35,253 nt of DNA, from positions 1 through 35,253 of the forward strand of contig JAGORO010000012.1 of NCBI GenBank assembly GCA_018062785.1, written 5' to 3'. The position numbers were made by a program, and so were the translations under genes. Below are positions 1 through 35,253 of this stretch, piece by piece. The notes under the pieces are model-generated. The model was not told the DNA's origin. It searched no databases and was given only the letters and a program-made list of their open reading frames with translations. The stretch comes from Candidatus Saccharimonadota bacterium (GTDB lineage: Bacteria > Patescibacteriota > Saccharimonadia > Saccharimonadales > UBA4665). Numbering within the stretch: the stretch's first letter is position 1; each line of letters begins with the position of its first letter.

Positions 1-100
1 TTAGCATAATCAGTGAATCATTTGCAAGAGGAGGCTCAGCAAATAAGGGGTAGATATTTGTGGAGCTGAAGCTACAATAGCGTTATATAGTCAACTTTGG

Positions 101-106
101 TATAAG
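101..106 (+). promoter_or_regulatory. Extended -10 box for the GT2 gene, near-leaderless
   Basis: TATAAG preceded by TTGG lies 8 nt before the ATG at 115, so the predicted transcription start is about position 113. No Shine-Dalgarno sequence can fit between them. The preceding bases 1-100 hold no complete gene. Confidence 0.5.
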
Positions 107-114
107 ATATAGGC

Positions 115-1077
115 ATGTCCAAAAAAACCCCAGATCAACAAGACATCACAATTCTTATACCTGCTTATAATGAAGAAGCAGTGCTAGATTCGCTGTATAG
201 TCGACTAAGCCTACTTTCTGATAAATTGCCAAAGTATAACTTGGAGTTCCTTTTTGTGAATGATGGCAGCAAAGACCAAACCCTATCTATACTTAAGAGC
301 CTCGCGGCAACCGATAAAAGAGTATCCATAATAAGTTTATCGAGAAACTATGGCAAAGAAATCGGTATGGCTGCAGGGTTTGATTTTGCAAAAACAGCAG
401 CAACAATTATTATCGATGCAGACCTGCAAGATCCACCAGAACTTATACCCGAGATGATCTCGTACTGGGAGCAGGGCTATGACGATGTGTACGCCAAAAG
501 ACGTAGCCGTGCCGGAGAAAGCTGGGTAAAGAAAAAGACCTCACAATGGTTTTATGCTATTTTACAAAAATCTACCAGAATCACTATTCAGAGAGATACG
601 GGAGATTTCCGGCTCCTAGACAGAAGGGTTATTTTGGCGTTATGTGAGTGCAAAGAGAGCCAGCGATACACCAAGGGATTATTTAGCTGGGTTGGTTTTA
701 AGAAGAAAGAAATCCTTTACGATAGAGATCCACGTGCCGCAGGAACGACAAAATGGAACTACTCGCGCCTATTCGATTTAGCGATAGAAGGAATAACATC
801 CTTCACAACTCTTCCGCTAAGAATTGCATCGATATTTGGGATTCTAGTTTCTTTTTGCGCATTCATTTATATTGCAGTCATAATCATCAAGACCACCCTT
901 ATGGATAATCCCGTTGCTGGGTATCCATCGTTGATGTCAGTTGTTTTGTTTATAGGGGGAATACAACTACTCTGTATAGGCATAATTGGTGAGTACATAG
1001 GACGTATATTTAATGAGACTAAAAACAGGCCGCTTTACTTTGTAGACGAAGTTCATCGCAATGCTAAAAATAAATAA
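115..1077 (+). CDS. GT2 family polyprenyl-phosphate sugar transferase (GtrB/DPM1-like)
   Basis: A 320-residue membrane glycosyltransferase that probably moves a sugar from a nucleotide donor to undecaprenyl phosphate on the cytoplasmic face. The N-terminal GT-A fold is visible: IPAYNEE near residue 14, the VNDGSKD nucleotide-binding segment near 48, and the DADLQDPPE metal/donor-binding DxD region near 101. GDFRLLDR follows near 163. Two hydrophobic helices at about 230-300 anchor the C-terminus, as in GtrB and bacterial DPMS-type enzymes. The next gene, a GtrA family protein, overlaps by 17 bp; the GtrB-GtrA pairing is a known arrangement in which GtrA is the presumed flippase or partner. 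The ATG is preceded by an extended -10 box rather than a Shine-Dalgarno site. Donor sugar cannot be told from the sequence. Confidence 0.9.
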   Translation: MSKKTPDQQDITILIPAYNEEAVLDSLYSRLSLLSDKLPKYNLEFLFVNDGSKDQTLSILKSLAATDKRVSIISLSRNYGKEIGMAAGFDFAKTAATIIIDADLQDPPELIPEMISYWEQGYDDVYAKRRSRAGESWVKKKTSQWFYAILQKSTRITIQRDTGDFRLLDRRVILALCECKESQRYTKGLFSWVGFKKKEILYDRDPRAAGTTKWNYSRLFDLAIEGITSFTTLPLRIASIFGILVSFCAFIYIAVIIIKTTLMDNPVAGYPSLMSVVLFIGGIQLLCIGIIGEYIGRIFNETKNRPLYFVDEVHRNAKNK

Positions 1078-1489
1078 ACAAAAGGTTCGTTTTCTATTGG
1101 TTGGGGCTATGAATACTGCAATCGATTTCGGAATATTTACCTGTCTGGTCATTTTTGGAGGAGGAGTTCTGCTGGCGAATTTCATATCTACTAGTTGTGC
1201 ACTCTCGTTCAGTTTTTTGGCCAATAAAAACTATACTTTTCAAAAAAATGGGCGTACTCAACTCAAGCAATTTGCACTTTTTTTGCTAGTTACTCTTGTG
1301 GGCTTATGGATTCTTCAGCCGATTGTTATCAAAGTCGCTAACCTGCTATTAGTTGATTTGGTTCACGGCTCAACATACAGAGCCCTGGCAGGTAAAGTTA
1401 TCGCTACGTTTATAACGCTAGTCTGGAACTATGTAGGATATAGCCGACTAGTATTTAGCGCAGACAAATTTAGTTCTCACGCCAAATAA
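1061..1489 (+). CDS. GtrA-like small membrane protein
   Basis: A 142-residue protein with four hydrophobic segments, about residues 10-32, 36-52, 66-92 and 105-133. The order and the NKNYTF motif after the second helix fit the GtrA/DPMS_like family (PF04138 type). GtrA proteins are proposed to help flip polyprenyl-linked sugars, and they travel with GtrB-type GT2 enzymes, as here. It starts inside the end of the GT2 gene (17-bp overlap), so translation is probably coupled. Its 3' end overlaps the convergent rfbA stop by 13 bp, leaving no room for a separate terminator. A second GtrA protein is encoded at 14545. The family is clear; the transported lipid-sugar is unknown. Confidence 0.85.
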
Positions 1490-2325
1490 TTACCATAACC
1501 AGATTTTTTAAGATGCTCCCCTTGCGCAAGGAGTTGCTCTGCGGAAATGAAACCTTGCTCATGGGCTGCTTTTTCGGGGCTGCCGATGATTTGGCCGGTT
1601 CGTTTTTGCAAAACTCGGACATAGTCTGTGGCGTCGGATAGGCTATCAATAGTGCCAGTATCGAGCCAAACATCACCATCATCGAGGGTGGTTACTTTGA
1701 GCTTGCCACGTCGCAGGTATTCTTCGTTTACATAAGTTATTTCTAGCTCACCGCGTTCGCTGGGCTGGATGTTCTTGGCAATCTCCACCACGTCGTTATC
1801 GTAGAAGTACAGACCAACTACGGCATAATTCGATTTTGGCTGAGTAGGCTTCTCTTCGATAGAAATGGCGTGCATAGCTTGGTCGAATTCGACAACTCCG
1901 TAGCGTTCGGGATCGGATACTTGATAGGCAAATACCACGCCACCATCTGGATTTGTGCACGATTGCAGCGACTCATCGAGCTCTTTGCCATGAAAGATGT
2001 TATCGCCCAGAACAAGGGCCACCTTGTCATCTCCAATAAATTCCTCGCCGATGATAAAAGCCTGGGCAAGACCATCTGGGGATGGTTGAATGGCGTAAGA
2101 AAGGGAAATACCCCACTGCGATCCATCGCCAAGCAGTCGTTGGAACTGCGACTGGTCTTCGGGGGTGGTAATGATGAGGATCTCTCGAATACCTGCTTGC
2201 ATGAGTGTGGTGAGCGGGTAGTACACCATCGGCTTGTCGTAAATGGGCATGAGCTGCTTACTAATTGCCTTAGTAATTGGCCACAAACGGGTACCAGAGC
2301 CACCCGCTAAAATAATACCTTTCAC
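1477..2325 (-). CDS. rfbA: Glucose-1-phosphate thymidylyltransferase
   Basis: Makes dTDP-glucose from dTTP and glucose 1-phosphate, the first step to dTDP-L-rhamnose. The N-terminal [17 protein letters not shown] signature, PMVYYPL, and LGDNIFHG are all present; about 282 residues, close to the usual 290. I chose the GTG start at 2325 because it overlaps the rfbD stop as GTGA and is preceded by AAAGGAG eight bases upstream; a longer reading frame to 2370 lies inside rfbD and lacks support. It is the last gene of the manB-galE-rfbB-rfbC-rfbD-rfbA operon. The 3' end overlaps the convergent GtrA gene by 13 bp. Confidence 0.95.
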
Positions 2326-3179
2326 TGTGCGTTCTCCTTTTCGATGTATTCTTTTAGGTCGTCCTCCCAATCTCTGCTCTCAAAGCCAGTAGCTTGTAGC
2401 TTCTCCAAGCTCATTTCGCTCTGTAATGGCCTCGGGGCAATACCTTCCTTGCCCGCAAAATACTCAGCAGTTGTTGCGTCGCTGACCGCCAGATCACTGC
2501 GACCTGCCAAGGCAAAAATCTTTCGTGTAATCGCCGCCCAGCCAGCAACTTCGCCAGCATTTGTGACATTGTAGGTGCCAAACGCTGCATCGGAAGTAAG
2601 TAGGTGATCAATAGCTCGTACTAGCTCACTCGTGAAGGTTAGGCGACCAACCTGATCTGATACAACCGTCGGTGAGATGTCTTTTTCAACAAGACCCAAC
2701 ATGGTACGCACGAAATTCTTGCCCTCACCGATAACCCAAGTAGTTCGAAGTAAGTAAAACTTTGGTGCAAGCGAAACAGCAAGATCACCAGCCGCCTTCG
2801 ATGCTCCGTACACAGATAGCGGCGAAAATGCTTCATCTTCAGTGTGTACCTTCTCGGTGCCATCGAAGACATAATCGCTCGAAATATGGACTAGCACAGC
2901 ATTGTGCTGAGCTGCTACGGCAACCAAATTTGCCACACCATCGGCATTAATTGCCCAGGCTGCTCGGCGGCCTTCAGGCGTTTCGGCCCCATCGACATTG
3001 GTATAGGCTGCGGCATTGATAATAACGTCGATATCCGACCAATCAAACTTTTCTACAGAAGAACGTTCGGTAATGTCGAGTTCGCCAACGTCGGCAAAGA
3101 GTGCCTGAGGGTATTTTTCTCGCAGTGCAGTCCCGAGTTGGCCGTTAGCGCCAACGATAAAGATTTTGGAGATGTCCAT
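2322..3179 (-). CDS. rfbD: dTDP-4-dehydrorhamnose reductase
   Basis: A 285-residue short-chain reductase that uses NAD(P)H to reduce dTDP-4-keto-L-rhamnose to dTDP-L-rhamnose. Seen: the Rossmann motif [10 protein letters not shown] near residue 10, [10 protein letters not shown] near 57, the SDYVFDG strand near 101, and the catalytic Tyr-x3-Lys in YGASK near 129. The start codon overlaps the rfbC stop as TAATG and has GGAGGT about 6-7 bases upstream, so coupling and direct initiation are both possible. The stop overlaps the rfbA GTG start. Together with rfbB, rfbC and rfbA the pathway is complete in one operon. Confidence 0.95.
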
Positions 3180-3751
3180 TAATTGACCTCCATGGGTGTT
3201 ACGTCTTTGACTAGGGGATGCGATGCATCTTTATCGGAAATAACCGATTCTGCCCGAGAAATAGGCCACTCAATGCTCAGCTCTGGATCAAACAGATTAA
3301 CGAAGGTGTACTTGGCCTCCGGCGACCAGTGTGCATTTACCAGATAGGTATACGTCACGTTATCCTCGAGCGTTTGATAACCATTTGCGACGCCACGAGG
3401 GACAAATACTGCAATACCAGGATTAATTTCTATACTGAATGTTTTGCCAAATGAATCACCGGCTCGCAGGTCTACCCATGCACCAAAAACACTGCCATTG
3501 GCGACAGAAGTAAACTTCTCCCACGGCTCGGCATGGAGGCCGCGTGTGGCACCACGCTTGTCATTAAAGCTAAAATTATTTTGCACTACATCGAAGGCTG
3601 GCAGGCCAAGGGCTTCCATTTTTTCTTTTTGGTAATTCTCCTTAAACCAACCTCGGCTATCGCCGTGCAAGGGAAGTTTTACGACGAAAAGCCCTAGAAT
3701 GGGCGTCTCTGTCACGCTAAGTTCATTATATTCGTCCGGATTAAACCCCAT
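3179..3751 (-). CDS. rfbC: dTDP-4-dehydrorhamnose 3,5-epimerase
   Basis: A cupin-fold epimerase of about 190 residues acting on dTDP-4-keto-6-deoxyglucose. Key pieces: RGLHAEPWEKF with the catalytic His, GAWVDLR, the VPRGVANGYQTL segment, and YTYLVNAHWSP carrying the Tyr region. The wording RGLHAEP and NGYQTLED is the form I associate with actinobacterial homologues rather than the enterobacterial one. The reading frame is open another 69 codons upstream inside rfbB, but the ATG at 3751 sits one base past the rfbB stop and gives the normal length, with a weak GGGA-type ribosome site. Confidence 0.92.
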   Translation of the reverse strand: MGFNPDEYNELSVTETPILGLFVVKLPLHGDSRGWFKENYQKEKMEALGLPAFDVVQNNFSFNDKRGATRGLHAEPWEKFTSVANGSVFGAWVDLRAGDSFGKTFSIEINPGIAVFVPRGVANGYQTLEDNVTYTYLVNAHWSPEAKYTFVNLFDPELSIEWPISRAESVISDKDASHPLVKDVTPMEVN

Positions 3752-3752
3752 A

Positions 3753-4829
<1,077 letters not shown>

Positions 4830-4843
4830 CTTAGGCTTAATCT

Positions 4844-5866
4844 CTAGGCTTTATAGCCATCCGGATTCTGGGACTGCCAGCGCCACGCATCTTTACAGGC
4901 CTGCTCAAATGTCATTTCGGCTTGCCAGCCAAGCTCAGCCTGGGCTTTTTCGACGGCAGCGTAGCAACTCGCAATATCGCCCGGTCTCCGAGGCCCAACC
5001 TTGTAAGGAATGGCATATCCACACGCTTTCGAAAATGTTTCGATTGCTTCAAGCACTGAGGTGCCGGTCCCGGTTCCTAGATTGTAAATATTCACGCCCT
5101 CGTGCGCTCGCTCGAGCGCCGCTAGGTGCCCCTTGGCAAGATCGACAACATGAATATAGTCACGCACGCCTGTGCCGTCGGGTGTGTCGTAGTCATTTCC
5201 GTGTATGGTAACCGAATCACGCCTACCTACCGCAACCTGGCTAACGTACGGAAGCAAATTGTTTGGCGGGCCGTTTGGGTCCTCGCCGATGCGCCCACTC
5301 GGATGCGCACCAACCGGGTTGAAGTATCGTAGAATTGTTATGCAAAACTCCGGATTTGCTGCAGTCGCATCGCGCAAAATCTCCTCGATCATATACTTTG
5401 TTTTGCCATATGGGTTGGTGAGCCCTACGCCCACTCGACCTTTTTCCGTCAGTGGTAGTGCTTCGGGCGTACCATATACGGTGGCAGAAGAGCTAAAAAC
5501 GAGGTTTTTCACCCCATTCGCCAACATGACCTCTGTAAGATTTATGCTAGAGAGCAAATTGGTTCGATAGTAGAGAAGGGGCTTTTCGACGGATTCGCCA
5601 ACGGCTTTTAGCCCAGCAAAATGAATCACGGAATCGAAACTGTTGTTTGCAAAAAGCGCCTCAAGGCGAGCTTTGTCGCACACATCAAATTTGTGAAAGT
5701 CTACGGACTTTTTGGTAATTGCTTCGACCCGCTTGATCGCTTCGAGGCTGCTATTGCACAAATTGTCTACGATCGTCACCCCATGACCAGATTCGAGCAG
5801 CTCGAGCACTGTATGCGAACCAATATATCCAGCCCCACCAGTCACCAAAACATGCATAGGCTTCAC
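4844..5866 (-). CDS. galE: UDP-glucose 4-epimerase
   Basis: A 340-residue extended SDR that interconverts UDP-glucose and UDP-galactose (or the GlcNAc forms). Visible: TGGAGYIGSHT, DNLCNSS, FAGLKAVGES, SSSATVYG with the catalytic Ser, and the YGKTK active-site Tyr-Lys pair, followed by ILRYFNPVGAH and GVRDYIHV. Two starts are possible: GTG at 5866 or ATG at 5857, and neither has a strong ribosome site. The gene begins 6 bp after the manB stop, so it is co-transcribed. A broader Gne-type specificity cannot be excluded. Confidence 0.92.
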   Translation of the reverse strand: MKPMHVLVTGGAGYIGSHTVLELLESGHGVTIVDNLCNSSLEAIKRVEAITKKSVDFHKFDVCDKARLEALFANNSFDSVIHFAGLKAVGESVEKPLLYYRTNLLSSINLTEVMLANGVKNLVFSSSATVYGTPEALPLTEKGRVGVGLTNPYGKTKYMIEEILRDATAANPEFCITILRYFNPVGAHPSGRIGEDPNGPPNNLLPYVSQVAVGRRDSVTIHGNDYDTPDGTGVRDYIHVVDLAKGHLAALERAHEGVNIYNLGTGTGTSVLEAIETFSKACGYAIPYKVGPRRPGDIASCYAAVEKAQAELGWQAEMTFEQACKDAWRWQSQNPDGYKA

Positions 5867-5871
5867 GTCGG

Positions 5872-7218
5872 CTAGCTTTCGATGGCTTTTTTTATCTTGG
5901 TGACGAGTGTATCCAGTTTTTCTGGAGTATCAGACTCGGCGTTTAGGCGCAACAAAGGTTCGGTATTACTCGCGCGCATATTGAACCAAGTTTTCTCGTC
6001 AATTTCTACACTTAGGCCGTCGAGGGTGTCTTGCTTTTCTTCCGAAAACACTTCTTTTAGTTTATGTAGGCAAGTATTGGTATCCTGGACCTCAAAGTTC
6101 GTTTCGGGAATTGTCGAGTAGCGATGGTATTCATCAACCAGCTCAGAGAGCTTTTTACCCGATCGTTGCAGTGCGGCGATAACGGCCAGTGCTGCAATCA
6201 GCCCTGAATCGGCAAAGTAATTTTCTACGAAAAATAGGTGTCCAGTGGTCTCTCCCCCGAATGGTGCATTACGTTCGCGCATTGTCGCTCCGATGTTGAC
6301 TCGCCCTGCCTTGGTGCGAACCGGCACACCTCCCCATTCCTTTATGAGCTCACGCGTGGCAACACTGGTACGTACCTCGTGCACTATCTCTGCACTGGGA
6401 AAGCGCTCTAGGTAATCACGAGCCACAATACTAATGAGGTCGCTACCACTGACGGGTCGTCCTAGATCATCGACGAACCCCGCTCTGTCGCCATCACCAT
6501 CGAAGGCAATGCCAAAATCGAGTTTATTCTCTGTCACTTTTTTAGCCAGATCTACCAAGTTTTCTGGTTTTTGTGGGTTGGCTTCATGGTTTGGGAATGT
6601 GCCGTCGAGCTCAAAATACATCTCCTCGACCTCGAAGGGCAGGTATGGCTCTATTTCGGGAAAAATCTTTCCTGCCATGCCATTACCACAGTCAACTGCA
6701 ATTCGGGCAGGCTTAAACTCGAAGTCAATGACTTCTAGGCAGTGTTGGATCCAGTCTTCGGTGATATCTTTTTGTTCCACGGTACCTTTTTGTGCCGGTT
6801 CCGGGCCAAAAGACTTTGCAAGGACTTTGTCGCGAATAACATCCAGGCCAGAGTCTAGTCCGACCGGAATTACTTGGTCGCGATAAAATTTGACACCATT
6901 ATAGGCACCTGGGTTGTGGCTGGCTGTAACGACGGCCGCCCCAGCCAAATTAAACTTACCGACGGCAAAATAGCTCATGTCGCTGGTAATCTGGCCCAGA
7001 TCCCAAACCTTTCGCCCCTGAGATACGAGACCCTCGATCAGTGAAGTGGCAAGTGCCGAAGAGTCTGGTCGCATATCGTGCCCCACAGCCACGATACCGT
7101 CGCTTGGTAGCCAATCTGCAAAGACTCGGCCGATAGAGTTAAGAAGTTCGGGCGTGAGCTGACTGCCCACCTTCCCCCTAATGTCATATGCCTTGAATAT
7201 TTCGCTAATATCTTCCAT
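5872..7218 (-). CDS. manB: Phosphomannomutase/phosphoglucomutase
   Basis: Interconverts hexose 6- and 1-phosphates, feeding both GDP-mannose and dTDP/UDP-glucose branches. About 448 residues. Seen in order: FKAYDIRG near residue 8, the phosphoserine loop TASHNPGAYNG near 98, the magnesium loop DGDGDR near 235, GGETTGH near 316 (sugar-binding loop), and RASNTEPLLRL near the C-terminus (phosphate-binding loop). It opens the minus-strand sugar-nucleotide operon. The ATG at 7218 has a near-perfect AAAGGAGGT ribosome site, unusually close (about 3 bases from the GGAGG core). Upstream is a TGC-TACAAT extended -10 box. Confidence 0.93.
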   Translation of the reverse strand: MEDISEIFKAYDIRGKVGSQLTPELLNSIGRVFADWLPSDGIVAVGHDMRPDSSALATSLIEGLVSQGRKVWDLGQITSDMSYFAVGKFNLAGAAVVTASHNPGAYNGVKFYRDQVIPVGLDSGLDVIRDKVLAKSFGPEPAQKGTVEQKDITEDWIQHCLEVIDFEFKPARIAVDCGNGMAGKIFPEIEPYLPFEVEEMYFELDGTFPNHEANPQKPENLVDLAKKVTENKLDFGIAFDGDGDRAGFVDDLGRPVSGSDLISIVARDYLERFPSAEIVHEVRTSVATRELIKEWGGVPVRTKAGRVNIGATMRERNAPFGGETTGHLFFVENYFADSGLIAALAVIAALQRSGKKLSELVDEYHRYSTIPETNFEVQDTNTCLHKLKEVFSEEKQDTLDGLSVEIDEKTWFNMRASNTEPLLRLNAESDTPEKLDTLVTKIKKAIES

Positions 7219-7240
7219 ATACCTCCTTTGAGTTACTACC

Positions 7241-7246
7241 ATTGTA
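7241..7246 (-). promoter_or_regulatory. Extended -10 box for the manB-rfb operon
   Basis: TACAAT on the minus strand, preceded by TGC (extended -10) and by GTGACA about 15 bp further upstream. A start near 7234 would give a short leader carrying the strong AAAGGAGG site of manB. Confidence 0.5.
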
Positions 7247-7356
7247 GCAAAGGGTGAGGCGTGTCACGACGATATCGTAATGGCCCTATTGAACGTTCGG
7301 TATTAGGGTGTCATTTTCAGACGCCGCCAATTGTTTTCTAAATACCTTAGACGAGC

Positions 7357-7362
7357 TATACT
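7357..7362 (+). promoter_or_regulatory. -10 box for the manC-wecB pair
   Basis: TATACT with a weak T-rich -35 region near 7333. The predicted start near 7369 leaves about 30 nt before the TTG start at 7400, and the longer reading frame (from TTG at 7331) overlaps the promoter, which supports the shorter protein. Confidence 0.4.
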
Positions 7363-7399
7363 ATCTATACGTAGGGATGTGTTAGTCGATGGAGTCAAT

Positions 7400-8485
7400 T
7401 TGAAACAAAGCGTAAAAAATCACAACTATGCAGTAATTGTTGCCGGTGGTAAGGGCACGCGGCTTTGGCCGCTGAGTCGCAAAGAGATGCCAAAACAAAT
7501 GCAAAAATTTGTATCTGATAAATCTCTGATCGAAGAAACAATAGAAAGAATATCTAATGTAGTTCCAATGGAAAATATATGCATTGCCACTACGGAGCAG
7601 TATGCAACAGCGCTTCGTGGCATGCTTGATACGATTCCAGACGAAAACTTCATTATCGAGCCGCATTCTAGAGGTACCACAGCCGCCTTTGCGCTATTTT
7701 CCGAAGTGTTATACAGGCGAGACCCAAAAGCAGTAATAATTAGCATTGCGTCGGATCATGTCGTGTCAAATCTCGAGAGTTTTCACCTCGCAATCAAAAA
7801 TGCTTTTGATTTTACGAACCGAACTCCAAACAGTATTACGCTCCTTGGGGTATTGCCGACCTTTGGGGATCCGGGACTTGGTTATATTAAGCTCGATAAA
7901 AGGATATCGACAGATCCGGTAGTATACACAGCAGAGAAGTTTGTCGAAAAACCAAGTCGCAGTGTTGCCGAAAAGTACGTTGAAAGCGGTGAATACCTAT
8001 GGAACGCTGCATACTACTGCTTTAAGGCAAAAACACTTATCGATGCCTACGGCGAGGCCGATAGCCTGGTCGTAAGTGGGATACATAGATATCTCGAAAC
8101 GGGCAATCCGGAAGACTTTAACAAGGTGCCACTTAAGGCGCAAGAAATAGAATTTATCAATGCAAATAAGTTTCCAATTTACGCAATGCCTGGTAGTTTT
8201 GAGTGGAGCGATATTGGCAACTGGGGTGCGCTTCACGACATAATTAAAAAGGCCGAAAAAAACAATAACCAGACAAAAGATGCAACCAACCATATCGACA
8301 TAGAAAGTTTGGATTGCTTGGTCATTGCACAAAACGAGCAAAGAGTAGTGGCAACAGTTGGTTTACGAGGCATTGTCGTTGTCGACACAGATGACGCGCT
8401 ATTGATACTTAACAAAGAAAATACCGAGGACCTAAAGAAGGTCATCGATGTTATGAACAAGAGAGGACTAGATAATTACTTATGA
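7400..8485 (+). CDS. manC: Mannose-1-phosphate guanylyltransferase
   Basis: Makes GDP-mannose from GTP and mannose 1-phosphate. About 361 residues, the usual size of the short ManC form without an isomerase domain. The signature VAGGKGTRLWPLSRKEMPKQ is near the N-terminus; PHSRGTTAAF, the IASDHVV strand, the FVEKPS motif and WNAAYYCFKA follow, all typical of this family. The start is uncertain: I prefer TTG at 7400, with GGAG seven bases upstream and a -10 box ahead; GTG at 7379 is an alternative. Its stop overlaps the next start as ATGA, so the WecB-like gene is translationally coupled. Its substrate would come from the nearby manB product. Confidence 0.88.
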   Translation: MKQSVKNHNYAVIVAGGKGTRLWPLSRKEMPKQMQKFVSDKSLIEETIERISNVVPMENICIATTEQYATALRGMLDTIPDENFIIEPHSRGTTAAFALFSEVLYRRDPKAVIISIASDHVVSNLESFHLAIKNAFDFTNRTPNSITLLGVLPTFGDPGLGYIKLDKRISTDPVVYTAEKFVEKPSRSVAEKYVESGEYLWNAAYYCFKAKTLIDAYGEADSLVVSGIHRYLETGNPEDFNKVPLKAQEIEFINANKFPIYAMPGSFEWSDIGNWGALHDIIKKAEKNNNQTKDATNHIDIESLDCLVIAQNEQRVVATVGLRGIVVVDTDDALLILNKENTEDLKKVIDVMNKRGLDNYL

Positions 8486-9822
8486 GTAAAGAATATTTCA
8501 CGCCGGAATCAATCGAAATGCTGCAGGCTAGTAAAAACAAGGTTGTACACATCATCTTGATTGGTACCAAGCCAGATATTATTAAACAGGCTCCGATTTA
8601 TACCGAACTCAAGAGTCGAAACGAACTCGTCTTACTGTGTCATACCGGGCAGCACTACGATTTCCGATACAGCGGCGGTATGGAAGAGGAATTTGGGCTA
8701 ACCGTCAACATACATCTCGGCATCGAAGGTAATCTGCATAACAGAATTGCACAAATGATTGAGCGCTTCGGCGGTGTATTAGAGTACCTACAAGAAATGG
8801 GGAAAACCCCAATTCCTTATATTCATGGTGACACGAGTACCGCAATGGCCATTGGCCTAAGCTCCTATATGCATACTGTAGCCTGTGTCCACGTCGAAGC
8901 CGGCATAAGAACCCTTACACCAAAGGCCGAAGTGTTCAAAAAACACCACCAAGCCTTTAAGGCTGGGGAGTTTGACTGGGATGCGTACTACGCTGATATG
9001 CAAAACGAGGATAATTTTGAGCGCGGGAGTATGGAGCCTTTTCCAGAACAATTTAATACCAGAGTTTCCGAGGCCGCAACTGGCTATCACGCGGCTCCAG
9101 TCGAGATGGTGCAGCAGTTTATACTCGAAGAAGGATTCGATGGCAGAAATGTAGAAGTCGTGGGCAATACAGTATCGGATGCGACCATGCGTGCTATCGA
9201 AGACGCCGAAAAATCGACAATACTAGAAAAATACCCGCAGCTCGGAACAGGGAAGTTTATCCGCTTTTGCATCCACCGTCGAGAAAACACCAATGACGAA
9301 AATCGTTTTAGAACACTTATGCAAGCCGTCGACATCCTAGTGCGCAGTGGCCACAGCGTACTATTTATTTCGCTTTTTGGGACAGAAGAGGCAATCGATA
9401 AGTATAATCTTCGTCCTCTCATCCAGGCACTAGTCGATGAGTATCCCGAAACATTTATATATTCCGATGTGTGGCCATATTATCGCGATGTCATAGCCGC
9501 AATGCAAAAATGTTCAGCCGTTGCCACTGATTCGGGTAGTATGCAAGAAGAGATGAATATTCTCGGTATTCCTTGCGTTACGCTTCGTTTTGGCTCGGAC
9601 AGAGGTGAGTCTATTCTTGCGGGTAGCAATGTTTTAGCACCCCCAATAGACAGTGAATTTATTGTGGAGATCATCAAAGGAGCGTGTAACAACTCTAATA
9701 TGAAGTCTGTCGGTAATATATATGGAACAGAAGTCTCAAAAAAGATAGTCGACGGGGTTCTTCGACGTGTAGACGAAGAACAAGGACTGTTTCATACAGA
9801 AGAGACAAGATTAGGGCTATAG
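8482..9822 (+). CDS. UDP-N-acetylglucosamine 2-epimerase family protein, with insertion
   Basis: A GT-B-fold epimerase of the WecB/NeuC family, likely making UDP-ManNAc or a related 2-epimer for the polysaccharide. Seen: GTKPDIIKQAP (family GTRPE.IK..P) at 29-38, TGQHYD at 55-60, HGDTST at 115-120, HVEAGIRT at 137-144, then after a gap EPFPEQFNTR at 185-194, RREN in the middle, and DSGSMQEEM with the nearby GIPCVTLR near the C-terminus. The usual family joins the EAGLRT strand to the PEE.NR motif with a short linker; here about 40 charged, aromatic-rich residues (145-184) intervene. 446 residues against the usual 360-390. Coupled to manC by ATGA overlap. Confidence 0.82.
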   Translation: MSKEYFTPESIEMLQASKNKVVHIILIGTKPDIIKQAPIYTELKSRNELVLLCHTGQHYDFRYSGGMEEEFGLTVNIHLGIEGNLHNRIAQMIERFGGVLEYLQEMGKTPIPYIHGDTSTAMAIGLSSYMHTVACVHVEAGIRTLTPKAEVFKKHHQAFKAGEFDWDAYYADMQNEDNFERGSMEPFPEQFNTRVSEAATGYHAAPVEMVQQFILEEGFDGRNVEVVGNTVSDATMRAIEDAEKSTILEKYPQLGTGKFIRFCIHRRENTNDENRFRTLMQAVDILVRSGHSVLFISLFGTEEAIDKYNLRPLIQALVDEYPETFIYSDVWPYYRDVIAAMQKCSAVATDSGSMQEEMNILGIPCVTLRFGSDRGESILAGSNVLAPPIDSEFIVEIIKGACNNSNMKSVGNIYGTEVSKKIVDGVLRRVDEEQGLFHTEETRLGL

Positions 9823-9824
9823 AG

Positions 9825-9844
9825 TAGCGTAATTCTTGACGCTA
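9825..9844. repeat. Small inverted repeat between convergent genes
   Basis: TAGCGT/ACGCTA with an 8-nt loop sits in the 19-bp gap between the WecB-like gene and the convergent orphan. It could weakly terminate either, but there is no T-tract. Confidence 0.3.
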
Positions 9845-10357
9845 GGCGGCGGCCTGGAGTCGGGCGCTTGTGGTGCGGCTGAGGGTCGGGCGTTCTTGGC
9901 TGGAGGTATTTATTTGCATGTACCGCTCAATCATCCCAGTCGCAAGCTCGCTATCCGAATGCAAACTACTACGCTCACCGCTGTGTACACCGGCCGATGC
10001 AATAGCTAGGACTGATTCGGCGAGTTGCCTGACGCTGTCTTCATCAAGGCTTGGATGTCGTTCGGCAGTAACTTTTTGTGCGTAGTTCGGGTTAAGACGC
10101 TGTAGCGTACGTTGGCGTAGGTCGTCGAAGGGCTCAGTCAGAGCTACTTGGATGCCGCCATTTTCGTAGTCTACGACAATCGGTTTGTCTGGCTCGCCAA
10201 TTAACGCAAATGCGCAGGTTAGCTCGGCGAGCTTCTCGCAAGCTGGCGAAAGTAGCGTACTAGTAGTTGGTGTAAGCTCGCTCGTGTCATAAAAAACTGC
10301 CAATGGGGCGTCGGGCGTGGCGGCGAGTTCGTGGACAAGTATTGTTTGGTGAGTCAT
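9842..10357 (-). CDS. Hypothetical protein, 171 residues
   Basis: I do not recognise this protein. It is soluble and acidic, without signal peptide or membrane segment. The N-terminal 90 residues read as a small alpha/beta domain with strands such as ALAVFYDTS and PIVVDYENGGIQVALTE; the rest is helical and polar with a Ser/Thr-rich tail. It has its own promoter (TTGTAA-17-TATCAT on the minus strand) and AAGGA seven bases before the ATG, so it is transcribed separately from the sugar genes on both sides. The name-like position inside the polysaccharide locus is the only context for function. Confidence 0.7.
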   Translation of the reverse strand: MTHQTILVHELAATPDAPLAVFYDTSELTPTTSTLLSPACEKLAELTCAFALIGEPDKPIVVDYENGGIQVALTEPFDDLRQRTLQRLNPNYAQKVTAERHPSLDEDSVRQLAESVLAIASAGVHSGERSSLHSDSELATGMIERYMQINTSSQERPTLSRTTSARLQAAA

Positions 10358-10389
10358 CGGTAATCCTTATATTTTGCAGTGATTCGTGT

Positions 10390-10418
10390 ATGATACGCCT
10401 CACAAAACCAACTTACAA
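10390..10418 (-). promoter_or_regulatory. Promoter of the 171-residue orphan
   Basis: On the minus strand TTGTAA (10418-10413) and TATCAT (10395-10390) are separated by 17 bp, a normal spacing. The transcript would carry a leader of about 25 nt with the AAGGA ribosome site. Confidence 0.55.
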
Positions 10419-10452
10419 TACAAAAAAGTGTCAAAAAAATGTTGCCAATTTC

Positions 10453-11598
10453 TTAAGAACCGAACCGCTTAGCAAGTACACTCGCCAAAGTAGAGCGCAT
10501 ATTTTTTCGGAAGTTTTCGGCCGAAAACTTTTGCGCAAACGCTCGTACCGCCGCAGAGCTGTAACTGCTGTCATCGAAACGAGACAAGACGATTGCAAGA
10601 GACTTTGCAGTTTGTTCGTCGAAGAATTCCCCAGTGGTGCCTGGCTTAATATAATCAAGCGCCCCACCCGCCTTATACGCAACAACTGGCGTGCCAGCTG
10701 CCATTGCCTCGACAGGTGTAATGCCGAAATCGTCGAGTCCGGGAAATAGTAGGGCATCGTGCGAAGCAAATTCACGCTCGAGCTCATCGTCGGGTACGCG
10801 TCCCAAGAATGTCACGCTACTGCCTGCAAGTTTGCGGAGGCGTTGGTTGTCGGGGCCATCGCCGATCACGGTCAGGGGCAAGCTAAGCCTGGTACAGGCC
10901 ACAACAGCGAGGTCAAAGCGTTTGTAGGGTGTCTGTCTGCCCGAAATAACAAAGCCTCGGCGTTTTAGGTTGCGGTTGGCCGGCTTCTTAAAGCGTTCCA
11001 TCGAGACGGGCGGAAAAACAACCGCACTGTCTCGCCCATAGTACTTTCTGATCTCTTGCTGAATATGCGTCGAGTTAGCGATCAAGAAGTCTGGACGTTG
11101 GGCTGCTCGCAGGTCCCAGCGTCTAAGTGGCCTCACCAACAGCCACAAGCCGACTCGCCCCAAAGGATTTAATAGCCCAAGGCCCGGCCGTTTCATATAC
11201 TCTTCGTAGCGACTCCAATAGTAGTGGGTCGGAGCATGTATGTAGCTAACGTGGAAGGTGCCTTTAGGCACTCGTACGCCCTTTGCCTCGGCACCTGAAC
11301 TCGAAATGACAAGGTCGTAGCCTCGCAAGTCCAGATGTGTAAACCACCAGATTCGTAAGATGGGGATGAACTTGCGTATAAAGCCGAGTGGCTGCAGCCA
11401 GCCCGTCACCACCTTGTCGTCGAGCCGTACCCGCCATTCAGGGGTGCAGTATGAGGTATAAATAGGAGCCTCGGGGAACATCTTGTGTAGCTGTTCGACG
11501 ACGAGTTCGGCGCCGCCACCAATCAGCCAGTCGTGAACGATGGCAACTTTCGGCTGCTTGGACGTTGGACGTTGGACGTTGGACGTTGGACTTTTCAT
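10453..11598 (-). CDS. GT4 family glycosyltransferase (WbaZ-like)
   Basis: A GT-B glycosyltransferase of 381 residues. VAIVHDWLIGGGAE opens the first Rossmann domain, DLVISSSGAEAKGV and SYIHAPTHYYW follow, then SGRQTPYKRFDLAV and GDGPD in the donor domain, and the nucleotide-sugar clamp DDFGITPVEAMAAGTPVVAY. The first residue of the usual E-x7-E pair is Asp here. The HAPTHYYW and PYKR features resemble mannosyl/rhamnosyl transferases of O-antigen loci. The first dozen residues are encoded by a heptanucleotide tandem repeat; the ATG has GAGG eight bases upstream, so the repeat seems to have been taken into the gene. Downstream of the membrane sugar-phosphate transferase on the same strand. Confidence 0.88.
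   Translation of the reverse strand: MKSPTSNVQRPTSKQPKVAIVHDWLIGGGAELVVEQLHKMFPEAPIYTSYCTPEWRVRLDDKVVTGWLQPLGFIRKFIPILRIWWFTHLDLRGYDLVISSSGAEAKGVRVPKGTFHVSYIHAPTHYYWSRYEEYMKRPGLGLLNPLGRVGLWLLVRPLRRWDLRAAQRPDFLIANSTHIQQEIRKYYGRDSAVVFPPVSMERFKKPANRNLKRRGFVISGRQTPYKRFDLAVVACTRLSLPLTVIGDGPDNQRLRKLAGSSVTFLGRVPDDELEREFASHDALLFPGLDDFGITPVEAMAAGTPVVAYKAGGALDYIKPGTTGEFFDEQTAKSLAIVLSRFDDSSYSSAAVRAFAQKFSAENFRKNMRSTLASVLAKRFGS
11558..11592. repeat. Heptanucleotide tandem repeat (TTGGACG)n
   Basis: Four perfect TTGGACG units followed by a fifth with one change. On the minus strand this reads TCCAACG repeats and encodes residues 3-13 of the GT4 protein (Ser-Pro-Thr-Ser-Asn-Val-Gln-Arg type peptide). A second, degenerate array in the opposite orientation lies at 11710. 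Confidence 0.9.
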
Positions 11599-11709
11599 CT
11601 TGTGCGCCTCGCACAGACAACGAGAATTTTCGGCATTGGTCCGAGATCGGTAAACAAAGAAGTAGGTCGTTTACATGCAACCCAAGCATCATGAATTTTT
11701 TTGCTATTG

Positions 11710-11744
11710 TCCATCATCTATCGTCTACCATCCAACGTCTATCT
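11710..11744. repeat. Degenerate heptanucleotide array, inverted relative to the first
   Basis: Five consecutive 7-mers fit TCYAYCR-like variants: TCCATCA, TCTATCG, TCTACCA, TCCAACG, TCTATCT. One unit, TCCAACG, is the exact complement of the TTGGACG register at 11558. The array runs into the stop codon of the sugar-phosphate transferase (11739-11741). The two arrays flank a 117-bp gap. Confidence 0.65.
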
Positions 11745-13163
11745 CGCTCCGATTCTACCAAGTAGCATACGAACAGTTTTGAGCAGGATAATGATGTCCA
11801 TACCAAAGCTCCAGTTTTGGACGTAGTACACATCGAGCTTGCGCCGTTCTTCGTATGGTATGTCACGTCGCCCAGAAACGACAGCTAGGCCCGTAAGGCC
11901 GGATTTGACGCTAAGAATTGTGTGTTTTTTTTGGTGCTTGTCGATTTCTTGTGGAATGAGTGCTCGTGGCCCGACGAGACTAAGGTCGCCACGAACAACG
12001 TTGAAAAGCTGCGGCAGTTCGTCGAGACTGGTCGTCCGTAAAAACTTGCCAATAGGCGTCACGCGGGGGTCTTTATCTAGAAAATCTCCATTGTCTCGGT
12101 AGGTCTTTGCGAGCCCTGGCTTGCCCAAGAGCACAAAGGCTTCCTCGGGGGTAGTGCCATCGTATTTGGCGTACTGGGTGCGGAATTTGTAGAGTTTAAA
12201 TTTAGTATCGAACCGAGTGAGCCGCGTTTGTGAGAAGAACACAGAACCGCTTCGACTCGCCCATACGACCAGAGCCACGAGTAGCATGACTGGACTAGCC
12301 AAAATAAGCGCAAAAACACCTACCGCAATGTCAAAAAGGCGCTTTACCACCCGCCCCCATCCAAAAAGAGCCGTCTGGTGGACGTTAATGACTGGAATTG
12401 AGTTGCGGAAAAGATCGACGTCAATATTTCCAACGTAGAGCTCGCTATTGCCTGGCACGAACTGATATGCCACGTGTCGCTCTTGGGCAAAGTCCAAAAT
12501 CTCGCTGTTTCTTTCCTCGTCGGCATAAATCTCGGTCTGTATGATACCGTGAATATCGCGCGGTTGGGACGCTACAAAAGCTGCAAAGTTACGATACGTC
12601 GGTATATTTTCTGGGGTGGCCTTTCGGTAGCCAACCACACCCAGTATTGTATAGCCAGAAGATCTTGCCGACAGCGAATCGAGCAGCTCGGTAGTGATGG
12701 GTGAGTTACCTACTACCACAAGGTGCGAAAGGCCAACGCCAACGCGAAAAAGGCTACTCCGAATGGTTCGGATGAGTGTTCGAGACGTAACTAGCAGTAA
12801 AAAGGCGATGACAAAACCATATATCGGCACAAGCTTGGCTGGGAAGATAGCATCCATACTCATGTAATCCCAGAAGACCACAAAGAGTAGACCGGTGAAA
12901 GAGCCAATAAATAATCGGCCAATCTCGGCAAATCGCCTTTCGTGGATAGCGGTGCGATATAGGCCGAGTAGGGCGAAGATGCAGATCCAAAACGGCAAAA
13001 GGCCGAGCAATACAACAAGGTACGTGGATACCTTCATAGGAAATGCGACACTTATAGGGCTGGCGGCACGAATTACAAAGGCCGCCAAAAAACCGGCAAG
13101 TAACGCTGCGAGATCGGCAACGACCAAAAAGAATTTATAGAATAACGAAGTGTTGTTCTTCAT
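11739..13163 (-). CDS. Polyprenyl-phosphate sugar-1-phosphate transferase (WcaJ/WbaP-like)
   Basis: The initiating enzyme: transfers a sugar 1-phosphate to undecaprenyl phosphate. 474 residues. The first 130 residues carry four transmembrane helices, then a cytosolic CoA-binding-like domain (VVVGNSPITTELLDSL near 148), a further hydrophobic helix near 275-298, and the C-terminal catalytic domain with KRLFDI, the KFRTQY stretch, DKDPRVTPIGKFLRTTSLDELPQL and RGDLSLVGPRALIP, the well-known PGT signature. It is divergent from the O-antigen ligase-like gene with only 21 bp between the two starts. The first sugar is not predictable. Confidence 0.92.
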   Translation of the reverse strand: MKNNTSLFYKFFLVVADLAALLAGFLAAFVIRAASPISVAFPMKVSTYLVVLLGLLPFWICIFALLGLYRTAIHERRFAEIGRLFIGSFTGLLFVVFWDYMSMDAIFPAKLVPIYGFVIAFLLLVTSRTLIRTIRSSLFRVGVGLSHLVVVGNSPITTELLDSLSARSSGYTILGVVGYRKATPENIPTYRNFAAFVASQPRDIHGIIQTEIYADEERNSEILDFAQERHVAYQFVPGNSELYVGNIDVDLFRNSIPVINVHQTALFGWGRVVKRLFDIAVGVFALILASPVMLLVALVVWASRSGSVFFSQTRLTRFDTKFKLYKFRTQYAKYDGTTPEEAFVLLGKPGLAKTYRDNGDFLDKDPRVTPIGKFLRTTSLDELPQLFNVVRGDLSLVGPRALIPQEIDKHQKKHTILSVKSGLTGLAVVSGRRDIPYEERRKLDVYYVQNWSFGMDIIILLKTVRMLLGRIGAR

Positions 13164-13184
13164 TTATAATAGGTAGTATACCTT
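13164..13184. promoter_or_regulatory. Compact divergent promoter
   Basis: Only 21 bp separate two divergent starts. On the plus strand TATAAT is at 13165-13170; on the minus strand TATACT is at 13180-13175. Predicted leaders are about 8 nt (plus) and 5 nt (minus). The two -10 boxes face each other in this gap, so polymerase binding should be mutually exclusive. Confidence 0.45.
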
Positions 13185-14540
13185 ATGAAGAGAGATAAGA
13201 GACAACCAGCAAAAGCTAGGAACATCCGCGAGTCTATATCTGTGCGCATTGCTAACTACCTCGTCGCCATAGTCTTGGCGCTTGTTCCGTTCCATGCGTT
13301 CCTGACGGTGTGGGCTTCGTCCATGCTGCACGGTGGTTACGACCTACTGCGATTGTGGACACTGGCAGTACTTATCGTACTCACGGCGATTGTGGGCTGG
13401 TGGATGGTGCAAGATAGGGCGCTGTTGCGCTGGCTGGGCGATAATTTTTTGATACGCCTAGCATTGTTGTATAGTTTGCTGACGTTGATTTTGGGCGTCG
13501 TCGCGGTGCTGTTCGGCACGGTAAGCCCGAAGGCTTTCGCAATCGGCGAGTTCCTGAACATCCGGTTTATTTTGTTTTTTGTTTTGGTCGTAGTTGTAGC
13601 GCATAAGTCCGATTGGCTGCTCGAGCGGTGGCGCTTGCTGCTACTTGTTCCCGGTCTTGCAGTAGTGCTGTTTGCGATCTTGCAGTACTTTGCGTTGCCC
13701 ATCACGTTTTTGGGCCATTTTGGGTACGGTCCAGATACGATTCCGGCCTATAGCACCATCAACAATAATAAGGAGTACATTCGCGTCGCATCTACCTTGC
13801 GTGGCCCGAACCCACTCGGTGCGTATCTTGTCATCCTCATTTCTGCACTCGCTGTTTCGCTCAGAGGATACTATTTGAGTGACGTATTTCGCCGAGCCGT
13901 ATACTTATGCCTTGCCTTTGCGGCGCTCCTCTTTTCTTTTTCGCGAAGTGCGTGGCTGGGGGTTGTATTGGCGCTGGTTGTGTACGGCTTTGTTATTGCC
14001 ACATCGAAGCGACTGCGCATCATTTTGGCAATTGTACTCTTGGGTTTTGGTGTTGTGTCGGTTGGTGCATACGCACTTGCTCAACACAACCGGACCGTGC
14101 AAAACGCCATTTTCCATACCGATGATGATTCGACCATTGCCAAAAGTTCCAACGACCAGCGGATCGATGCGCAGGCGGACTCAATCAACCTTGCTGCAGA
14201 CAATGCGTTTGGTATTGGTGTAGGGTCGGCAGGCCCTGCCAGCGTCTATAATCAGCCACACCATGCGGTCATTACCGAAAACTACTTCTTGCAGCTTGCG
14301 CTCGAGGTCGGATGGTCTGGGCTGCTGGTGTTCTTGTTCCTGCTTGCTGGGCTGGCAGGGTATCTCTGGAGTGTACGCGATAAGTTGCTCGCCGTAGCAC
14401 TACTCATGAGTCTCGCGGGTATCACGCTCATAAATCTGCTTTCACACGCTTGGACAGACGAGACACTCGCCTTTACGTGGTGGGGGTTGGCTGGTGTCGC
14501 CGTCGGCACCAGCGCGAGTGTTCGCAAGAAAAGAAAGTAG
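13185..14540 (+). CDS. O-antigen ligase/polymerase-like membrane protein
   Basis: A 451-residue polytopic protein with about 11-12 hydrophobic segments. The family signature is the RGPNPLGAYL segment near residue 204, the FSFSRSAWLG stretch near 249 and the periplasmic loop ending in HHAVITENYFLQLALEVGW near 360-380, as in Wzy_C/WaaL proteins that polymerise or ligate lipid-linked glycans outside the membrane. It is divergent from the initiating transferase and followed by a GtrA protein four bases downstream, so it belongs to the same polysaccharide system. Whether it is the polymerase, the ligase or a protein O-glycosyltransferase cannot be decided by sequence alone. Confidence 0.85.
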   Translation: MKRDKRQPAKARNIRESISVRIANYLVAIVLALVPFHAFLTVWASSMLHGGYDLLRLWTLAVLIVLTAIVGWWMVQDRALLRWLGDNFLIRLALLYSLLTLILGVVAVLFGTVSPKAFAIGEFLNIRFILFFVLVVVVAHKSDWLLERWRLLLLVPGLAVVLFAILQYFALPITFLGHFGYGPDTIPAYSTINNNKEYIRVASTLRGPNPLGAYLVILISALAVSLRGYYLSDVFRRAVYLCLAFAALLFSFSRSAWLGVVLALVVYGFVIATSKRLRIILAIVLLGFGVVSVGAYALAQHNRTVQNAIFHTDDDSTIAKSSNDQRIDAQADSINLAADNAFGIGVGSAGPASVYNQPHHAVITENYFLQLALEVGWSGLLVFLFLLAGLAGYLWSVRDKLLAVALLMSLAGITLINLLSHAWTDETLAFTWWGLAGVAVGTSASVRKKRK

Positions 14541-14544
14541 CACC

Positions 14545-14946
14545 ATGCCGAACCTAAGCCTCAACCGCGCCAAAATCATACAGTTTTTTTGGTTTAACAT
14601 TGGCGGTTTGCTATTTTTTGTTGCAGGCTACGGAGTATTTGCGCTGTTATATGGCGTGCTGCACTGGCATTGGCTGCTCGCTAAAGCATTTGCCGATCTG
14701 ACGGGGTGGTCTTTGAATTACCTAATCCAACACTATGTTGCGTTCGATGGCCGCAAGCATGGTCATGCGCATACACTGAAACGGTACCTTCCTTTTAGTG
14801 GCATGAACTTGTTTATAGATTATGCGATAGTCGGTGGGCTTACAGTGTTGGGCGTGACGCCTTTTCTGGGGCTATGGATCTCGAGTTTGTTTTTTACGGT
14901 TTGGAAGTGGGTCGGGTACAAATATTGGGTATTCAAACCCAGATAG
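14545..14946 (+). CDS. GtrA-like small membrane protein
   Basis: About 133 residues with four hydrophobic segments; NYLIQHYVAF after the second helix and WKWVGYKYWVF at the end fit the GtrA family. It is the second GtrA in the locus but has no GT2 partner beside it. I chose ATG 14545, four bases after the previous stop, over the longer frame starting 17 codons earlier inside the ligase gene. Probably translated together with the upstream gene, helping to move a lipid-linked sugar. Confidence 0.82.
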   Translation: MPNLSLNRAKIIQFFWFNIGGLLFFVAGYGVFALLYGVLHWHWLLAKAFADLTGWSLNYLIQHYVAFDGRKHGHAHTLKRYLPFSGMNLFIDYAIVGGLTVLGVTPFLGLWISSLFFTVWKWVGYKYWVFKPR

Positions 14947-14949
14947 TGG

Positions 14950-14955
14950 CATAAT
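14950..14955 (+). promoter_or_regulatory. Extended -10 box, leaderless start for the LexA-like gene
   Basis: CATAAT preceded by GTGG, with 6 nt to the ATG at 14962; the predicted first transcribed base is the A of the ATG. Confidence 0.5.
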
Positions 14956-14961
14956 GGTGGT

Positions 14962-15480
14962 ATGAACGAAAGCCAAACAAGCGCTCCCCAAGCTAAGACC
15001 ACCTCTGGTAAATCGGCCATCCCAAGCGAAACCGTCCGTCCCACCAAGAAGCAAAAGGAGCTGCTAGAGTTTATCGAAAAGTTTATTGCCCAGCACGGCT
15101 ATAGCCCGAGCTACCGAGAGATTATGAATGGCCTAGACTACCGAGCGGTGGCAACGGTGGCGCAGCATATCCAAAGCTTGATTAGGCGCGGACATTTGCG
15201 CAAGCGCGACCATTCGGCGCGTTCTCTTGAGGTCGTTGCCCCGACGGGTGCGCCCGATTCGCTCGTGCCAACTAATCAAGTGAAGGCTGCTGATGAAAAA
15301 TGGCTCGTCGAGCGAGTTACTCAGCTTTTTGCCGATGTGGAGTCACAGGCAACAGTCACGCAGGAGCAGCTCGGCGATATTCAGATAGTACTCGCCGCGA
15401 TGCGTATTATTGGTCTAGAATCGGCGACGCAGAGTTTTGCTACAAGGCTGACGGAGCTAAAAAAAACACAAGTGGTATGA
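14962..15480 (+). CDS. LexA-type DNA-binding protein lacking the autoprotease domain
   Basis: A 172-residue protein. Residues about 28-95 (TKKQKELLEFIEKFI, HGYSPSYREIMNGLDY, VAQHIQSLIRRGHLRKR) match the LexA winged-helix DNA-binding domain in order. The remaining 75 residues are helical and contain neither the Ala-Gly cleavage site nor the Ser/Lys catalytic dyad of the S24 peptidase, so SOS-type self-cleavage is not expected. The first 25 residues are a polar tail. It is most likely a repressor whose signal-sensing part has been replaced. Predicted leaderless; the next gene starts 7 bases after the stop with a -10 box across the junction. Confidence 0.82.
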   Translation: MNESQTSAPQAKTTSGKSAIPSETVRPTKKQKELLEFIEKFIAQHGYSPSYREIMNGLDYRAVATVAQHIQSLIRRGHLRKRDHSARSLEVVAPTGAPDSLVPTNQVKAADEKWLVERVTQLFADVESQATVTQEQLGDIQIVLAAMRIIGLESATQSFATRLTELKKTQVV

Positions 15481-15481
15481 T
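15476..15481 (+). promoter_or_regulatory. Extended -10 box, leaderless start for the 223-residue protein
   Basis: TATGAT preceded by GTGG, spanning the end of the LexA-like gene; 6 nt before the ATG at 15488, again placing the start on the A of the ATG. Confidence 0.5.
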
Positions 15482-15487
15482 AGAGGT

Positions 15488-16159
15488 ATGTATCAGGTAG
15501 ATCGGCGTGCTCACCGGCATAAAAGGCTCACCAGAATCGTACTCGCTGTGCTCGTCATCTTAGTGATTGGACTCGTCTTATACCTCTTGTTTCACATCCA
15601 AATAACGCCCAAGCAAGAGATTCGCAATACACCACCAGTCAGCACCGCCTACAAGGCAAGCGAAGTCAAGAAAGTGCTCGTCGATAAGCCAGAATTAAAG
15701 CTTGAGCTGCTGGCCGGCTGGAAAGAAATCTCATACGAAAAGAGTCCAACAGCACCAAAATATGGGTTTCGCAATCCCGAAACGGCCCGACAACTCGAGA
15801 TATATATAGACAACCCGCCGGTAAATATGGCGATAAACAAGGCTATCGTGGTTAGTGCATCGGGAGATAGCCTGAGCTACGACGGCGTGTCGGATAACTG
15901 CACAACGTATACTGGGCCACTCAAAGCTGGGCAAACGGGGAATTTGCCGGCAAAATGGCAGGAGACAGACTTTATCTGTGATATGGGCAATTTCCAGCGC
16001 GCAGTGGTGGGGACTGTCTCGAAGGATGGTATAAATTATGTAAATGTGAATGGTCCAACCATTGGCCAGCGCAAAGTGTTTTTGACCTATACCGACAACA
16101 ATAACAACCCAGATTACAGCGTCTTCTACGCGATTTTACGGTCGCTCCACTTTAAATAA
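15488..16159 (+). CDS. Membrane-anchored extracytoplasmic protein, unknown function
   Basis: A 223-residue protein with a basic N-terminus (MYQVDRRAHRHKR), one transmembrane helix at about 17-38, and a soluble domain outside the cell of about 180 residues. That domain is rich in polar and aromatic residues and holds two cysteines (in DNCTTY and DFICDMG) that could form a disulfide. I do not recognise the family; the shape is similar to PsbP-like or surface lipoprotein-like domains often seen on CPR cells, but that is only an impression. It is followed by the cobalamin riboswitch region. Confidence 0.72.
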   Translation: MYQVDRRAHRHKRLTRIVLAVLVILVIGLVLYLLFHIQITPKQEIRNTPPVSTAYKASEVKKVLVDKPELKLELLAGWKEISYEKSPTAPKYGFRNPETARQLEIYIDNPPVNMAINKAIVVSASGDSLSYDGVSDNCTTYTGPLKAGQTGNLPAKWQETDFICDMGNFQRAVVGTVSKDGINYVNVNGPTIGQRKVFLTYTDNNNNPDYSVFYAILRSLHFK

Positions 16160-16261
16160 ATCTCGCATGCTTTCGAGTGGCTCGAGTGGTAAATAATACT
16201 ATATGTAGCGTATGGCCAAGCGTGCTAGACTCTAACTAGTCCAAATAAATTAACAAAATAA

Positions 16262-16398
16262 ATCGGAATCCTGTGAAATTCAGGAGCTGTGCCGCAACTG
16301 TAATGTGTGTGAGGTCTAACCTCTGCACCAAGCCAGACACGATTTTGTAAGACTTCCGAGCAGAAGCATCAAAACATGACACTATGTTGACATGTTTT
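16262..16398 (+). promoter_or_regulatory. Cobalamin riboswitch
   Basis: The conserved cobalamin aptamer core is readable. P3 closes TCGGAA (16263-16268) with TTCCGA (16354-16359). P4 is TCCTG/CAGGA around the TGAAATT loop (16269-16285). The conserved GCCGCAACTGTAA stretch follows at 16291-16303, then the P5 arm (16304-16329) and the B12-box-like AAGCCAGACAC (16330-16340). Downstream an AAAACATG/CATGTTTT hairpin (16371-16398) with a 12-nt loop is in the place of P13 and could make the L5-L13 kissing contact. The P5 arm is unusual: it contains a copy of a palindromic element found twice more at 17.8 kb. A weak TAGACT box near 16226 may be the promoter. Known class; the controlled gene is not. 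Confidence 0.87.
16306..16329 (+). repeat. Palindromic element copy A, in riboswitch P5
   Basis: GTGTGAGGTCTAACCTC (16307-16323) is identical to the consensus of the element seen at 17798 and 17864; the right arm ends TGCACC in place of ACACC. Confidence 0.75.
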
Positions 16399-16406
16399 GG
16401 CGTATA

Positions 16407-16431
16407 ACCCTCGGAAAACGAGGGTATTTTT
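16407..16431 (+). terminator. Riboswitch expression platform: terminator/anti-SD hairpin
   Basis: ACCCTCG and CGAGGGT form a 7-bp stem with a GAAAA loop, followed by A and five Ts that end directly at the ATG (16432). The right arm contains GAGGG seven bases before the ATG, the only candidate ribosome site of the gene. The same hairpin could therefore stop transcription or hide the ribosome site. Confidence 0.75.
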
Positions 16432-17592
16432 ATGTTTACCGCCGAGCGAGTAGCCGAGCAGCTACCAAAAACTGACCAATTTGACCGCTATTTGCGCGAC
16501 TACAACGATACGACCACTTGGTTTGCCGAGGTGCTTGATGGGTCGATGCGTACGCCTTTCGAGTACAACTTTGATGGCCAGGAGCTGTACGCTGATGATG
16601 GTGCGGCGCTCCGGCCGATTTTCGAAGATGCTCTGCAACATGCGGAGCAAATAATCACTAACGAGCCTGTGCTTTCATTCGAGAAGCGTCGCCGACAGCA
16701 CGAACTAGATGAATACGAGGATATGATTGCTATGGCCAAGGGCAGTCAGCCGAACACCATGGTGGTCGTATCTGATTTTCCTGAAGAACTACAGCATGCA
16801 CGCGCGGATGTAGGCGGCTACAATACGACACGCAAACAAACTATGTTGCGCGTTATTTATTGGCAAGATGGTCGCATGCACATGCTGTCACAGAGCTTGG
16901 ACGACTCGAATCGCCATGCTTTGGAGGCACTATATTCGCATATGGGGGCAAATGCGGAGCAGGGTGAATTACTCGGGCAGAGAATCCACGCAAATTTGGA
17001 CACGGAGGATCAAAAATACCTTATTGATCGGCTGACGGGGGTGTACGATCGTGATCTCGAGCAACAGTTCGGGGGGGTGTGGCACGCTGGGCGCAAAGAA
17101 GCAAAGCTCGATACCTTTGCCTTCGCAAAGTCACAACACGATTTGGTCGACAGGTATATTGCGGCAAAACAAACCGGCACACTCTCGAACTATGAAGAAG
17201 TAAATATTTTAGCCACTCTCGATGCGCGGTATGCACGCGCAAAGCAGCCCGAGATTGTCACTGGCAAAGAACAGCTTGTCTGCAGTGCCTTTCGCCCACC
17301 AATACCACTTGCCGTAGAATTACGCGCTATGGGCGATGCTGCACGAGCAACCGGTAAGACATTTAGCGGTTGTGGTGGAACAGTGAGAGCAGGAGAGTCT
17401 AGTGCAGAAAGTCAGATGAACGAACTCGGCTATGGAAATGATGCGGGCGAGAGCAACGATGACGGCGGTGACGGCCTAGGGCCGCTAACATTCAGATGCA
17501 CCGAAGGACATACCAACACACGAAAAAAAGGCCAACTTTTAAAAGAGTGCCATGTGAAGGGCTGCAAGAAGGGTAGTGTAGGCTGCGGGTAG
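16432..17592 (+). CDS. Cobalamin-riboswitch-controlled protein of unknown function
   Basis: A soluble 386-residue protein that I do not recognise. No signal peptide or membrane helix, so it is not a transporter. The body (1-300) is acidic and mostly helical, with repeated charged stretches such as RRRQHELDEYEDMIAMAK. A mid segment VVVSDFPEELQHARADVGGYN and MLRVIYWQDGRMHMLSQSLDD looks like a beta-rich insertion. A low-complexity linker with Gly/Asp/Ser (about 330-350) leads to a Cys/His tail: C356-x3-H360, C373-x4-C378-x6-C385, a possible metal site. The start is fixed by the riboswitch platform. In free-living bacteria this riboswitch class controls B12 synthesis, uptake or B12-independent isozymes; none of those families is visible here. 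Confidence 0.8.
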   Translation: MFTAERVAEQLPKTDQFDRYLRDYNDTTTWFAEVLDGSMRTPFEYNFDGQELYADDGAALRPIFEDALQHAEQIITNEPVLSFEKRRRQHELDEYEDMIAMAKGSQPNTMVVVSDFPEELQHARADVGGYNTTRKQTMLRVIYWQDGRMHMLSQSLDDSNRHALEALYSHMGANAEQGELLGQRIHANLDTEDQKYLIDRLTGVYDRDLEQQFGGVWHAGRKEAKLDTFAFAKSQHDLVDRYIAAKQTGTLSNYEEVNILATLDARYARAKQPEIVTGKEQLVCSAFRPPIPLAVELRAMGDAARATGKTFSGCGGTVRAGESSAESQMNELGYGNDAGESNDDGGDGLGPLTFRCTEGHTNTRKKGQLLKECHVKGCKKGSVGCG

Positions 17593-17598
17593 TATACT
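17593..17598 (+). promoter_or_regulatory. -10 box before the zinc-ribbon gene
   Basis: TATACT preceded by GTAG overlaps the end of the riboswitch-controlled gene and lies 9 nt before the ATG at 17608. It would let the small gene escape riboswitch control. Confidence 0.4.
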
Positions 17599-17607
17599 AC
17601 TAAGACT

Positions 17608-17775
17608 ATGAGTGACGATTTTGAGCCCTATACCGAGATGGTTAAGGAGAGGGCCCCAGGGCTATTTTGTGAAGTTTGTGGGTTTTACCCGATTGAACCA
17701 GTGCATGGTCACTTTGCCTGCCCGTCATGCAAAAACATTACCAAATGCTGCGAAGGCCTCCCGCAGGATGTCTAG
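17608..17775 (+). CDS. Small zinc-ribbon protein, 55 residues
   Basis: A short gene with a clear zinc-binding pattern: C21-x2-C24 (CEVC), C38-x2-C41 (CPSC), with H33, H35 and C47-C48 nearby. The N-terminal 20 residues are acidic. No ribosome site is visible; a TATACT box 9 nt before the ATG suggests a near-leaderless message. It starts 15 bases after the riboswitch-controlled gene, which itself ends in a Cys/His tail, and overlaps the longest-start version of the NadD-like gene by 8 bp. The reading frame is different from the longer frame that covers it, and the cysteine spacing argues that this one is real. Function unknown. Confidence 0.72.
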   Translation: MSDDFEPYTEMVKERAPGLFCEVCGFYPIEPVHGHFACPSCKNITKCCEGLPQDV

Positions 17776-18469
17776 CGGAAAAGAACAGCATCACAATGGT
17801 GTGAGGTTAGACCTCACACCAAAAAATGCCATCCAAAGGGGTAAATTCCATGTAAATGCTCGTGGTGTGAGGTCTAACCTTTCACCAAAGAGGGTAGGGG
17901 TGTTTGCGGGGAGTTTTGATCCAGTACACGCGGGGCATATTACGTTTACATTACAGGCCATCGAAGTTAGCCAACTTGACCGCGTATACTTCATGCCCGA
18001 GCGTGAGCCGCGCGGCAAAAAGACTGAGTACTATGGGCATAGAGTGGCAATGCTTTCACGGGCCTTGAGGCCATACGGGAGAATGTTTGTGTTGGAGACC
18101 GTAGAAAAACAGTTTGTAGTGCGACGTACGCTTGCGCACCTTCGGCAGCAGTTCCCCAATGCTAGGTTTGTATTTTTGCTTGGCTCTGATACGGCGAAAG
18201 GGCTTACTGCTTGGCCTCACGTAAAGAGACTACTTGGGGAGGGTGAGCTTTGCATTGCTCTGCGCAAAAAGGACACGAAGCAGGAAATGCATCAGGCACT
18301 AGATCTTCTGCCGATACCCCCAGCCGGTTTAGTCTTACTCGAGGGAGTAGAAAAGCACGTCTCATCGTCGTCGATACGCATGGCCTTAGCGAGCGGTACA
18401 GGGGCTATCGGGTTGCTCAAAAGTGTCTACTATTATGCGCGCCGCGAATGGCTATATCTGCATAACTAG
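17768..18469 (+). CDS. NadD-like nucleotidyltransferase with repeat-encoded N-terminus
   Basis: A cytidylyltransferase-fold enzyme resembling nicotinate-nucleotide adenylyltransferase. GSFDPVHAGH (49-57 in this numbering) carries the HxGH nucleotide site, FLLGSDTAKGLTAW is the NadD-type central motif, and VSSSSIR replaces the usual ISxTxIR near the end. About 190 residues from GVFAGSF, normal for NadD. The start is unclear: ATG 17768 overlaps the zinc-ribbon stop and adds 44 residues, partly encoded by two palindromic elements (peptides GVRLDLTP and GVRSNLSP). GTG codons at 17801 and 17867 lie inside those palindromes. NAD synthesis is likely, but a different nucleotidyl transfer cannot be excluded. 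Confidence 0.78.
   Translation: MSSGKEQHHNGVRLDLTPKNAIQRGKFHVNARGVRSNLSPKRVGVFAGSFDPVHAGHITFTLQAIEVSQLDRVYFMPEREPRGKKTEYYGHRVAMLSRALRPYGRMFVLETVEKQFVVRRTLAHLRQQFPNARFVFLLGSDTAKGLTAWPHVKRLLGEGELCIALRKKDTKQEMHQALDLLPIPPAGLVLLEGVEKHVSSSSIRMALASGTGAIGLLKSVYYYARREWLYLHN
17798..17820 (+). repeat. Palindromic element copy B
   Basis: Perfect 10-bp arms GGTGTGAGGT and ACCTCACACC around the 3-nt loop TAG. It lies in frame in the extended N-terminus of the NadD-like gene. Confidence 0.9.
17864..17886 (+). repeat. Palindromic element copy C, opposite orientation
   Basis: GGTGTGAGGT, loop CTA, ACCTTTCACC: the same element with the loop read from the other strand and two mismatches in the right arm. It is 43 bp after copy B and ends 14 bp before the conserved part of the NadD-like gene. 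Confidence 0.88.
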
Positions 18470-18515
18470 CCAAATCAATCTATAAATTGCGTACAAAATT
18501 ACTACGCTATCGCAC

Positions 18516-18545
18516 TTGAAAAAACAGAGGTAATTGCCGTATAAT
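18516..18545 (+). promoter_or_regulatory. Strong promoter
   Basis: TTGAAA (18516-18521) and TATAAT (18540-18545) with an 18-bp spacer, the best -35/-10 pair in this gap. Predicted start near 18552. Confidence 0.6.
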
Positions 18546-18551
18546 CGTAAG

Positions 18552-18660
18552 TACTTTAGCGGTGTGATGCGAGCACCTTAGAGACAAAAACAATCAAAAT
18601 ACATAATTGCCACTATGCCCATTTGGGTCGATGGAGCTATTGGTGGCAGGAGAACTAATA
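18552..18660 (+). ncRNA. Structured leader RNA of a small gene
   Basis: About 109 nt from the predicted start to the small ORF. GGTG/CACC near 18561-18577 and TGCCAC (18608-18613) with GTGGCA (18643-18648) can pair; a CCC/GGG hairpin lies inside the second. The closing strand GTGGCA abuts the ribosome site AGGAG (18649-18653), so folding could control translation. I could not match it to a known riboswitch class. Confidence 0.4.
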
Positions 18661-18784
18661 ATGTCAATTTCAGTTAGATCGGTTCACGAGAGGTCTTCCT
18701 TGGTACGCGTACGAGTATCGCGACCAGGATGGCAGCAGTACATACACTATTAATAGAGACAAACATACACGGCCCCACCTGTGA
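18661..18784 (+). pseudogene. Small CDS that appears frameshifted
   Basis: An ATG at 18661 has AGGAG seven bases upstream. Its own frame stops after 30 residues (18753) with a basic, unremarkable peptide. Shifting by one base inside AATTTC (18666-18671) opens a second frame that runs to TGA at 18782-18784 and reads as a convincing aromatic/charged peptide, for example LDRFTRGLPWYAYEYRDQDG. The second frame has no start codon of its own; a stop at 18659-18661 closes it upstream. So either a +1 frameshift is used, or one base is extra in the sequence, or the gene is broken. The product would be about 40 residues. Function unknown. Confidence 0.45.
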
Positions 18785-18850
18785 CGGGGTCCCTCCGGCT
18801 TGTTTTTCTCATCACTCACGATCGTTCGCTGCTCTTTTCAATCAGCTGTA

Positions 18851-18883
18851 AAAATATTCCCGAACTAAATTCGGGAATATTTT
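18851..18883. terminator. Strong bidirectional terminator
   Basis: A perfect 14-bp inverted repeat (AAAATATTCCCGAA / TTCGGGAATATTTT) with a 5-nt loop. The A-rich start and T-rich end allow it to work on both strands. Confidence 0.75.
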
Positions 18884-18925
18884 AGATTTCATAACTGCGC
18901 GCGAAGCACGTAAGCCTAATCAATG

Positions 18926-18942
18926 GTGCGGTTCCACCGCAC
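18926..18942. repeat. Hairpin GTGCGGT/ACCGCAC
   Basis: A perfect 7-bp GC-rich stem with a TCC loop, followed on the plus strand by ACATCTTTC. It may be a weak second terminator. Confidence 0.45.
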
Positions 18943-18962
18943 ACATCTTTCTTCCTGCCCAT

Positions 18963-18992
18963 AAACCAACATCATGGCTCAGATGTTGGTTT
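18963..18992. repeat. Hairpin AAACCAACATC/GATGTTGGTTT
   Basis: A perfect 11-bp stem with an 8-nt loop, followed by GTCTT. The A-rich 5' and T-rich 3' ends resemble a terminator. The remaining stretch 18993-19181 shows no gene; a short ACCAG/CTGGT hairpin followed by Ts lies near 19108-19124 and a T6 tract on the minus strand at 19160-19155 may end the DsbA-like gene. Confidence 0.5.
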
Positions 18993-19181
18993 GTCTTACA
19001 ACTCGCCTGTTAGGGTCGGCAAAACTCTGTTTGAGAAAAAGAACGGTATATGTAACTATTCCTTTTCCGAGTCGCTTTGTCGGTTGTGACAAGCAACAAT
19101 CAGCTGACCAGTCGCTGGTTTTTCGGCCGAGGTTTTATCCACCTTTGGCGATACAAAAAAGTCCGGCGAGCCCTCCCTTAT

Positions 19182-19835
19182 TTATTTCTTAAGCGCTTCG
19201 TCGAGAAGTTTGCCGATAGCTTCAGCCGAGGGCTGGCTATCCGCACCGGTCATCTTGCCGTTATCAATTTGTTTGCCGTTTATGAAAAATGTAGGCGTCG
19301 AAACCTGAATTTTGAGCTTTTCGAACGCGGTACGATCGGCTGCGATGGCGTCATTGACCGCGACACTCTTAAAGTCGGTTTTGTACTTCGCTTCATTTAG
19401 GCCAATCTGGCGAGCATAAACAGCTAGTCTTTCGGTCGGATCTTTGTCTGCGGTCCATGCTGTCCAGTTCGATTGTGCATACAACAGGTCGTGCATTTCC
19501 CAGAATTTACCCTGTTTGCTAGCAGCTTCGGCCGCGCGTGCAGCAGCCATGGCATTTGGGTGGATTTGAGTAATTGGCAGGTTACGGAACTGAAACTTTA
19601 CGCGGTCGCCATAGGTTTTTCTGGCTTCGGCAATGGCCGGCTCGAAGCTTGCACAAGCAGGGCACTGAAAGTCACCGTACTCTAAGAAGGTTACTTTGCT
19701 ATCCAGCTTGCCAGTGACGTTCTCGGTCGGCTTGACGCTGGTCTGTTGCGCATCTTTTTTCTGATTGCTCACAAAAACAAAACCACCAAAACCAACTAGA
19801 ATCAAAACCAAGAATGTTAAAAATCGTTTATCCAC
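19182..19835 (-). CDS. DsbA-like thiol-disulfide oxidoreductase, membrane-anchored
   Basis: A 217-residue thioredoxin-fold protein held outside the cell by an N-terminal helix (residues 5-23). The redox motif is C58-P-A-C61, and the cis-proline is P181 in VSTPTFFING. The helical insertion between them (about 90-150) is of DsbA/DSBA_2 (PF13462-like) type. It probably forms or reshuffles disulfides in secreted proteins. The start is GTG at 19835 with GGAGGAG nine bases upstream; a TGC-TATATT extended -10 box lies at 19872-19867. It is divergent from the CBS-domain gene, with the two promoters only about 15 bp apart. Confidence 0.9.
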   Translation of the reverse strand: MDKRFLTFLVLILVGFGGFVFVSNQKKDAQQTSVKPTENVTGKLDSKVTFLEYGDFQCPACASFEPAIAEARKTYGDRVKFQFRNLPITQIHPNAMAAARAAEAASKQGKFWEMHDLLYAQSNWTAWTADKDPTERLAVYARQIGLNEAKYKTDFKSVAVNDAIAADRTAFEKLKIQVSTPTFFINGKQIDNGKMTGADSQPSAEAIGKLLDEALKK

Positions 19836-19866
19836 GTGACGTTACTCCTCCTCTACGTTCTCTCCC

Positions 19867-19872
19867 AATATA
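19867..19872 (-). promoter_or_regulatory. Extended -10 box of the DsbA-like gene
   Basis: TATATT preceded by TGC on the minus strand; the leader of about 25 nt carries GGAGGAG. Confidence 0.5.
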
Positions 19873-19885
19873 GCACAGATTGCCG

Positions 19886-19891
19886 TACAAT
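19886..19891 (+). promoter_or_regulatory. -10 box of the CBS-domain gene, near-leaderless
   Basis: TACAAT preceded by CCG, with 8 nt to the ATG at 19900; predicted start about 19898. Confidence 0.45.
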
Positions 19892-19899
19892 AATGAGTG

Positions 19900-20958
19900 A
19901 TGACACTATTTATTCTTGGGTTGCTATGTCTTTTGCTTGCAGTCGTATTCGCAGCGATGTTTCGGGTGTATAACGTACAGTCAGCAAACGAACTAAAGCG
20001 ACAGGCACGAAAAGGCGAAGCAATCGCAGGCCTGCTATACAAAGCCGGTGCTTACGGCGAGAAAACCACTTTTGCCTTGATGGCACTATGCGTACTATGT
20101 GCTTACATCGGTGTGCTATTATTTGAAGCGGCACTAGGTACTCTACTGACTAGTGTGACTATCCTAGTGCTGCTGGTTGCTGCCGCAAAACTGATAACTG
20201 GAAAAGGTGGTGTAAGCAAGGCTGCCATCTGGCTCACTAGCAAAGTATCGCCAGTACTTGCGTGGACTATCGAGAGAGTTCATCCGGCTTTCGACTGGGT
20301 GTATAGGTTACTTCGCAAGCTTTTTCCTGTCTACATGCACAGCGGTATGTACGAGAAACAAGACTTGGTACGGCTGCTCGAAAAGCAACGACAACAGCCC
20401 GATAATCGGATTGCAAAAGGCGAGATAGACCTTATTACGCACGCACTCAGTTTTGGTGACAAAACGGTAGCCGATGCCCTCGTACCTAAAAGGGTGGTAA
20501 TTAGTGCCAGCGAGACCGAAGATATTGGGCCACTGCTCATGGATCGTTTGCACAGAAGTGGGCATAGCCGGTTCCCTATTTACGAAGGTAAAAGAGATAA
20601 CATCACGGGTGTTCTCTATCTGCGCGAACTCATCGAGCATAAAAGTGGCGGAGCGGTACGTGATGTCATGCGCCGTAAGGTGACGTACGTGCACGAGGAT
20701 TTTACGCTGTACCAAACGCTCCAAGCGTTCATCAAAACCAAGCAGCATCTTTTCGTGGTAGTCAATGAGTTCGAGGAATACGTCGGCATCATTACCATCG
20801 AGGATGTACTAGAGAGAGTCATTGGTAAGCTGATCGTCGATGAGTTTGACCGGTACGACGACCTTCGGGCAGTTGCTGCTGCCGCAGCCAAGAAGGAGCA
20901 CGCCAAAATAGCAAAAAACCATGCTGAAGCTCACGTTGAACCAACAGAGGTGGTATAA
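19900..20958 (+). CDS. CorC/HlyC-like membrane protein with CBS pair
   Basis: About 352 residues. The first 100 residues hold two or three hydrophobic helices with a short amphipathic stretch between them, comparable to the DUF21 membrane part of CNNM/CorC proteins but shortened. A CBS-domain pair follows (about 185-320): DKTVADALVPKRVVISASE, GHSRFPIYEGKRDNITGVLYLREL, and LFVVVNEFEEYVGIITIEDVLERVIG. The usual C-terminal CorC_HlyC domain is missing; an Ala/Lys/Glu-rich tail takes its place. Likely role is ion homeostasis (Mg or Co efflux in the family). GTG 19897 is an alternative start. An aspS promoter lies across the stop codon. Confidence 0.82.
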   Translation: MTLFILGLLCLLLAVVFAAMFRVYNVQSANELKRQARKGEAIAGLLYKAGAYGEKTTFALMALCVLCAYIGVLLFEAALGTLLTSVTILVLLVAAAKLITGKGGVSKAAIWLTSKVSPVLAWTIERVHPAFDWVYRLLRKLFPVYMHSGMYEKQDLVRLLEKQRQQPDNRIAKGEIDLITHALSFGDKTVADALVPKRVVISASETEDIGPLLMDRLHRSGHSRFPIYEGKRDNITGVLYLRELIEHKSGGAVRDVMRRKVTYVHEDFTLYQTLQAFIKTKQHLFVVVNEFEEYVGIITIEDVLERVIGKLIVDEFDRYDDLRAVAAAAAKKEHAKIAKNHAEAHVEPTEVV

Positions 20959-20959
20959 T
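20954..20959 (+). promoter_or_regulatory. Extended -10 box of the aspS leader
   Basis: TATAAT preceded by GTGG, the consensus form of the element seen before many genes here; predicted start about 20966, one base before the ATG of a 16-codon ORF. Confidence 0.6.
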
Positions 20960-20966
20960 ATCCGAC

Positions 20967-21017
20967 ATGTACACAGTTGGTCGAGTAAATAACATAAATC
21001 CGCGGGTTGGCTGCTAG
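20967..21017 (+). CDS. Possible 16-residue leader peptide of aspS
   Basis: MYTVGRVNNINPRVGC followed by TAG. The ATG falls where a leaderless message would begin. The peptide has no run of Asp codons (none at all), so it is not a classic aspartate attenuator. Its stop codon lies inside the left strand of the innermost helix of the structured leader, so translation of the ORF would melt that structure. It may be only a chance frame. Confidence 0.3.
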   Translation: MYTVGRVNNINPRVGC

Positions 21018-21071
21018 GCGACGACGCGCCTATATTGCACGCTATCAACCCTAAAGTGCCAAGTCGACCAA
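20977..21071 (+). ncRNA. Structured 5' leader of aspS
   Basis: A nested set of helices: TTGGTCGA (20977-20984) with TCGACCAA (21064-21071); GGGTTG (21004-21009) with CAACCC (21046-21051); TGC (21012-21014) with GCA (21037-21039); and TAGGCG (21015-21020) with CGCCTA (21027-21032) around an ACGACG loop. No T-box signature is present. The ribosome site of aspS (GAGGAA at 21082) lies just after the outer helix. Confidence 0.5.
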
Positions 21072-21094
21072 ACAATCTAACGAGGAATATCACT

Positions 21095-22861
21095 ATGAGA
21101 ACACTTGCGAGTGAAACTATTGAGAAAACTGGGCAGGAAGTAACTGCCATGGGGTGGGTGCAATCGCGCCGTGACCACGGCGGGCTTATCTTCGTCGACC
21201 TGCGTGATCACACCGGGCTCTTACAGCTCGTTTTTCATCCAGACAGCGCCGACACCTTTGCGTTGGCGGAAAGCTTGCGTGACGAATTTGTGATCGCGGC
21301 GACTGGTGAGGTCATGGAGCGTGCCGAAGGCCTCAAAAATCCGAACATCGCGAGCGGTGGCGTGGAGCTGAAGGTCCAAAACCTACGAATTCTTAACAAG
21401 GCCGAAACTTTGCCAATCCAGCCATTTGCCGAGAACCAGTCGGGTGAGGAGCTTCGACTCAAGTATCGCTACCTCGATCTACGGCGACCGAAGATGCAAC
21501 GTATGTTGCGCAAACGTGCCGAGTGTATAGACTACATGCGTTTGTACATGCAAAAAAACAGTTTCGTAGAAGTAACAACTCCAGTTTTAGCCAGCAGTAG
21601 CCCAGAGGGTGCGCGTGATTTCCTGATACCATCACGTTTGCATGCCGGTAAGTTCTATGCCCTGCCACAAGCACCGCAGCAGTTCAAGCAGCTGCTAATG
21701 GTCGGAGGCGTGCCGCGTTATTTCCAAGTCGCTGGTTGTTTCCGAGACGAAGATCCGCGAGCAGATCGCTGCTACGGCGAGTTCTACCAACTAGACATGG
21801 AGATGTCGTTTGTCGAAGACGGTGAAGAAGTGCGGGGTCTGATGGAACCACTTATCAAGAATCTCGTCACGGACTTTGCCGGCAAAACACTGCTTAGCGA
21901 AGACGTACCGCGCATTCCGTATGCCGAGGCAATGGAACGCTATGGTTCTGACAGACCAGACTTGCGGTTTGGCATGGAGCTTGTCGAGCTATCTGACGTG
22001 TTTAAAGATTCTGAATTTGGCGTTTTTAAAAACGCTGTCGCCGGCGGTGGAGCCGTTAAAGCAGTTTGCGTTAAGGGTGGCGCGAGTTTATCGCGTTCAC
22101 AAATTGATACGTTTACCGAAATTGCCAAAAGCGAAGGCGCGGGCGGCTTGGCCTATCTGACACACAAAGAGGGTGAAGTGGTGTCGCCAATCGCCAAATT
22201 TATGAATGAGAATGAGCTTACAGAGATAAAAGCACGATCCCAGGCGGAAGATGGGGATGCAGTGTTCTTCGGTGCTGATGCACGGGGAATCGTCAACAGG
22301 GTGCTTGGACGTCTGCGAAATGCATTTGCAGATCACTTTGAGCTCAAGGACCCCAACGTTATTTCACTGGCTTGGGTTATTGATTTTCCGTTTTATGAAC
22401 GAGATGAAAAGACCGGCAAACTCGATTTTGGCCACAACCCATTCAGTATGCCAAAGGGCGGCCTTAAGACGCTTGAAGAGACAGAAGATAAGCTGCAAAT
22501 TGTCGCGGATCAGTACGATATGGTTATGAATGGCTACGAGATTTGTAGCGGCGGTGTGCGTAACCATAACCCCGAAGTGCTTTACAAAGTGTTTGGGTTG
22601 CTTGATTTTACTCCCGAATACGTCGAGGAGAAGTTCGGCGCTATGCTCAACGCGTTTAAATACGGAGCACCGCCTCACGCTGGCTGCGCCTACGGCATCG
22701 ACCGAATGTTCATGGAGCTGATAGGCGAAAAGAATATTCGCGAGGTGGTGGCGTTCCCTAAGAACGGTTCTGGCCAAGATGTCATGATGAACTCGCCGAG
22801 TACGGTTGATGACATGCAGTTAAAAGAGTTGTCGATACTGTCGTCACAAACACATGAATAG
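21095..22861 (+). CDS. aspS: Aspartyl-tRNA synthetase
   Basis: Class II synthetase of about 588 residues, normal for the bacterial type. The anticodon-binding OB fold is at the N-terminus (GWVQSRRDHGGLIFVDLRD), the class II motif 2 region contains RYFQVAGCFRDEDPRADR followed by YGEFYQLDMEMSF, the GAD insertion lies around 290-400, and motif 3 is in YGIDRMFMELIG with AFPKNGSGQDVM close to the C-terminus. The ATG at 21095 has GAGGAA about eight bases upstream; an upstream TTG at 21035 would lie inside the structured leader. The end overlaps the next membrane gene by 8 bp. Whether it also charges tRNA-Asn cannot be judged here. Confidence 0.96.
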   Translation: MRTLASETIEKTGQEVTAMGWVQSRRDHGGLIFVDLRDHTGLLQLVFHPDSADTFALAESLRDEFVIAATGEVMERAEGLKNPNIASGGVELKVQNLRILNKAETLPIQPFAENQSGEELRLKYRYLDLRRPKMQRMLRKRAECIDYMRLYMQKNSFVEVTTPVLASSSPEGARDFLIPSRLHAGKFYALPQAPQQFKQLLMVGGVPRYFQVAGCFRDEDPRADRCYGEFYQLDMEMSFVEDGEEVRGLMEPLIKNLVTDFAGKTLLSEDVPRIPYAEAMERYGSDRPDLRFGMELVELSDVFKDSEFGVFKNAVAGGGAVKAVCVKGGASLSRSQIDTFTEIAKSEGAGGLAYLTHKEGEVVSPIAKFMNENELTEIKARSQAEDGDAVFFGADARGIVNRVLGRLRNAFADHFELKDPNVISLAWVIDFPFYERDEKTGKLDFGHNPFSMPKGGLKTLEETEDKLQIVADQYDMVMNGYEICSGGVRNHNPEVLYKVFGLLDFTPEYVEEKFGAMLNAFKYGAPPHAGCAYGIDRMFMELIGEKNIREVVAFPKNGSGQDVMMNSPSTVDDMQLKELSILSSQTHE

Positions 22862-23423
22862 TACAACTTTGGCTGCGTTAGGTATTGCCGCAGCCCTACT
22901 GAATATTCTCGGAACCATCCCCTATATCCGTGACATATTACGGGGTAAGACAAAGCCCGAGCGTATGACATGGTGGATTTGGGCTATGCTCATGGGAGTG
23001 ATTCTTGCGGCGCAGATTTCTGAGGGTGCCTCTTGGGCGATTATCTGGACTGCCACAACGGTCGTACTGATGGTCGCTATCGGAGTGCTATCCATCCGGT
23101 ATGGCTATGGTCGTATGGAGCGCCGAGATTACATTGCGCTATTGCTTGCTGTTACTGGGGTGATTTTGTGGAAAATCACCGAGAACGCTCTTGTTGCGGT
23201 TATGTTGGTGGTTGCTGTGGACGCCGTTGCGGCGTGGCTAACTGCCGTCAAGACATGGCGAGCGCCCCAGACCGAAACGCTGGTTTCGTGGGTAGCATCA
23301 ACCGCAGCTGCAGCGCTCAATATCCTTTCTGCGCATACGTTCAATCTGGTTATAATTGCCTACGCAGTATATGCGTTCGTGGCAAATGCAGTAATTACGA
23401 GCATACTCGTTAGTCGACGCTAA
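22854..23423 (+). CDS. PQ-loop/SemiSWEET-like membrane protein
   Basis: A 189-residue protein with six to seven hydrophobic segments. Two halves look alike: ALLNILGTIPYIRDILRGKTKPERMTWWIW at the start and DAVAAWLTAVKTWRAPQTETLVSWVAS later. Each has a helix, a short basic or Thr/Pro turn and a Trp-rich helix, as in PQ-loop and SemiSWEET repeats. Family members move sugars or amino acids, but no substrate is evident. The start codon lies inside the aspS 3' end (8-bp overlap), so expression is coupled to aspS. Confidence 0.65.
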   Translation: MNSTTLAALGIAAALLNILGTIPYIRDILRGKTKPERMTWWIWAMLMGVILAAQISEGASWAIIWTATTVVLMVAIGVLSIRYGYGRMERRDYIALLLAVTGVILWKITENALVAVMLVVAVDAVAAWLTAVKTWRAPQTETLVSWVASTAAAALNILSAHTFNLVIIAYAVYAFVANAVITSILVSRR

Positions 23424-23447
23424 GCGGAGCGGCCTTGAGGCTCACTA

Positions 23448-23858
23448 CTAGGTAAAGTCGTTTATTTCGGGATATAACACCGTGCAAAAGTTCCGTACCT
23501 GCAGTAGATCATCTCCGAATTGTGCAAGCTCATGAATTGGAACGCTAGCTAACTTCTTGGCAAGATCGGGATTTATGAGGGTTTCTGGATCTTGTGCGAT
23601 GCTCTCGCAAGTCGCTAAGAGGCCTTGATTAGAGCCGGCCGTTACCACCACAAAACCTTGGGAAGAAAAATCGCCATTTGTGACAACAGACGCAAATACC
23701 GCCAAGTCATTTTTTTGTATGCCGTGTGCCCAAAAAGGCGCTGGCGTGGGAGATTCGATACGGTTTATGGCAACGGGCTCTGGTATGCCGTCACGCAGAC
23801 CCACACACCTGTCGGCGACATCGATAGCATACACACGGTCTAATTCGAACGTAAACAT
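23448..23858 (-). CDS. Hypothetical protein, 136 residues
   Basis: I do not recognise it. A small soluble alpha/beta protein with an N-terminal half of strands (MFTFELDRVYAIDVADRCVG, DLAVFASVVTNGDFSSQGFVVVTAG) and a helical C-terminus. The reading frame is open from a TTG at 23894, but the ATG at 23858 is preceded by TACATT with seven bases between, the same near-leaderless layout as its neighbours. It is convergent with the PQ-loop gene. Confidence 0.65.
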   Translation of the reverse strand: MFTFELDRVYAIDVADRCVGLRDGIPEPVAINRIESPTPAPFWAHGIQKNDLAVFASVVTNGDFSSQGFVVVTAGSNQGLLATCESIAQDPETLINPDLAKKLASVPIHELAQFGDDLLQVRNFCTVLYPEINDFT

Positions 23859-23865
23859 ACCCAAC

Positions 23866-23871
23866 AATGTA
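23866..23871 (-). promoter_or_regulatory. -10 box of the 136-residue orphan, near-leaderless
   Basis: TACATT on the minus strand, preceded by ACG; predicted start one base before the ATG at 23858. Confidence 0.4.
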
Positions 23872-23919
23872 CGTTCGCCAAATACAAAACGCAAGCACGA
23901 GCATTTCTAGTGTAGGTTT

Positions 23920-24576
23920 TTAGCCAAGAATGCTGACAGAACGAGCGATAATGAGCGCGAGCGTCGTGACGCTAATGAGAACTTGTATTCCCATGAGGAG
24001 CTTTGCCTGTCGTGTAAGTGGCCGGGTATCAGCAGGCGCAAAGTTTACGGCATTCGTAACTGAAATGTAGAGGTAGTCTATGAAGATTGGTCGCCAGTTT
24101 GGGAATTCTCTTGGCAATTCATACTGAGTAAATTGGAAGTCCTTATCGTTCTTTGACCATTTTTTGCCCGAGAGTCCTGGGCTATCGATCTCCCAATACC
24201 ACAACGCAAAAACAATAACGTTGGTAGCGAATATCGCGACGGCAGAGCCGAGAAGAGCATAGCCAGTGATAGCGGTTGCGTTATTGATGAGCATGCGAAT
24301 GACAACGACCATCGAAGTGATGTTTTCTATAGAGATGAGCCCCAGCAGTAGAAACGACAACGTACGATAGATTGATCGTACGAACAAAACAGGGTTAAGA
24401 GCACTAATGCCGAGCAGTACTGCCAATGCTAGCTCGCTTACCATAATAAGTGGATGAGGGCCGTATGCCATACTGCCGTTGTTGTGCCATGTGACAGCTT
24501 GCAGCCCAATTGCGACGAATAGTGCTAGCTGCGCGCTCAAAAGCTCTTTGCCAGAGATGTGAGGGATGTTTCTCAT
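23920..24576 (-). CDS. Six-helix membrane protein, unknown function
   Basis: A 218-residue protein with about six hydrophobic segments: residues 13-30, 45-62, 68-87, 100-128, and two at the end (about 163-176 weak and 190-216). VIVFALWYWEIDSPG after the fourth helix and FIDYLYISVTNAVNFAPADT near 163-182 resemble an uncharacterised membrane family common in Actinobacteria (DUF1345-like in layout). The second motif resembles the pore region of small ion channels but lacks a selectivity filter. Predicted leaderless: TATACT ends 6 nt before the ATG. Confidence 0.7.
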   Translation of the reverse strand: MRNIPHISGKELLSAQLALFVAIGLQAVTWHNNGSMAYGPHPLIMVSELALAVLLGISALNPVLFVRSIYRTLSFLLLGLISIENITSMVVVIRMLINNATAITGYALLGSAVAIFATNVIVFALWYWEIDSPGLSGKKWSKNDKDFQFTQYELPREFPNWRPIFIDYLYISVTNAVNFAPADTRPLTRQAKLLMGIQVLISVTTLALIIARSVSILG

Positions 24577-24582
24577 ACAGAC

Positions 24583-24588
24583 AGTATA
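24583..24588 (-). promoter_or_regulatory. -10 box of the six-helix protein, leaderless
   Basis: TATACT preceded by GCT, 6 nt before the ATG at 24576; the predicted start is the A of the ATG. A T7 tract just upstream (24609-24603) may end the malic enzyme transcript. Confidence 0.5.
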
Positions 24589-24618
24589 AGCGTAAGCGGT
24601 ATGTAAAAAAAGACTGGA

Positions 24619-25752
24619 CTATACGATGACTTTGGCGATCTCGGGTACGAGCTTCTCATTGAAGACACTCGGAATAATCTCTTGGGGTGAAGGATTTTCG
24701 ACTAGAGTAGCTATCACTTCTGCAGCGGCAATTTTATGTTCGTCGGTGATCTTCTTGACTCCATTGTCGAGAGCACCACGGAAAATCCCTGGGAAGGCGA
24801 TAGCGTTATTTACTTGATTTGGAAAATCGCTCCGGCCAGTGGCGAGTACGGCTACGCCGGCTGTTTCTGCGACATCTGGCATGATTTCTGGCGTGGGGTT
24901 AGAAAGAGCAAAGACTACCGGCTTGGTAGCCATCTTGGTGACCATAGCCGCTGTGAGTAGCCCAGGCTTACTAACGCCGATGAAAACATCAGCACCAGCA
25001 ATTGCATCGTCTAAACAACCTGAAATTGAAGTATTGAGGTAGGGGAGGAGCGCTTGCTTCTCGGGGTTGAGGTCGTCACGAGTTTGGCTCAGAATACCTT
25101 TGCTATCGACGGCAAGTAGTGAGCCAACGCCGTAGCGATGAAGTAACTTCAGTATGGCCGTGCCGGCTGCACCAGCGCCGATGGTTACAACCTTGCAGTT
25201 CGATAGATCTTTGCCAACGACTTTCATCGCATTGATAAGTCCGGCGAGGGTAACAACGGCAGTGCCGTGCTGGTCGTCGTGAAAGACGGGAATCTCAAGT
25301 TCGTTTTTTAGGCGCTCTTCGATCTCAAAACACTGCGGTGCGGCGATGTCTTCTAGGTTAATCGCGCCAAAACTAGGCGCAATTGCTCGCACTGCGGCAA
25401 CTATCTCATCTGGCTCGTGAACATCCAAGATAATCGGCACGCTGTCGATGCCGGCAAAGTGTTTGAAAAGGAGTGCCTTCCCCTCCATAACAGGCATTGA
25501 TGCCTTCGGGCCTATGTTACCCAAGCCCAGTACAGCGGAGCCATCCGATATGACGGCTACTAGGTTGTTTGTCCACGTGTAAGTGGACAGTAGGCTTGGA
25601 TCATCGGCAATTGCTCGGCTAACTGCTGCCACGCCTGGGGTGTAGTAGGCGCTCAGTTTTTGCTTGTCGAGATTTTCTGTATCACGAAGAGCGGTAGTAA
25701 CTTTACCTTTGTATTTTTTGTGTAGCTCGAGAGCCAAGTCATTGTAGTTCAT
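24619..25752 (-). CDS. NAD(P)-dependent malic enzyme
   Basis: Oxidative decarboxylation of malate to pyruvate. 377 residues, the short bacterial form without a PTA domain. Seen: YYTPGVAAVSRAIADDP near 37 (catalytic Tyr), GSAVLGLGNIGPKASMPVMEGKA with the catalytic Lys near 92, NLEDIAAPQCFEIE and FHDDQHGTA (metal site), and the Rossmann GAGAAGTAILKLL near 193. Known in Saccharibacteria as one of the few central-carbon enzymes kept. A CATACT box 7 nt before the ATG predicts a message with almost no leader. No other TCA enzymes are in the window. Confidence 0.94.
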   Translation of the reverse strand: MNYNDLALELHKKYKGKVTTALRDTENLDKQKLSAYYTPGVAAVSRAIADDPSLLSTYTWTNNLVAVISDGSAVLGLGNIGPKASMPVMEGKALLFKHFAGIDSVPIILDVHEPDEIVAAVRAIAPSFGAINLEDIAAPQCFEIEERLKNELEIPVFHDDQHGTAVVTLAGLINAMKVVGKDLSNCKVVTIGAGAAGTAILKLLHRYGVGSLLAVDSKGILSQTRDDLNPEKQALLPYLNTSISGCLDDAIAGADVFIGVSKPGLLTAAMVTKMATKPVVFALSNPTPEIMPDVAETAGVAVLATGRSDFPNQVNNAIAFPGIFRGALDNGVKKITDEHKIAAAEVIATLVENPSPQEIIPSVFNEKLVPEIAKVIV

Positions 25753-25759
25753 GTGAGCT

Positions 25760-25765
25760 AGTATG
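25760..25765 (-). promoter_or_regulatory. -10 box of the malic enzyme gene, near-leaderless
   Basis: CATACT preceded by TGT on the minus strand; predicted start one base before the ATG. Confidence 0.4.
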
Positions 25766-25782
25766 ACAGATTCATCGATGCC

Positions 25783-25983
25783 CTAAAAGTGCTTGTCACT
25801 GTGGTTGAGCGCGATATCACCTAGCGGTTGAGCAGAGTGGAGCAAGAAAATATCTCGCATACTGATTGACGCTTCACCAAATGGAAGTTCTTGATTTGTC
25901 TTTCCAATCAACACGGTCTTAGAGCTTCCTTCTTCAATAACACCCTTAATGACACTACGGCTAAAGCCGAAATCTTTTGACAT
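25783..25983 (-). CDS. Small hypothetical protein, 66 residues
   Basis: I do not recognise it. MSKDFGFSRSVIKGVIEEGS begins a small soluble protein with alternating basic and acidic segments. The ATG at 25983 has AAAGG about ten bases upstream; the ATG at 26013 would sit at the predicted transcription start and is unlikely. Its promoter (TTGACC-17-TACTAT) is one of the best in the window, which supports a real gene. Confidence 0.6.
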   Translation of the reverse strand: MSKDFGFSRSVIKGVIEEGSSKTVLIGKTNQELPFGEASISMRDIFLLHSAQPLGDIALNHSDKHF

Positions 25984-26015
25984 CACACTAACCTTTCTTT
26001 TTGTTGCCAGCATCT

Positions 26016-26044
26016 ATAGTACTCCCGACATAACGGACGGTCAA
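26016..26044 (-). promoter_or_regulatory. Promoter of the 66-residue protein
   Basis: TTGACC (26044-26039) and TACTAT (26021-26016) on the minus strand, 17 bp apart. Confidence 0.65.
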
Positions 26045-26068
26045 CTCCACATACAGGGGCGTTCAAGA

Positions 26069-26097
26069 TTGACAAACCACAAGGGGATTGGTTAAAT
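26069..26097 (+). promoter_or_regulatory. Promoter of the beta-propeller operon
   Basis: TTGACA (26069-26074) and TTAAAT (26092-26097) with a 17-bp spacer. The leader of about 30 nt carries GAGGG ten bases before the ATG at 26134. Confidence 0.65.
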
Positions 26098-26133
26098 AAA
26101 TGCATCTACAGTAAAACGAGGGTAAAGAAACAT

Positions 26134-28041
26134 ATGGCCCAAAAAAATAAGGCAAAAACAGCTTCAGCAGTAAAGTCCAAAATCCAAGTCGGAAGCGGTA
26201 CGCTACAAAAATCCAAGTCAAAACGAGGATTTAGTATAAACCAACTAAATCAAAGGTTCGTCCTTATTGTATTCGCGGCGCTGTTTGGCTTGGTCGGTGT
26301 ATACATGCTGCTCCGGAGTCGTGCCGGTGTCATACCGGATGGTAGTATTTTTGCAGGTAGCTTCATCGTAGATGCTGGCGGGGTAGAAACTACACCTCAG
26401 CGCTATCCTTCCAATATCGAGAATTCTCCAACGGGCTTGCGTGATGCTGCTCCGACTATGTCTCTTGACGGACGGAAAATTGCCTACTACGACAGCGAAC
26501 GCGGCAAAATTCGAATCATAGAGACTAAGTCGGTTCAGCAGGTTAGTGAGTTTATCCCTTCTGTGAATCGAGGCATTCAAAGGGTGGCCTACATGCAGTG
26601 GAGCCAGAATAACAATCAGCTCGTGGTGCAGTACGAGACTGCAGGAGGTGTTATGAAAGGTTTTGTGATTACACAAGGTGAAGCAGACGTCAAAAACTTG
26701 CCCGACGCATGGAATATTGCCGTTGCTGGATGGACACCCGACAACAGGAGTATTGTGTACATAAAAGATTACAAACAGCTTTGTACTTTCACGGTAGATA
26801 ACAGTTCCAACGTCTGTAGTGCAATCCAGAATTACACTGATTACACCGCAAATGGCGGCACCGTACGGGCTCGTATTGCTCCAAACGGCTCAACTATTGC
26901 AGCTATATACAAAAAAACCACCGCAAACGGTACAGAGACGAGACTATATACTATGACGCTTGATGGAAAGACCATGAATGAAGTTCGGCTCATGGAAAAT
27001 CAGCGAGATATTACCGCAATTGCTTGGTCGCCAATGAGTGACAAGATTGCGTATGCGGCCCAAGATACTACAACTGGTGAGGGGTCAGGATTGATGATTC
27101 TTGATTTGGCTTCCAAGCAAGAGACAACTTTGGTCCCTGGTGGAGGAGCAACAACTATTCCTCAGCTCGACTGGGTAATTAGGGAGGTTGATCAAGAAGA
27201 GGCTTCATCGCCACTCCAGCCAACAGCGCCCAAAGTTACTGTTGGGGTTAAGCCGGTCGCATTGAGTAGCATTGTTGCAGGTGCCAAAACAGTATCTCCG
27301 ATAATAACGGTCGACAGTGGCATCGTCTACATGCCAAAGCTAACAAACGCGACAGATCCAGCGAAGCTTCGTTTTGTAAACCGAGATGGTTCTGGCGAGC
27401 GCGACTACGTTGTACTACCCGATCCTCAAGCGGTTTGGAGCTTCGACGGCGCGTCCCAAGATGGCAAATTGCTTGCCTTCCACAAGGTTCTTGCCCTAAG
27501 CGCTACACAAGTTATCCAAGAAAACTGGATATCAGATAGCAACGGCGGTAAGCTAAGGATGGTTTCTCGACAGGTTATTGGGTCGAATGAAGAGGGGTAT
27601 AGCCTTAGCTGGAAGGCGGACTCAACAGGGTTCATATACATGGTGCCAGCGTTTACCGGAAAATCTGCTCAACTTTGCTCGCAAGACGCAGTCGGTACTG
27701 CCAAACAATGCGTGGATGTTAATGAAGACCTAATCAACAAAGCAGACAAGCTTTACTATGGTATTGCAAAAGACGGTACAAGTTTTGTAGTAGTGGCGCA
27801 AGATACAAAAAGTAACCAAGCGCGGTTATTCAAAGTGGATGTCTCAACTGGTGCCGCCACTCTACTCAAGCACTTACCAAACACAAAGATTAGTGCGCTA
27901 AGCTGGTCTCCCGACGGCGTTCAGTTCGGTGTAGTTATGAATGGACAGGCTGGCACAGGGGTGTTTACATTTAGTCCGGATGCAGCAACGATGACGCAAG
28001 TAAGCGGAACGGCAGAGCCATTCGTGTGGCTTGGTAATTAG
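26134..28041 (+). CDS. Membrane-anchored TolB/WD40-type beta-propeller protein
   Basis: A 635-residue surface protein. A basic, Lys/Gln-rich cytosolic tail (1-40), one membrane helix (42-60), and a large extracytoplasmic domain of repeated propeller blades, each with the pattern W-S-P-x-x-x-x-I-A-Y or close: MQWSQNNNQLVVQYE, AGWTPDNRSIVYIKD, IAWSPMSDKIAYAAQD, LSWKADSTGFIYMVP, LSWSPDGVQFGVVMNG. The blade style is that of TolB/DPP-IV propellers. It forms a unit with the next gene (4-bp gap), which has a similar layout. Binding to host or matrix is plausible but inferred. Confidence 0.82.
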   Translation: MAQKNKAKTASAVKSKIQVGSGTLQKSKSKRGFSINQLNQRFVLIVFAALFGLVGVYMLLRSRAGVIPDGSIFAGSFIVDAGGVETTPQRYPSNIENSPTGLRDAAPTMSLDGRKIAYYDSERGKIRIIETKSVQQVSEFIPSVNRGIQRVAYMQWSQNNNQLVVQYETAGGVMKGFVITQGEADVKNLPDAWNIAVAGWTPDNRSIVYIKDYKQLCTFTVDNSSNVCSAIQNYTDYTANGGTVRARIAPNGSTIAAIYKKTTANGTETRLYTMTLDGKTMNEVRLMENQRDITAIAWSPMSDKIAYAAQDTTTGEGSGLMILDLASKQETTLVPGGGATTIPQLDWVIREVDQEEASSPLQPTAPKVTVGVKPVALSSIVAGAKTVSPIITVDSGIVYMPKLTNATDPAKLRFVNRDGSGERDYVVLPDPQAVWSFDGASQDGKLLAFHKVLALSATQVIQENWISDSNGGKLRMVSRQVIGSNEEGYSLSWKADSTGFIYMVPAFTGKSAQLCSQDAVGTAKQCVDVNEDLINKADKLYYGIAKDGTSFVVVAQDTKSNQARLFKVDVSTGAATLLKHLPNTKISALSWSPDGVQFGVVMNGQAGTGVFTFSPDAATMTQVSGTAEPFVWLGN

Positions 28042-28045
28042 AGCA

Positions 28046-29773
28046 GTGACCGGTACTCCTGAGCTACCAGACAACCAGGCTACTGCGCCGCCCGAGCCAG
28101 TCGTGGCACCTGATGCTGAGTTGGCAACATCTGGAGAAGATTCTATAGTCGACGAGGTGCAAGAGGCCCCAATAGGCGCTGACAATGGAGAGATTAAAAC
28201 CGTCGAGGCAAAATCTATCTCTAGAAAATTGCGAAAGTTCATGAGTGATTGGTGGCGCAATCCAAAAAAACGCTACGCGACCATAGTAAGCGCCATAGTA
28301 GTGGTTGTGGGTCTAAGCGCCGTACCGATGACGCGAGCTATGTTCATGAATGTCGCTGGGGTTCGATCAAGCGTGCTACTAACGGTCGTAGATAAAAGTA
28401 CGGGATTGCCACTCGAAAATGCTACTGTGGCACTCGATGGTCAGGAAGTTCGGACCACCAGCACTGGGGCTATACACCTGAAGAAGCTTCATATTGGTAC
28501 CCAAGAACTTAGCGTCAAAAAGCTAGGGTTTGCAGAGTATACTAAAAAGTTCTACCTAGGGATGCGCGTAACAGACTTCGGAGAGATACCGCTACGACCT
28601 ACAGGGGCTCAACTCACCTATACCGTGACCGACTTTCTATCTGGTAAGCCAATCGAGGGTGTAACGTTTGCCAATGGTGATGCAGTCACTAAAAGTAATG
28701 ACGCCGGAAAGGCGGTCTTGACTCTCGAAACCCTTCAAAAGGATAGTGTTCGGGTGCGAGTTACTGCACTGGGCTACCGGACTGAAACGATCGACCAAAA
28801 TACTGCCAATAATGGCGCGACTTCGCTCAGGCTTGTTCCTGCCGCAAAAGCCGTCTTTATCTCCAAGAAGTCCGGCAAGTTTGATGTATACAGCGTAGAT
28901 GTTGACGGTAAGAACGAACGCGTCCTGCTGGCAGGAACAGGCCTAGAGAACCAGTCGATGACCGTCTCCACGTCGCTCGACAATACATACGCCTCCGTAG
29001 TGTCGTCTCGCGAAGAAAAAAGAAATCGCGAGGGGTATCTGCTAAATACGCTAACGCTAGTTGGTATCAAAGATGGAGAGGCTCAGACTGTTCAGCAAGC
29101 GGAGCAGATCTCTGTTATTGGTTGGCAGAATAAGACAATCGTGTTTCAAGAGACTTCTACTGGCGCAAGCGCGGCAAATCCAAACCGGCAAAAAATATTC
29201 AGCTACAATACAGAAACCAACGAAAAGAAACAGCTTGCAAGCGCAAATTACTTCAACGAGGTACTCCTCATCAACGGGCAAGTGTACTATACCGTCTCGG
29301 CGACGGATGCCGCCGCTCGTGATACGTTCGTTAAGATTGGCGTAGATGGCTCTAATCGAAAAGCGTACTATGCCCAAGATATCTGGGCGCTTATTCGCGA
29401 GGATTACAAAAACTTTAAGATCCAGACACCAAGCAGATGGCAGTCATTTTCTTTAGACACCGTTAAGATTGCGGACAGTACGCCACCAAACGATATGACT
29501 TCTCGGCGGTATACTGACGGGCCTAAGGACGAACGAAGTGCTTGGATTGATGTGCGCGATTCGTTCGGGGTTCTTATGCTATACAACCTTAAAACTGGTC
29601 AGTCACGAGAGGTATCAAGTATCCGGTATGTCCAGCAAATCGTTGGTTGGCTAGACGAAAAGACAATTATCGTTCGTGCGGTCAGTATGAATGAGGTGGC
29701 AGACTATGCTGTTAGTACTCAGGGCGGTAAGCCAAGCAAGATAGCCGATGTAAGCAATACCCCACTTCGCTAA
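28046..29773 (+). CDS. Membrane-anchored protein with carboxypeptidase-like domains and a propeller
   Basis: About 575 residues. An acidic Pro-rich cytosolic tail (1-55), a basic stretch and a membrane helix at about 78-94. Outside are two carboxypeptidase-regulatory/CNA-B-like beta-sandwiches: VVDKSTGLPLENATVALDG with TTSTGAIHLKKL, and VTDFLSGKPIEGVTFANG with SNDAGKAVLTLE. From about 265 the chain turns into propeller-like blades (FISKKSGKFDVYSVDVDGKN, FSYNTETNEKKQLAS). I use GTG 28046, four bases after the previous stop; TTG 28031 is an alternative overlapping it. Sister to the preceding protein and likely part of the same surface complex. Confidence 0.78.
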   Translation: MTGTPELPDNQATAPPEPVVAPDAELATSGEDSIVDEVQEAPIGADNGEIKTVEAKSISRKLRKFMSDWWRNPKKRYATIVSAIVVVVGLSAVPMTRAMFMNVAGVRSSVLLTVVDKSTGLPLENATVALDGQEVRTTSTGAIHLKKLHIGTQELSVKKLGFAEYTKKFYLGMRVTDFGEIPLRPTGAQLTYTVTDFLSGKPIEGVTFANGDAVTKSNDAGKAVLTLETLQKDSVRVRVTALGYRTETIDQNTANNGATSLRLVPAAKAVFISKKSGKFDVYSVDVDGKNERVLLAGTGLENQSMTVSTSLDNTYASVVSSREEKRNREGYLLNTLTLVGIKDGEAQTVQQAEQISVIGWQNKTIVFQETSTGASAANPNRQKIFSYNTETNEKKQLASANYFNEVLLINGQVYYTVSATDAAARDTFVKIGVDGSNRKAYYAQDIWALIREDYKNFKIQTPSRWQSFSLDTVKIADSTPPNDMTSRRYTDGPKDERSAWIDVRDSFGVLMLYNLKTGQSREVSSIRYVQQIVGWLDEKTIIVRAVSMNEVADYAVSTQGGKPSKIADVSNTPLR

Positions 29774-29778
29774 TCGCG

Positions 29779-29784
29779 TACAAT
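29779..29784 (+). promoter_or_regulatory. -10 box of the MutY-like gene, near-leaderless
   Basis: TACAAT preceded by GCG, 8 nt before the ATG at 29793. Confidence 0.45.
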
Positions 29785-29792
29785 AAACCTGC

Positions 29793-30605
29793 ATGCAAAT
29801 TACCGACGACCAAAAAACTACATTCTTAGATGAACTTTGGTACCACTACGCTCGGCTGGCGCGCAATACGTTGCCGTGGAGGCAATTCCCAGACGGCCAG
29901 TTTGACGCCTACGCGATCATGGTTAGCGAAATTATGTTGCAGCAAACCCAAGCAACAAGGGTCATTACAAAATACCAAGAATTTTTGCGTGTTTTTCCTG
30001 ATGTACATTCACTCGCAGGCGCAAGCTTAGGGTCGGTGCTTCGGGTGTGGCAGGGTCTCGGCTACAATCGTCGAGCAAAGTATATTTGGCAGGCTGCCCA
30101 GCAAATTAGTAGAGCTGGTGAGTTCCCAACTTCTCGTGACGGGCTTCGAAACCTACCCGGTATTGGGAGCAATACGGCCGGAGCTATCATGGCCTACACA
30201 TGGAATCGGCCAGAAATTTTTGTCGAAACCAATGTCCGGACGGTGCTATTTCACCATTTCTTTCCAGATCGGGAGCAAGTATCGGACGGTGAATTAAGTA
30301 CGGTACTTGCGCAGCTGATTGACCATGAGAGCCCGCGGCAATTCTATTGGGCGATGATGGATTATGGTTCTTTGCTCAAGACTCGTGTACGGAACAATAG
30401 TCAGAGTAGGCACTACACAAAACAAGGTAAGTTCGAAGGGTCAAAACGACAGATTCGTGGCAAGGTTCTAAGTCAGCTTACGGCGGGTTCTCTTGGGCTT
30501 ACAGATCTCGAAACATTGATCACTGATGCTCGACTCGTGCAAGTTCTCGATGATCTGGTATCCGAAGGGCTGGTCCAAATGAGTGGCAACACATACTCCT
30601 TGTAG
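29793..30605 (+). CDS. MutY-like A/G-specific DNA glycosylase without Fe-S cluster
   Basis: HhH-GPD glycosylase of 270 residues. Seen: LPWR at 27-30, SEIMLQQTQ at 45-53 with the catalytic Glu46, the helix-hairpin-helix LPGIGSNTAGAI at 121-132, and VETNVRTVL at 144-152, where MutY and EndoIII have the catalytic Asp; here it is Glu145. The protein has no cysteine at all, so the four-Cys Fe-S loop that follows YGSLLKTR (191-198) is absent. The NUDIX-like C-terminal domain that recognises 8-oxoG is also missing; the last 50 residues look like a small winged helix. Probably removes A opposite 8-oxoG, but specificity may differ. Confidence 0.85.
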   Translation: MQITDDQKTTFLDELWYHYARLARNTLPWRQFPDGQFDAYAIMVSEIMLQQTQATRVITKYQEFLRVFPDVHSLAGASLGSVLRVWQGLGYNRRAKYIWQAAQQISRAGEFPTSRDGLRNLPGIGSNTAGAIMAYTWNRPEIFVETNVRTVLFHHFFPDREQVSDGELSTVLAQLIDHESPRQFYWAMMDYGSLLKTRVRNNSQSRHYTKQGKFEGSKRQIRGKVLSQLTAGSLGLTDLETLITDARLVQVLDDLVSEGLVQMSGNTYSL

Positions 30606-30622
30606 CAAGTCACCGACAGCGG

Positions 30623-30628
30623 TACAAT
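30623..30628 (+). promoter_or_regulatory. Extended -10 box, leaderless start for the 93-residue protein
   Basis: TACAAT preceded by GCGG, 6 nt before the ATG at 30635. Confidence 0.5.
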
Positions 30629-30634
30629 TGCTGT

Positions 30635-30916
30635 ATGCAAGCAGAGGAAGTACAAAGTAACGCAAATCAAGCTCAGCCAATTTCGGATGTCACTGCACCA
30701 CCAAAGCAGCCAGCTCCAGACGCCTCCCCAGTAGAGACTGCAAATACCGAAGAGCAGCCCGAACCTGTTGTTGCTCATGAAGAAGGCACTTCACCCGAGC
30801 AACCAGCTATGCCTCGAAAAGAGAGCAACACCCCATTTATTGTCATTTTTTTCGCCACCCTATTCTTTATAGGTTTATGTGTGTTGTCGGTGGTGGCGTA
30901 CCAAAGTTCGCGATGA
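30635..30916 (+). CDS. Small tail-anchored membrane protein
   Basis: 93 residues: an acidic Pro/Glu/Ala-rich stretch (1-65) followed by one C-terminal membrane helix (about 68-90, TPFIVIFFATLFFIGLCVLSVV). No family recognised. The stop overlaps the start of the TsaC gene as ATGA, so it leads that operon. The layout (disordered acidic region, helix at the end) is the same as in the much longer protein at 32347. Confidence 0.7.
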   Translation: MQAEEVQSNANQAQPISDVTAPPKQPAPDASPVETANTEEQPEPVVAHEEGTSPEQPAMPRKESNTPFIVIFFATLFFIGLCVLSVVAYQSSR

Positions 30917-31503
30917 ATATAGCCGACGAAAGCACCTTCGCGGCCATGGTAGCGCAAGGCAAGATTGGCATTTTTCCGACCGATACCGTCTATGGCTTGG
31001 TGTGCAGTGCTCGTGACGAGGTGGCATGTGCACGTCTGTACGCTGCAAAGCGTCGTGATACTAAGCCAGGTACTGTCTTGGCGAGTAGCATTGACCAGTT
31101 GGTTGCACTAGGTATCAAGCGTCCATACCTTAAGGCTAGCGAGGACTTTTGGAATCATGCGATTAGCGTAGTCATACCCTGTGGAACTGCGTTAGCGTAT
31201 TTGCACCTTGGTCGTGGTAGTCTTGCGGCCAGAATACCGCGATCTCAAGAACTGCGCGAAGCACTGGAAGCGTCAGGGCCGCTCTTGACAACGAGTGCAA
31301 ATCTTCCCGGTGAACCAACGGCAAAGACAATAGAGGAGGCACATGCAGTCTTCGGTGGGTCAGTGGATTTCTACATCGATGGCGGGTACATGGGTGAGCA
31401 TAAACCGTCTACGGTAATCCGGATCGTTGACGATGCGATAGAGGTACTGCGCGAAGGCGCGGTAGAATTAGATGATGCAGGAAGAATACTACGAGAGGAG
31501 TAG
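30913..31503 (+). CDS. tsaC: L-threonylcarbamoyladenylate synthase (TsaC/Sua5/YrdC)
   Basis: Makes threonylcarbamoyl-AMP for the universal t6A37 tRNA modification. About 196 residues, single YrdC domain. FPTDTVYGL near 22 and the KRRDTKPGTVLAS stretch near 49 (the Lys-x-Arg and Lys-Pro nucleotide site) are clear; TTSANLPGEPTA near 128-139 and STVIRIVDD near the end complete the pattern. The ATG at 30913 overlaps the previous stop; 12 upstream codons in the same frame are inside the tail-anchored gene. Confidence 0.92.
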   Translation: MNIADESTFAAMVAQGKIGIFPTDTVYGLVCSARDEVACARLYAAKRRDTKPGTVLASSIDQLVALGIKRPYLKASEDFWNHAISVVIPCGTALAYLHLGRGSLAARIPRSQELREALEASGPLLTTSANLPGEPTAKTIEEAHAVFGGSVDFYIDGGYMGEHKPSTVIRIVDDAIEVLREGAVELDDAGRILREE

Positions 31504-31506
31504 ACA

Positions 31507-31854
31507 ATGCAACTAGATGAGTATCAGAAAAAAGCGATAACAACTGAAATGATGAGGAGGGAGGGGCCGCTTGATGCCAATAATCCAGCAATGGTCGCCA
31601 AAATACTGGGGTTAGTTGGTGAGGCAGGCGAGACGGCCGAAAAGTATAAAAAAATCGTACGAGACAAGGCGGGTAAGTTTAGCGACGAAGATGTTGTAGA
31701 GATTGCAAAAGAGCTCGGTGATGTATTGTGGTATGTTGCATCTCTCGCAGACTATCTAGGGGTCTCTCTCGAGAGTATTGCTCAAACTAACCTAGATAAG
31801 CTACAGAGCAGACAGCAGCGTGGCGTCCAAGCAGGAAGCGGCGACAACCGATGA
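31507..31854 (+). CDS. MazG-like nucleotide pyrophosphohydrolase
   Basis: 115 residues with the all-alpha NTP-PPase pattern: GLVGEAGETAEKYKKIVRDK (metal-binding E-x-x-E) near 36 and EIAKELGDVLWYVASLADYL (E-x-x-D) near 65. House-cleaning removal of non-canonical NTPs is the usual role. GAGGAG lies about six bases before the ATG. The next gene, a Nudix hydrolase, overlaps by 4 bp. Confidence 0.88.
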   Translation: MQLDEYQKKAITTEMMRREGPLDANNPAMVAKILGLVGEAGETAEKYKKIVRDKAGKFSDEDVVEIAKELGDVLWYVASLADYLGVSLESIAQTNLDKLQSRQQRGVQAGSGDNR

Positions 31855-32297
31855 CTGTGTACGATACGGCCCGTCCATACGCGGCAGCCTACGTACTGTT
31901 GGAGCGCGATGGCAAGGTAGCGTGCGTTAAGCGTGTCAATACGGGCTGGATGGATGGCTACTATGGTTTGCCTTCGGGTAAAGTCGAGAAGGGCGAAGGT
32001 TTTTTGGCGGCAGCCGTTCGTGAGGTAAAGGAGGAAGTGGGCGTCAATGTCGCACCGCAAGATCTTGAATTCGTAAGCGCATTTTGGCGTTGCGAAGCCG
32101 ATGATTCCGAGATGGAGTGGGTCGATATACTCTTTCGAGCCAACACATGGGAAGGTGAGCCGTACAACGCCGAGCCACACGTACATAGTGAAATAGCTTG
32201 GCTCGACCTTTCAAACTTGCCTGACACTGTCATTCCCTCACTCAAGAAGATGCTCGAATCGGCTCAAGAACATCTTGGGTACGGCGAGATTCGGTAA
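31851..32297 (+). CDS. Nudix hydrolase
   Basis: 148 residues. The Nudix box is complete: G-K-V-E-K-G-E followed by seven residues and REVKEEVGV, near residues 43-65. The N-terminal strand AAYVLLERDGKVACVKR fits an ADP-ribose or NTP-type Nudix. The ATG overlaps the MazG-like stop as ATGA. Together with that gene it suggests nucleotide-pool cleaning, but substrates are unknown. Confidence 0.9.
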   Translation: MTVYDTARPYAAAYVLLERDGKVACVKRVNTGWMDGYYGLPSGKVEKGEGFLAAAVREVKEEVGVNVAPQDLEFVSAFWRCEADDSEMEWVDILFRANTWEGEPYNAEPHVHSEIAWLDLSNLPDTVIPSLKKMLESAQEHLGYGEIR

Positions 32298-32333
32298 GAA
32301 TTAACAGAGGTAGCTATCACCCTCCAGACGTGG

Positions 32334-32339
32334 TATAAC
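32334..32339 (+). promoter_or_regulatory. Extended -10 box of the 587-residue protein, near-leaderless
   Basis: TATAAC preceded by GTGG, 7 nt before the ATG at 32347. Confidence 0.5.
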
Positions 32340-32346
32340 TAAAGTT

Positions 32347-34110
32347 ATGGCAGAATACAGCCCTTTTGGGCCAGAATCGACCGACGATGAAGATGACGAA
32401 CTAGAAAGTAGCTCGAAATCAAAGAAGAAAAAAAGTGCCTCTGGTTTAGGGGCATCGTTGTTGGGACGAGAAGTTGAAAAAGACGCGAGCCCCAAAAAAC
32501 CTGTCCCAAGATCATTCAGCGAAGCGCTCAATGCGCTAATCGGGGACAAGAAGGCCGATAAAGAAGCTCTCGCCAAGGAGTCGCCCTTGGGCGATGCGCA
32601 GCCAGAGTTGCCAGCAACGGAAGCGACTGACGAAGATGCCGAAACGGCAAGTGTGGAAACGCAGCATTCAGAAACAGAGATTGATGTGGACGTACAATCC
32701 GAGCGCGAGTTACGGCCCGACGAAGTGTATGCTGGCGAAACGATACTCCATATCGACCACGCCGAAATGCCAAGAAATTCAGAGACGACAGATCCTCATC
32801 CAAGCGAAATAATCGAAAATGACGATGAGTCTACCGAAGAGGAGTCGCCCATCCCAGACCAAAATTCAAGCCAAGAAGATGAACCTACAGCAGAAGCCGA
32901 ACCGGAGGCTACAGAAGAAACCGAGGAAGAACCCGCTACGCCGGTGAGTAGTGCGGGCTCGCAGAGTTCATCAACGCCGAGCGGCCAAACCCAACCAGCA
33001 GGAGGCGGTAGTGGAGCAGGGTCGTCGATGCCACCGGTGCCATCACCTAGGCCAATTCCCGTGCCGGTACAACCGGTACCACTGCCATCTGGTGGAGGTA
33101 GTGGAAGCATGCCCCCGCCTCAAGGAGCAGGTGCTGCAGCTAATGCTCAGCCGGCCCCAAACCAATTCAACACAGTTACAACTGTCCCAGATTTCGAGAG
33201 TGAAAACAGGGCTCGTCGTCGCGGGTTTCGACGAGGCTTCATTGGTGGTCTCATTGTTGGCGGAGGAATTGAACATATTCGTCATAAACGGCGTGAGCGG
33301 CGTATGGCGCGTGAGCAAGAGCGACAGCTATCGGCGAAAGACAGGGCGGTATTACTCGAAAAGAAAGCACGTCTCATAGAGGAAGAGCAGCGACAAAACC
33401 AAGAGTATTGGCAGGAAAAAAAGCGCAGCAGAGAGCTTCAGGAGCTCCAAAAAGAATCAGTCAAGCTAGTGCAAAAAAACGAAACACAGCCGAAAGCCGA
33501 TTTGGAGTCTCCGCCAGACAGCCTACGAATGGATGCTGCTACGCCTAATGAGACACAAAAACTCCGAGACGCAACCGAGCAGAAGCCAAAAGAGCCACAC
33601 ATCATTGCGCCGGTATTTGTCCACCGTGAAGCTCGTCATGAACAAAACGTTCAAGCACCGAGAGCACGGGTAGAGGAGAGCCCAGAAGAGGTCGTATCGG
33701 AGAGTGAACAGAGCCACCTCGAGCAAAGTACGTGGCATACTATTGAGGTCGATAGCCAAGGGGGTACCGTCGAGAATGGCCGAGTCGAATATGGTGCTGC
33801 CTTCGAGGACGAGCGAGCGAAGGAAAGGCAGCCTAGAGATGCTCCACGGTCGGTGCCGTCATCTGCCGGCGAGGTTGCGCTTGTCGCTAGTGCATTGCAT
33901 GATTCAGCCCGAGCTGAGCATATCAAAAGGGTCCAAAAGTCGGTAGAGTTATCGGGTGGTGAGCTAGCCGATCTTGATCTATCAAATAGTTCTAGCCCTA
34001 CCCAGATAGTCAAAAAAATCGCTGGTCCCCCCACGACAGCTTTCGGGACGTTTGTCTGGAGTGTATTCTTGATTGTGCTCATTGCCGTTGCGGTATTTTT
34101 ATTTGTCTAG
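32347..34110 (+). CDS. Long acidic, low-complexity tail-anchored protein
   Basis: 587 residues, no family recognised. Residues 1-200 are acidic with Glu/Asp/Ser runs and a KSKKKK patch near 24; 200-270 is Gly/Ser/Pro-rich with GGGSG linkers and Pro-Val repeats. A compact segment near 290-318 has RARRRGFRRGFIGGLIVGGG, a glycine-zipper-like hydrophobic stretch between clusters of Arg, then a charged coiled coil (about 318-385). The rest is polar, with one C-terminal membrane helix (about 565-587). It would be held by its tail, with the bulk in the cytoplasm, and the glycine zipper could add a second membrane contact. The stop overlaps the convergent murC stop as CTAG. Confidence 0.75.
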   Translation: MAEYSPFGPESTDDEDDELESSSKSKKKKSASGLGASLLGREVEKDASPKKPVPRSFSEALNALIGDKKADKEALAKESPLGDAQPELPATEATDEDAETASVETQHSETEIDVDVQSERELRPDEVYAGETILHIDHAEMPRNSETTDPHPSEIIENDDESTEEESPIPDQNSSQEDEPTAEAEPEATEETEEEPATPVSSAGSQSSSTPSGQTQPAGGGSGAGSSMPPVPSPRPIPVPVQPVPLPSGGGSGSMPPPQGAGAAANAQPAPNQFNTVTTVPDFESENRARRRGFRRGFIGGLIVGGGIEHIRHKRRERRMAREQERQLSAKDRAVLLEKKARLIEEEQRQNQEYWQEKKRSRELQELQKESVKLVQKNETQPKADLESPPDSLRMDAATPNETQKLRDATEQKPKEPHIIAPVFVHREARHEQNVQAPRARVEESPEEVVSESEQSHLEQSTWHTIEVDSQGGTVENGRVEYGAAFEDERAKERQPRDAPRSVPSSAGEVALVASALHDSARAEHIKRVQKSVELSGGELADLDLSNSSSPTQIVKKIAGPPTTAFGTFVWSVFLIVLIAVAVFLFV

Positions 34111-35253
34111 AAGTGCCTGCGTAACCATTCGTCTAAACTATCGCCACCACCTGCGCTCAAACAGACTACAGTATCTCCATCTTCGATATGTCGCTTGATG
34201 GATTCCTTGAGAATTGTGTCGAGTTGGCTTGCGGTCGTCTTTTCTTGGGCTTCAGTAGAGAGCCTGTCGCGTAACTTTTCGGGAGTCAGTAGATCGAGGC
34301 TTTCGTCCTCGCGAGCTAAGTAACTCGGAACAATATACAGGTGCTTTACGGTATCGAACAGGTGTATAAGTTCATCAGAGATAAAGTGCTGACGAGTGTT
34401 ATGCAGTCCTTCATAGACAACCACGAGGTTTTCGCCCGCAATCTCATGGCCTAGCTGTAGGGCTCCGCGAATTTTTGGCGGAGTATGAGCATAGTCGGTA
34501 TACAAGCCGTCTGCTATGCGCTCAAATCGTCTTGAAACCCCAGGAAACTTTTCGAGTAGTTTCAGAAGTTCGCTGACGGGTCTTTTTGCGATATGATGCA
34601 TGGCGCTTGCGACTTGCCATGCGTTGCGTCGGTTAACTTCGCCGGCAAGTGCGATCGAACCGATATGGTCGGATTGTTCTTGGAGGATTGTCACCTTGGA
34701 GTTAGGTACAGTAGATAGCTGTAAGGCATCACTGCTCCATAGATAGCTATGCGAAGACTGCTGTACGAATGCTTCAAACGCCTCAACGTACTCTTTGCGA
34801 GTCGGGAAGATATCTGGGTGGTCCCAGTCAATGCCAGTGATTAGGCTGACGTGCGGGTAAAAATGCAAAAAGTTCCGGTCATATTCGTCACATTCATATA
34901 CAAAATAATTTGCATCGTGGGGGTGGTGAGCCATTTCGGCAAAGCTAGTTTTGGCCGCTAGGGTATACGAGATTGGTAGCCCAATTTGTTGGCACAGCCA
35001 AACGGCCATGGCGGTCGTTGTTGTTTTGCCGTGGGTGCCAGCGATAGCGATAAGCTTGAGATTTTTTTGGGAGATAATCTCATTTAAGAGTTCGTCTCGT
35101 TTGCTCATGCGTATGGCATGTTCTCTGCAAAACACAAATTCGGGCATGTTTGGGTTTTCGATAGCAACAGCACTAGAGTACACATACCAGTCAATTGGCG
35201 TTTCATCGTGCACCGTAGCAAGCTGCTGCGCACTCTGCCCAATATGAATGTTG
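34107..35253 (-). CDS. murC: UDP-N-acetylmuramate-alanine ligase, 5' end outside the window
   Basis: A Mur ligase missing its N-terminus: the frame stays open to the right edge (upstream residues read NIHIGQSAQQLATV). Seen: YVYSSAVAIENP of the UDP-binding domain, the P-loop AGTHGKTTTTAMAVWL, TGIDWDHPD, FPGVSRRFE and DYAHTPPKIRGAL in the C-terminal domain. This order and the SSA..NP segment fit MurC (or the related Mpl) better than MurD/E/F. The role is adding L-Ala to UDP-MurNAc in peptidoglycan synthesis. At least 381 residues are present. No start codon or promoter can be judged. Confidence 0.87.
   Translation of the reverse strand, partial: NIHIGQSAQQLATVHDETPIDWYVYSSAVAIENPNMPEFVFCREHAIRMSKRDELLNEIISQKNLKLIAIAGTHGKTTTTAMAVWLCQQIGLPISYTLAAKTSFAEMAHHPHDANYFVYECDEYDRNFLHFYPHVSLITGIDWDHPDIFPTRKEYVEAFEAFVQQSSHSYLWSSDALQLSTVPNSKVTILQEQSDHIGSIALAGEVNRRNAWQVASAMHHIAKRPVSELLKLLEKFPGVSRRFERIADGLYTDYAHTPPKIRGALQLGHEIAGENLVVVYEGLHNTRQHFISDELIHLFDTVKHLYIVPSYLAREDESLDLLTPEKLRDRLSTEAQEKTTASQLDTILKESIKRHIEDGDTVVCLSAGGGDSLDEWLRRHF

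Follow-up and report, generated by a model that had tools for sequence, protein, structure and literature searches.

Our analyses suggest that Saccharibacteria, which are host-dependent epibionts with tiny genomes, carry a starvation gene repressed by vitamin B12 whose product may handle scarce cobalamin, an explanation that we hold, taken as a whole, with middling confidence. That an OFF switch stands before this gene is in itself very probable, its architecture being read from sequence and conservation and its ligand and direction being what we infer. The gene encodes 386 residues and lies at 16432-17592 on the forward strand of the 35,253-nt stretch of DNA analysed here (the window), which belongs to an 862-kb genome that is 96.7% complete. 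A preliminary description of this DNA had taken the genome to be of CPR type, and this assignment is right because those relatives of the protein that carry a name derive from assemblies of 'Candidatus Saccharibacteria bacterium'. The RNA belongs to a class already known. What appears undescribed is the protein family that it controls, the fold of this family, and the way in which the family dominates the order's B12 regulon; a search of the open-access literature (subscription papers and preprints aside) turned up no paper that describes cobalamin riboswitches in Saccharibacteria or in Patescibacteria at large.

The preliminary description had recognized a cobalamin riboswitch with a readable core and proposed an Rfam/Infernal check. 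In this check, cmscan matches the cobalamin riboswitch aptamer RF00174 (clan CL00101) at 16231-16360 on the forward strand over the full length of the model, with a covariance score of 36.4 bits (E 7.3e-6) that exceeds the gathering score of 31.5 bits. Of the extent given earlier, 16262-17592, the motifs and the ORF are as claimed, but the aptamer begins ∼30 nt further 5'. The match is the sole RNA found by cmscan in the window and the only cobalamin riboswitch in the genome. Both core motifs are present, GCCGCAACTGTAA at ∼16291-16303 and AAGCCAG at ∼16330, and the B12 box and kissing loop can be recognized from the core GCCGCAACUGUAA, AAGCCAG, and a conserved L5 UGCCG set against an L13 CG(A)GCA. 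The L5 loop (16290-16294, forward strand), the predicted kissing partner of L13, is found in a UGCCGC context in 45 of 45 riboswitches from the source genome and its relatives. The peripheral arm (∼16305-16330) lacks the long P8-P12 extension and consists of a short hairpin.

An expression platform follows right after the aptamer, as had been noted, and occupies 16353-16431, directly before the ATG at 16432. It starts with the P13 hairpin CUUC-CGAGCA-GAAG (16353-16366, forward strand), recognized from its sequence and conserved loop; its loop L13, CG(A)GCA, is able to pair with the L5 UGCCG with one bulged base, and CGNGCA recurs in 39 of 45 loci, where the bulged base may be A, G, U, or C and the pairing bases are constant. 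The segment UUCCGAG (16354-16360, forward strand) would form an antiterminator arm by alternative pairing with CUCGGAA at 16410-16416, a 7-bp pairing that, in the window, has a shuffling-based p of 0.025; across 36 genomes, which are related to each other, pairing between the P13 region and the 5' arm of the downstream hairpin is above shuffles (Fisher p 7.8e-10). This terminator-like hairpin, ACCCUCG-GAAAA-CGAGGGU, is seen in the sequence and in fold prediction and, with the AUUUUU that follows and runs directly into the AUG, spans 16407-16431 on the forward strand; its 3' arm contains a Shine-Dalgarno-like GAGGG (16420-16424) located 7 nt upstream of the ATG. By a strict criterion, 18 of 45 loci have such a hairpin with its U run, compared with 1% of shuffles; these are mononucleotide shuffles and hence a mild control. 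Alternative pairing and terminator-like hairpin thus both exceed shuffled sequence, and the platform, with its kissing loop, P13/antiterminator, and terminator-like hairpin also hiding the Shine-Dalgarno sequence, is likely of the OFF type. When B12 is plentiful, the aptamer would bind adenosylcobalamin or a related corrinoid, L5 would kiss L13, and P13 would be stabilized; with P13 stable, the hairpin at 16407-16425 would form, so that transcription would end and the ribosome-binding site would be hidden. When B12 is scarce, P13 would open, UUCCGAG would pair with CUCGGAA, and the hairpin would be blocked, allowing the 386-residue protein to be made. One might instead suppose that the riboswitch is degenerate or a chance match and does not regulate the ORF, given that the score is only moderately above the cut-off and that many relatives fall below it, but the aptamer, kissing loop, terminator, and position are conserved across the order, making this highly improbable.

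A repressing corrinoid riboswitch using L5-L13 kissing has been dissected experimentally for Priestia megaterium metE (PMC10653944), and the RNA described here shares with it the kissing loop, P13, an antiterminator built from P13 and the terminator arm, and the OFF logic. Here, on the other hand, the L13 pairing is bulged, the 5' side and loop of P13 rather than its 3' side appear to pair with the terminator arm, and the terminator abuts the ATG, also hides the Shine-Dalgarno sequence, and has as its target a protein of no known family. A parallel case is Mycobacterium tuberculosis ppe2 (PMC11260477), where a B12 OFF switch likewise stands before a gene whose lineage-specific product has an uncertain function, although PPE2 is a PE/PPE protein encoded in an operon with cob genes and is unrelated to the protein studied here.

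The linkage between switch and protein extends over the order. Homologues of the protein exist and the switch is conserved before them, two points that the preliminary description had put forward as checks. RF00174 was found in 125 of 295 genomes of the order (128 riboswitches in all); a profile of the A-type protein matches 42 and a broader profile 142 of the same 295. A family member lies on the same strand within 1.1 kb downstream of 99 of the 128 RF00174 riboswitches, a count that carries ascertainment bias because the ORFs used to build the broad profile had themselves been collected downstream of riboswitches; at the level of genomes, which are related, family and RF00174 co-occur with an odds ratio of 16.8 (p 4e-26). 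The protein-only search with the A-type profile is a cleaner test of linkage than the broad-profile count, and among 22 distinct loci examined in addition to the known ones, 19 are preceded by a correctly oriented cobalamin-clan riboswitch. Among 32 genomes with the protein and without an RF00174 match, 28 have a cobalamin-clan match, weak or better, in the upstream region and on the expected strand, of which 12 are at E < 0.01, mostly to AdoCbl-II or AdoCbl, and the weaker 16 are suggestive only.

Two further subtypes align with the A-type over nearly the full length (hhalign E 8e-31 and 8e-15, probabilities 99.9 and 98.4), and AlphaFold models of two subtypes have the same order of helices and strands; as judged from these profile and model comparisons, the three are one superfamily. 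A D-type (G030, G050, G011, G048, G024, G041) is counted in the family by position, Cys motif, and zinc ribbon, its homology being unproven at hhalign E 0.05 and 0.009 with a probability <5%. A sample of 380 genomes of the phylum outside the order gave two partial matches only, confined to the zinc-ribbon region, and by these profile searches the family is specific to the Saccharibacteria order. The idea that the zinc-ribbon tail is a tag carried by many proteins was rejected, as the tail is found essentially only on the family, one per genome. A second copy in G048 (contig C47, L136) is probably on a contaminant contig because the family gene there and one in G109 agree in score and in the span matched. 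A phage or defense origin of the family found no support in PHROGs or PADLOC, and the family was not found in viral contigs.

The protein was described earlier as a soluble 386-residue product of an unrecognized kind, outside the known B12 regulon and ending in a Cys/His tail suggestive of a metal site, and all of this stands, with the qualification that the similarity of the tail to zinc ribbons is weak and at profile level. The ORF is confirmed at 16432-17592, no membrane span is predicted, and no match was found in Pfam, NCBIfam, PDB sequences, or PADLOC, nor a convincing one in PHROGs. Known B12 transporters, adenosyltransferases (ATRs), and isozymes gave no family-model or fold match in Pfam, NCBIfam, PDB, or Foldseek, and the protein is unlike the classical members of the B12 regulon. 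Structure prediction and comparison, also proposed earlier, gave a confident AlphaFold2 model (mean pLDDT 86.7, pTM 0.77, from an alignment of 31 homologues gathered here), for which Foldseek returned no match at E ≤ 0.001 against PDB and viral models, the best PDB TM-scores being <0.2 and nothing in the viral models (BFVD) being convincing; no known fold is used here in the sense that no solved or viral structure resembles the model. The model of a second subtype (G020, pLDDT 86.5) has its elements in the same order and likewise no PDB match.

The modelled protein comprises a core (19-271), a helix (293-307), a hairpin with the nearly invariant C314 in the loop between two short strands, and a C-terminal zinc ribbon with C356, H360, C373, and C378, and also C385. 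In alignments, E33, S114, C314, and the ribbon residues C356 and C373 are the most conserved across subtypes, and neither a conserved His nor a DxHxxG motif could be recognized in the family. Of 68 protein entries, a set in which one protein may appear more than once, 62 strictly keep the Cys/His spacing of the ribbon, and the tail resembles Elf1, RPB9, and ribosomal zinc ribbons, so far as weak profile matches tell. Judged from these motifs, the C-terminal domain is probably a zinc-binding ribbon. Across the family no membrane span is predicted, except for one protein with a likely mis-called start, and no signal peptide is evident. The protein is thus probably a cytosolic, zinc-binding member of an order-specific family without detectable known fold. 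Several members with a tail beyond the ribbon (L064, L073, L057, L043, L044, L092, L100) terminate in LAA, VAA, or LAG, which may resemble an ssrA-type degron; as a raw count, 8 of 56 distinct ends fit.

The gene content of the lineage gives this switch a physiological context. Class II NrdJ exceeds its cut-off in 55 of 60 relatives, and 57 of the 60 have CobA/BtuR, with the source genome counted in both figures; none of the 60 encodes a PduO-type ATR; DUF6580, the one predicted uptake gene tested, occurs in 7 of 60. On the basis of these counts, the lineage appears to take up corrinoid, to have it adenosylated by CobA, and to rely on the resulting AdoCbl in dNTP synthesis. As nearly all genomes carry an AdoCbl-dependent ribonucleotide reductase (RNR) together with CobA, the family would be the dominant B12-starvation gene of a B12-dependent lineage, and since the switch-protein pair recurs in a lineage that mostly has the B12-dependent RNR, it is probably part of coping with B12 shortage. 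A gene that is on at low AdoCbl should have a product that helps to obtain, keep, or spare AdoCbl; however, the family was not found in about half of the sampled genomes and NrdJ is nearly universal, so the protein would not be essential for B12 use. The absence of PduO-type ATR from all 60 relatives despite NrdJ might suggest that the protein is a new corrinoid adenosyltransferase acting in place of PduO/CobA, but a CobA/BtuR-type ATR in 57 of 60, the source genome included, makes such an activity very improbable.

The other targets of the riboswitch help to rank the remaining functions. In several genomes (G002, G005, G007, G129, G166, G116, G141, G105) it precedes genes for a DUF4430 protein and a DUF6580 membrane protein, as at loci L040, L052, L060, L077, L172, and L177, and in G018 and G035 the switch is followed by DUF4430 and DUF6580 and then by the family member in an operon; the DUF names come from domain tests for G018 and G005 and from inspection by eye and a DUF6580 search in the other genomes. 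DUF4430 is the domain found at the C terminus of transcobalamins (PMC4350170). From this context, DUF4430 and DUF6580 are predicted to be a B12 uptake pair in which DUF6580 would be the importer. The family gene usually has as its upstream neighbor a LexA-like DNA-binding protein (14962-15480 in the window, forward strand; PF01726, E 7.8e-15), found in about two-thirds of riboswitch loci, and as its downstream neighbor a nadD-like nucleotidyltransferase domain (17900-18382, forward strand; PF01467, E 4.2e-14), found in about half. In G002 and G005, which belong to the genus of the window, the DUF4430 and DUF6580 genes sit at the lexA-nadD locus, where other genomes have the family gene. A strict mutual exclusion between the family and DUF6580 does not hold, as G007, G018, and G035 have both. 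Because of this exchange at the same site and the operon linkage, cobalamin capture and handling is ranked first among the functions considered: we tentatively propose that the protein improves the capture, retention, or delivery of scarce cobalamin, with C314 possibly acting as a cobalt ligand. Against such a role, the modelled fold resembles no known B12 protein, and a cytosolic zinc-ribbon protein would not be an obvious transporter part. BtuM, a B12 transporter, uses a cysteine as cobalt ligand (PMC6072759), and the one conserved cysteine of the family could speculatively serve in the same way, but BtuM is an integral membrane protein for which no sequence or fold similarity to the family was detected. 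The fullest form of this proposal, in which a new Saccharibacteria-specific fold handles cobalamin via C314 and solves the missing B12-acquisition step of the order under a B12 OFF switch, seems unlikely to hold in its entirety.

The riboswitch also precedes the alpha subunit of a class I RNR in G034, where beta follows, and in G185 (loci L053:379-4002, where beta follows, and L185), and this enzyme behind the switch is predicted to be a B12-free isozyme under B12 control. A reading of the second G034 switch as preceding a class II RNR was rejected, since NCBIfam gives class I and nrdB follows. The nrdAB precedent, a true B12-free substitute controlled in two relatives, places second a function in which the protein does not touch cobalamin and instead helps the cell to survive a stall of class II RNR, for instance by restricting replication, by sparing or scavenging deoxynucleotides, or by binding nucleic acid or RNA polymerase via its ribbon. 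The resemblance of the ribbons to Elf1, RPB9, and ribosomal zinc ribbons and the usual presence of lexA upstream would fit such a B12-sparing factor; on the other hand, the zinc-ribbon similarity is of a weak and generic kind, the position of lexA next to the gene may be passive, and the same-site exchange involves uptake-type rather than replication genes, so that we consider sparing possible but doubtful. The LexA-like protein at 14962-15480 has the DNA-binding domain only, and classical self-cleavage is not evident for it because Pfam finds no S24 peptidase domain.

The remaining switches stand before further zinc-ribbon proteins, by appearance distant members of the family, and before a few unrelated ORFs; in G071 and G101 (L181, L184), a weak cobalamin riboswitch match lies before long acidic proteins of no evident family. 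The riboswitch of the order shares with the classical B12 regulon (uptake, biosynthesis, and B12-independent isozymes) the control of class I RNR and of a predicted uptake pair, whereas its dominant target, the 386-residue family, fits none of those categories. As counted from these sequence matches, the family is the commonest member of the Saccharibacteria B12 regulon that the present finding identifies, and it has no recognizable relative or fold. A single gene and a single RNA now give a direct way to test how Saccharibacteria obtain or economize B12. According to a recent review, an inducible system for Patescibacteria is yet to be developed and riboswitches are named as candidates (PMC11665869); a native B12-repressed leader could serve as such a regulated expression tool.

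The family has diverged strongly in place, with a median pairwise identity of 25% versus 61% for the neighboring lexA and 43% for nadD, and its identity is uncorrelated with that of nadD (r 0.05). Within the genus of the window, G000 and G004 carry an A-type body and G001 and G006 a B-type body, and the ribbon is similar in all; because A- and B-type bodies share a similar ribbon within one genus, bodies and ribbons seem to have been exchanged at one locus behind a constant switch. This divergence and the different combination of N-terminal and zinc modules within one genus might point to a diversifying, host-directed or antagonistic factor that is delivered or displayed to the host under B12 starvation to gain B12 or an edge, but neither a signal peptide nor a membrane span can be recognized, zinc ribbons rich in Cys typically belong to the reducing environment of the cytosol, there is no toxin, defense, or phage-family match, and the family was not found in viral contigs, and we regard such a factor as distinctly improbable.

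Two smaller features accompany the gene. A 55-residue zinc-ribbon-like protein (FCEVCGFYPIEPVHGHFACPSCKNITKCCEG; 17608-17775, forward strand), recognized from the recurrence of its motif, is conserved beside the family gene and was seen in at least 7 of 45 loci searched; this CxxC...CxxC protein (FCEVCG.YPIEPVHGHFACPSCKNITKCCEG) is also kept in G002, where DUF4430 and DUF6580 replace the family gene. A palindrome (GGTGTGAGGTCTAACCTCACACC and variants) is present in three copies within 1.6 kb, of which the one at 16311-16323 is the peripheral hairpin of the riboswitch and the other two (17798-17820 and 17864-17886) fall in the gap between the gene for the small zinc-ribbon protein and nadD; shuffled sequence gives hardly any chance matches. 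The core of the palindrome was not found in the other riboswitch loci compared, and therefore a genome-specific palindromic element may have entered the riboswitch arm.
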